This document shows positions 1 to 64,000 of a stretch of DNA of 64,000 nt, in pieces. The notes beneath the pieces were generated by a model that had not been told where the DNA came from, searched no databases, and worked only from the letters and a program-made list of their open reading frames with translations. Source of the DNA: Dromaius novaehollandiae (taxonomy: Eukaryota > Chordata > Aves > Casuariiformes > Dromaiidae). Each line of letters opens with the position of its first letter. The stretch's first letter is position 1. Both the position numbers and the translations under genes were made by a program. The stretch lies in NCBI RefSeq assembly GCF_036370855.1, contig NC_088102.1:66659601-66723600 (forward strand), written 5' to 3'.

Positions 1-1600
1 TGTCCTGTTAAAAGCCGTTTCAGCTCTTGGATCCCACTTTCAGGGTAACGGCCATGTAGATGATGGCAGCGTAGGTCTTTGCAAGTTGATACTTTCCCTG
101 TGTGATTCAAAAATCAGTGAAATACAGGCATCAGAGCAGGTTTTGCTGGCATCTGGGTTGGAACACACTGAAATAATGAAGAATCACAAATCTCAGAGCA
201 GCTGTTTCAGGCTCTCTGCAAACTCAGGTAGACAAACCAGTCATACTTGCTTTATCTTCTTCTTTTCAGCCACCATTGCTAGAGATGCAGAGCGGCCCCT
301 TCCCGCTCCACACCACGGGGACTTTGGACTGATGTTCATCGGGACAGCAGCCTTGATGAGCAAATGTCCTCGCTCTGCTGCATATCTTCTTTGCTTGGCT
401 AGTAGGAGACATTGCTGTACTGGTTTATATTCAAGTCAGTTTTCCAAGCTCCTTTTCACAATGATGAGTGCTGACCATGCATTTTAATCTTACAATTTAA
501 ATTCTGAATAAAAAGCAAAGTGTCAGAGAATTTATGAGGCCATGGCTGTGAGAATTTGCTTCCTTGGAAAGGTCCAGAATATTGATAACCAAAAATATCC
601 TGGTTTCTGCTAACTACCTCCAGTTTTCCCTACAGAATTCTGAATTTTAATAGCCCACCACAGCCTGTCCTCTCAGAAAATACATCAGCATCACAGACCC
701 AGCTCATGTAAGCCAGTGTTGACTCATGCTAAAAAGAGAAAATGTGAGCACACTGTAATGGCTCACATCACTGAACATCGTAGTTGCTCTGACTGCTATC
801 AACAGCGAAGTGCTATTTGCGAAGTGCTGTTTCTCCTGAGCTGGTGGAGAAGCTGAGGAGTTAAAAGAAGTACCCAAGCTTGGCCCCACGATACACATCC
901 ATTGAAGACAAACACGGTCCTTTTCTATCCTACCCCATAAGACGACTTATAAGCTCAGGTCCTGTTGCAGACTTCGGCTGGAAGGTGTGAACACGATCAG
1001 CTGAACCATCTTGGCTAGCAAATGAATGGACAGCCCTAGCTGAAAACATTTCTGAGGACTTATTTTCCGTCATGGAAGACTGCCAATTGTTTGAAGCAGA
1101 ATATTTCACTGGGATTTACTGAAAATGTTTCTTGGTGTCCAAGACAGAGTTTCTAGTAGATCGACAAACAGAAGAGCCATGGTGTCCACAGCTGTCACCT
1201 GTAAAAGGCAGAGATTGCATCTTTAATCCCAAATAGGAATATGAGTGGGTACCTCTCAGATAAGGGAGGGAACCTGCCTTCAGTGGGTGAATGGGGAAAA
1301 GCTTATTTTTCTTAATGCAAAATTTCAAAAATTCTAATTTTGGCCCTGCACTGGGCTAAAACCATCATCCACCTTTTCCTGCAAAATGCGGATGTTGTTC
1401 CTCCCCCAGCCCAAGCCCTCGGTGCATGTCTCCAGCTCTGTGTTGCCCGGGCTGTGAGTGGGGCCTCAGATAGCCTTCACTGCAATAATGTGTTTTCTTT
1501 CTGCTAACACCTGACAGTGGCGTGGTCTCACTGACAACTTTGTCCCATTGCAGCATACTCGCTGAGGTGATATTAATCAAACATATTAACATGTTTGCCT
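1..1600. other. 5' flank of INS, no firm gene
   Basis: No conserved coding exon could be recognised here on either strand. The one gene-like signal is a pyrimidine-rich splice acceptor near 253-269 followed by a poly(A) signal at 507-512, listed separately. The rest is ordinary mixed-composition DNA. In birds and mammals the gene upstream of INS is usually tyrosine hydroxylase (TH) in the same orientation, but none of the known TH C-terminal protein sequence is visible, so any TH coding sequence must lie outside the window. Confidence 0.5.
270..530 (+). other. candidate 3'-terminal exon of an upstream transcript
   Basis: A polypyrimidine tract ending in TTTTCAG (acceptor AG at 268-269) is followed about 240 bases later by a canonical AATAAA at 507-512. 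This is the expected form of a last exon with its poly(A) signal on the + strand. The enclosed reading frame runs to a stop near 487 but resembles no protein I know. By synteny it could be the 3' untranslated part of TH. It could equally be chance, since both signals are short. Confidence 0.2.
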
Positions 1601-1682
1601 TTAATTTTGCACTTCAGAAACAGCTGTTGAGACAGACAGGCTGTTGGCCACCTCAATGCCAGCAGTACCTATTGCCAGCATT

Positions 1683-1900
1683 AGTGTAATCATTACAGCT
1701 GTAATAGCACCATTACCTCCTGCTAAAAGGGTTGCTGATGGCTCAGGACAGAGCTGCGGGGAAGCAAAAACAGGTCAGACGAAATGAGATGGAAACTGCA
1801 AACTGTTGCTTCTATCTTAACTTGCCTAAAGACCTGTTGATGCTACGTAGCAAGAACTTAATGTGCCCAAACAGCAAAAATTTTGGCTAGGGCGTCACTG
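1683..1900 (+). promoter_or_regulatory. INS: INS proximal promoter/enhancer elements
   Basis: Motifs of the kinds known in vertebrate insulin promoters cluster upstream of the INS TATA box. TAATCATTA at 1687-1695 is an inverted TAAT pair, followed by an E-box CAGCTG at 1697-1702 and further TAAT/ATTA cores at 1703-1715; these resemble A-box (PDX1-type homeodomain) and E-box (bHLH) sites. TGCTGATGGCTCAG at 1733-1746 resembles a MAF recognition element, the C1/RIPE3b type bound by MafA. GGCGTCA at 1891-1897, TGACGCC on the other strand, resembles the insulin CRE. A GCTAATG core near 1939-1945 could be the TATA-proximal A1 box. Factor identities are inferred from family knowledge; only the motifs are seen. 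Confidence 0.6.
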
Positions 1901-1951
1901 AGAAGGCGGGCTTCTGACTAGATCTTGTGTCATTTGGGCTAATGTAAAGCA

Positions 1952-1958
1952 TATAAAT
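1952..1958 (+). promoter_or_regulatory. INS: INS TATA box
   Basis: TATAAAT sits about 30 bases upstream of the inferred first exon, which ends at a perfect CAG/GTAAGT donor at 2047/2048. Vertebrate insulin genes have a TATA box and a short noncoding first exon, so spacing and context agree. Transcription should begin near 1980-1985. Confidence 0.75.
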
Positions 1959-1981
1959 ATGGGAAATGGAGGGTGGGGAAA

Positions 1982-2047
1982 TTGCTACCAAACAGTCTTC
2001 ACCTCCGGGAGCAAACTCCTCTCTATCGCTTGCTGATACTACTTCAG
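1982..2047 (+). other. INS: INS exon 1 (5' UTR)
   Basis: This short noncoding exon of about 66 bases lies between the inferred start site, 30 bases after the TATA box, and the donor CAG/GTAAGT, with GT at 2048-2049. It contains no ATG. Intron 1 runs 2048-2848 (801 bases) and ends in a pyrimidine-rich acceptor CCCCCAG. The 5' end is approximate; the donor is well supported. Splitting the 5' UTR by an intron upstream of the start codon is the usual vertebrate insulin arrangement. Confidence 0.7.
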
Positions 2048-2848
2048 GTAAGTCCGATTACCTCCTCTTAGCTTCTACCTGTGTTTTGTGAAGCTGTTTT
2101 CTCAAGTAGATGTAGCTGCTAGTGACGAGCGTTGGCTTGCTAGTCCAAGAAAATGAGGTCTTCTCGGGTCTTCGAGCACATGGTGTTGTTTTTGGGCCCT
2201 CATAAAGAGCAGCCCCTTATGACTTGGCACTGAGGGTTTTTCCCCTGAAGACGTCTGCTGATCTCTGCTCCCCTGGGCAGGCACATCAGAAGGCTCTTCC
2301 AGCACGCAGGCCCCCCTTCAGGAGCCCAGCCTCAGGGCTGAGCAGCTTTTGCCAGTGTTGATACATCCAAGATGTGAGCTCGCTCTGCAGTCTCTAACGT
2401 TAAGCCTGGCAGAGGCCCTCTGCATGCAGTCACAGATCCTGACTGGAAAAGGCACCTGGATTTTAAGCAAATTTCGCAGAGTCTCCCCGTGATGGCACCG
2501 CCCCAGAGCTCTGAGCTGGGGGTGGGATGCAGGGCAGCTCCTGCTGCTGGTTTTCCCATACGCAGGCAACTGGGGCCCAGTCTGGCTAAGTGAGCAGGGA
2601 GGGCAGGACTGACAGGAGCATATCGGTGGATACAGACTGTTGGCTATAATTATTAGTCATTTACTATGACTTGCAAAGCCTGATGCATAAAGCTGTCCTG
2701 ACATTTCCCGCCAGATGATCTTCAGAGGGTCCATCTGCTTCTTTGGTCTCAGGTTTGTGCCAAAGGAGCTGAAGGGTGTGAGATGCCTGACGGCAACTTA
2801 ATTCTCCCTCTCAGGCCTCCCTGTCTCTCCTCTCCCTCCTACCCCCAG

Positions 2849-3052
2849 GTCTCGGCCCGGTTACCATGGCTCTCTGGATCCGATCCCTGCCTCTCCTAGC
2901 CCTTCTTGCTCTTTCTGGCCCTGGGACCAGCCAGGCAGCTGCCAACCAGCACCTCTGCGGCTCCCACTTGGTGGAGGCTCTCTACCTGGTGTGTGGGGAG
3001 CGGGGTTTCTTCTACTCCCCCAAAGCCCGGCGGGACGCTGAGCAGCCTCTGG
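2849..3052 (+). CDS. INS: INS exon 2: signal peptide, B chain, start of C-peptide
   Basis: The exon begins after acceptor CCCCCAG (AG at 2847-2848) with 17 bases of 5' UTR, then ATG at 2866. It encodes residues 1-62 and the first base of codon 63, ending at the donor GTAAGT (GT at 3053-3054). It holds the signal peptide, the whole 30-residue B chain, the RR convertase site and six C-peptide residues (DAEQPL). The frame read past 3052 without splicing ends soon in unrelated sequence, which supports this donor. Confidence 0.95.
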
Positions 3053-6000
3053 GTAAGTGCGGGCTCCCCAGCAGCCTGGCAAGGTGCCCTGCCAGCTCTT
3101 TCACTGTTCGGATGAGTTCTCTTCCAGCAGAAACTCACGTGCCATGTGCAGACACCTGGTGAAGATATTGCTCGGTCGTAACAAGCTGCTTCTCCCTCCA
3201 GCGTGGTCCATGACGAAAGAGGAGGCCCAGATATGCTAGAGGTGCCCTTCTGCACAGAGGGGAGGAGTGTGTGCAGCATAGGGACAGGGATTAATTACAG
3301 TAGTATGCTCCTTTTCTCTGGTGGCAACCAGGAGTCCAGCCACCGACTGTGACCACAGTTGTATAGTATGTGGTGTAAAAGGCAACGGCCTATCTTGGTC
3401 AGTGAGAGCAGTAATGTCCTCAATGGCAGATGCCAGGAATACCTTTAAAATACGAAAAGCACCATATTGCCAATGAAAAGCTCTTCAGGTTAAAAAGGCA
3501 GGTGGGAGGGCAGGCAGAGAAAGAGGATTTATGAGGCAGAAGGAATTGCCATTGAAAGCTTAAGCTTGTCTGCCGGTCTCTTGGAAACCATAGGCTGAAA
3601 ACAGCACCCATCTCAGCCTTGTGTGGCCATTGCATGGGCCTGGAAGTGATCATAGAAAATAAAGATGGAAAGAACTCAAGAAGCCCTCCTTCTGCTCCAG
3701 GGCAGGATCAGTTATCCCTGTATCGTTCCTGACCCATGCTTGTCTAGCGTGCTCTTTAAAACCTCCAGTGAGGAAGAGCCTCCTGCTTTCTGAAACTATC
3801 TGTTCCCATGCTCAGCTGACCTTCCTCTGGAAATGTTTCTCGCTAATAGCTAACCTGAATGGCCCTTGCTGTAAATTTTTCCTTGTGTTCTCCATAGTGG
3901 ACCTGGGGAAGGGTCTACTGCTTTCTTCTTTATAGTTTTCAAAATACTTGAAGACTGTTACCATGTCTAACTTCAATGTGCTCTCAGCTGAGCCCCCCCA
4001 ACTTCCCCAATCTGCCTTCTTAGGTCGTATTTTCTAAATCTCTGTCCATGAAAATCATTCTCAACATGGTCCACATCTTTTTTGAACTGTGGTGCCTGGA
4101 GAAGCGCACAGGACTCCAGCTGAGGCCTTACCGCCAAGTAGAGTGAAGAAGAAACTGGAAGAATGAAGTCACATGTTTTTCACCCAGTTTTCCTGCCTAT
4201 GCATGTGGTTTGCCTTTTTCAAAGCAGCACTGCCCTGCTGACTGGCAATGATTGTTGTTTCCCTGGGGTCCTTTGGCCCTCCCTTCCGATGTACCAGTGG
4301 TCCTTGAAGCACTGCCCATCCTTTGTCCTGTGTGCAGGACTGGCATCTTACCCAACTCTTGCTGAATAGCATCCTATCTTTTCAGAGTGTTTCTGTAGTT
4401 TGCCAAGGTAATATCGAGTTCTGATCTTGCCCTTCAGCAGCCTTGCAGCCCCCTACAGCTTTATACTGTCTCTCATTTCACGGCGGTAAATGGATTAGCT
4501 TGAGTATGTTGTGATGGAGTCAGTGTCCATCTCACCCTTTTTGTGTATAGCAGGTTAAGAAAACAAAAAGCTGACATTCTGCAAAACCAAAAGAGATGAG
4601 GTGGGTTTGTTTGTTTATTTTGCTTTTTTTTTAGTGGAGCAGTTGTTTTTGTAAATCAGTAGCAAGGAAAATGCAATTTTGCCAGGACAGAGATACTCTG
4701 CTCTCTGTCACCTGCCCTGCCCCCTGATGAACTAGACTGCGGGCCACCAAGGCAGGCGTTGCTGTCTAATCCCGCTCTGGAAGCTACTGGCTTCCAAACA
4801 ACTCTGGAGATTTCTGAACTTGTCCTAAATGCTTTATCTGAACTTTTTGTTTCTGGGAAATGGCATGTCCTGTGCTTCTCGGTTTCAGTTGTGATTGAGT
4901 CTGAACTCCAGAGGAGGTGCAAGCAGCGAGCAAATGTCTTCTATCAACAGTTAAATTTCAAAATTGGAAACAGATTTGTGGAAAAGAAACATAACAGTAA
5001 AAAACACAACTTCAGTGCTCTGTATCTGACGCTAATCTCCTTCCTGAGCTGTCACTTAGGAATGGTGTTTGGGGCATGGTGCCATACAGGGACCTATTGG
5101 AAATGCTGCCTTTCCATGGCTTGGTGAGCATCAGCTGGTGTAGGTGCAGGGACATCAGAGGTGGGAGCCAGAGGGCAAGAGCATTGCACAGGGACCACCA
5201 CCTTCCTTATGACGGGATGATCCTCAGACTGATTCCTGTGCCACCGCATCCTCTCCCTGGAGGCAGAGGAGTTCTCCACCAGCTGCATCCACCCACCACC
5301 AATAGCCACGTCCCCTACCCGGCTATCTCTTGGAAAAGCTGCTTTTACCGAACGCTTATAGGAACAGGGAAATCGGAAGACATAGAGAGACAGAACCTGT
5401 TTTTGTTTCATGACACACAATAGCGAGCTGTGTAAGGTCTCAGGCTCAAAATATTGCTTATGGTAACTGAAAATGCTCTGTGGCAAACTGAAGTCTTTTA
5501 CCCTTTTACTTCATCGTCCCCTGCAAAAGCCGGGGAGGCAGGATTCAGAGGGAAACGTGGCCTGCAACCCCCTCTGTGCTGAATCCCTGCCCCAGGTTCC
5601 AGCACTTAGTGTCTGAATGCGAATGTAGGTGGGATGAGGCGTTTTGGACAGCTGCCTTTGAACACTGTGTTTCCCATTCATATCCAGACACAGCCAGGAC
5701 CTGCAGTGCTCAAGCTGTAACGCAAGGATGATGTCTCTCTTGGGAGATGGGTACTCGCAGTTCCCCTTGGCTTCACGTCCTCTATAAATTCAGCAAGCAC
5801 ACTCCCTCCTCCATCTTCTGACTTGCTAATGGAGATTTTGAATAGCACCAGGCGCAGAAGAGACCCTCACCAAGTCCCACTCGTTTTAACCCTCTAGCTC
5901 AAAGATGATTATATCACCTTTATATCACCTACTCTGACTACAATACAGCTGTCCCACCCATCCTTCTCCCACCAAATAGCGGGTTCATTTGTGTCTGTAT

Positions 6001-7565
6001 ATGCATATACATCCATACATGTATGTGACTGGCCTGTGAAATAGTCTTAGAGGTCTTAGGAAGGTGAAGCAAGATAATGTCATAGAAGATAAGTAGCTGG
6101 TTTGCTGTGATTTTTTCTGAAAGGCCACATGGGCTATTTGATTTGTTTTTGATGTTACTGAAGACAATCACACATGGGTTTAAAGCTTTTTTTATCCAAT
6201 TCTCTAAATATTGTAGGAAGAATTTCATTAAGGCCAACCAATTTGAAAGATCTAAGAACTTTCTAGCTCTTTTTCCAGTATTTCAGCCTGAGCTAATACC
6301 TCTCTGTCACATGAGCTGGTTGTACTTACTATCTTCTCCCAGCTGACCTGAAGGATGAAGATGAGTAAATCATGAAATTTCCACTAGATATATCCTCCTC
6401 CATGAAATGTTGGAATAAATCTTTTCTAAGTTTTCCTCCCAGCACACTAACACAATGATTTCTTGTCACTCTTGGGTCTTGCTCATTACATTATGCTTTG
6501 GGGGCTTTGGGACTTTGCATCTTGTGCTATACTTTTATACTGCCCTAGAAACCGCATCTTATCCTCGCTTTCCATGCACTTTCTTTTTATATTGAAGTCA
6601 CTGAAGACCTCCTGATTTAGCCATAGAGCCCTCCCAAGCCCTGGAACAACTGTGGCTGTCAGGGGTTCTTTTCTTCCTGCAGGAAAATCACAGCTTTATT
6701 TTCTGTGTTTTCAGCGGGCAACTAAAACCTGAATGGTTTTCTTGACAAGTTTTCAAGTTCCCATCAGTAAATGACACATTTTGTTGAGTTTTGTGTCCAA
6801 ATACCCCAGTTTAGCGTTCCTTTTACAACTTGTCCCCAGCTGTGAGCACGGACACACACAAACACTTCTGCAATCGGCCCGAGGCTGCATCCCAGCAGCG
6901 AGCAGGAGCAGGCTGTTCAGAACCAGCTGGGAAACGCGTCCAGCCCTGGGACGAACCCTTCCCTGCGGTCCCACGGACGTTGCCACTGTTTGCTCCGGCT
7001 TCCAGGAGAACGGCTCGCTGCCCAAGGGGGGCTGCACTTCCAAGCAGCTTATCCCTGCGGAGCAGGCAAGCCCATTTTATTTTATCATCTTATTTACTAG
7101 CTGCTCACTCCGGGGAGGGTACAGGGTTTCTTTTCCTCTCCACATGGCTGCCTCGGCAAAACCTCTGCGTCCCTTTGTCCCTCGCGCTGCCAATGTCCAC
7201 GCAGCTTGGCTGCTTTCACGCACCGTGGGATTCTTTCGGGAGAGGAGACACAGAGCCCGAAGGTGCTACAGACAGCATCGGCACGGGGAAATCTTTGCCA
7301 TGGTCCGCCCATTTTCCAGCCCACTCTGGCCAATCCTGGTGTCCATAAGGGGGGGGCCTCTGCAGAGCTCGACAGCAAGCGCTGATGTTGCATGGAGTCC
7401 ACAGCTTATCATTTTTTTTTCCTGGCAGTGAGCGGGCCATTGCGTGGCGAGGCTGAAGAGCTGCCGTTCCAGCAGGAGGAATACGAGAAAGTGAAGAGAG
7501 GAATTGTTGAGCAATGCTGCCATAACACGTGCTCCCTCTACCAACTGGAAAACTATTGCAACTAG
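2866..7565 (+). CDS. INS: preproinsulin (two coding exons)
   Basis: Joining 2866-3052 and 7429-7565 gives a 107-residue preproinsulin, the same length as in chicken. Insulin is the secreted pancreatic beta-cell hormone that lowers blood glucose through the insulin receptor. Residues 1-24 form a hydrophobic signal peptide ([16 protein letters not shown]...). B chain 25-54 ([11 protein letters not shown]..., ending SPKA), RR cleavage site 55-56, C-peptide 57-84, KR 85-86, and A chain 87-107 ([10 protein letters not shown]...YCN). All six cysteines are present: 31 and 43 in B; 92, 93, 97 and 106 in A. The start has a strong context (ACCATGG). The intron between the coding exons is phase 1 and splits a valine codon in the C-peptide, as in other vertebrate insulins. 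A and B chains match chicken as I recall it; the C-peptide differs at a few sites. IGF2 follows downstream in the same orientation. Confidence 0.97.
3649..4480 (-). mobile_element. old CR1-family LINE fragment in INS intron 2
   Basis: Read on the + strand this matches, from memory, the reverse complement of the 3' region of sauropsid CR1 LINEs. It opens with the ATCATAGAA terminal motif followed by a purine-rich GGAAAGAACTCAAG stretch. Then come segments resembling ctccagtgatggag, tacttgaagactgttaccatg and ggcgcccagaactgg...ctccagctgaggcct, in the expected order. It is heavily diverged with many indels and has no intact reading frame. Orientation is opposite to INS. The right edge is approximate; similarity fades at the CAGCTTTATACTGTC segment. 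Confidence 0.7.
5765..6240 (-). mobile_element. second CR1 fragment in INS intron 2, collinear with the first
   Basis: The similarity to antisense CR1 resumes here, at about the point in the element where the fragment ending near 4480 stops. Recognisable parts include a block like tataaattcagcaagcacactc, then gattttgaatagcaccaggc and ccaagtcccactcgt. Near 6100-6165 there is a stretch like gctggtttgctgtgattttt followed by tctgaaaggccacatgggct. It codes for part of a decayed reverse transcriptase on the minus strand. Edges are approximate and divergence is high. Confidence 0.55.
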
Positions 7566-7670
7566 CAGAGAGGCCAGCAGTGGGGAGACGTGGGTGAAAG
7601 GGAGAAACATGCACTTATGCTATTGCACCTTCAAAGCAGTTGAATAAATGTTGTGAATCTGTTCAAAGCA
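7429..7670 (+). CDS. INS: INS exon 3: C-peptide, A chain, 3' UTR
   Basis: The exon starts after CCTGGCAG with the last two bases of the split valine codon. It encodes the rest of the C-peptide ([21 protein letters not shown]), the KR cleavage site and the complete 21-residue A chain. The stop codon TAG is at 7563-7565. About 100 bases of 3' UTR follow, ending some 20 bases after the AATAAA at 7643-7648. Relative to the chicken C-peptide I recall, Gly-Val is replaced by Glu-Glu in the middle, making the peptide more acidic. Confidence 0.95.
7643..7648 (+). terminator. INS: INS poly(A) signal
   Basis: A canonical AATAAA lies 78 bases after the INS stop codon and is followed by a TG-rich stretch (TGTTGTGAATCTGTT), as expected of a cleavage and polyadenylation site. 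The transcript should end near 7665-7670. Confidence 0.85.
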
Positions 7671-10600
7671 TTGTGCCATTTAATGCATCCATCTCTGGGG
7701 ACAGGGGCCATTAGCATTTATATCAGGAGTTTCTTGTCTGTGCCCTGGTAAGGCAGTTTTAAAAGGTACCAGATATGCCTGGAGCCACCCATCATTTAAC
7801 ACCGTTTTTCTGCCATCCATATGAACTGCCTGGGACTTAGGGAGGAGGATCACACAGCGCTGAAGCGGGTATGCAGAGCACCACAGTATCCCTGGTGCCT
7901 CGTGGATGAGTTGGAGGGCAGAAAGACCTGAATGAGGCTTATCTTTCTAGGGAAATATTACTAAGGAATAGCTATGGAAATTTCATGCTGACCAGCTTCC
8001 TGAAGTTCACAGCCCAAATATAGAAAGGCAGTTGGGAAACTGAACTTCCTCAGATACAAGACGGAAATAGTTCAGATTAAGCAAAGAATTAAGTCATCTG
8101 TTAATTGTACAGAGAAAAATCATGGCCAACTGCCATGACCGGTTTACAAAGTGTATCCAGTTCTCTCCTCCGTTTGCCAGTGGCCCAAGCAGGGTCCTTT
8201 AACAGGATGTGCTTGTCATTCACAAGTATTTGACAAATCATGTATAGAAAGCAGATTTCAGCCAAAAGGAGTTTCCCTGAGCTGTCTGCCGCCGGCACAC
8301 ATTGATTGCTGTCGATACTAGTGGCTGAGCTGTGGTGCATGCAGCCCACGTAGCGGCTGCTGATGCTCGAGCGGGGTAATGCTGTCTGCTGGACCAGCTT
8401 GTTCCTCTCTTGTTTTTGCACCCACAAGTCCAGCTTTCCCTGTCTCCCCTGCTTTAATGGAGCGAGGCTGTGTATCCCGCGCTGGGAGTGCTCTGACACA
8501 TGCAGGTCCCTTCTCAACCCCCACCTTTGTCATGCCCGGCTGGTAAAATGTGCCACAAGGTACCTTGCCTTGGTGCCTTCCCTCCTGGGGGTTTATCCCT
8601 GTCAGGTTTATCCCTGAGTTTCATTTGCATTATTTTGCATTAGGAGAACAGAGGCTTTTAGAAACACTCTCCCAAGAGTGCGGTCTCCTCTGCTGTGAAG
8701 CAAAGCCAGCCTTGAGGAACTGGAGATTGCCGATAACCAGGAGCTTCATGGCAGTGTCCATGCCCCTGCAGCCACGCACAGCCTGGGAGAGGGGACAGCG
8801 GCGGTCCGGGCTGAATTTTCCTGGTGGCAGCTTTTGAAAGCCAGTCTGGAAAGACACTGTGGTTTCAACAGCCTCTGCTGCCACTGGAGCCCTGCGGATG
8901 GATGCTGCCTTTCTGGTCCCTCCCAGGAGTTCAGCTCCTGCTTCCGTCGTGAGCGCAGATCCGGTGAAACTGCTGCAAGCTGCAAGGCTAGAGGAGCAGA
9001 GCAGCCACCTGTCCGGGCTGCACAAGGAGAGCTGCCAGATGACCCTCCATATGGTCTCCCTCATGCTGCAGGAGAGCCTCGTGCGTGGCACCTCTCCTCC
9101 AGCTGCCAGACCACTCTGTCCGTGTGCTTCTCCCCTCTGCCCACCCCTCTCCCCCCCCACCCCCCACCCCTTTGCCCAGCCCTGCTGCATATTTCCAGCA
9201 GCAGCGCCTGCAGCTGGACAGGGAGCCCTGGGCCAAAATTTTGTGGTTAGGAAAGCATGGCAAGAAGTTTGCTGTTTCCAAGTTACTCGGCTCCCGCCAA
9301 GCCTCGCAGTGTATCGCTCTGGTGGTTTCTAAAGGACACCCCCCAGAAGCGCTGCTTCTAGCTGTGCTAGTGCTCCATGAGATCACCAGGATTTGTGTTA
9401 TTTCGGTAAAAATACCAGAGCTATTGCTCATGGTAAAGCCATGGTTATATTTAGGCATGCAATGGGGTTCCAGCAATTCCACACGCTCCATCAGCCCCAA
9501 GGAAAACAGCCCTGAGTCCAGAGGCAGGGAGGAAATACAGCCACTAAGCCCACTTGCAAGGTCTGGAGGGGAAAGCACGTCTGAGGAGAGGAACACGGCG
9601 TGCGCCAGGTCTTCCTCGTGGGGCATTGCTCGGCGCTGCAGCTGGAAACCCAAGACCTGCTGGAGGCCAGTCTGGGACCAGGACCCATGTCAGCTAGGGC
9701 TGCAGTCCTGGAGGGAGGTGCCTGCCAGCGGTCTGCTCACGGGCCCGCGAAAGGCAGGCAGGCAAAGAGGCCCTGTCATCAGGAGGCAGATTTGCTGAAC
9801 GTACTTCTCTGGCACTGGCTGAAAAGGCTGGGAGTCCTGAAAACGGAAGAGAAGGAGATGGTGTAGGAGGGGGCATGGTCTCGAGTGCCTGACTGCTGGA
9901 CTGATATTAGCGCATTTTCAAATGCTGTATGGTAGAGACGGAAACAGCTGGGAGAGGGGGGTATAGTCAAGTCCCGTGGAGATACCGCTGCCTTTCCCTT
10001 GGCTCTGGACGGATTATGCTCTCCTCTTACAGAGGACTCTCAATCTACTGTTCTCCAGCACCTGAAATTACTTTGCTGTATATTTAGAGCACTTGTGCTC
10101 AGCAAGGTTGAGTGAAATATCAGTGTCTGGACAGAAAAGGTTTCATAACCGCTTTTATTGAATAAGCTGGTGACTTTTATAGGAGAGCACCGGCAGAGTT
10201 AGCACTTCTGCAGATTCTCAAGAGCACCCAGTATTTTGCTTTGGTCCCTCCTGCCAGCCACTGGAGAGAGAAGGGACGTTTCTTGCGCATATCCACACTA
10301 CTGTTGCTGTAAGTATACTCGTCTAGCTAAGACGAGAGGAGGGTCTTCCTTTCTACTAACTCATTGCATTTCAGATGGCTTGGAGCCAGCCCCACAGCTG
10401 TTAGATACCAGGTGAATAAATGACATGAACAAGTATCTAGTACTTTCACTGTTTTACACGCAAAAACCCAAACACCCTTCAGTGACCCAGATGGCAAAAG
10501 AAGTGTGTGACAGAACCAAGAACTGAACCCAAGGAAGATGACAAAGTTAGAAATTTTCTAAGGAGGACTTTTTCTTTGTTTTGTAAAAAAACTGTTTTTA

Positions 10601-13600
10601 GAGAAACTATCATTGCTGCTTGATTCAGAAGGAGCTGTCACTAGAGTGGGGACTGCTGGGATTTTCAGGTTTTCCTCTCTATATGCAGGAGACTCAAACC
10701 CCCAGAGCTGGGGGATCTTCAGCTCCCTGGAGACACAATATTTGGAAACTCAGAGTCCTAAGCTGGCATTAGAAACCAGGCAAGTGTCCAGGAGCATCCT
10801 TCTTACAGTTTTGGCCCGCATCACCGAAACCTAGATGTTTCATGAACTATTTGTCTCCACAAATCGATATCTTCCTACAAGACCCTCCTTTGCCAGAAAA
10901 TTCCCAGGTGATTGTCCAGCTCGGAGGGGTGGATAACCTTCAGCCACTTCTGACGGTGAGTGAACAGTGCCCAGGTTGGAACTGGCTGGTGGTGCCTGTT
11001 CGTTCCTCTGCTCCCCGTGCGGCTGGGGGCCAGGCAGGGGGTACGTCCACAGGCCAGCTTTCCTAAGCCTCTGTGGAAAGTGAGTACATACGCAATTTGC
11101 TCAGCGAAAGTCAGAGTTGCCCTTAACTGTCTATGAAACACTTGTCTGGCTTTTCTAGGAATGGGATACATGAGTCACTCCATAACATTTTCCTGTAATC
11201 TTGCTTTCCTCTGCTGCTTGGAAAGGGAGGAGAGAGGAGGGAATGGAGGGTAAGGGGTACAGTCTATTTTAGGGTTTGAGAAGTTATCAAAAGACTGCTG
11301 AAGTAGAAGACAGAGGGCTGGCAGCACAGGGGAGAGGAGAGACGAGCAGCAAGCAAACAACGCCCAGCAAAACGCAAGGCCGGTGGCTGCTTCCAGAAAT
11401 CACAGCAGCCTCCTCAGACCTTGCCCCCAAGGAGAGATCATCTGCAGCTATCGCTTGGCAGAGGCGCATCCAAGATGCTTGGAGTCCGCTCCACCTCTCC
11501 CATAGCTTCAGTCAGAACCTGCACGGGGCTTTTCAGCATGCCTCTGGATGACCAAGGATGGGCACGGACTGGAAGAGTCTAGAGACCCCGTTAGTGAGAC
11601 TGGAGAGGCATTTGCATTTCAGAAATCTTCTTCCTAACATCCAAGCCTTCAACACTAATGTGACCAGCCAGCCACTGTGCAGCAAGGTGAAACTCCTGCC
11701 CCGGTGCTCCGCGAGTCCTGCGTCCTCTGTGGGACAAATTAATCCGCAGGCGTTCCTGCCTTCTGGGCAAAAATACCCAGGAAAGCTTCCCAGACCATTA
11801 CATCAGTGCCGGCTTGAAATCCAGATTTTTCCATAGGGAAATGAGGGGAATTGCAGGAATATCTTTATTGGAGGCAGTGCCAATCTCAAGAGGACAGCGT
11901 GGAAACATAACTGAACACGTAGGCTAAGGTGTGTTAGGCTTCTGTCACAGGTAGGACCACCTTGCTGGCAGCTGTCTCCGGCGCGGAGAGCTTGGTCTCA
12001 GCTGGTGACCAAGGCTCCTTCCAGAGCCCATGGCTGCAACCGTGCTTCTCCTAAGGGAGACATCTAAAACACGACCGATCATCTGTGCTCGTGAAGAGCA
12101 CTCCAAGCAGTCACTGGAGCACTGACCGCAATGGGACCCCTAACGCATAAAAACTAGGGGCAGGAAACTGGAAACACCACCTCTCTTTGCCAGTCGGTTC
12201 TGCTAAACCATAAACCATTTCTCTGAGAAAGAAGCTGCAAAACGATAAGCTTCGAACCCGAGACCTGAGGAGAGGAGCGCCCCAGCGAAGACAGCTCTTG
12301 GGAGCAGCGCAGGCAGTTGCCTGTCCTCTGCCATTGTTTGGTTCATTTCCTCTTTCTGAATGCTCTCAATTAGAACGGGTTGGGAAATTGCAAATGCCAC
12401 ATTTTTCACTGGAAAATGTTGATTCATCAAAATCAGCACCTCCCGCAGGACCGGACCAGTTTTAGCAAGGCTGGATTGAAAGGGAAGAGGGGACCGGCAA
12501 TGATTCAGGCACCAAGCGGGAACGTGGGAGGTTCAGGTGCCCGCTCCACAGGCATCGGTGTGGGGATTTTGCACGCTGTGCCCTACTTCCCAAGAACTTG
12601 CGTTAACCCCCAGGCTCTGCATTACCCCGGGGTGCACTGATCTCCGGCTTCCGAAAAGTTCCGGGAGGTTTGTGCAAATGCAGAGTGGGAACTGCTTCGA
12701 AATCTTCAGACAGGGCAGGACCATCATTTCCTACCCAGTGCCATGCCCAAGCCTCAGTGCAGTATTTCACCAGCAGCTTCGGATGTCTGGCGAGGTGGAA
12801 ATCAGAAAAAGCTAGGGGCCGAGTTTGCAACTAGAGCACAAGTGAGAAGGAAGGGGTGAAGCACGGGGCCGAGGACAGCTGTCCCCCCCAGCCCTGCAGC
12901 TGGCCACCACGGAGAGAGGGGACCAAGGAGGGGCAGCGGGTGTGAGCCGCCGTTCCTCCCTCCCTCCCCAAAGTGAGAGCAAGGCCTGGGGAGCTCAGGT
13001 GGACTGCACAGCTTTCTGAGACGTGCAGACGTCTAAAATACTTCCTTATTTTAGAAGCTGTAAAAGCTCTCAGAAAAAAAAAAAGAAAAAGATCCTTCTG
13101 AATACGCTTTGGTTTCCAGAACTGAAAATAACATAAAGGGCTTGGACTCTTCACTTTTTTAAAAGATGGAGTGAGCTGAAGGCCAAAGGGGAACAAAGGT
13201 ATTTTTTCTCCCTTTTTTATAACACCCGGGAAACAAGACTGAAGGCGACACTATGCCACTTTCTACGCCGGAGCACATGGCTCCTCAGCTTGCCAACGTG
13301 ACCCTGCTGGCTTCCTGACCACAGCCCTTGCTGCCATTTGAGGGGTAGCTTTGGCCCCCAGCCCCCCCCCCCCCCAAAAATGAGGATGGCAACAACCCAG
13401 GATGTCTGTAGCTGTGGTCCAGGTGGGATTTCTTCATAAAGTCAGCTTCCAGCCCCTCCGCTGTCTGACCAGAACCAAGCAATTCCCCGCTCGCAAATCT
13501 GCTCAGGAAATGCCAAATTTTGTTGTGAATTCCTGAAGGAGAAGTGACGCAGGAGTAGGGAATGTTGCATCCATTTACCTCCCTCCCTGCTCCTCCTCCT

Positions 13601-16600
13601 GCCGCGTTTTGCATTGTGATCTTTGGGAAGAAAATACACGCAGGCCCGTTTATTCTGACTCAGCAGTTGCTTTGAAGTGAGTTTGCGGTAGCGGCGGGGC
13701 ATCGTGCCCGGCTGAAATGTCTTGGCTCCGCTACCCTTGCAACAAACTTCCAAAGGTCTCATGCTAGCGGTGGAGGGCAATTTGAAGAGAATGCACATAA
13801 AGGCTTGGGTTCATTCACGCTGGTTGAATAGAGAATTGAAAACCGAGCCGCAGAGGGGATTGCAAGACAAATTCTTCTGGTTGCGGAGTTGTTAGCACTG
13901 CCTCGAAAAGAAAAGACCAAAGTTGCCCCCGTTTCCTGCATTCATGAACCCTTACCAAAAGGGCTCCGCTCTGGTTTCGAGGAAAGGGGAGCAATTCACG
14001 CAGAAATCAGCCGTCGGGGAACGGATTTTGAATGTGAGGGGGACCAGGACCTCTGCGAGGCCATCCCGGACGGCGGGCACGTGGGGATGGCTGTCCCAGC
14101 CTCCGGCGTAGGGGGTCCTTCCAGGTGACCACGCTGTCCTCTGAGTTACAACACAAGCTGCTCTGAGCTGGGGAGCGGTAGCTGGCTTATCTGCAGAGGA
14201 AGAGATGCTCGCCACTTTTCTGAAGCTAATTAGCTGTATTATTTCCTTTTCCTGGAAGCCACAGATAGAAGAATGCTGTCTATTACTCTAGGATCTGTTG
14301 GATTCATTTTTATATAAAAGATAGCCAGACAACACCCTGTGACTTTTTTATTTAGCCACCACATCAGTTTTTAGGAAACGGACACGGGATGGATTTGAAA
14401 CCTGCATCCAGCCAGTCTCCTGACCTTGGAGGGACTTTTCTTTGCACGCACAGAAGTTGTTCAGCTTTCAGACTCAAACTTCTCTGTGATTTACATTGGG
14501 CTCAGCAAAGACACACCTATTTTGGGCAAAAAATAGCACCTCTTCCTTCGCCTCTCCCTCGGGCAGGAAGAACACTTTAGATCTGGCTATAAATTGATCT
14601 GGAAAGTCGCTGCCAGCTCATTGTCTCTAGGTAAATTATTGCTGTTTGCAGCGCTGAGGAGCAAGGCCATTTTTTTCCAAGCTGAATGCCAGGTTGATTT
14701 TCAGTGTGTCCCCCTGCAATCCCGTTGGGCAAAGCTGGCATGAGCAGACCCACGACAGTAACGGGAAGCTAAGCGAGCTGATAGTGCATAAGGAAATGAT
14801 CCGAGACTTAATCCTTTCCCTTCATCCCCAGTTTTCGAGAGAGCAACCACGTTAAGGAGCGGCGGTGGGAGGAGAACCGCTTCCCGGGCAGCCATGGGTC
14901 CCCAGCCCCATGGGGCAAGCGCTGGAGAAGTATTTCCCGGGGGGGCCAGTCAGTGACCCCGTTCAAAAAACTCAAATCCAAATGAAACCACCCACCCCAA
15001 ACTGACAATAAACCGTTCTGCGGAAGTTTCGGTGGAAAAATTAAAACTCTTTTTCCAGCTTATCAGAAACCTCATCCAATTCGGAGGCCTGAATTTACCC
15101 CCCTCCCTCCTCCCGGGGGCCTGGGTGCATCCAGGCTGGGACCTGGCAAGGCAGCCTGTGTCCCTGCGGGCACGTCTTGCTGACCCAGGTTTCTAGCTTT
15201 AGCTGCCCGGCCCAAGAATTTTTGGAGGGATTTTTAAAAATGCTGCCCGCTAGATGCTGTCGTGGCCATTGTGCTTCCTCTGCTTTCAGTGGCAAGAGAG
15301 AAATCACGGCGAAACAGCCCCCCGGGCCAAACCACTCTCTGCTCCCCTCCCACCTTGGAAGTTGCATTTTCAGCCATTTTTTAAAAGTTTGCTAGCTAAA
15401 ACTGTCCCTGTCTTCCCAAATTTTGACATCTTGCCCTTGAAATACTGAATTTCAAACAAACAAGGAAAAAGAAAGGACCCCCCCCAAATTCTGATGAAAT
15501 GTTGATTCTGGATTTTTTTTTTAACCTATTCCTAATAGAAGCATTAGCAGGCAGGTGCCCAGAGTCCTTCCTCGTGCACCTCTGGGAAAGCACAGGTTGT
15601 TCGTGGGCGGTAAGGAAGTGGCATTGGGGCAGAGACGAGGCTTGCTGTCCCCTCTGCACGGCCGGGGCGAGGAGGTGACTGGGGGGTGGACGGGAGGTTG
15701 CCCGCGCCAGCCTGTTTCCCCCGGGGAGGTGGGAGGAACTCCAAAGCCTCAAGTCCCTCTCAGAAAACACTCTTCTAGCAGCTCCTTTCCTGATGAGAGA
15801 TCACTGCCCTCCTCCTGGGGACACTAAGCATATACCAACGTCATTCTCATTTTTCCATTATGATATTCACCACAGAGCCACCGGTGTCATTCTTGAGCCA
15901 CTTTCCCTTAATCTTCACCCCGCGGAGAATTGCTCAGCGTCGTTTCTCTGGCTGCTCCGTTCCACTGCACATCTTATTGCTCCTGTTTAAGAATATAGGA
16001 CTGATTTGCAAGCCATTGAGCTGGTCCATGCTAACCTTGCATTACTGTGCCTTCTTTGTCTCCAGAAAGGCTTTTTACATCCCATTTCTTCCCCTAGCCT
16101 GTATGCAGCTTTAGTTTCTGGAATCGTTCCTGAGGAATTCATCTGTTCTGTTGTACTCAACAACCCTCCCAACCTGGAAAAGATCCGGAGGTTTAATATA
16201 TCTATTCAGAGCACAGAAATTATCCATGGGTCCGTCACCAAAATAGGGCACCACAAAAATGCCGAGAATCTGTTAAACACGGATTCCTGCGGTGGTTTTC
16301 CCTCCTCCTGCAGTCCCAGATGTTGCCAGGGGATGGAGCACAGCTGGATCCCACAGGCCCGGCCCTGCCAGATGAGGTCCTGGAGCAAGGCAAGGTGCCT
16401 TGGGCAGAAAGCATCCCCATGGGCACTTCTCTGCACGGCGAGGCTTATTGCCCAAGGCGGATAAAGACCTCACAGATAGAGAAGGAGGCTTTCAAGTCTC
16501 CCAAAAATAGACACCCCCCCCCCCCGCAGCCCCCACCTGGCTCACCTTGGGCCAGCAGCTGCCGTCACCCTCCCTTTACTGTGCACTAATACTGCCACTT

Positions 16601-19600
16601 TTTCCTGTCTCTTCAGGTTAAAAACCCTGCGTCACCTGGTCACGGGGCACCAGCTGAGGGTGCCTCTTACTGATTTCAACGGGAAACTGATAAACCCTGG
16701 TGTTTCTCTGCGAGCCAAATCACCTCACTTCTGTACGCTGTGCTGTGGCACCAAAAATAAGGGGGGAAAAATAACAATGCAGACGAAGAAAGGTGCCAGA
16801 AGGAGAAAACAGCCAGAGCTCGGCATGTGACGCTGGACTAGGAATCTGTGCCAAGGACGGGGGACCGGCGAGGCCGGGACGGCGACGTGCCAGCCTCGGC
16901 GATGCGCGGGAATTACGCAGAAGCGCATCGGCCGCTTCTGATAAAGGCTGCGGCAGATCTGCGGCCTGGAAAACAGCGCGATGGGCACGGCGTGGTATCA
17001 GCCTTCGGAGGCACGTGCAGTGACCTTGAGCGAGGGACGAGTCGGGCTGCTGCTGCTGCCGCTCCCGTCGCTGTTTAAGGACGATATTTCTCTGAAGCGT
17101 CAATGTTTGCATCTCACCCAGCGTGTTTCTCCAAAGAGGATTTTGGTCGCATATCTGAGTGTCCAGGCTCTTGAAGAAGCCCCAGACAGGGGCACTGGGC
17201 CCAGGACAGCGCTAAGTCTTGTGCCTGTCTTGGCTTTTCCACCCATTTCCCATTGGGCAGAGGGGAGGGCTGCAGTGCTGAATGCATGACGTACAGGGAA
17301 TTTTGTGAAAAAAAACCAAGTGAGGATAGTGCTACAATCAAAGCGCTCCCCGGCAAACACGTTAGTGTGCTCATCTTGGCTCTACCCACCTGGGTAGGTG
17401 CACCTTGCTCTCATGTCCCACTGCATGCCCCTGTTTTTCCCCCCTGGAGTGCAGCCCTCTTTTGAGAAATCTTCATCCACTCTGGAGATACTTCTGCTGA
17501 CCAATATTTCATTGGAAACAGCACGTGTCTACGAAGCATATTGGTTTTGCTGGGTGTGTGTTCTCAGGCCGGGCATCCCTCTTTGAGCAGCCCAATCCCG
17601 CGGGAGTGCTCCTGGCCGCCCTTCCCGCGCCAGCGCGCCGTCCCCAAAGAGCCTGCGCTTTGCAACAAAACCCGACTTGCCCTGGCGGCGAAGGGCTGCC
17701 AGAGCACATATATATCCTAAATATAAATATTGATGTTTCAAGTGAAGCTGGCACTTCTCCGCACCTAGCATTCCCCCGGGCCGGTGCCCAAAGCCTGCCT
17801 CCTGCCCCATCGCGAGGGGGCCTGAATCCCGGCGCTTCCCCGGCTTCCCCGACTCCCTGGACCGGGCACACGGGTGAATTGAAGCACATGAGCAGGCGCT
17901 ATCTACTTGCTGATGTACTTTAGTGCTGGGGGCGTTTCGTGTTGTCTGACTCATGCTAGCGAAGTGATTGCTCTTCAAACTCGTATCTCGGCTCTCTCCT
18001 TGGCCGCGGACACGGCTTAGATCAGATATTCTTTTGCTCTGCACAGCGATTAACCTACCTCATGGGGCAGGTGAGGGCTACGAGCCCCAGCAGCAGGTCA
18101 GCAGAGCATGGCCAGCCTGAGGTCTCTGCCCAGGCAGGGAGGGAAGATCTGGGGTCGATGCCTCCTTCCCGCGTGGACATGGAGAAGAGAAGGCGACCTC
18201 CAGCCACCCTCCCTGCCGCTCCACATGTGGTTTTGTTTCTCCAGCACACAGGCGTTTGGGGTTAAATTGTATTTGGAAATCGCAGTGGACACAGCAAAAC
18301 AATGTCTTTTAAGCAGCGGACTAAAGGACAAAAGACGTCCCATGTTTATTACGTGGAAACCAGCCCCCTGAGCACAAGCTCGGTGCTGTTGGCGGCTGCT
18401 TTATCCTTTCGGCTCAGGCAGGGTCCAGACCAGACCTTTTGCTCGTGCCACCGTGTCTGCCCCAGATGTTGCCAGCAGCTCCGCTGCGGAGAGAAATACC
18501 AGTAAAGAGGAGCCCCGGCCACTGCAGCGCGTTTCGTTACGGAGGCAGAACAGCTGCTGCCGTTGGCGGACACCTTTGGCCACGTGAGATGCGCCTGCCC
18601 CGGCAGGGGAACGTGCCTCGTCCACCTGCTCCCAGCCTGCAGCATCGCTGCCTGGCACGGACCAGGCCCTGGCAAAGGGCATCGCGTCTTTAGGAGACTG
18701 TATTTTAGCCAGCAGAGGGAGCGCTCAGAGTTGCAGCCGCACACCGGCACGGATTGGGAAATGCCAGGAGGAAAATGGATAAAATCCCGACCCGAGAGCC
18801 AGAGCGCTGAAACAGAAGGTTTGCCCCCGCTGCGCGGCTCGCCCCGGCGATGCGCGGCTGAGCCCCGGCGTCGCTGCGGGAGGTCGGGGCGGCGGGGCTG
18901 CCCGAGCCACGACGGGAAGCCCTGGGTCCGCGCCGGTCACCGGGCCGGCCCCTCAGGTAGAGCTTCGCTTGAATTTAGGCCAAACGGAGCCACTCTCTGT
19001 TAATTTGTTCTGCTTAGTGAGCTAAAGACTCAACATCTGGCAGTGCCTATAATTGTCTCTTATCTTAGTAAAAGGAACTAAATTATTCCCCATGAAATGC
19101 CTCCGTGGTGGGGGCATCTCCTCTCACGTGCAGTAACAGAAATGTAATTTGTTACCCAAATGCACATGTGCAAAGGCTGGTGCCTGGTCCTCTGCTGACG
19201 GCACGGATTCCCCAGGTTTTTAAATGAAGGCTTTTCAAGCACAAATGGGCAATTTTGAAACTTGTCTCTCCACAGATCAGTAACTAGAAAGAGAGTAATG
19301 TAACTAAGTCAGGTGTCTCTGGGATTGTGTTAGGACAAGCCCACTAGGGGATACTGATGTGGATTAGATAAATATGTCATTAAATCATTTGCAGAGCGAG
19401 GTTATGTAGGGAAACTGGAGTGCTGAGTGTTACAAAGATCTTGTCATATTGTATATTTCTGAGCATGTCCCCTCCCAGTGAACTGGAATCTGCATTAACT
19501 CATCCGCACTCGGTGAACTGGCGTTTTCCCACAGACACAGCACTTGCTTCCTTTTAGTCGCCCTTAGTGCAACCGCTGACTTGTTAACTCCCGGGCCAAG

Positions 19601-19879
19601 CCTGTCGCAAGCCTGATAAAAGACAATGGGTCAGATTGGCGAAGCTAAATACATCACGGCGTCGAGAAGGAGCGGAGCTGATGCCGTGGGTGGCGGGGCT
19701 CCGGGGACACGGCAGGGACGGTGAGGGACGCCCAGCTGGACACGTCCTTGTTGGCTCTGTAAGTGGGCGGGAGTAGAAAAGAAGGAGATCTCACGGTTGT
19801 GCCTTTCTCTGGCAATACCAACATTGAGCCCTGGGGTTGGGCTGCAGTGTCAGGCGCTTAGAGAAGGTGTTGGCTGCTC
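7671..19879. other. INS-IGF2 intergenic DNA, proximal part
   Basis: No coding exon, RNA gene or recent repeat could be supported in these 12 kb. Several open frames of 100-240 codons near 8.6-9.8 kb overlap one another on both strands, resemble no protein I know and have no plausible splice or promoter context. A C14 run lies at 13362-13375 and a C12 run at 16514-16525. AT-rich patches near 14.22-14.36 kb and 19.0-19.5 kb are rich in TAAT, GATA and similar cores and could be regulatory, but I cannot judge conservation from one sequence. Confidence 0.6.
14221..14360. promoter_or_regulatory. candidate AT-rich enhancer patch
   Basis: Within GC-moderate surroundings this short stretch carries GCTAATTAGC, an inverted homeodomain core, a CAGATAG GATA-type site, an ETS-like TTTCCTTTTCCTGGAA segment and a TATATAAAAGATAG segment. 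Dense transcription-factor cores in an otherwise featureless intergenic interval suggest an enhancer between INS and IGF2. This rests on motif reading only. Confidence 0.2.
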
Positions 19880-20270
19880 AGGGACAGAGCAGAAAAGAGC
19901 AGCAAGGATGATCTGACCTGCAAGAGACCTGCCTTTCTACAGGAGAGCAAGGAAGCTTGCTGTACTTACCCCAAAACAGGCTGAGAGAGACTTGGTCACA
20001 CCTGAGACAGCAGACATGAGGAGAGGAGTCCTCATGGTGGACAGCTGCCAAACACATTACAACATTCAGTGCCTAGAAGCTGAAGTTAGACTCGTTTGGA
20101 CTAGAAGGGTCTTTCATGGGTCAGAGGCAATTATCCGGTGGGGCAGTTTACTTATTGATGCAAAAGATTTTTTTATCACTTGAAGCCTTTAGAGCAAAGA
20201 TCAAGCTTTTTAAATGGCACCTTGCTGCCAAAGTTGGGTGCTCGCTACAGTGCAATCTAGTGGTTTATTG
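19880..20270 (+). mobile_element. old CR1-family LINE 3' fragment
   Basis: The segment resembles the 3' coding end of CR1. A stretch like cagtgcctagaagctgaagttagac is followed by tggactagaagggtctttca, then agaggcaattatccggtggggcag and tcacttgaagcctttagag. In intact elements this encodes the end of the reverse transcriptase ORF (homology to NH..RLP..VVDSPSLE). It is strongly diverged and 5'-truncated, lies in the same direction as INS and IGF2, and has no usable frame. Boundaries are by eye. Confidence 0.6.
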
Positions 20271-22670
20271 TATGTAGAGGGTCCTCCTTTCTCTGCTGGA
20301 AACCTATGTCCAAGACTATCCCACAACGAAGCTTCCCACACATCTGCTATTCTAGCTGGTTCCTCAGACCTGCCTGTGGATGCTATCACTGCTTTCCCAA
20401 AGCCAGGATGAAATGAGGAGAACGAACCCTTGGGAAGGAAAAGAGACCTTCTCATTCCCTCCTCTCTGCATTTGCTTTTCCATTAATATTTCTCTCACTT
20501 CAAGAGAAATCTAATTCAGTTCTGCAGCAGAGGACGTTTTCTGCCTCACATGACCGTGCCACGTGCCATTCACTGGTACCAGTTTTTAGATGATGATGCC
20601 TCGACCCAAGATAGCCTGGTATTTCAAGTTTATAGCTACTCGAAATAAAATCTGAAATGAGAACCAGTGCTTGCTTGTGATGTGGGTAATTCCTCCAGGA
20701 CGGGAGCCTGCCTCGCTCACAACAAACTGGGAACGTCAGGCCTTCAGAAATGCAGGGTGGGGAAAACTGCGACTGATTGGGGAAACAATAACATGGAACA
20801 GGAAAAAAATTGGGGCAACATGGCTCAAGCAGTGATTTGTCTGGACTTTTGATATGGATAGCTCCAGCTGCAGTAAGTATAGCCAAGCTGTCAACATGTC
20901 CATTTTAGATAGGAACGGCCCTCTAAAATCTCCTGCAATCTTCGCCTATAATGACCTCCACATGTGCTCCCACAAACTCACTGGTCAGTTCAAACTCTTC
21001 TTTGAAGATGAGGAGCAAGACCCGAAGAAGAGGTCAACCTCCTCGCTCTCAGGACGGTGGGAGCTCTGGGGCAGCACCTTTTCCTTCGGATGCAGTGCTG
21101 TGCCCTGGTGACAGAACCACTTCGAATATTTCCGTGGTGCTTTCTGGACATCAAAGCCCTCATCGTCTGGGCAGTCCTGCGAAGCCCACAGACACTATAA
21201 TATCCACCTTGACCCTGTGATATCTGTAAACCGAGGCACAGAGAGGTTAAATGCCCTGACGGAGATCACGCAGGAAATCTGTTGCAGAAGCAGAAATACC
21301 AGGGCTCTGGCTGCCGTGACTTAATCGCAGAGCTGGCCTTCCCCTCTCCATTCACGACACGGGCTTGCACGCTTTGATTTTGCTCCTCCGCAGAGCAGCA
21401 AACCACAGCAGGGTGGCTGCAGAGCCCGGAAACAGCCCCTTGGAGGAAGCGCCGTGGGGAAGTGGTTATCTGCCAGAGAGTCCGAGAACAGCTCTTTTTT
21501 TTTAAAAAAAAAAAAAGGCTGCGGTTGGGAAGGCTGCTTCCCCAGAGCCCGCTCTCGTGACAAAGCCGGAGGACGGGCAGGTAAGGAAGTAGCTACTGGC
21601 TGGGTAAATGTGTGACCAGCACTTGGGTTTTGCAGAGAAACTGCGCGTTCACCACTTGGAGCCAAGCGCTGAAGCTGCTTGGACCGAGTCCAGGTTAAAC
21701 AGAGCGAAGTGCTCACATCCCGTGGCCCGTTTTGGCTTGCTGGACCGGCTACTTGCAGCCTTGCGTGAGCATCTCTGCCCTCTCTCTCCAAGGGAAGCGA
21801 CACCGCTTGCTTTCTCCTGCCCGATGCTTTCCTGCAAGCTCCCCCGGCGCCCAGGCACCAGAAATGCCAGTGCAAGCTTGCAAGGCGGATAGCCTTTAAA
21901 AGCACCGCAGGGTCGGGCCTGCGGCTACACACCATCGGGCAGAGAGGGGCAGGTCGTAGGCAGCAGATGAGGGACGGCATGTTTGGCAGTCGGAGGCTGG
22001 TGACAGCCAGAAGAGCAGCCCAGCAGTTCGGAGCCACAACCAAAACACTTGAAACGCGGTGGAAATGATTTTCACCGCTGCAGCCTTGTGCTGTGGCCTT
22101 GTGCTAATCACGTAGCCTCTTTGCAAACAAGCTGCAAATGATGTCCACACCATGGGCACCCAGGACTGCTTTTGCCCACAAGACCAGAACCTGGCTCTGG
22201 TGGCTGCTATCCCGGCAGAATCGTGCCCAGAAAAAGTGCACTTAGCTCTAAAAGCCAACTGCCAACATCCCAAGCCTGTTGTTTAGATTAAATGAAAGGG
22301 TTTTTTTAAAAAAAATCGGTCTGACTTCAATTCCACCCCCCTGCCCTGGGAGATTTCTCCCTATCTGCCTGCGGAAGAGCCTCCCGAAGGTGGGAGCAAA
22401 GGCTTTGCAATGAGTCATCTTTCACTTCATATACCCCAGCCACGCTATTGCTGCTCTCATGTGGGTCTCCGGGAGCGGAGAGGGCGGTCGTGGGTGGGAG
22501 AAAGCAGCCGTAAACCAGGCATCGTTCACCGGAGGGGAGTCTGGTGCCCTAACCCCCGAAAACGCTGCCCTCCCCGACACGGGCGCCACTTTGGGGCAGG
22601 AGCAGGGTCTGGACAGGAATTCGGAGGGGAGCTGTCGAAACACCCCTGCGACTGGAAATACTAGATGCAA

Positions 22671-22840
22671 CTCATGCTCTTAATCTAATTAGTTAGCTAG
22701 GGCAGTATCCAGCCAGCTGAAATTAGCCTGAAGCCCCTGAGCTGACTCACTGGAAATAGTGAGGTTCGTCTGAAAAGTGATACCAGCTTGTAAGAAACAG
22801 TAGTGGCAAGCTCTGACGTCAAATTTGGGCCATTTACGAC
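22671..22840. promoter_or_regulatory. candidate enhancer patch with CRE and homeodomain cores
   Basis: Between flanking GC-rich DNA there is an island with TAATCTAATTAGTTAGC near 22681-22697, an E-box CAGCTG, an AP-1/MAF-like TGACTCA at about 22743 and CTGACGTCAAA near 22815, which contains a full CRE TGACGTCA. Such a cluster is typical of tissue enhancers. There is no direct evidence of activity. Confidence 0.2.
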
Positions 22841-23376
22841 CTCTGTTGACAGGAGCACCGGAGCAGGACCTGGTAGGTCTGGCTGAGGACCACGAGCCGG
22901 CTGCAACGCTGAGATTTCTTGGAGGGAAAGCATGGACATCCCTGCAAGGGGATGCCAGCTATCTCCTGCTAGATTGTTCTGTCTCTCCTTACTTCTCATG
23001 TGAAGACAATGGAATTCACTCTATCGCTGGAAAACATCTCTTTTTTTTTTCCTTTTGGATTAGATTAGCAGAGAAGAGGTCGTTCCAGTCTGGCACCTCT
23101 TGTGGTTACTGCGCTTGTTTTGACTAAAAAACACCCGTGCGATCTGTACATACTTGAAATGGTTGCCTTTAATGCAAAAAAATCTAAACAAAATCTAAGC
23201 AATTTACTTCCAGCCAGAAATATCTTCTGCTTCACAAAGATCTACCTGGTGGACTTATATGGCTCGGTAATAATCCCACTTGGAAAAATAAAGGGAGGAG
23301 GAGCAGGCACATTTGAAGCAGTGATGCGATTTCCATAGCTATAATCATATTTGCTGATCATTAATCGTGGTCAGGT

Positions 23377-23384
23377 ATTTGCAT
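23377..23384 (+). promoter_or_regulatory. perfect octamer (POU) motif
   Basis: ATTTGCAT, the consensus octamer bound by POU-domain factors, lies in a short AT-rich stretch (23335-23390) that also contains ATCATTAATC and TATAATCATATTTGC. This patch may be an enhancer; a single 8-mer can occur by chance. Confidence 0.2.
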
Positions 23385-24949
23385 GGCTACAGAGTCTCAT
23401 CCCAGTAACCTTTCATAGCTAGAGACGTCCAAAGCTGAAGACCACAAACCATTTGGAGCCTCACACAGCCTGCTGAAATCGAGAGGATTATTTCCACTGA
23501 TTTCGGTATTGTCCTGTTGAGCATCTGCATGTGTTTTAATTGCTTTCGGGCTAGCCTGGCGCGAGCAGCAGGTCTCGGGGCCGAGACCATGGGCCTGGTG
23601 ACGGGACCGACATGCGACTCCAGAGCCGGCGCGCTCCTGGAGCAGCCCCTGGGTTTCGAGAGATCGATTTACCCTTGGTTCAAGGAGCAGTGCCCCGTCA
23701 CCTCCGCACAGGAGGGACTGTCATTTTCCAACTGAAAACAACTTCAGTTAAATAAAACGGCAATGACTTGTCAGATCTTTTGACAGCCGAGCTGGAAGCG
23801 CTCATTTTACCTCTGCTGTGCTCATTCCCTGGACCAGAGGACTTCATTTCTTACGGTGCTGCATCCAGCCAGCTTTACCAGGAGAAAATTCCCCGACAGC
23901 TAGAAACCCAGCGCGGCAGGAGGCAGCTCATGGTGTATATGCATTACATGGGGAAAGGTTCGTGGGGGGTCTTCCTTGGACGCGGCGATATCTTCTATTG
24001 CGAGTTTTCTTTAAACTGTGGGGAAGTTGGATTAGGTGAGGAATTCCACAATTTCTTAGCTTTTCAAATAACATGTCTGCGATATCACCCAGCCTGACCC
24101 TCCCTCCCACCTGGCTGGGGAATTCGGTTAACCCTTCGGCTGTTGGCTTCGGGGCTCGAGCGGGGCTCCATGGAGGGCCAGGAATGCGCCGGCCACACAC
24201 GCGCTGCCTCAAGCGCGGCGTCTCCGGCACGGGGCGAGCCTGCCCTCGGCCGCCTCTCCGGGGATGACGGCTTGGGAGAGGAGCCTGGCTGCCCCGCGGG
24301 ACGCTCGGGATAGCGTCCGCGCTTTTCACCGCTTCGGCATCTTCCCTCTTAGGCTCTTCCAAGCGTTGGAGCGCGCCACGACCAACTTAGCACAGTAGGT
24401 GTTATCTCCAGCTGAGGGAGCGATGGCGAGTCAGCCTAGGCGAGCCGCCTCGCGCTGCGCTGCTAAACTGGTGACAGAAATAGGGGTAGCATTTGAATCA
24501 CCTGCCATTTGGCTCTACCTACTTAATCAAGCACTCTCTACCCCCTCAGCACAAAAATACATGTGTGCGCACACACGCACGCCTGCACATACTATGTAAG
24601 CATACGGCGTGCTGTTTTGAAAAGCTACTTGATTTTTTTGGTGTGTGTACGTGGGTTACTCTTCTCGGCTGTTTAGCAATGCCGGGGTCTCCGGGGCCGC
24701 TGGAAACTACCCGGTGAGGTCTCCAGCTCCAGGATCAAGATGCCAACCCCGTCGGTAAACCTGCCCTTGAAGACCTTGAAGGTTAAATAGCCCCAGCAGA
24801 CACCAGGAGACAGCAGAGACCAGGCTGTGGAGAGCGGGGTCCCAACTGAAGTCGCACATAGGCAGTGCTGTCCAAGACCCCTCGGAGCCTCTGGCTGGGA
24901 CGGGGTGGGAGAGTCCAAGTCTCTCCCACTCGCCACCTTCCTGGGGGCC

Positions 24950-25900
24950 ACCAAACCCACCCCGGCCGGGGCCCGGCTCCCGTTCGGTCCAGCTGTCCCT
25001 GGATGTGCTCCCAGCGAGAGGACACAGCGGCACGCGGGGGGCCCCAGCGCACAGCCCCCCCGCGGCTCCCTCCGCTTCGCCAGTGCCCCCGCGCCGCGCC
25101 GCACTATCGCCGCGCTCAGTGTATTTTTCAGCGGCGGAGTATAAACATTTCCAGCGAAGTGCACTTAGTGTAAATGCGTTTGCCAAGTGCCGTTGCCTTC
25201 CCTCCTTGGTTATGATCGCGGGAGAGTGTTTTGTTTAAGCGAGAAAACAAATCGCCGGCCCGCCGCGCGGCTCGGCGCGCACCTCCTTCCCCCCGCGGGG
25301 CCGTCCATCACCCGCCGATGGGCGCGGGAACGTTCCCGGGACGCGGCTCCCGGCGTCACCCGGGTGGGAGCGAGAGGAGGGCGCTGTGGCCTGCTGATGG
25401 CGGGGGCCTTGCCCTAACCTCCCCCGCGCCGGCTGCCGTCCGTAGGCGCCCCGAGGGGGCTGGCTCCCTAGAGGCGCGAGGCGAAGGGGGATGCATTCCT
25501 GCCCCGTCCGACGGATGGGGATCCGAAAGAGGCGAGTGAGGCGACGTGCCTTCAGAGGAGGCTGTGGCCAAGCGACGGCTGCACTGGGAGCATCAGCAGC
25601 CACCTGCCCCACCGAAGGAGGGCCAAGCCCAGGGGATGAGGAGGAGCAGGAGCAAGCAGGAGGCAATTTCAGGCCCTTCTTCACAGGTCTTCACCACCCT
25701 GAAGCACCAGAGCTCGGCTCAGACCCCGGGACACCGTGGCCGGGCCAGGCAGCCCATTCGTATCCCCTGGAGACTTCCAGTGGCGAGGGCCCGGGGCCGC
25801 GCTGGGCACGGCTGAGGAGAGACGGCGGAGACGGGGTCCCTGGCGAGGCGGGGAGCCCCTGCCCGGGGCCGCGTGCCCCCAGCGCCCTGCTCGAGGACAA
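24950..25900. promoter_or_regulatory. intergenic CpG-rich block with TATA-like site
   Basis: CpG dinucleotides are dense here by eye, especially 25060-25130 and 25240-25560, in contrast to most of the flanking 10 kb. TATAAAC at 25140-25146 sits inside the island, next to the GCGGCGGAG stretch. It lies about 6 kb upstream of the main IGF2 promoter. It could be a distal alternative IGF2 promoter, as mammalian IGF2 has several, or the start of a noncoding transcript. No downstream exon was identified with confidence. Confidence 0.35.
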
Positions 25901-28900
25901 GGAGAGCCGCAGACAAAGACCCACGCTGGAGCACAGCAGCAATGCGAAAAACAGAGGAAGAAACGCCTGGAAGATACATAGCTGGGATTCCTGAACCCCT
26001 CAGAGGTATTCGGGCTTAGCCAACATGCTCGGGGTTTTTTTTTTTTTTCCCCCTCAAAGCCATTAATTACACAACGGAGACGTATCTGCACTGCTCCACC
26101 TCTCCGCAGAGAGCAAAGGCCCTGCGCATACTCCATAAAACGCATCACCGGCCGCACTCGACGTAACTGCCTGTCTCAGGCGCTCAGAAAAATCACCCAC
26201 CGGAGGGGGGTATTTCTAGCTGGCCCCCGTGTCTCATTTTCTGCTCTCGAGGCACGCACCTCAAAAGCTGAAGTAGGCGAGTGGCCGCAGAGGAGAGAGC
26301 AGTGCGGCGACCGCACGCGGGTCCCTCGCGCCGCGCTGCCCCAGCGGCCTGGGCAGGCATTGCCGCGGTGCGCTCGGCCGCTGCTGCCGCTGCTGAAGGA
26401 AAGGACTTCAGCACCAGCTGGGGTTTTTTGGAGGAATAATAATTCGTTAAGAGCTTGCCTGCTGTAAGTTGCATGTGTTCGTGAAGCCAGGAGTATGCGG
26501 CCTGACTGACCCATCTATCCTGGTGTTCCTGGGAGCAGGATAAAAAAAAGAAGAAAGAAAAATAGAAGCTGGGGAAAAAGCAGGCATTTTCTGCCTATCT
26601 ACTCTAGCCCCTATCTACTCCATCCCATACTGCTTTATCCAGAGCTCTTTCACTGTAGTATTCCTATGGCATCCTTACTACCAGATTTTCCCGTTATTCA
26701 CTGTGCTGATGCCACGAACCCCCTTTGGGGAAGCTATTAGCTGAGCTGGTGTCCACGTTGGGACGTCCCACAAGGGATGAGCATGACACCTTTTCACTTC
26801 CACGGGTGATAGGGAGGAAGGGGACACTTCTCCTCTGGGAGCAGCTGACGCTGGGGAGCACCCAGGCCCCGTCTCCGGTTCGGGGCCAGGCTGCAGGCAG
26901 CTCTGGGGGGTCTCACCCGCCGTCTGGCGTTTGGGCTCTTCTAATTCCTGCCCCACGCTCAGCCGCCGAGACACCTCCCCACCCTGCGCCTTCCTCGCTG
27001 CCGCCTCTTGAGTCAGCTAAGGTAATCCTATCTGTAGCTTTTCTCTAATCGCTGGAGACGGTGAATTTTAAAAGACGTTACAGGAATACCAAGTCTGTCC
27101 GGCCCACGAGAAATGCACAGTCTGCCCTCCATAAAAACAGGGGTGAAAACACCTGTCTCTATTTAACTGCTGCCACAAATTCCTCTGGCACAAGGGAATA
27201 ATTTACCTCTGAAGAAGTTCGCTTTCGCTATGCTCAGCACCCTCAGGTCCTTCGTGCACCTCCGTCAAGACTCCTCCTGTTCACCTAAGTCCAAAAAATG
27301 CTTCGAGGCAGCCGTAGGCATGGGCACAGCTGGGTGTGGGGGTCCCTCCTTCACCCTGAGCACGCCAAAAACATCCTCTGCTGACCCCTAAGGTCACCCC
27401 TCTCTCCCCCAGCCCATCTGACGGTCTGCATAAACCCTCTGGCTGGGAGCCCTGGCCGGAGCTGCACAGCCTCAGCTCTCTTGGCTTGTCAGAGGAGTCC
27501 TCCTTGTTGACTGCCGGCCCCAGGTAAATTATTCCTTCCACTCATAGTTCTTTGGCTTCAATTTTGTGCAGGGACCTCACATATATCACATCCCTCTTGC
27601 CAATGAATCTCTCCTGTTCAAACGGTTTCGTGTGCCCTGAGATCAATATATTTTAGCAGCACACAAGGACACTGTGTTATTGCCAGTTGCCTGGGCTGTA
27701 CAGAACAAGAGGTATCACTTTCTTAAAGCCACTGAAACATGCTCTGGGCCAGGTAAGAGCTACTTCTCTATCATTAAGCAGCCACTTAGAGGACCCTTGC
27801 TAATCGCTTCCCATCTCCTCACTAGCAGTGGCTTTTTCTACTGGTCTCCAGCTACGAGAGCCCCAAACCTATGGCCTGTTCCCCAGCCTTCTGTTGTCCC
27901 CACAGATGGCTTGACCTGCGTTGCCCACATCTGGGCTGAGAAAATAAGATGCTTTTTCAAATTGAGGTATCTTGGTATTACTGTCTTTCTGAAAGCGTGA
28001 ATTTTCTGTAGGCACGGAGCCTGAGCTGTGCAGCTCAGATGCTGAGAAATCCCCTTTCTGATCACCTTTTCATTTGCAGTGCAATTGTGAAATAAGCCAA
28101 ATAAGCATCGCCGGTTGTCTTGATTGGATTTGGATTATGTGGCCTCTCCCCTCCATAAACTATGGGTGGAGAGGAAGGGAGAAATAATGTAAATGTCCTC
28201 TTCCCTGAAGGCATCTGCCTGGCTCCGTTCCTCAGCACCACAACTGACTTCCACCCGGGCCTCCTACCACTAGACTTCTGCAGATATTTACATTCTTCTC
28301 CGACTGCAATGTCCAGACTGGCCAAAGCTTTCCTGTTCTTCCCCCTTTCCCTGGAAAACTTCCTGGCCCATTGCCATGGGTTGGTGGCCACCCACAAACC
28401 TCTGATCTGTTCAGACGGGCAGGTCTGGCAGGGGGCTTGGTAGTCTGCCCAGAAACTTCTGCAGCCGCTGCAGCAGCTCAGGTTTCCTCTGCGAGCCCTG
28501 GGCATCCCTTGGTCATTTTAGGGTGTCTTTCAGACGGTGCTCTTATTCCAGCTCCAGCTCCACAATCAGGTGTTGGCTGACTTTGCTCTGCGAATGCTGT
28601 CTTTGCTCTTTGTGAATTTAACGGGGATCTCAGATCATGATTTTTCGCCCAAGAAGTCAGTCAACTGCAAGATGCGGTGGGTTATTTTTATTGCGTTTCC
28701 CACAGATTCAGGTGTTTCTTTGGTGCAGCCCTGTTCACTCTCAAACTAAAACGCTTCCTGAGATGCAGTGGGGGTCTGCGTTTTCCAAGCCCCTTCCCGG
28801 GCCGTGCTTGGCCCCGAAGGCTCTCGCTCCTCTCCCTCTCTTGCTCCTTCCCCTTCCCGGCTCTGCTCAGGTTGAGCCGTGCCCTTGGCTCTCCTGGTCC

Positions 28901-30881
28901 TCCTCCGGTTCCTCCTTCGCAGGCCTTCATTTCAGGCAGTGCCAGGGGCTGCAGTTTGGGGTGGAGGCTGCTATTGTTTCAGCTATCGGCAGTGCAATGT
29001 TCCTTGCCACTGTATTAAATGAAGGGCGGAGGTCACACATCCCTAGTTTAAATGAGGTCTGGGCTGACCTTTAACGATATTACACTCGTGGATCCTCTCA
29101 TAACTCACGGAATAAACTCCCAGGGGCTTTTACCACCTCCCGCCTTTCTTTCTACTGTAAGGATGCCCGAGGCTTAATGTGCCTCTCTCCAATTTCGCTT
29201 TGATTTCTAATCCTATCCCCTTCTCCCCCTCCGCCCCCCTCAAGTACAGATACATTCACTCTTTAAAGGTGGGGGGAAAGAACCTGTTCCTTTTCTCCCC
29301 TGGTCGACAGCTCTTTCTTTTGTGTCTCCTTCTTTCCTTCCCCGCCCCCCTCCTCTTTCTTGACACAATGCGCTATTTATTTGCACTGAAGGATAACTAA
29401 GAAGCAATTAAAAGATCAAAAGGCACAAACACAAGTAGATCCAGTGGCAACTTGTGGGGTTTATTTTGCCGCTGCTGCGGCAGCTTCACCAAAACGCTGC
29501 CTTGTTTCCCCCCAGCCGGAGGGACACCTCTCTTACTGGGTCGCCTCTTCCTCAGCGCAGACTTTTTTATGATCGCTATTTTTCACCCCCATTGTTTGCT
29601 ATTGCAGTTGTTTACTGGAAAATCACTTGTTTTTCTCAGGGAGATTAACCCTCCAAGCTTTCTTTTGTCTACTCTCAGGAGGTCCTTGTGGTGAGCTGGG
29701 GGAAGGGAAGGGAGCTCCGCTCCTTCAGCTATCAACAGTAGCTTACAGCCCCGCGTCGCCCCCTCGCCTAGGCTGGGTCTTCTCCTGCGACGAGCCCTTG
29801 CTGGGAAAGGGCAGGGGCGGCTGCTCCTTGCTGGGGGGACAAGTCTTGCTGAGCGCTGCGCACCGGGCCGAGGGGAAGGACCCGCGACCGGGATTTTCTG
29901 GCTCCCGGGTGTCTAGGGGAAGCTCCGCAAGCCCAAGGCAGGCACCCATCGGGATGCCTCCCCTTGGAGCCCCAGTGCACACCGGCGGGACCCCTCCGGC
30001 GCTCAGCCTCCTTGGCAGCCAGGCCCCTGTCCACACGCTTGGGCACGGACGCGGGCGCCGAGGTCCGGTGCCGAGGGGGGGAGCGCGGCGCGCACGGAGG
30101 CGGCTTCTCGGCATCACCTCCGTGTGCCAGGCGTGGGGACCACTGCCCCGGCGCTGGGCTGTCTGCCGGACCCGGGACGCCACTGCCCTGGCAGCCGGTG
30201 GAGGTGACACGCAGCGACGCACGCCACAGGAGCAGAGTCCGAGGAACAACGCGGAGGACGGAAGGATGCTGAGGGGGGAAGGATGCCCAAAGCTTCCTCG
30301 GAAAGCGCCGGTCCTGCCCCTTCCTCACGTTTCCTGGGGCACGGCTGGGGCAGCTCCGACTGCTCGCGGAGGCACCGGGTCCCCCGTCCTCGAAATAATA
30401 ATAATAATAAAAAAAACCCAGCCGTGCAAAATAAAAGCGAGAACCCGGGGTCGCCTTGGGGCATATCGCAACCGGGGCCGCGGCACCCTCGCCCTGGCGG
30501 GCGGCTCCGCGCGTGTGCCCGCAGGAGGAGCCGCACCGCGCCGCGGGGCTGGGGGCACGGCCGGGGCTCCGCGCCCGCGGGGCGGCGAGCGGGGCCGGGC
30601 GAGGCGCGGGCGCTGCGCGCGGCTCGGCGGAGCGGCGGCGGCGGGGAAGGGTCGCTGCGGAGCCGCGGCGCCTTCGGGGGCGCCGGGTGCGGCGGCACCT
30701 GCGCGGGGGGGGGGCCGGGCGGCGCAGCCCCCTCCGGAGCGCGGCGGGCGAGCAGAGCGTGCGGCGGAAACTTTTTTCCCCCCTCTTCCCTCCCCGCGCT
30801 GGACTCCGGAGGGTTACGAGGGAGAAGGAGGGAGGGAAGGAGGGAGGGAAGAGAGAGGGGGTTAGATCGCTCTGCAACATT

Positions 30882-30949
30882 ATTGGCTGCGTGGCCGGGC
30901 TGGTGCTCGCCGGGGAAGTCAGAGCATGCCCATTGGGGGGGTATAAAAG
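30882..30949 (+). promoter_or_regulatory. IGF2: IGF2 core promoter: CCAAT boxes and TATA box
   Basis: TATAAAAG at 30942-30949 is a near-ideal TATA box. Two reversed CCAAT motifs lie upstream: ATTGG at 30882-30886 and CATTGG at 30931-30936. A C-rich and G-rich island surrounds them. Transcription should begin near 30972. The arrangement recalls the mammalian IGF2 P3 promoter, which is also TATA-containing and GC-rich; the equivalence is inferred. Confidence 0.7.
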
Positions 30950-30971
30950 GGGGGCAGCCGGAGCGCCCTGC

Positions 30972-31433
30972 CTGTCTCCTCGCTCGTGGGGCAGCCAGCC
31001 GGGAGCAGCGTGCGCCGAGGGAGCCGGCCCCTCCAGCCCCGGCCAGGGCGACGCAGTCCACAAACACAACAGTGCGAGCCGCCCCGGGGGCAGCCACAGC
31101 AGCAGGAGAGAAAGGCAAAAAAAAAAAAAAAAAAAGGAAAAAAACAGAAAAAAAAGGAAAAACAAAAAAGCAAGCAAGCAGGCGCGCGCTCGCTGGCCCT
31201 CCGGCGCGGCGACGTACCCCAGCGTAGCAAAATACCATCCTCGAGCCGGGCTGCGGCAGGCGCTTGCCACGGCCGCCGGGCCGGGCGCGCGGAGCCGAGC
31301 GGAGCGGAGCGCCGGCGCGCAGGCAGCGCAGCGCAGCGGCATGCCAGGCGCCGCGGCGGGCGCGGGGGAGCGCGGGGGGCCGCCCGCCTGCCCGCGCGGC
31401 GCCGCGCACCCGGCGCAGAGCGGCGGCGCCAAG
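30972..31433 (+). other. IGF2: IGF2 leader exon (5' UTR)
   Basis: The leader runs about 460 bases from the inferred start, 30 bases after the TATA box, to a strong donor AAG/GTAAGC with GT at 31434-31435. It contains a 19-base A run at 31117-31135 followed by further A-rich sequence to about 31170. The first ATG in the whole leader is at 31341. No in-frame stop follows it before the donor. The next exon on the + strand with a good acceptor and known IGF2 coding sequence starts at 36365, so the intron is 4931 bases unless small noncoding exons intervene. Confidence 0.65.
31341..31433 (+). CDS. IGF2: possible N-terminal extension of the IGF2 precursor
   Basis: From ATG 31341, which is the first AUG in the leader, 31 codons run open to the donor at 31433 in phase 0. 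Exon 36365 adds three codons (VPR) and then the canonical IGF2 Met, all in the same frame. The result would be 34 extra residues rich in Ala, Gly, Pro and Arg, beginning MPGAAAGAGERGG and ending SGGAKVPR, ahead of the signal peptide. The AUG context has G at -3 and C at +4, which is moderate. Human IGF2 also has N-terminally extended isoforms, but from a different exon and sequence. Whether this one is translated is not known from sequence alone; the frame may be open simply because the DNA is very GC-rich. Confidence 0.4.
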
Positions 31434-34400
31434 GTAAGCAGCGCGCTGCGCGCCCCGCGCAACGCCGGCGGGCCGCGGGCGATGCGGGCGGGCTGCCCCG
31501 CCGCCGGGGCGGGCGAGGGGCCGCGCTGCCCGCGCGGGGCGCTAGAGGGACCCCGAGAGCCGGGCTCGGCCGCGGGGCCGCGCGGAGCGGAGCGGCGCGG
31601 AGCGGAGCGGCGCGGCGCGGCGCGGCGGGTCTCCGCGGAGCGGCTCGGGGAGCGCGGAGCAGCCGGTGGCCGCGGGCGGCGTGCGGGGCGCCGCCAAGCT
31701 CCGGTTCGCAAAGCGCCGCAGCGCGCCGGGTCTCGGCGGGGTGGAAATCCAGAGAGGAAAAACAAGAAAGCGACGCCAAAATGGAGCGAGAGTTAGCGGC
31801 TGGCGTGCAGCCTTCGACTCCGGGCGATTTTTCCCCCCTCCTTCCTTCCCAATTGCTTTTCCCTACAGTGATTGTTTTAAGAGCGCGACTTGGAAGGGCT
31901 CTGCCGAGCGGTAGGGAATTGGGGCACATGAGGAAACTCGGATTTAGCGTAACTGTACCAGCAGATGTGGCCGCCTTGCCTCGAGCCAGCGGTACGCTAG
32001 CGGGGTTTCTGATACGCCAGGGCTCGCTCCGGCAGCGTGGAGCGATCAAGTGCAAAAATAAGGTTTGCGTGGGTGGTTTTAAAGAGACACCTTGGGAGAA
32101 CCGCTGCTTTCAACCCGTAGGTTGCGACTTCCTATGCAAAGTCTGTAGTTTTCTTCCACACGCCAGGATGTGCCTGGGAGGCCGAGGCCTGGTTCTCTTT
32201 GTTTTTATTTGTTGTCAGGTTGTGTGTGCGTGCGCGTGTGTGGTTTTTCTTCCACTGAGCAGGGTTCAGCGTGTTGGGGTTTTTTTTCCCCCTCCTCTTG
32301 GCTTGATTTAGAGTGGAGTTGAGGAGTCTGGGTCGTGGGTTTTGTAAGGGTGACTTTGTGCTGAGGACATCTGGAGAAATAAAACTGACTGACACCTCTG
32401 ATTTGAGCTTCACTGAACTGTTTTGGACCCAACTTGACAATTTTGGTGGGGGTGAATGGGTCAGGGCCGTAAATCTTGCTCCGGGTTGTCGACACCCACA
32501 CAAGCTCGCTCAGCCTTTCAAAGGGGCTATCCCCGCTCCTGTGAAAATTCATTAAGGGATAAAAGATTTGACACCGCAGGTCCCCTCCCACCGCTGAATG
32601 AAACTGCAGAGCCAAAATGTGCGTGTGTGTCCCGGCGCTTTTCTCCTGACAGGTGATGCTTTTTGCAGCCCGGAGGTGTCGGTGCCTGGCCGCCCGTTGC
32701 CTCCGGCAGGCTTTGGATCAAGCCCCGCTGGAACAGCGGGGCGCTAGAAAGAGGGATTTCTGCCTTTCCTTTCTTTCTTAAATAAAGCAAACACAGCAGG
32801 TGAGGTCTTATTTTTAGAGGGCCCGAGACGTTGGTGCGTTTCCAGCGTTGCGTGCTAGCACCGTGAGCGGCCCCCCCTCTCCCTGCTCGTGTCCTGGGAC
32901 TGACCTCCCCGAGCCCGGGGACGGGGCTCGTCGGTGCTTTCACAGGCTTCCGCGTCTGCGGGGCGAAGCGGCGCTGGCTTCGACCCGGGGGTCGGGAAAG
33001 GTGGGGGGATCGGGGCAGAAATATGCCTGGTGGTTGTAACCTGGCTCTGAAAGGGTTAAGTCTGCTCTGCCAAGACATAAAGTAAGTTCAACGTGTTGTG
33101 GGAATATCACTTGCCAGTAAACTCCAGTCACCACAATTTCTGATTTAACAGCTTAACTTGCTGTTAACTTTTCCTGATATACTCCAGGTTTTGGACGTGA
33201 ACGCAGAAAGGAGAGAGGAACAATAAAGAAAGGAGTTAAGTGAGGCTACTAAAATGGACTTAAATCCCTTCCCTGGGTCTTGCCAGCTGTCTTTAGAAGA
33301 GTTAAGCAAGATTGCATTTCCTTTTTTTTCTGCCATAAATCAAATGTTTCTGGGCTGCATACCAAAATTTGTGCAATACGCGCTTGCTCCCCAGCGGGGT
33401 GAGTAAATGGTACTGAATACCCCATTCACCTTTCCGAGCTTGATTTTTCCACAGCTCCGGTCGCCCTCGGTGCAGGACCCAGGCGCAGGGCGCGCTCCCC
33501 GGCTGGCGGGAGCCGCGGCGAGGAGGCGCGAAGGCGCCTTGCTCCGCCTGGGAAAGGTGATCCCCGGGACAGGGCTGAGCTGGGGAGGAACAGGGAAGAC
33601 AAAAAAGCGAGGGCTAAAAATAGAAGCAGTATTGCCAACCTCAGCCGTATAAATGTCACGCGAGCCAGGTGCCAAGAAGCAGGAGACTTTTATTTTTTTC
33701 AAGCCTCGCGATTAAAGCCAAGCAGGAGAAAAGCAAAACAACCCCCTCGTCCTGGGTCGGTCTCGTTTGCCTGGCAGCTCGACGGAGCCCCGCTACCTCT
33801 GTCCAAGGTCCGGCCCGGTGGCCCGCGAGGGATGGCTGCCCGCCCCTATCACCGCGATATTCGGGGTTTTCTCGCTAGCCTGGCGGGCAGCATCCCTGCC
33901 ACCATCCCTCGCTGCACCGTACCGTGGCATCCCGCCCCTTGGGCGTGCCGTGCCCCAAAATTCGCGTGTGGCCCGCTCGGGGGTATCTCGCAGGTAGATG
34001 CTGGAGTGCTGAAACTTCCACCTCCCTGGCTGGGATGGGGCTCCGAAAGTTTGTTTTTCCCTCCTGCTTGCTTCGGGCTGACAACTTCTTGCCTCGCTGC
34101 CGTTAAAACTGCGCTGCTCCGCAAAGAGCAAGAGTCGCCTGGGCCGTCCAAATCCAAATTTTGCAGACTGGGCCATCTGTCAATTCCCTCCTACGTTGTT
34201 CTGTTCATATTAAATTGTAATGAAGGCCAGACTGAAGGAGGAATTAGGTCAGACAGGAGGTTTAGTATCCGTTTTTCGGGAGATGTTGCCCAAGAGAGGC
34301 ACCGTGGTTTGGTTGGCTCGGCGCAGGCCTGGATGCAAGGGATGCCTGAGCAGTCCTCGGAGATTTGGCAACCGGGCCTTTTAGCACATCGCGGCCCCTT

Positions 34401-36364
34401 GGCCTCCGGCTCCTCAGCAGCTGGACAGAAATCGCCGATCCAGCTGATTGTGCAGCAAACCGTCGAAAAACCCTGCAGCAGCCTCACACGGGAGGGTGGC
34501 TCTTCCCTGCGACTAGGGAACTCGTCCTGCATCGCCGCTCGGACGCCGCACCGGGTCTGATCTGCCGTTGGGAAGAATTCACCTCCGGGCACCTCTTCCG
34601 CCGCCGCGGGCCAAGACCAGCCCCGGAGGGACCAGCCTCCCCCGGGGAGGCAGCGGATCTGCCTCCCGCCTGGCGCGTTCGACCAGCTCGTGCCGGGGGG
34701 GCAATGGCGGGCAGTGCCGCCCCGGCAGCCGTGGTTTGGAAGGAGGAAGCTCTTGTGAGCTTGTGCCTGGGTGGAGAAAGGGGCTTTTTGGCACCTGGTG
34801 TTTTCCAAGGACTGGAAGTTGTTCTCCGCCGTATCAGGTCTCCCCCAGCACCAGCTATCGCCCCGCTGACACAGCCCGTCTCCTCCCGGGGGGCCGGCGC
34901 GGGCTGGGGGCCGCCGGCAATCAGGCCGCTTGTTAAGCGCGCCGCTCGGAGCCAGCCGGAGCTTAATTGGGAACGGGGGAGTATTCAGGTGTCCTGGAGC
35001 CCCACGTTGGCCGCCGGTGCCGCGGGCGCTGCCTGTGCCTCGGGGACGCCGGCGGCCCGCAGCCACCCTTAAAAAAAAAAATAGAGGAAGGGGGAGAAAG
35101 AAAAGGCGAAGGGAGAGGGATAATTGCTGGCTTGTCACGGGGCGAGCGCGTCGCTGACGTTGCCACGCGAGGGGCAGGGCTGCGGCAGCGCAGGTGATGC
35201 CAGGAGGACTGGGGAATACCCACGGGCCGTCTCGCGAAGAAAAGGTCAGGATTGCAGGCGGCAAACCGCTGCGGCTTGGCCGCGTGGTGAAATCACAGCC
35301 CGCAGAGCGCCGTGGCGGAGGGACCGATGCTGCTGCAAAAGCCCCCGCGCGCTGGTTGCTGCAGGGCTGCTGCGTCGCCTGCGCAGGGTCCTGGGGGCGT
35401 TTCGGGGCCTGGTGCCGGCTGAGCCGCCTTTTTGCCTCCCCTCTGCACCGAGCTACTGAGCGCTCGCAAGCGCAGCGCCTTTACGGGCGACGGCTTGGGC
35501 TACGCGCTGCCGAAACGCGGCGGCGAGGGCGGCTTCCTCGCTGCCCCCCCGGGGGACCTGAGCTACTTTGGCGGCTCCGCTGCAGCCTTCCCCGGTGACC
35601 TTGGGCGAGTGATTTAATCTGCCCGGGGCGGCAGCTCCAGCTCGGAGCAGGAGGCGCAGCGCCGCGGCGTCCCGGGGGCCGGGGGCACGGCCGAGACCGC
35701 CCTCGAGCCGCTCGGTGCTGGTGAGAGCTGGATGCAGAGCGCCGTGTCTCGGCCGAGGGTGGAGGTTTGCTGGAGATTAGGCGGGGAAAGCTTGGCGTTA
35801 TTTGGCAGATATGTGGCCCTCCTCAGGGTGCGCTTCCCCGGGACCCGTCCGCCCCGAGGGATGGCTTTCCCATCCCAAACCCACTCGGCGACAGCTGGGC
35901 TCCCGGGATTCCCGCGCCTGAGCTGGGCAGGTCCGAGCTTTCCTCAAAAGCAGCTCCGGCACGGGCTGAAGCGTCATTTCTTCCTGCTTTTGGGAAGCAC
36001 GCTTGCAAACTTCTCATCAAAGCGATTCCAGAATGAAGCAAACCACATCCTGATAACCATTTACGTGATTTCCCCATTAAAAAAAAGAAAAAAGATGCTG
36101 TTTAAAGAGCAGGGGGATAGAAGCCTTTCGCAGTGGGATTTTCCAATGGAAAACCGCTCCGATGCAAACCTCGTCCGCCTCGAGGCAGCCCGTCGCCCGG
36201 GCAGCTGAGCGGCGGGGCTGAACCTTGCCTGCAGAAATCAGTCTGCAGCATCCGAAACCCTTTTGGGGGGAAAACGCGGGGGGACGCGTCGCCGGCCGCC
36301 CGGGAGAGGAGGAGGCGAGGGGGGGGGCACGTGCCCGCGTCTAACGCTCTGGCTTCGCCCGCAG
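31434..36364 (+). other. IGF2: IGF2 intron between leader and first coding exon
   Basis: This 4.9 kb interval starts with GTAAGC and ends with CGCCCGCAG. It is GC-rich in its last 2 kb (34.55-35.75 kb) and holds the candidate second promoter at 33.6 kb. No other coding exon is recognisable. Many long open frames exist on both strands because of base composition. Confidence 0.6.
33614..33654 (+). promoter_or_regulatory. IGF2: candidate second IGF2 promoter: MEF2 site and TATA box
   Basis: CTAAAAATAG at 33614-33623 fits the MEF2 consensus exactly, and TATAAAT at 33648-33654 follows 25 bases later. Both lie in the first IGF2 intron, about 2.7 kb upstream of the first coding exon. Mammalian IGF2 has a further promoter (P4 in human) downstream of P3, so position is suggestive. 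The best visible downstream donor is CAG/GTAGAT at 33993/33994, which is only fair. A start near 33680 would give an alternative leader. Confidence 0.35.
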
Positions 36365-36527
36365 GTGCCGAGGATGCGCGCGGCGAGGCGGCTGCTGCTG
36401 CTGCTGCTGGCCTTCCTGGCCTCCGCCCTGGACGCCGCCGCCGCCTACGGCACCGCCGAGACCCTCTGCGGCGGCGAGCTCGTCGACACGCTGCAGTTCG
36501 TCTGCGGGGACCGGGGCTTCTACTTCA
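36365..36527 (+). CDS. IGF2: IGF2 first coding exon: signal peptide and B domain
   Basis: The exon begins after CGCCCGCAG with nine bases (GTGCCGAGG) and the ATG at 36374. It encodes residues 1-51 and the first base of the Ser52 codon. It ends at the donor GTGAGT, with GT at 36528-36529. Reading through the donor meets a stop at once (GAG TAG), which supports splicing here. The signal peptide has a run of six leucines. Confidence 0.95.
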
Positions 36528-39500
36528 GTGAGTAGCCGGCGCGGGGGCCGGGCGAGGCCGGGGACGTTCTAGGGAGCGAGGCGGGGAGGCCGGACCCTGC
36601 GTGTGGTGCTTATAGAAACGCCAGGTATCGCTGGGAAGCGCTGCTGTGTTTTAGGCCAACCCGTGATGCAGGCGAGTGAGCAGCAGCGATGTATCCAGCC
36701 AGCTCGGTGCTAGCAAAAGCTTGTTTTTAAAAACTCCCAGGCGACGTGTAGGCGCTGTATCCACGGATATCCCAGGTGCTGCTCCCAGGGACCATCCCAC
36801 TTTGGGAGCACCTGGGCCGGGCAGCTCTGCTCTCCCCGTCGGGGCAGGCTTGGCTGTGTCCGTAGCTCCTCGGCGCCTCTCCAAGCCCTCCTGGATGTAC
36901 TGGATGTCTTGGATGGGGCCAAGCTGCCTGGATGTGAACCTGTTGCTAGTGATGCCTCATCCTTTCACAGCACGGGCCGTGCCAAAGGATGTCGTCGTTG
37001 CCTCGCGCGTGCGGGACTGCACGAGGTCGGGCTTTCCGTGGGCACGCAGCACCCGGGAGCTGCGTTGCAATGGGCGGGAGGGCTAAGGCAGTGGCGGCGG
37101 ACGCTGAGCAGTCCCCAACCAGGTGACAGCGGCAGCTCGCCGGGCTTTGGGGTGCCCTGGCCTGGCGTTGCAGTGCGGGGCGCTGCTCCTGCCCTTCTGC
37201 GTCTTGCTGACCTATAGGTAACCAGGGGAAGGGGGCACGGCCAGGCGGCGGGGAGGGGACGTAGGGGCGAGCTGTGCCTGCTGCCGTGCATGTGGCCCTC
37301 GCGCCTCCGCTCTGACTGTGCGAGAATTAGTTAGCTTGGAAAGCTGCTTTCGAGGAATGGGGCGAGTCGTTTTTTTGGAGACACCGGCGTCTGGAGCCGT
37401 TCTCCCTCGGAGGGAAGGGTTTGCTGCCGAGCAGGGAAAGACCCCGGGTACCAGTTTCAGACGGGGATGCTCAGCCGGTGCGGACTGGCGTCATGCGAGG
37501 TCTGGCGTGCCGGGGGGCTGCTGCCTGGGCCCGCCGTTTCGGAAAGGTGCTTGGAGCACCTCCCGCCCTCGGTTGGCTTCGGGCAAGGGTTTGCACACGC
37601 GCCGCTCTTCCTCCGCTCCTCTTCCGCCTCCCGCGTCTCCGTCTGCCGGCAGCCGGGAGGAGAGCTCCTGCCTGGGACTCGCACCTCTCCCTCCCGCCTA
37701 TATATAGCGGAGCGCCCGTGTCCCTGCCTTCAGCTCCCCTCCCCTCCTCCCGCTCTCGGGGGATGAAAGGGAACGGGGCTTTTGTTTTGCGGACAGACTG
37801 ACCTCCCTTCACCTCGAATAACCCTGCCTTCCAGGCCAAAATGAAAACACTTCTGCAGGCCGACGAGGAGTTTTGTGCCAAGTGGCCAATCTGGTGTTTG
37901 CAGGGGGATTCATCTTTTTTTTCTTTTTTTTTCCTCTCCGGTCCCCCTTCTCCTGTTTTCAGTCTTTCTGCTGAGTGCAGGTGCCTGGGGGCTGAAGCAA
38001 AGCCACCCCAAACCCCTGCTTTAACCCCTTCAGCATCTGGCTGTGCAAGGCTGAACAGATGTTTGGGCTCAAGCTCTGCTAGGTGAAGGCTGCAGACATC
38101 CCAAGCTCCTCTCTCTTTTTTCCCTTTATTGGTTGGTCAAAGCTGGGCTTAGTCTTAATTTTTAAACCCCCTTGGCTACCAGGATCTCCACACCCTGCCC
38201 CTACGGCCACATCCTCAGGTCTACAGGGCAAGTTCATGGCTCTCTGGTGGCTCGTGGGGACCTGTGTCCGCACCGAGACACTTGCACTAGCTATGGCCTG
38301 CTGGAAGGCCCAAGGCTTGCCTGCTTGTGAATTTGTGCCTTAAAACCGGGCCCAAATTTGCCAGGAGTACGCCTCAACCCACAGCCTGCTGAGAGCTGCT
38401 ACCCGAGGAGCAACCTGCTTCCAAAGAAGCAGCTGACACGGGCTGCTGCAGCCTGGTCCCGCGAGCGCCGGGGAGCCCTGCTTGCTGCAAAAGGCTTGTT
38501 GCAAGCAGCCGGCCGGTGATCGTGGAAAAAAGGAAAATCGTGAGAAAGCTCGCTGTCGGTTTTCTGCTGCCGAGGTGATTTAAATACCTAACTACTGTAT
38601 GTCCTTGTCACGGGAGGGCTTGCAAAAGCCGGCGTCCTAGCCTGAGGTGCTTCTGTGAGCACGCTGCAGTTTCTCGTGGGCGCGTGGCCGCTGCCGAGAT
38701 CCCGTTTCTGATCCTGCTGAGCTGGAGCATCTCCGCGTGGCTCTGGGCTGGCCCGCGGGTGACGGCGGGGATGTCCGTGGGTCCGTCTGCTCGCCCGGGG
38801 CACAAACCGCAGGTGTCTTTGGAAGAGTTAGGATTTGCAAATGTGAGGGATATCGAAGGCGGCTCCCAGCTTGGGATTCCCGGCATCGCCGGCGTTGCTC
38901 GGCGCCTTGCCGCGCGTCCCCTTTGAGCTGGTGGCCATGGGGCCCTGCTGGGCCGCGGGCCCGGGTGCGCTCCGAGGACGCCGGGGGAGCGGGAGGGAGC
39001 GGGCTGGGGACGCGCAGCGACGTCAGCTGTCAACAGAGCTGCGGCGTGCTCGGCCGCTTCGCCCCGCGGCTCCCCGGGGCCGGCGCTCCGGGGCGCAGGT
39101 GGAAGGATGCTCCGGGGCCGAGGGGCGAGGATGGGGCCGGGGAGGAGGAGGAGGAGGAGGAGGAGCGGCGGCGTCCGCCTTGTGCTCCGCGCACAGCGGC
39201 TCCCGTTTCCTCCTTCCCAACAGCTGATAAGAATTCAGCCCTGTGCCGCCGCTTGTGCTGACGGGGCACATTCCTGCGCGCCGCCGTCCCTCCGAATAAT
39301 ACTAGGAAAAAGCAGGGGGGCAGGCGCGGCCCGGGGGCACGGGGACAACGGCAGTGCTGCCGGCCGCGCACAAAGGGGCCCTTGTTGGTCCCCGCCGGGC
39401 CGCGGCGGCCCCGGGGGCTGTTTACACCCGAAGGCCCCTTCCACTCGGCTGGGCGCTCGCGGCCGTCCCCGAGCCAGGGGCACCGGCTGAGGCGGCCCCT

Positions 39501-41774
39501 TCCCCGGCTGCCCGGGGCTCCAGCCCTCCTTCCCCGGCAGCGGGACGGGGCGCGGGTCTCCCGGAGCGAGCGCGATTATTAGTTAAATAGGAGCTAAACC
39601 CTCGGCGGCGGCGCGAGAGCGAGATGCCGCACGTGGGCGAGGGCCGGGGGCTCCGACCCGCGGTCCCGCCTGCTGCAACCAGCCCTTGTCCCGGTCCGGT
39701 CAGCGGCGACGTTGCTGCTAGCTAGAAATTTCCCGGCCTCCGTTGCCCTTCGGCTGCTGTCCCGAGGTAGCTGTTTTTCCCCGAGTAACTGTCCCACGGG
39801 AGAGTGTCTTGGCATCTGGCGAGAGCCGCACGGACAGTTATGTAATCGGAAATCTGCCCCGCCGGGCGGTCGCCAGGGAGCCGGCGGCGAAGCCTTCCGC
39901 TCCTCCGGAGGAGGCCTCCAACCTTTCGAAGCCTCGGCTTCTCCCCAGACCACGCGTGTCGTCGCTGCCGCTCCGCGGGAGCGCGGGCGGGAGGGGGCCG
40001 CTTGCGTTTTCTCCGGTTTTTCCCTTCCAAACCCTACGTCTGCCCTTGGCTGGGCTCCTCCGGAGAGGGAAGCATCCTCGGACCTTGGCGGCTGGCCGGG
40101 CAGCGGGGCAGGGCGAATCGGAGGGAGGCCGCCGAGCGCTGCCGGGTGGATCCCCGCGCTGAAATCACCCGGCACTTTGCAACCCCGAGGCCTGAAATGC
40201 TGCCCCAGCCCCATGCGCGAGAAAAGCGCATCCTTTAATCCTTTAGTTGCAGGCCGTTTCATGTCTTTGGAAGTCTTCTTGTTTTGCATTAGAAATTCGA
40301 ATTTGCCCATTGCTTTATTTAAAGAGGAGAAAAAGGGGGGAAAAAAAAATTACCCAAGCCGTTCCTCTAGAGCACGTTGGCTTAATTAAATAGTGACACT
40401 TGCTTGTCGCTGCGTTGGCCACTTCTCCGCTGGCTTTCGCATCCTTCTGCAGGGAGGAGCGGGAGAGGAGCCCTTCTTAAAAGATTAAGTTTAATAGCTA
40501 TTTTTGGCGGGTGTGGGAGCGTGTTGTTGAGACTGTATTCTTCCCGCAGCTGTCTCAGAGCTGCCCCATCTGGTAAAATTTATCCGCGTTGCTTCGTTTC
40601 ACCTGCCTGAGCGTCAACATGAAAGGAGGAGGTTGGCGACTGCAAAGCCGCGCTGCTTCTTTCTAATAAAAGGCGCCTGCCAGGATCAACAGCGGAGACA
40701 TTCGCAGTAATCTCCGTCGCGTTCGCATCCCGACTCGGCTTCGGCTTGCTCGCTTCGACCGCCCCAGCTAGCTGAAGCCGCAAAGGCGGCTCTTGCTGGT
40801 GTCACTAATGAGGTGGAATAAACTGCGGTGGTAGGAAGTGCCTTTAATCGCAGTCGCGCTGGGAGCTCGGAAAGCCTCGCCGTGCAACGGAGGCGCTTGG
40901 CGAGCCGGTGTCCGCGGCGCGCTGCCGCGGACGAGGGATGCGGGGAGAGCGGGCGTCCCTCTCGGCGCGGGGTATCACGGCTGGGCCTCTGCCGTTGCAG
41001 GTAGGCCCGTGGGGCGAAATAACAGGAGGATCAACCGCGGCATCGTGGAGGAGTGCTGCTTTCGGAGCTGCGACCTGGCTCTCCTGGAAACCTACTGCGC
41101 CAAGTCCGTCAAGTCGGAGCGAGACCTCTCCGCCACGTCGCTCGTGGGGCTGCCGGCACTCAACAAGGTGAGCGGGGGCGGCGGGTCCCCGGAAGGGCTG
41201 GTCAGAAGAGAAAGAGAAGAGAACGGGGCCACGGGGAGAGGGGGATGCCTGTCCCTGAGACCCGTTCTTCTGCAGCAAAGCCAGGGTGAGGCGACCTCCC
41301 AGGGACGGAGATGCTTGAGCAGGGGGGTTGGAGCAGGTGCTCTCCAGCGGTCCCATCCCACCTCAGCCCTGCTGTGAAGCTGTGCTGAACGCCCGCACGA
41401 AGCACACGGGATGGGGCCACCGGAGATGGTCTAGGCTAGAAGAGGAGGAGAAATGAGCTCTCCCTGGGGCCAGGCGAGAACCACGAACCTCACGCCCCGC
41501 CTCGCAGGCTGATTTTTTCCCCTTGCCTCCGCAGGACAGCTTCCAAAAGCCTTCGCACGCCAAGTACTCCAAGTACGACGTGTGGCAGAAGAAGAGCTCG
41601 CAGCGGCTGCAGCGCGAGGTGCCGGGCATCCTGCGGGCCCGCCGGTACCGGTGGCAAGCGGAGGGGCTGCAAGCCTCCGAGGAAGCCAAGGCGCATCGCC
41701 CCCTCGTCGCCCTGCCCAGCCAGAGGCCCCCGGCGCCGCGGGCGCCCGCGGGGCCGCCGGGCCGCCAGAAATGA
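36374..41774 (+). CDS. IGF2: insulin-like growth factor II precursor (three coding exons)
   Basis: Joining 36374-36527, 41001-41167 and 41535-41774 gives a 186-residue precursor (chicken is 187). IGF2 is a secreted mitogen of fetal and post-hatch growth that signals through the IGF1 receptor and insulin receptor. Residues 1-24 are a Leu/Ala-rich signal peptide. Mature IGF2 is 25-91: B domain [20 protein letters not shown]..., C domain [12 protein letters not shown] (53-64), A domain [11 protein letters not shown]... (65-85) and D domain KSVKSE (86-91). All six cysteines are present: 32, 44, 70, 71, 75, 84. The E peptide, 92-186, includes the conserved [11 protein letters not shown] segment matching the end of mammalian preptin. 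Splice phases are 1 then 0, as in other IGF2 genes. The canonical start has A at -3. Confidence 0.97.
36528..41000 (+). other. IGF2: IGF2 intron between coding exons 1 and 2
   Basis: This is a 4473-base phase 1 intron from GTGAGT to CCGTTGCAG. It contains an isolated TATATATA at 37699-37706 in GC-rich surroundings and a CpG-rich block at 38.9-39.56 kb with a GGA-repeat stretch near 39145-39165. No conserved exon or repeat is seen. I did not find the miR-483 hairpin that eutherian IGF2 carries in an intron. Confidence 0.75.
38900..39570. promoter_or_regulatory. CpG-rich block inside IGF2 intron
   Basis: CpG is dense by eye across about 650 bases, including GGCCGCGGGCCCGGG-type strings and a GAG/GGA trinucleotide run at about 39144-39166. 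It is separated from the promoter island by several kilobases and may be an internal regulatory island or simply GC-biased DNA. Confidence 0.3.
41001..41167 (+). CDS. IGF2: IGF2 second coding exon: C, A, D domains and start of E
   Basis: The acceptor is CCGTTGCAG. The first two bases finish Ser52, then the exon encodes [19 protein letters not shown]... through ...[10 protein letters not shown] and ends at AAG/GTGAGC (GT at 41168-41169) in phase 0. It holds the C, A and D domains and the first 16 residues of the E peptide, matching avian IGF2 closely. Confidence 0.96.
41535..41774 (+). CDS. IGF2: IGF2 third coding exon: E peptide
   Basis: After acceptor CCTCCGCAG the exon encodes 79 residues, [18 protein letters not shown]... 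to ...PPGRQK, and stops at TGA 41772-41774. It carries most of the E peptide, which is removed during secretion. The conserved part is [18 protein letters not shown] and the [13 protein letters not shown] block; the Pro/Arg-rich tail [15 protein letters not shown] differs from chicken. Confidence 0.96.
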   Translation, partial: DSFQKPSHAKYSKYDVWQKKSSQRLQREVPGILRARRYRWQAEGLQASEEAKAHRPLVALPSQRPPAPRAPAGPPGRQK

Positions 41775-42226
41775 ACTGCCGAGCGGCGTCTCCGTTTTGG
41801 GTCCGCCGGGGGCGGGCGGGAGGACTGGCGAGGTCTAGCCCCCGAGCCCCTCGGCCCCCCCGGGGGCTGCCCCCGAGCCGCGCGGCGGCCGGCCGGGCGC
41901 GGGAGCCCGGCGCGGCGCCGGCGGGACCGCGGCGCCCCGGGCCAGCGGCGCCGTCTCCGTGGCCTCGTCCTCGCGGGCGGTTTTGGGGGGCGGGAGGGGT
42001 GTTTCGTTTCTCAGACCTGTCCTCTTCCCCCGTGTACCCAGTGTTTCCGAGCCTGTGCTTCAAAGGGACAGTGTGGCACTTGACCTTTTCGGTTTTTTCC
42101 CTGTGGGGCACGGCATGACATCCCGGGTGCCAACAGCAGAAGACAAAAGAAAGAGCGAGAGGGGAAAAGGATACGAAGTCAACATTTTTTTTCGAGAAGA
42201 AGAGTCCATTCCGTGTCTTTCTTGAC

Positions 42227-42232
42227 AATAAA
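42227..42232 (+). terminator. IGF2: IGF2 proximal poly(A) signal
   Basis: AATAAA lies 453 bases after the stop codon, followed by an A-rich then T-rich region. Use would give a short 3' UTR lacking the GA tract and second GC-rich block. Confidence 0.4.
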
Positions 42233-42467
42233 GTGAAAAAAACGGGGAGAAATCTTGAGGGATATAAATCTTTTTGCCTCATTCCCACCCCCACTTTTTT
42301 TTTTTTTTTTTTTTGGATAACTTTTCTTATTTTTATAACTTTCTTTTGCACCTTTGAAAAAAACGTAACTGAGAAGAGATTCCGAGGAGACCCATCTGCA
42401 TTTTTTGTGTGTGCTTAATTACAAGATTCCAAATCGACTTGCACCTTTTGAAAATCATCGATGAAGT

Positions 42468-42478
42468 GAGAAAGAGAG

Positions 42479-42528
<50 letters not shown>

Positions 42529-42532
42529 AGAA
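42468..42532 (+). repeat. GA-rich microsatellite in IGF2 3' UTR
   Basis: An almost uninterrupted GA dinucleotide tract with a few AAAG interruptions lies in the transcribed strand of the IGF2 3' UTR. Length polymorphism would be expected. Confidence 0.9.
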
Positions 42533-43403
42533 AAAGGAAAGGGGAAAAAAAGAAAAAGTGAGCTGATGCTCACTTTAAATGGAGGAGGCGTCTGCATTGC
42601 ACATTTGCCACGGATTTAGTTGATTTATATATATAATATATTATATAACTTTTTTGGCAAAAAAAGCACTATTTTTATGGGACATTTTGTGTAGTATCTG
42701 AAGAGGGATTGTAATGTTTAAAATGTGTTATGGTGCTAAAGTAAGTTGGAAGGGAAAAAACCCAGAAATAGCAAGGGAGGGTGGGGAGGGAAGGACAAGA
42801 TAGCGAATACTGAACTTGAAATTTTAGCTTTTCGTTTTAGGAAAAGTGTGATAAATGTGTTTCTTTTCTCTTCTGAAATATAGCTTGGTCATGACCATAT
42901 GAGCTAGTTGGCTGTCACTCATGTACACAGATGCACGCACACACAGAAATACATCTATACGCATCCTTTTTTTTAAGAAAAGAGAAAAACAAAACAAAAA
43001 AAAATCTAGACTAAAAGGGAACTGCTCTGAAGACAAACCACGCTGGAGTCGCGCAGGTGTGCCCGCTCCGCCTCCGGGCCCCGCTCCGGCGGGGACCCCG
43101 CCGCGCTGGCTCCCGGGGCCGCCTCCTCCGGCCCCCGCTCCGGCTTCTCCCCGGCGCTGCCGGCTCGCTCGCGCGCCGAGCCCCGGCGGAGGCGGCCGCG
43201 CCACCACCCGCCGGCTCCTGCCCCTGCTCGGCCCCTCGCCGCGCGGGAGGGAGGCAAGGCGACGCCGCGGCTCGAGGCGCGGGCCGGAGAGGCGGGCAGC
43301 GGGCTGTAAAATAGGTTGGTTTTAAAATAATATATATTATCTGTCTAGGAACCGTAAAAGGGGGGAATCAATTACATCTCCCTATGATATACTCTCACTT
43401 GCT

Positions 43404-43409
43404 AATAAA
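43404..43409 (+). terminator. IGF2: IGF2 internal poly(A) signal
   Basis: AATAAA is followed within 40 bases by GT-rich sequence (CTGTTAACCAGTTCTGTACTT), a plausible cleavage environment. It lies just after the GC-rich 3' UTR block. Confidence 0.4.
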
Positions 43410-43918
43410 ATGGGGACACTCTGTTAACCAGTTCTGTACTTGCTTTGTCTTATATATCCATACATTTAAAACATAAAAAAAAAAGACTACTTGAATTGTA
43501 TTCTATTTCGTGGTTTGGAGGGGAGGGCTAGGGGGAGTTTTGAGAGGGGGAGGATTTTAATGTATAATCCTTTTGTTTGTTATTACCTTGCAATGTTGAG
43601 CCATGAAGCCTTTGTTTAAAAAAATGGCACTGCAATACACGACAAAGAAAATCCTTTATTTATTTTATTAAATATATATGGAAAAGAATGAAAATTGGTC
43701 CAAATTAAAAGGGCGGCGGGGGAGGGAGGCGGGTGGGGTGGGGAAGGCAGAATAAAAACAGAGCAATTGCAAATAATTAACTTTTTTTTTTCCTTTTCAT
43801 GTGTCTTTTTTTAAAAGAAACCTAGTTTTTATTTTTTAAAAAGAGAAGTAAAAGCTTTCCTGGATGCTTTGTACCAAAAAAAGAAAAATGAAAAAAAAAA
43901 AAGAAAATCTGTTAAGCA

Positions 43919-43924
43919 AATAAA
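43919..43924 (+). terminator. IGF2: IGF2 distal poly(A) signal
   Basis: AATAAA follows an A-rich tract and is followed 25-40 bases later by a T-rich segment (GTTTTCTTTTATTTATTTTTTTGC). It is the last canonical signal before clearly unrelated sequence, so I take it as the most likely main 3' end. Confidence 0.5.
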
Positions 43925-46363
43925 TATCCATCCAGAATACGAAGCCTGGCGTTTTCTTTTATTTATTTTTTTGCTACTGGGGTCGTTGCTGGGGGGGCGG
44001 GGAGGGGGAAGCCGTGCCAAGTGGCGGTATCCGTAAGGGACCGGAGGAGAGGGCGTTAAAGCTGCTCTCCTGGGGCTCGATCCTGCGAGGGAGGGAGCGG
44101 CGCTGGGGGGCAAATGTGAGGGAAAATACTACCATTCCAGTCCGGTAGTAATTTCCACCGCTGCGGAGCGGCTGCTGGGCAAAACGGTGCCGAAGAACTC
44201 CTTTATACCCAAATCCAGCTAGATACCGTGCCATCTGAGCTGTCACCAATTTAGCCAGCAGGGATGCAAAAACTTTCATTTTTTTGAAAATTAGTTTCTT
44301 CTAAAATTTGTGGTAAGCCAAAAAAGTAGATTTTTTTTTTTTTCCCCTTGGAGATTTATTTATTTATTTATTTTTTCCTAGCTAGACGGCAGGGTTTTTC
44401 GTGCCGCTGCAGGGATAGCTGCTTCCTTTGGACATTTCCTTTACTGCAGGTGGAGAAAGGTCGTGTTCAGCTTCCCGTCCCTCCGCAGCTTTGGTTTCGT
44501 TTGCACCCAAAGGTGGCCCTATAACGGGCTGACTTAGGGCTTCTGGTGGGAGCTGCTGCAATTTTGTCCTTGGGAGATTTGTTTCCTTTCTGCTTTTTGG
44601 TGCATAAACCACTAATGTGGAGGGGGAATAGCTTTGCGTGCAGACCTTTTTCTGTGTTTTTTGTTTGGTTGGTTGGTTGGATGGTGCCAACGTGCCCCAG
44701 CCACTTCTGAGCCTGCTCCCAGCCTGCTGGGCACGTGAGACCAAGCCCGCGCTTCAGCTTGGGCTTCCCCTGCTGCTTGCAGGCAGGTAAGTCAAAAGCA
44801 ACCCAGCCCATGGGGCTGAGGACAAACCCAAGACGCTGCGTTTGCTTAGGTGGATGGGCAGAACGGCTAGAGATTTTTGAGCCGCCCCTACGCACAGAAA
44901 CAGCTCTTAGCACTGACCTCCTGGGGTTGCTCGGGCATGGGAAGCGGTACCAAAGTGGGCACGTCTCAGAGCTGCCTGGCACGTTCGGGCACCCAAACCG
45001 GCCGCAGAGCTCAACCCAGCCGCTCCAGAGACCGCCGTGCACCAGGGACCTCCACGCACCGCCTTGCTGGCTTGCAAGAGGATCGGGAGGCAAAGGATAA
45101 TTTCGGCAGAAGAGTCGGCAACTGTTTCCCTGGTGCCCTGGGGAAGAGCGGGAAAGGGCTCCCTCCTCCGAACAGGAAAGGGCTTTGTCTGGAGATGGAG
45201 CAATTGAGGGCGGGGGGACCCTTTTCTCCCCTGCTACATTATTTCTCAGCTTTTCTATCTGGAAAACACCTGAGCTGTTTTCCTAGTCTTCATGGAGTAG
45301 TAATAGTGCCACAGGGATGAGCTGAGCCTCCAGACTGGTTCCTCTGCATCTCTATCTCTTGGCTGCTTCACCAGTTTCATCCTGCCTGATCCCAAAAGCT
45401 CAGTCTTTTGGTGATGTACCTGGCTACCTCTGCACCAAATGACGGGAAGAACTGTGTTTGCTGGTTAAAAAAAAAGAAAAAGACAACTTATTTTGTTGTT
45501 GCATGCATTACTGTCCGCTCATGCTTTATATGGTTGTGGTGAGGGGAGAGGGGACCTGGGAAAGGTGTTGCTGTATCCGTGTGTTCAAACACTTTCTTTT
45601 AATTAAAAAAGCCGCTTCCGATGTCCACAAACTGCAGGCACCGTGGTGGCACAGCAGCTCCGTGGCTCCCAGGCCATGCGAAGGAGGACCGCCAGTTTGC
45701 AATGGCCAAGGGATGCCCTGTCCTGCGAGGGCCCCGATGGCCCCACGCGAGGGGCTCGGGATGGCTCGACATGACTGCATCCCGCCGGAACCACGTCGGT
45801 CCGGGCAGGAATCCTGGCCTGCTCCGCTGTTGTGCGACCAGCTGTGCATGCACGCAGGAATGCACTTGCTCATTAAAATCACGTCAGCACTCACAGAGAG
45901 CCCTGCGAGAGCCTCTTCCCCCTGCCCGCTCCTTGTTCCCACCAACAAGGCACTGACAGCCGAGATTCCCAACCTGCCGTGTGCTCCTTCAGCGATGGGC
46001 AATGGGCTCAAGGCAGGAAATTTCCAAACAAGCAATTTTTTGGCTTGGGTGGTGTTGGAGGCCAGACTTGGTACTTAAGATGGGCCATTCTGGTCTGAAG
46101 CTGGCTGCTTGCAGCTCTTGGTTTGGGTGTCCAGACCACCCGTGGCTCCAGTTATGGGAGGGGAGCACCGCCACGGAGCACCGATCTCCGTGGGCATTCT
46201 CCAAAGAGCAGCACGGCCAGTGGCGTTGGCCAGAAAGCGTTAAGCATAGCATAGTTTCAGATGGCAAAAAGAAACTGCTCAGATGTTCTCTCATCGGTAA
46301 TATCTGAGTATTTGACACACAACAGCAGGGAAACAAAGAGAGAACTCCTTCTCTGTCATGAAC

Positions 46364-46418
46364 AATAAAATACCTGCCTTACTTCTCAAAATTACTACAG
46401 ATAAATGCAATCTTTATT
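46364..46418. terminator. convergent poly(A) signals
   Basis: AATAAA on + at 46364-46369 and AATAAA on - (TTTATT at 46413-46418) point toward each other with 43 bases between. This is the layout of two transcripts ending tail to tail, for example a long IGF2 3' extension and an unknown minus-strand transcript. It may also be chance in AT-rich DNA. Confidence 0.25.
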
Positions 46419-48699
46419 GAATTTTCAAAGTTCTCGCATGTACATGTTTGCCCTTCTTTGTTGACTGGCTTTAGAAAGAGCACAGCTTGCAATTACAGGA
46501 CAGTGAGACAAAATAATACCAATAATAACAAAGTCAGGTGAGTTATTTCCATGCCTTGCCACGGGAGAAGGGCTGGGACAACCTCTTTGCCCATTTTCTG
46601 TCCTCCCAAAAGTGTGTTTAGATGAAGGACATGCTCCTTCTGTACAGGACAACACCCTTCACCTCAGTAGACCTTCAAAGGAACTGATTTAGGAAGGCAG
46701 TCAAGACCCAGGGAAAATCAAAGCTTGTTATTGCAGACAAGCATTTCACATAAATCTGCAAAAAAAATTTAAATCTTTAACAGAAATCCACCCAAAAAGC
46801 ACTCAGGTCTCTTGTCTCATTGCTCCTACTGGAAGGCAGATGGCATCTTATCACATCTGATGGCTAGAAATGATCTTCTAGCCACCACCTGCTACTGGTG
46901 ATGATGATTGTTCTTACGACAGCTCTTTTAGCTTCCCTCCCTGGATGAGGGAGCCATCTCATTCTCTTCATTTTGTCAAGCTAATAAGTCAAACTCTTCT
47001 GGTCTCCTTTTATAAGCTGGACTGGGACGGTCTAATTTGCCCTACCAGTTCCTCCATTCTAGTTGGCCATCTCTGCGGCTTTTCTCATCTACGGCTGCTG
47101 ACAGCCGGCAGGGATGCGGATGCTTCTGAAAATTTTGCCCTATCAATCAGCAGAGCAGTTTTATTAACACTCTGCCTGATCGCTGGGGTTGAAAAGCTGT
47201 GGGCTGAGGTTCAAGGGAAGTCTTCTACTGTGCGATTAGGGAGCGCTGCGCTTTTAGGCAATGTCCTTCAGACAGGGGATGAGCAAAGCCTTCCTTTAAG
47301 CATAGACGTCACTTAGTCTTCAGTAGTGTAAAGTTAAGTGGAGTATTTTGTATCTAAACTTCATTTTTTTTGTCTGCCTGCTGTAAATATCCCTGCAGAT
47401 AGGCAGTCCCCAGCACGGCTAATGCCTATGTCAGAGCTGCAGCTTATGTGGGCATTGTCCCCCAAAACTGCGACCGTCTGAGCTGCAGGCTGAAGCAATG
47501 GCCATAGGATCGCAATCTCGGACACCCTGTGAATAGTGAAGGACTGAATTAAGGGAAGAGCTAAATTCCAGTCTCCAGAAAGTGAACCACCCAAATCCTT
47601 GCCAGGGACTTGGCAGAGAAGCAGGTACCACCCCTCCCACCACTCATAACTAAGGTGCTCCCCTGGAAGAGTCGTAGGTTTAAAGCTATTGGGGCAAAAG
47701 AAATCAGAAATCAGCCTCTGCCCCCTCCATGCCAGGCAAAGGCGCTCGGCACCAAGCAGAGAGCGCTCTTAGGCCCTGCAGTCGCTTTGAGGCCAGGAAA
47801 TGATGTCTTGCTTTTTTAATGGGTAAGGACTTAACTCTAAGAGGTGGTTAAGGACAGAATTGAAAGGGGAAGCAGATGATTTACAGTGCTCAGGATCCTG
47901 AAAACACCCCAGACTATATCTCAGCTGGTGCTTCCAACCTTTTCTGAGCCCATTTCAGAGCCCTGCATTTCCCCAGTGGCAGAGAGGACCCCTGTACAGC
48001 AAATTCAAGCCTAGCTTTGCTTCCCTTCAGTGCTGTTCGTGGATCCCTTTGCAGTAGCTCATAGATCAGTCTGGTTCACAGACTACAAGCTGAAACACTG
48101 CTCTTTCAGGAGCTCTGTTTTTCTAAAACAAAAAATACTAAGAAAAAAGCAAATTATCTCGTGTTTTGGGGGAGAAACAAGGTGGGTGTCAGAACTGGGA
48201 AGAAATCAAGAACTCAGTGGCCCTTTCTGGACTTGTCACAGTCTGGTGCAGCCGATCAACCTCTGGTAACGAAGCGAGGGAAGCAGGCTTTGCGACGAGG
48301 CACGGCTGGAAACGTCACTGGCTTCTTAAACAGACACAAAAACGTGAACCTGGAGTACACTTGGGATATGGTTTTCTTAAGACCCATGTCAGGAGCACAG
48401 AGGCCTGTGTGGGTACCACTCCAGCTTCTAGAACAGAAATTCCCCCCCCCTCCCCCTGAAAACAATTTTGCCAGGCATTTTTGGTACCGGATTATTCAGT
48501 CTCAAGCCAGAAGGGCACACTGATAATGGTAATCTTTGTTTTCCTCACAGCTGGGGCAAAGCTGCAAAGGGAGGGAGGCGATTAAGAGAATATTAGGACT
48601 TCATCTTCCAAGACGTTGTTGCTTCTGTTCCTCCTCCCTCTCCCCTCCGTTCTCCATGCTTAGCAAAGAAAGCGGCAGGAGTATTATTTCTCAAGGCCT

Positions 48700-48736
48700 A
48701 CAATGACGTCAATATGCGGGGTATTTATTTATGAAA
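48700..48736. promoter_or_regulatory. CRE palindrome with adjacent AT-rich element
   Basis: A perfect CRE TGACGTCA at 48704-48711 is followed by ATATGCGGGG and then TATTTATTTATG, a TATA- or MEF2-like AT segment. The arrangement could be an enhancer or weak promoter downstream of IGF2. Confidence 0.25.
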
Positions 48737-49559
48737 TCGAATCTAACAGTGGGGGAGAGGAGAGCGGAGGAAGATGGACGCGCACAACGAGCGGCTGCCA
48801 AGTTAGAGCAGAGCAGCAACCTCCCAGTGTTCTTTCTCAGGGAGGGATGTGATGCCCAGAGCTTTGGAGGCCCAGGAAAAGAGAGCCAGAAAAGGGGCAT
48901 TTGCCACTGGCAGGCCACTACGCGAATACAGTAAAGGTGCAGTAAGGCGATGACCTGAACAGGTGAACAGCCTGTTTCTGGTGCTGGGATAGGCAGACTC
49001 GGCCCTTCCCGTGACGATGTGGCACCTTTGGCTTGGGAAAAGGTGGTGGGAAAAGGTGCCTCTGAGCACAGTCCCCCTTTGCCCATGCAGGAGCTTGGCC
49101 AACAGGCCAGGCTTTGGTCTCCCAGGCAAGATTTCTCCTGGGAACAGGAGCGTGGAAATCAAATTCCTCCTCTTTTTAGCATTCGGGACTCCTCCAGGGC
49201 AGGGGCAGGCCTTACTTTTGGAAAAACATAAGGAAAGGCTTTGCTGCACGGGTCCTCGTCCTCTTCCACCCTGGAGGAAGCCAACGGAGGTGTAGCTAGA
49301 AGAGGCCTGCAGATCTCCCAGGTTTAGTGACAAACCCCCACGTTCCCTTAAACTCCCCTCCTGGTCTCCTATTGCGATGCACAAAGCGTAGGTGATGCCC
49401 TGACAGATTATTTGCTCCAAAGACTTTGCGGCAGCGAGCGCATTTCTTGCTCTCAGAAACAGCATCGAGGTATCAGTGCCAGCCCCCAACTTCTTGTTTC
49501 TTCAAAATAAGGCAAAGCAGACACGTTCTGGAGATCTGTTTACAAGTCAGGCTATCGAC

Positions 49560-49950
49560 AGTTATATAACGACACGCGCCTCCCTGCCAACAGCCCGCTG
49601 CTCGGCGCTGGGGAGGACAGTCCGCTGGCCTCGCCGGGCCGCGGGGCCGCACAATGCGGGCTTTGTGCCCCCCTGCCGCAGGCCGGGCCGCGGCGTCCGC
49701 GGCATGCGCCAGCCAGCCCCTCTCACCAGCTGTCCTCGGAGGGAGAGGCGGCCGACGGGAAGGACGAGGAGGGCCCAACGCGAGCAAGCAGCCGCCCCTA
49801 CCCAGGTCGGCGCCTTCGCCCCGGGCCCGGCGGCCCGAGCAAAAGCGAACGGGGGCGGCGAGGGGGGTGCCGCGGCGGGCCGGGGGGCCGCGTCTGGAGC
49901 ACGTCTCGCAGCGCTTTCCTGTGCTGGAAGCGAGGGGATGGCGGTAAATC
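49560..49950. promoter_or_regulatory. isolated CpG island with TATA-like motif
   Basis: A compact CpG-dense block of about 350 bases lies alone in CpG-poor DNA, 7.8 kb after the IGF2 stop. TATATAA at 49563-49569 lies at its left edge, followed by the CpG-rich stretch. A 159-codon open frame crosses it but resembles no known protein and is probably compositional. Isolated CpG islands usually mark promoters, so an unannotated transcript, coding or not, may begin here. Confidence 0.4.
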
Positions 49951-51769
49951 GGTGATGGAGCTGCAGGGCAAAGACAGCGCTGACCCTGCCACGAAAGTGT
50001 GATGGGAAGCTTCGGCGTTTGGCTTCCTGCGTTTCCTGGCGTGCTGACGGATTTAGGCTATTGCTGATACTTCTGACTCTGCGCCTGCCGAGTCAGTGGA
50101 AAAAATGTAGTATCTAGAGATGGGAAATACCAAGCCCTCTTAGAAATGCACTCATTTAAAAGGGAAAGGTGGTTTCCTGGCTAACTTGCATTCCTTTCCT
50201 AAATGGACGTAGATGGGCGCAGAGCTCTGAAAAGCTGAAGAGCGTGCCTTAATCTGGACTGCTGTCCTTTAAACCTGAAATGACTATTACCTGGGTCCCG
50301 TCCAGAAACGTACCTGAGCCACAACAGACTTCCCACAGCGGTGTGCTGCCCGCATGGCCGGATTTGGTGCCCACCCAAGGACCAGTCCACTGCCTGCCCC
50401 TTCCTCCCTCGCCTGGCGGGGCTGGGGCAGGCCACAGAGAGCAGTATATGAAGAGCATCTCCCAGCTCTCTCACACGTACCAGTGGCTGTGGTTTCCCAA
50501 GAGAATGATGCATGGGAAGGAAAGACAGTCTGAAATAAAATACCTGATGTCGTCAACAGCCACAGGTTAATCTAGTGAAAGGGGAATTGCTCATTGCTGC
50601 AAAAAGTCGGTGAAAGAAAAACATCCAGAAAAGAATGCTCTCTCTGTGATGAATAAGGACATGCTTAGTTGCATTACAGAGGAGAAGTGTTGATAAACAT
50701 AGCTAAGCCCTCATGCTTCAGAAAAGCTGAGCGCTGGGAGCCTGGGGGGCAGAGTGAACGTCTGCTCATGACATGTCAGGACACTCCTGCGCAGGCTGCA
50801 GACTTTTACCTTGTTCTCTGAAGTGCCACCAATGGCTTTGTGGGTAGCAGGGTATTTAATTAAATATGCCAATGCTCTGAACTAGTTGGTAGAGTTCTAG
50901 TTGCCTGGACAAAGGTACCTCATACATTTGTTTCAGTCGACAGCATGGCAAGTGTCCTTATGCTTGTGACACTTGTTGCCAAAGCTATGAAACCCACCAA
51001 CCCATAATACACCTTACTGGAAGTTCAACCCAGCAATGTGGCAGGCAAAATTTGCTAGTCTCAAGAGCAACCATGTACCTGCCTAACACACAATACTCCA
51101 CTCAGCCCAGCCAAAGAGAAATAGTTCCCCCTGGAAGTGAGTCACATTCCTTCGTCTTTATAACCACTTCAAGCAATTTGTCTTGCAGACTTTCTGACTA
51201 CATTTACATAAAATGCATCCTTCCTTTCTTTCTATTCCTGGTTCCGTGCATGAGATGATTTTTTTTGGATTATGCTCTCAGAGGCTGCAAGGACACACAG
51301 AGAGCAGAGCGCATGCTACACCCTCAGTAGGTACTCAGCAACGCTTGTGCAGGCTCTTGGTTCCCCAGGTCACTTGCAATGGATTTATATGCCAACGATG
51401 AGAGAAAATGATAAGCTGCTGTTCACTGTTAGAAATTCTGCAAGTTTTTCTACAACGAGTAGTCTGTAGACACACATAACCTCACAAGACCCCTGGAAGT
51501 TGTTGGGAGTCTGGGTAGTTGGCAAAGTCAGGGAGCTATAAAGGAGGGCGGGAGAAAGAAGTGACACTGAGGAATGGCTTTGCATGAGTACAACACAGTT
51601 AGGAACTGTTCCTCCCTGGGATTTGAGTCCAGGCCATTATTTATATCCCCACAGCCCTGCCAACACTCTGCACTTGCAGTGCTAGAGCTCATATTTGGGA
51701 ACTCAAGCCCTGAGCAAGCTCGAGGTTTTCATTCATGGTTACAAGACATGATAAGCACGGGTTGGAGTC

Positions 51770-52372
51770 GGAGGGCAAGTGATGATGTGCATAAAAACAG
51801 CACAAGTCCTTCACAAGTTCTACCTTAGGGATCACTTCCTATATGATGAAAAACTAAGTAAAACTGGTATCTTCAGTCTGGAAAAGGAGATGACTGTGGG
51901 GTATACGATAGAGGTTTCTGAGCTTGTAAGTGGCATGGGAGTGGGGATGGGACAGATTTTATTATCTTTTCCTGTGTAAGTATAGGGAGCATTAAATGAA
52001 GTTAGGAGCCAAGCTGAACAACAAACGAAAGGAGATGATTCTTCACGCAACAGGTAGCAGATCTGTGGATCTTCTTACCAAAGTATGTTGTGGATGTGAG
52101 AAGTTTACATGGATTCGAGGGGAGTTCACAGAAGAGAAATCCACTGAGAGTTACTAAATACATAGAAACCATATCTGGCTCAGGAAGTTCCTGAGCCTAA
52201 AATAGCTGTAGGCTGGGAGACAACTGAAGGGAAGTATTGTATATGTTTGCCCTTGTTCTTACTTCTCCTTAGGCTTCCACTTACAGACTCCATTGGGGAC
52301 CGGATGTTAGGTTAGATAGACCTTTCGTCTGACCCACTGTAGCTGTTTTTAATGTCCTTATGTACGTTCATA
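51770..52372 (+). mobile_element. old CR1-family LINE 3' fragment
   Basis: The segment follows the CR1 3' region in order. It has a stretch like ctggaaaaggagatgactg, then gtatacgatagaggtttctgag and aaatgaagttaggagccaag. Further on are ggagatgattcttcacgcaac, cagatctgtggatcttcttaccaaagtatgttgtgg and a terminal stretch like ttagatagacctttcgtctg followed by acccactgtagctg. It is much diverged and has no intact frame. Edges are by eye. Confidence 0.65.
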
Positions 52373-55300
52373 TTCATGAGGGATGGCTTTGTCTTGTTCT
52401 TGCATAATTACGTCCAGAAAGTCATCATCTTCAAGCATCCTCATCCTCTCGACATGCACCGAAACTCAGGCATCAAACACATCCCTTCTCAGGTTGCAAT
52501 TGACTGAGATGTTGACTCTTGTTAGACAAGACTTGCCAAAGGATTTAAGGCTTGCAATCCTGGCCCTATGCCTTGTTCCCAGATAGCCCATCACACTAAT
52601 TTCTAGCTCACGGTTGGGTCTGCTCTGATCTGCGTTGCTTGGATGAACAAGTCGCTCACTGTTTCTATGCCTTGCTCAGGTGAATTCAGTTCAGGCTGTG
52701 GTTTGATGTTATTGAGTGTTTGGCAGCAACATTGCTTTCAGACACTACTACCCCTCTGGCCTCTGTGTTGTCCCACTTGTTCCTGCTTCAGCGAACAATG
52801 CCAAAACTGCTGTGAACACAGCTGTTTGCATTAAATTAAAATTCTGCTTCGGTCACCATTTTGCCCACTGGGCTCCAGTGTGGCTGCAGAAATCGAATCT
52901 TTAGCAGCATCTGTGTTAGAAAACCTGACGTTACCGAGACAGAGAGCACCTCAGACGAACTGCCTCAGGCTCGCTGAAACCTCAAGGAAATGGGACTTTC
53001 TCAGTCCAACTTGGGCCATGTTTTAAAGGGTTTATTTGAAACGATAACAGTCAGAGCCTTTCTCACCCCTGTCCTCCCTCGAAAATAGTATTTGAAAGAC
53101 AAGCCTTTGATGAACACCTGAATGGCCTATCAGCCTTCCCTTCATATCTTTCCAGCTAGTCTTATGGGGTGTCTGGTCCTGGATCTCTCACTCTGACTTC
53201 AGGAAACTGGTCTAAACCAAGAGCTTTCAGGAGGCCTATGACCTCTGAAAAGGAATTTGGAAAAAATGTCAAAAAAAAAAAAAAAAAAAGAAAAAAGAAA
53301 AAAGGAAAAAAAGAAAGACGTATGCCTGAATGCCATTTATCCTGTTACCCATTCCAAACAGGTTAGAGGGTAAAGCACACATGGCTGCACCAGGAGCTAT
53401 CCTGTAAGAGAACTGTGTCGATTCAGGATTTGTGGGACTTCAGAGCAAGCCATCTGTTGTGGAAATAAAACACCTAACTCTGTCACAGCTCAAAGCACTC
53501 TGTGGATAATTATGTTTGATTATCACCGTGTTTGCAGCAACAGAGGAGTTACTTCATGCAGAGTGATTGCCTTAACTTTGCTATCCCTTTTCTCACACTA
53601 ACCATGGATCCCACCATGGGAGGTTCAACATTAGCCAAGCATCACCCAGAGATCTCCAAAAGTGGATGGCTGCCACGATGGGTGGAGTGGGATTTTTGCC
53701 TCCGGTTGACAAGCAGACTGTTGATACTCTTTTTAATTTTTGTTACTGTTCACGTAACTGCAGAAGCTATTCTTAGCCACGGGGAGCATAATCTTTAAGT
53801 AAAAAAAGCACCAGAGAGCCATTACCACAACAATAACCTGTGGCAGGGAGGAAGGAGGGCAGGCCAAAATATGTAGCCCGTTCACCAAATAAGGACCCTT
53901 GGGAAGGCAGCCCCGATGCTGTAAGGCTTAGGAAGTACAAGGGGGGGCTTTGGGGTGGAAGAGTGAATCAGCACAGCCACCAGGTCACACCCACACGAAC
54001 AATCTCTCACTTCCCTTGGATTGTACATTGTGATAAAGACCTAGCTGCCTTTTTTTGGAATTCCACTCTCTGCTCAAGAGGAGTCAGACATGAAATTAGG
54101 TTTCCTGTACCTTAATAGATTAATTTACTTTGAACTAAAAATGAGGGCATGTGTATTGACAGGAGCCAAGAGGCCTCAAATGACGCATAGCTCTAGTGCT
54201 CTTGTATTACGACAAAGCCTGATCCTGCAAAGTGATATGCATTACCTTCAAGTTTACCGCTACAAGCAACCGCCCCGGTTTTGCTCCATGCAATGCAGAG
54301 CAGTACTAACAATCAGTGTCTGCAAAACCAGAAGCGAAGTCTGTGTCGCTGTCTGCCAAGCTCTTGGGACCTGTGGCCCACAGAGGTGCTTCCCTCTCAT
54401 TGGAGAAACATTAATTCCCTCTTCTGCTGTTTCTGAATTTCCTCAGTTTTAATAGCTGTGCTTGCCCAGAATTCACGACCTCTCCTGAATCTTTCTTGGT
54501 TTTCTGGTCAAGAACCCTCTGGCTCGTGCAGTCCTTCCCATGCACCTCATGGTAGGAAACAAGGACTCTACATCATCTCTACCAATGGGAATTACAGCAA
54601 GGATCATGGGTGACGAAAGACAATTAGATCCAGCAACAAAACTGTATATCCAGCAGGGAAAGCACACACATCACCAAATCCTCATATTAAAAATGATGGT
54701 TTGTTTTCCTTCAGAGCCTTGTAACATGTTTACCCCTGACATAAGGAACAAGGATGGAAATTTCCATGATGACTGTGAAGGCAGCATCTTTATCTAAAGG
54801 GAACCTTAAGATAAACTTTACCATAGGAAAAGTTTGTGACCCAGCAAAGGCTGCTAAGTGTCTTGGATAGCCCTGCCTGAACTTTCTCAGACTTCTAAGC
54901 CCTGTGCTGCTAAAAGAAGCCTTTCCTTTTTGCTGCTAGATTAGCACCGTCCCTTTAGAGTTACAGATATAGGACCTGCAGGAGACTGCGGTGACCAGTT
55001 AAAAATGAAAATGTATTACTGCTCATTTCACTCAGAGGGTACCAAACGGAGCTTTTAGGACAAGACCTCACAAGAGAAAGAGGGAAGAAAGGATGTACAG
55101 CAGGGACATTCTGCAGGCAGAGGAAAGGGATCACGACAAAAATCTTCTTCAGGTCTGGATGCCACATTGTTTCCTACCTTAAAAATGGCCAGTTCTAGAA
55201 ATCTTAAGATAAAATTGATACCAAACTCTGATTCATGGACAAGAATCTATAGTACAAGGTCTTCCTGGGATTTACACACATCAAAGGTCCTGTGATATTC

Positions 55301-56934
55301 TGACAGCTCCTTCAAATCCCAGGAGTCCTAAGGCTTGCCACCAATTTTTCTGCCATCTCCTTTTTCACCTGAAAATCTCTGCCTCACTTAGCAACTCAGT
55401 GATTAGTTTGGGAGTGGAGAGAAGGATCTTTTACCTGCCAAGCAGAGCCTCAAAGTCTTACAAACAAAACATAAATCTCATTTATCCTAACAACTCTGTG
55501 TTTTGGGAGATGTCACTGGCCAGCCCCTCAGGCACAGGTTTTTTTGCATCAGAGCTCTGCTTGCAGTGGTAATATCTTCCATTAAGCCATTCACATTGTG
55601 ATCAGTGGCAGCAGTCAGCTAGGACCACAGGTAAAGGCCACTCAAGCAAATGGCAGAGCATCAGCTGAGGGTGCATCCCAAGCCTTCTCTCAGGTCCATG
55701 TCATGTAGTTACATATTGATGTTATCTCCTGAGAGGGAGAAAACTCTCAACTGTCTTTTTTAATAAAATACTATTTCACTGAGCTACAAAATGTGCCTTA
55801 CCCAATGCACCACCATGCTCTGTTGAGCATGGCTCAGACTTACTGTTTCATCCAAACTTGAATGAAGATAAAAGTCCTAGCTCTTGTGCTGCCTGTGGCT
55901 TTTGCTGGCCATGTTTATCTCCTCTGGTTTCCTCACCTCTCCCCAGCCTGTGTTTGTGGTCATCCACAGGCTTAGCTGCTATGCTCGTGCAGTCCCTGCC
56001 ACCGCCTCCTCCTCCCAAGCGGGCTGGAGGGAGCCTGCGCTTCCAGCTCTCTCGTCCCTCTTCCTTCTTCAAGTGGAATTTTAGAGAACTATGTCAAGTT
56101 GACAGTCTGGGACAAAGACAAAAAAAAAAAAAAATCAGGAACACCCTGGAATTTCCTAGTGATACCAGATGAAAGCAACTGAAGAACAGCACCAACAATT
56201 ACGATGATTAATGTTTCTTTCAATGTGAATACTACCAAAGGAGGAGAGCTTGTGTGCCTTGAGAGAAACATTCCTTTGTCTTGTTCATCTGCCCCTCTCA
56301 CAGACCGTTTTTGTTTTTTTTTTAAGCTCCAAAAATGTCTCATAAGATAATAAGTCCTCCCAGCCTCACAGCTTGTGTCTCTGTTCTAAGCCTGTCCTCT
56401 GAAGGCTGGTCAAAGTTAAACCGACAATATTCCAGATTTTTTCCCTCCCTTCTATTCCCCCTCCACTAAGGGGACCCCATTTTAATTATTATTTAGGAAA
56501 AGACAGCTGCTTCCTGTTTGTATCATTAATTTATTTTGTTTCCTGAAGGGAAGCTTTGGTGAAAAGAATCTGTGGATAGCTGGAACGTCTCACAAAATAT
56601 CACTGGCTGCATGGGCCAAGGTTAAATACAATAGCTAGGTTTATTTTTAAATGATTATTATTTTTCTAAGTTCATGCCAAAGCAGAGACTAAAATTCTAA
56701 TACACGTAACTAAGCTTTTACAGTAAACTCTGCTTTTCATACATAACTCCCCAGAAGGGAGCCAGGCATTCCTAGCTGTGACAAAAGCTAAAACACTATT
56801 TTCCCCCTAACTATTAGAAAACCAAGGCCAGAGGGAGACAAGGTGTGGTTCACTTTCTCCAGTTTCTCGAAACCTCACACTTTGGTAAACATGATGCTGA
56901 AATCACGCCTGACCAAACCGATACCCTTCCACAA
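52373..56934. other. intergenic DNA, no gene seen
   Basis: Apart from an A-rich low-complexity run at 53271-53315 (with interspersed G) and a T-rich stretch, nothing could be identified. Open frames of 60-120 codons occur on both strands but match no family I recognise. Confidence 0.5.
53270..53318 (+). repeat. A-rich low-complexity tract
   Basis: A run of about 20 A residues is followed by G-interrupted A tracts. It resembles a decayed retroposon tail, but no recognisable retroposon lies immediately upstream. Confidence 0.7.
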
Positions 56935-58100
56935 CAAAAAGACTAGCTCTGTGGATGCGGGAGAGCAGTAGATGTTGTTTATGCAGACTTTAGCAAAGCC
57001 TTCATTCTGTCTCCCATGACATCCTCATCGACAAGCTGACGAAGTATGGCCTAGATAAGCGGACGGTGATACGGACTGGAAACTGGCATCAGCAGCATGG
57101 AGTCCAGCTGGGGGTGAGTCACTGGCGGTGTCTTCCCAGGGGTCGATACTGGAGCCAATACTGTTTAACATCTTCATTAATGACCTGGGCAATGGGACAG
57201 AGTGCACCCTCAACAAGTTTGCAGATGATACAAAACTAGAATAGGAGTGGCTGGTGGACTAGATGGCTGTACTTCCATGCAGAGGGGCTTCAGCAGGCTG
57301 GAGAAATGGTCCAACAGGAGTATCATGAAGTTCAGCAAAGGAAAGTGCAAAGTCCTGCACCAGGGGAGGAATAACCCCATGCACCAGTACAGGCTGGAAA
57401 GCAGCTTTGCAAAGAAGGGCTTGGGGGGGGGGGGGGGGGGTTCTTGGTAGGCACCAAGTTGATGATGAGCCAGCAATGTGCCCACATGGCAAAGGTGGCC
57501 AAGAGGGTCCTCGCTGCATTAGGCGGAGCATTGCCAGAAGGTCAAGGGAGATGATCCTCTCTGCTCAGCTCTGGTGAGGTCACCTCTGGAGTGCTGTGAC
57601 CAGAGCTGGGCTCCCCAGTACAAGAAAGATGTGGACCTAACAGAGCAAGTACAGCAAAAGGCCAGAAAGACGTTTAAGGGACTGGAGCATTTCTCATATG
57701 AGAAGAGGCAGAGATAGCTGGAATTATTCAGCCTGGAAAGGCGAAGGCTCAGGGGAGACCTTATCAGTGTGTATAAATACCTGATGAGAGGGCATAAAGA
57801 AAACAGAGTCAGACTCTCAGTTTGTGCCCACTGCCTCTTGTCTATTTGGTGGGCACCACTGAGAAAAGACAGGAAATTCCATTTAAACATAAGAAAATAC
57901 TTTTTCACTGTAAAAGTGGCTGAACACCAGAACAGGTTGCCCAGAGAGGCTGTGGAGTCTCCATCCTTGGAGATACTCAAAACGCAAATGGACACAGCGC
58001 CAAGCAACTTGCTCTAGCTGACCCTCTTGAGCAGGGAGTTGGACTGGAGAACCTCCGGAGGTCCCTCCCAGCCCCAGCTATTTTGTGGTCCTGTGAGTTT
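56935..58100 (+). mobile_element. 5'-truncated CR1 LINE (RT C-terminal half and 3' UTR)
   Basis: This is the best preserved repeat in the window. Conceptual reading gives CR1 reverse transcriptase landmarks in order: DFSKAF near 56985, the catalytic-region FADDTKL near 57220-57240 and a KWSNRSIMKFSKGKCKVLH block near 57305-57360. RNNPMHQYRLESS follows at about 57370, then an RLRGDLISVYKYL block near 57750 and HLNIRKYFFTVKVAEHQNRL near 57880. VESPSLEIL comes near 57960. The 3' UTR ends at about 58100 with GACTGGAGAACCTCC...GGTCCCTCCCAGCC. Several frameshifts and stops break the frame, and an 18-base G run interrupts it at 57423-57440. The element is dead and truncated at its 5' end, as most avian CR1 copies are. 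Confidence 0.88.
57423..57440 (+). repeat. G18 homopolymer within CR1
   Basis: Eighteen consecutive G residues sit where the CR1 frame normally reads a short Leu-Gly-Val segment. It is either a slippage expansion after insertion or a sequencing/assembly length artefact, since long G runs are poorly resolved. Confidence 0.9.
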
Positions 58101-61100
58101 AAGACTGTGCCAATAGCTCCAGGACCAAATGAGGCACCAAGGACCAGAGCTCTTCCAGACCAGCAGTGAGACCTTTGTCATACGGCCAATGCCATCTTTG
58201 ACTATGGAAGGAGCTGTGAGCTCCACCTCACATGCAGTCAGACTTGTTACAGCCCTTTCAAAAGCTATTAGCAAGGGCCATTTCCAAATCCCAGGCTAAA
58301 TACTCCACTCAGCCTCCACTCAGCATATCTCCATTTTAGCAGTCTCGTCCTTGCCATTCATTTCGGAAAATGGTGGCCCACCAGCCCTTGCAGCCTTGCT
58401 GCTGTCCAGTGTTCCCGCTGCTAGGAGTTATTTGGCACAAGAACTATTGACCTTTTCATGAGACTAAAGATTACGGGAGGTTTATTTATTGCACATGAAG
58501 TAACCCCACCCCCCCCGCCCCGTCTTTCCTGGTTTCCTTTCTTATGTTCGGTTCTAGCCCTCATTAGGAACTTCCACATGCCAAGTTGCTTTGATGTAAA
58601 CCACTACTTAAAAAAGAAAAATTGTGCAACCCCTTTCTTGTACTCCCTCCTCCTGTACTGAATATAGCTTAAAATTGAATAACGGATTTTTTTTTTCCAT
58701 TAAAAGACTACTTGAAGTTGCCAAGTCAGCCATGAAAGGTAGGATATGCTAAACTATGCTCCAAAGAATGGGGCTGTGAAAGCTTCATAACAAAATGGGC
58801 AAAGTTTTAAATGCAGATAAAGGTGCACGCTTTGCCTTATACATCCAATGACTAAAATGGCTGAAATTTTGCTGCACTTTTCCCCCAGAAAATAGCTTCA
58901 TCTTGAAATAGATACTTACCTTGGCGAAGTTAAAAACTACTGGCAAGCAATCTTCTAACAAAAGTACCAGATAACCTTTGTCTGAAGCTGACATTGCCGA
59001 CAGTAAGCTGGTGCCGGATTTTCAGGAGAAAGGGATTGCTGCACGCAGACTTACATTGGAGAACTAAAGGTAAAGGTGAGTAATGGGCTACGGTCTTGAG
59101 AGGGCACGTCCTCCTATCCCCAGCAATGTGGTACCCTTCAGCTCCGCATCAAGAGCAGCAGGAATGAGTGAGTACTACAGCCGCATACAGAATTAACTGT
59201 TGTCACATCCCAGGAAGTGGTTCTTTCCCCGGGAAAGAAATAATATTAGGATGTGCATTAGCAAGCATTTGATGCAAGCAAGAAGCATCATTTAAAGCTG
59301 TGACTGAATTTGAGGTTCGCCCCCCAGGGCTAACTGCAACCAGCTGACACAGTTTTGAGCTGTGCACTGTGTGGCTGGCTGTAGCTTGTGTCCCGCCAGT
59401 TAACACATGCAGCACTACTAAGTCATTTCCCAAAGCCAGACAAGTCCAAGGCTCGGCTCCCACTTCACTCCTGCAGCTGGGTGAGGCAGAGCCCTTGAAT
59501 TGTAAAAGACTTGAACTTCCTTTTCATCCAGGAGATGGGTGGGAGTCTTTTGATGGTACTATTTCCTGCTGGAGGGGCAGAATTAAGAAGAAAAATAAAA
59601 CTTTAACCTCTTCATTCAACTATGGAGGAGACAGTCTTGCCATTGGGCAAGGTTTATTCTGCTGGGAAGCTAGGGCTATTCCCATCCTGGGTATAACACA
59701 AGGTCAACAGCAGCAGTCTCCAGGAATATTAATCTTTCACCCCTCAGACCGTGCCATGGGTAATTAATCACTTGATTGCATAACTTCTTGTAAGACAGGA
59801 AAAATAAGCTGCCTTTGCCAGCTTTTTGGACAAGTTATTTCACATACATTTGAACTTTCTTCCAGTATTTCTTGGGTTTTGATTGCAATGAATGAATTGC
59901 ATCCAAACCCCTTCCTGGCCACGGAGGAGCCGGACAACATGGAAGCGTGCGACGTCCCAGCGTGACGCTGACTGAGCAGTGAACAAGCGGGTTAGTCCTG
60001 GGTTACAGACCGCAGGGATCCCTGCAGCCTCCGAACGGGCCGAGGAATGCACAGCATTCATCGGAGCGGCTCCTTCCAGGGAGCACAGCGGAGCATGGCC
60101 CGTTGCAACAGCATTACACGGCGTTTTACATCTGTATGTAATTGAAGGCAGGATCTGGCCAAGCTGCTGTTAACTCCAGAGAGCTGGAACCCACTTAGGA
60201 GTGGGGAAATCCTGGAGTTTAATCCTAGAAAGTGAAATTTTGCTGTGCTAGAATCACCTGGGAAATACCGCTGTGATGGGCCCAGCTGCAGGAGACCTTC
60301 CGGCACTGGAGCACATGTAGAGCTGCGAGGGATGTTGAGCCAAGTGGACTGCCGGAGCGGCTGACTATCAGCTAACCTCATCTCTCCCACCTCATGCTGT
60401 GGGACTCACTGTTCCTATCTACGGCTGCGTTACACGGGGAGAAAAAGCAAGTTTTCCTCTAAAAACATTTTATGTCATATGAGGTAATGAAATGGGAAAC
60501 AAGGTGACCAGAGGCTACATCATGCATCACGTGGCGTTCCTTGGCTTATGTGGACAACAGCCAATCTATGTCCAACCCTGGGTCTCTGACCTTGGGAGGA
60601 CAAGAAGGTATCGGTGTGTGCTCCAACACCGGTGTGCACTTCAGCAGCCCCCAGCACCTAATCCTGCCCCCCCGCCACCTCCCACAGCAGGCAGAGGCCG
60701 TCCTTCGGTGGCTCTGCACGGAAGAGCTCTTTGGACTCCCACAGTTAAATATTTAGTGAAGCTTCGCCCTCTCCTTTGATCAGCTCAGACCTGGTTCAGC
60801 CTGAGGATGACGGCAACCCAAAGGGGGCCAAACTGCAAAACAAGCCATGAGTTAAGGCAATGCCCTCCCCCGACACAAACTAGAGGGCCAGCAGTGATGG
60901 GCTGAGAGGAAACTGGAAAAAAGCTTGACGGCCACAAGAAGCAGAACTTGACTCAGTGGATGGATAAAAGCTCTATTCTTTAATGACTCTTGGAAAAGAG
61001 GACAGGAAGCTCAGTTTGAAGGCGTTCCTGTGAAGATCACTTTATCCTTTGGCTCTAGGTAGTCCTTTGGTCAAAACAGAGAAACATTTCCTTATTTTAA

Positions 61101-64000
61101 GTGCTTTGAGATCCTTGCAGGAAAGACGCTAACAAAGCAGATTACTTGGTGGTGCACGTTATTAAGTGTTGCAGACAGTGTCACGGGTGACATTTGGGGA
61201 ATCGGCACAGTGAAACAGAGCTTTCCAAGGCCACGTTCACTGAGGTGTTACACTTGGGGGGCGGGAGGGAAGGGAGGGGGGACAGGACAGGAGAGAGGAA
61301 ATCCTGTGAGCACACAGACATCCTGCACACAGACTGGCACTGCCTGTGTGCGGGGATTTGCGCTTGCTTCTCTCCTGTTTAAACTGAGATCTGTTGGCTC
61401 TGCTCATCCTCCTGTCAGTAGCTGGCAGTCGCATCTGCAGGCAGCACTTGGAGGCACGGTCAGGCGCCAGCGTGCAAGGCAAAAGTCAAGTGGCGCGAGG
61501 AGGGACCTTTGCTCCTTGGCACTCGCCCACCCCAGCAACCTCAGCACCTCGAAAGGCAGCCGGCTTTGTCGTCTGAACACTGCTCACTAGCTGGAGCATC
61601 GAGCGGTTCATCACCTGCCCGGGGAGCTGGAGAGCACCAAGCAACACTGTACGCCGCCTTAGCTTGTTGCTCTGTCTTAGTCTTTGTGGAATAAGAACAT
61701 CTATCAAGCGAGCTGCGATGAGAGCTCTGACGTCTTCCCGCCTGTACAAGCTAACGCGTGTTCCTCACCATGCAATGTGTGGCCACAAACAGCTCACGCT
61801 CCATCTGGCCATAGTTAAAGGGCTATCAAGAATAGGTCATCCGCATGAATTTCCTCCAAATCTGGTATTGCACCAATGTAATGACATGACGCTGTTGAAA
61901 TACAGACATATTAAAAACAAGGCCAGACACAGCTATTCCCCAGGTACCATTCACATGAATAAACAAGATAAAGCTTGGGAAGAAAAGCACAGGAAATGGT
62001 TCTATTTACGGCTTGATCACACATCTTCCAAAAGCAACCGAGCCAGCTGGACAACTTACTATCTTCAACCACTCTGCTGCTACAGGATACTGCCCCTCCA
62101 GACTGGCTGGCAACGAACTGAAAGCAACTTAGAAAGCAACCGCCCAAGCCGTTCAGACAGCAGATCAAAAAAGACAATAGCTTCCAACAGAAGTTGGTGG
62201 CGAGCAGGTAAGGACAGCAGACAGTGGCTTATACCCTCAGCTGGAAGACAAGTGAATAATCCAGGAGGCAAGTAAATGATTTTGAGGCCGCAGCAGCAGA
62301 ACCACCAGTAGGAACCAATTTGCCCCAATATCTTACGGCTCATGGACCATGAGGCATTCCAGTTTCCATCTGTGGAAACCCTGCTGACAGTCCAGCTTCC
62401 TGGAAGGAGAACCTGCTTAAACCGAGGTTTAGCCATGCCTGTGACAGGCAATACAGAACCATCTCAGAGTGGAAGTTAGGAGGCTCAAAGCGGCTGTAAA
62501 TCTTCTCAAGAAATAATACCTTGGGTCTGCCTGATAAGCGCAAAAAAGCATTACCCATCCTTTTCCTTACTTCTTCAACACCTAATGGAGGAAAAGGGAA
62601 GAGGGATAGCATAGTCTAATCTGTTTGGAGCTCCCCTTGTCACGGCCAGCCACACCAGTTTCATGACAATAATCTGCCAGTGATTGGCGCAATTCAGCTC
62701 GGTTACACTGAAAAAAACCAGGTCATTTTTAGTGGATTGAATCAGGAGACAGCCATTTCGTTTCACACAGTCACAGCACTTGCACTTGGAGCATCCAAGC
62801 TAAGCAAGCCAAAGACCATGTTTTCTTGAGCAAAGTTCAAAGAGACAGATGAAGATGATGTCCTCGGTCACTGCTGAGCAGGCATCCTTATCTTGACTCC
62901 AGCCCAGTGGTGGACTAGGGTGGTTTACAGCATCAGGTCCCCATGCCTCTTCTCTGAGATGCCGAATGTCAAAGCCCCGTGATCTAGGTTTGAATGAATC
63001 GCCTTGCTAATGCCAGGAACTGTTATTTTTTCCTAGCTGATTACAAATCAAACATTCCGTTTTGATAAAATAAAGATTAAATCACCCCAGATATTACACA
63101 TGCTTGTAAGAGTGTGCGGATGTGCGAGTGTAGGCAGGAATTGTTGAGGACAGCGTAATTAGGAAGGTTTCAGGTTGCATAACGTCTGGAGTCAGAGAGT
63201 TAAGATGGGACTCCTGCTGCCTCATGCTTTACAAATTCTCCTGAGCAACTTTGTAAAGCATTGGTGGGAATATTTTGCTTTTTCTGTTTATAGAATAGTT
63301 TTAACAACGAGGCAACTGAATCAGTGGCTTTGGTGGGACACGCACTGCCCATAGTGGTGACCCAGAAGTAAAAATACCTCTGGAGCAGATTTTGGAAATG
63401 AAGCTGAAGATGAAGCTATAATGCATGAATATAATCAATCGTTATAATGGTAATAAGTTGATTATTTCTTTGCCCCCCTCCTTATCCCCCTCAAGATGGT
63501 TGCAAAGAAATCCCAGATTCCTTAGGTAAAAAAAAATCTAAGAGCCATTAAAAACTTTCATTGCTAACTGTTTACTGAGGAATTGAGAATAAATATTTTA
63601 AGATTATCTCCAACTCAGACAACATGAAAACAAATATCCTTTATGGAGGACAGTGTTTTTAGCTAGGACTTCAGGTTCTATTTACCTTCTACTGTTATTT
63701 GTTTGCTTTGTTTGAACTTCTACCACATATTTTTTTTCTATTTCTCCTAGAATTTACTTACTTTTGCCATTTATGTGAAGGTATTGGCACAGGAACTAGG
63801 AAGAATATGAAGAATCATCAGCAACCTGGTGGTACTAAGCGACATGGCATCACAAGAGTTTCCCTCTCCCATAGTTTGTCCATAATTGGACAAGGGCCTT
63901 ATGCGACTGAATATTGAAACCTTCAAGAAAGTGAGTGTATCCGTCAACCCCAAATGCACACTTTTTGGAAGAGCAAGATAAATAGTTCCTTGAACAAGAC
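58101..64000. other. distal downstream DNA, no gene seen
   Basis: No coding exon, RNA gene or clear repeat is supportable. The expected next gene in the syntenic order, MRPL23 on the opposite strand, shows no recognisable exon here, so it must lie beyond the window or its exons are too short to see by eye. A T10 run lies near 58687. AT-rich stretches near 63.4-63.7 kb carry several ATTA cores. Confidence 0.5.

Follow-up and report, generated by a model that had tools for sequence, protein, structure and literature searches.

An in-frame upstream AUG in the G+C-rich IGF2 leader of Dromaius novaehollandiae is probably incidental

Introduction

Precursors of IGF2 with a lengthened N-terminus have been described in mammals. 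In human, PMC6599137 presents a 236-residue precursor whose signal region, predicted to span 80 residues, derives from exons 5 and 8; for this precursor, the same source states, primary biochemical support is lacking. The earlier note on the DNA described below had mentioned extended human isoforms from another exon. Long IGF2 forms are also predicted in 8 of 18 other mammals, apparently counting platypus (PMC6599137). Since the human long form is described yet unsupported, the feature belongs to a known kind that is unproven even there. With regard to the paralogue, IGF1 signal peptides are reported to vary with the transcription start in exon 1 (PMC7582825).

More broadly, a preprint has surveyed N-terminal extensions located before signal peptides (PMC11623489). 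Such extensions account for 13.6% of the 338 and 13.7% of the 1143 cases from ribosome profiling; in human proteomics they number 1/170, 0/51, 1/63 and 3/102, against about 13.8% expected. Its authors argue that extended signal peptides are usually unrecognised and that their products are degraded. Functional extended proteins are known elsewhere, namely C1QL (PMC11623489) and PTEN (PMC4892431), and the C1QL exception, with its conserved extension, indicates that a functional extension is possible in principle. In birds, PMC5702507 provides a 311-bp partial cDNA of Muscovy duck IGF2, and no N-terminally extended bird IGF2 was found in print among the matches listed from the open-access literature. 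In this work, we focus on the IGF2 leader in a window (the whole stretch of DNA analysed) of 64,000 nt from Dromaius novaehollandiae (NC_088102.1, 66,659,601-66,723,600, + strand; one sequence).

Organisation of the IGF2 Locus

The features of the gene and of its leader are collected in Table 1.

Table 1. Coordinates, within the window, of the IGF2 exons, promoter elements and leader features.
Feature	Position	Strand	Description
CCAAT box (ATTGG on +)	30882..30886	-	Pattern scan; second CCAAT box at 30932-30936
TATA box TATAAAA	30942..30948	+	Sequence pattern
IGF2 leader exon 1, predicted	30972..31433	+	462 nt, one ATG; start placed from the TATA box, donor scored
A-rich tract in leader	31117..31169	+	About 53 bases amid GC-rich leader sequence; the predicted fold leaves it unpaired
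Upstream AUG and 31 in-frame codons including Met (MPGAAAGAGERGGPPACPRGAAHPAQSGGAK)	31341..31433	+	Sequence
IGF2 exon 2	36365..36527	+	Val-Pro-Arg codons 36365-36373, canonical ATG 36374, signal peptide, start of B domain; Pfam Insulin and PDB IGF II matches
IGF2 exon 3	41001..41167	+	Remainder of mature IGF2, start of E peptide; chicken primer matches
IGF2 exon 4, coding part	41535..41774	+	Remainder of E peptide and stop; Pfam IGF2_C on the joined protein

Joining the exons from the canonical ATG yields a precursor of 186 residues, which is matched by the Pfam families Insulin (1.8e-15) and IGF2_C (E = 2.7e-29), and whose top PDB match is Insulin-like growth factor II. By Pfam, it combines the insulin/IGF B and A domains with an IGF2-type E peptide, as befits a member of IGF2. 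The position of INS agrees with this identification, as INS lies upstream on the same strand (+) with its B-chain motif at 2956 and its A-chain motif at 7500; Pfam Insulin also matches the INS frame 2791-3159. One Pfam scan gave no match in five of its six frames and another none in seven of its nine proteins, and Rfam gave 0 matches in the window at gathering scores. The INS and IGF2 sequences have an avian look. Two chicken IGF2 qPCR primers of PMC4957392 map to exon 3 with mismatches at 3/22 and 2/20 positions, and two chicken IGF2 promoter primers of the DNase assay in that paper have no convincing placement here (best mismatches 5/19 and 4/18). Chicken IGF2 is given as four exons (PMC12129614, Table 8), which fits one leader exon followed by three coding exons.

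Promoter and Splice Sites

Judging from the TATA box, transcription of IGF2 would start at about 30972. The donor AAG/GTAAGC at 31433 is the top GT in 30972-31700 (score 11.19, next 2.40) and ranks second of 230 GTs across 30972-36360. The acceptor at 36365 (CCCGCAG/GTG), which ranks 17th of 322 AGs, is weaker than the donor, but suits a coding exon; these ranks come from a simple score based on site frequencies. The two sites would be the ones joined in vivo.

Upstream of the leader, an ATG at 30926, 16 bases 5' of the TATA box, opens a six-codon frame (MPIGGV); it would be relevant only if transcription started 5' of it, in which case the first AUG would be a different one. The start computed for chicken, at -314 from the start codon (PMC12129614), was set aside, since a genomic count puts -314 inside the intron here. 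Further downstream, intron 2 of IGF2 has CpG-rich stretches within 38501-41000, preceded by TATATATAG near 37701; they could be an internal promoter or just a GC-rich intron.

The Upstream AUG and Its Base Composition

The earlier note had proposed that the leader contains no ATG 5' of 31341, and that 31 codons stay open from there to the donor and lead, with the frame unchanged, into Val-Pro-Arg and then the canonical Met, and the sequence bears this out. The ATG at 31341 is the only one in 30972-31433, and exon 2 opens with GTG CCG AGG ATG, so that its frame continues into the Met at 36374. Joining the exons gives, as had also been foreseen, a precursor of 220 residues instead of 186, the additional 34 forming an Ala/Gly/Pro/Arg-rich extension (one example of a tryptic peptide from it is GAAHPAQSGGAK). 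The locus thus has what a functional extended isoform would need in the first place, an upstream AUG in frame with a stop-free path up to the canonical start.

Such an isoform would also call for a frame more open than composition predicts, and neither the shuffles nor the six frames point to any excess. The extension (31341-31433) is 89% G+C and is stop-free in all six frames, and dinucleotide shuffling of its final 90 bases gave a sequence without a stop in 98.4% of 5,000 cases, which makes the caution expressed at the outset, that high GC renders stops rare, the main result of the analysis. Among 5,000 shuffled leaders, the first ATG was in frame in 25.9% and both in frame and open in 13.3%, while 21.2% had no ATG; if an ATG is present at the position of 31341, its chance of being in frame is about one in three. 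Given the G+C content, a first AUG in frame is roughly a chance-level outcome. G+C at codon positions 1/2/3 amounts to 0.87/0.84/0.97 in the extension, 0.87/0.81/0.90 and 0.84/0.84/0.97 in the flanking 93 bases on each side, and 0.67/0.52/0.92 in the IGF2 coding sequence; in this respect the extension resembles its flanks, unlike the coding sequence. A point against a purely compositional account is that high G+C at all codon positions is compatible with a disordered coding segment rich in Ala, Gly, Pro and Arg. The frame of 31341 is open over 30435-31796, from the promoter through the leader into the intron. Long stop-free frames run over this region on both strands (453 codons for 30435-31796 on the + strand and 674 codons for 29768-31792 on the - strand), and are best explained by G+C content; they call for care in gene prediction.

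A 5-base repeat (31298-31338) ends immediately 5' of the AUG, and a 9-base repeat (31352-31380) is located within the extension. A DNA search of the species' own genome (1.47-Gb assembly, 271 contigs) with the extension returned the extension itself and two partial matches (88% over 57 bases and 80% over 66), as expected of low-complexity GC-rich DNA. At the protein level, the extension matches no Pfam family, and the six PDB sequences that match the long form at E up to 1e-9 align from residue 41 onward only. With the N-terminal 86 residues of the long form as query, searches of viral and prokaryote contigs gave 62 and 592 pattern matches, respectively, 0 of them confirmed. Since openness follows from composition, the open frame is no longer an argument in itself, and translation from 31341 may occur all the same. 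The verdict against a functional extension rests on one sequence and its composition, real constraint being invisible in a single sequence.

Translation Initiation and RNA Structure

Under the scanning rules, the first AUG should be used, with leakage to the second one. The AUG at 31341 has a G at -3 and that at 36374 an A, and both have a C at +4. With a purine at -3 of both, these rules lead one to expect leaky scanning; as the first and only AUG of a 462-nt leader, and with G at -3, 31341 is predicted by scanning theory to be a genuine initiation site.

A predicted stem starts at the seventh base counted from the A of this AUG, and a fold placed just 3' of it might favour initiation there. 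The fold tested at 31341 is strong (-65.6 kcal/mol), yet within the range of shuffled sequences, 47 of 200 shuffles being as stable for the extension (z -0.80) and 66 of 100 for the leader (z 0.44). A special RNA element driving initiation at 31341 was dropped from consideration, since the folding is no stronger than that of shuffles. In other respects, the A-rich tract of the leader is located 3' of a CA-rich stretch, CAAACACAACA. IGF2BP proteins bind a human IGF2 leader, and the tract could be a protein-binding platform in the translational control of IGF2.

Fate of a Long Precursor and Alternative Readings

The extension is hydrophilic, contains Arg and has a net charge of +3. The mean hydropathy of the long form peaks at 2.41 in residues 41-55 and is negative in all 15-residue windows inside the extension. 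The hydrophobic signal core and the Ala-rich end ahead of the mature Ala-Tyr are intact in the long form, in which, judging from the alignment to 1igl_A (mature IGF II), mature IGF2 would start near residue 58. The signal recognition particle (SRP) may still read the core, yielding the same mature hormone; it is also plausible that targeting to the endoplasmic reticulum (ER) fails and that the long product is degraded. Neither outcome brings a new function of IGF2, and nothing in the analysis points to a longer IGF2 protein being produced or having any importance. The suggestion in the earlier note that the extension might alter secretion or send product elsewhere found no support, given a frame open by composition and a purine at -3 of both AUGs.

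We thus consider it probable that 31341 is an incidental in-frame upstream AUG without a separate function. The stretch would form the 3' end of the leader exon, rich in G+C, at the 5' end of a bird IGF2 gene. One AUG in it would by chance share the frame of the real start, and this frame stays open owing to the rarity of stop codons at 89% G+C. Since 31341 lies in an adequate context, some scanning ribosomes would probably initiate there, the others leaking through to the canonical AUG. The resulting 220-residue precursor would carry a hydrophilic, low-complexity tail of 34 residues ahead of an intact hydrophobic signal core. After targeting and cleavage at the usual position it would yield the identical mature IGF2; if targeting failed, it would be degraded. 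A separate function of the extension would not be expected.

Transcription may begin, or the first exon may lie, elsewhere than the TATA box suggests, in which case 31341 would be missing from most IGF2 mRNA or would not be its first AUG. This is compatible with an incidental AUG, so that the two are not exclusive, and we regard it as rather unlikely. It is favoured by the lack of a YYANWYY initiator in 30961-31010, and it is in line with the several promoters of mammalian IGF2 (PMC6599137, PMC3405008) and with CpG-rich DNA that extends over 30001-32000 and again from 34501 on; it has to contend with a TATA box about 30 bases 5' of the assumed start, accompanied by two CCAAT boxes, with a donor at 31433 that is by far the strongest in the leader, and with the four exons given for chicken (PMC12129614, Table 8).

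Long prepro-IGF2 might be made regularly, its 57-residue signal region being removed in the ER to give the same hormone, and the extension might have been kept as a means of tuning production or targeting efficiency, a role that long leaders may also have in IGF1. Internal signal sequences are able to direct translocation. A first AUG with a purine at -3, the preservation of the hydrophobic core and Ala-rich end before the mature Ala-Tyr, and a 195-residue PDB chain of IGF1 in which the matching segment starts at residue 34, some 25 residues further in than it does in canonical IGF2, all agree with such a role, which we nevertheless hold to be unlikely, extended signal peptides being usually unrecognised according to PMC11623489. 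Far less credible is a conserved, functional N-terminally extended isoform with another destination, such as the cytoplasm or nucleus: its geometry alone (a first AUG, in frame, with an Arg-containing tail of net charge +3) speaks for it, against a sequence that shows nothing past compositional expectation and an extension that matches no Pfam family. It is likewise highly improbable that this lineage makes a regular share of 220-residue IGF2 with an Arg-containing extension that slows or misdirects its ER targeting and so creates a second, non-secreted pool.

Comparison with Known Systems

An incidental AUG of this sort carries a caution, namely that GC-rich leader exons readily yield long in-frame extensions, which gene predictors may annotate as isoforms. 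Among described systems, the C1QL family shares with this locus an in-frame extension ahead of a signal peptide; in contrast, its start is non-AUG (ATT), it is conserved across vertebrates, and there is peptide evidence for C1QL4 (PMC11623489). The IGF1 precursor is that of a paralogue whose hydrophobic signal core also lies deeper in the precursor, the 195-residue chain with its segment from residue 34 indicating a long leader; it is, however, the product of another gene, and the IGF1 leader has no alignment to the bird extension. Platypus, an egg-laying species, likewise has a longer predicted IGF2 N-terminus, with an 88-residue predicted signal peptide, but this is a prediction only, its sequence is unrelated to that of other mammals, and the assembly is called poor by the authors (PMC6599137). 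The human 236-residue IGF2 resembles the present case in its in-frame upstream start, which lengthens the signal region ahead of the ordinary signal peptide, and in a junction that falls between whole codons (54 from exon 5 and 26 from exon 8 in human). It differs in arising from an alternatively spliced exon and in having 56 extra residues rather than 34, the two being likened by geometry. If conserved and made, the extended form described here would be a bird counterpart of the disputed long mammalian IGF2, and would offer a second case for testing precursor secretion.
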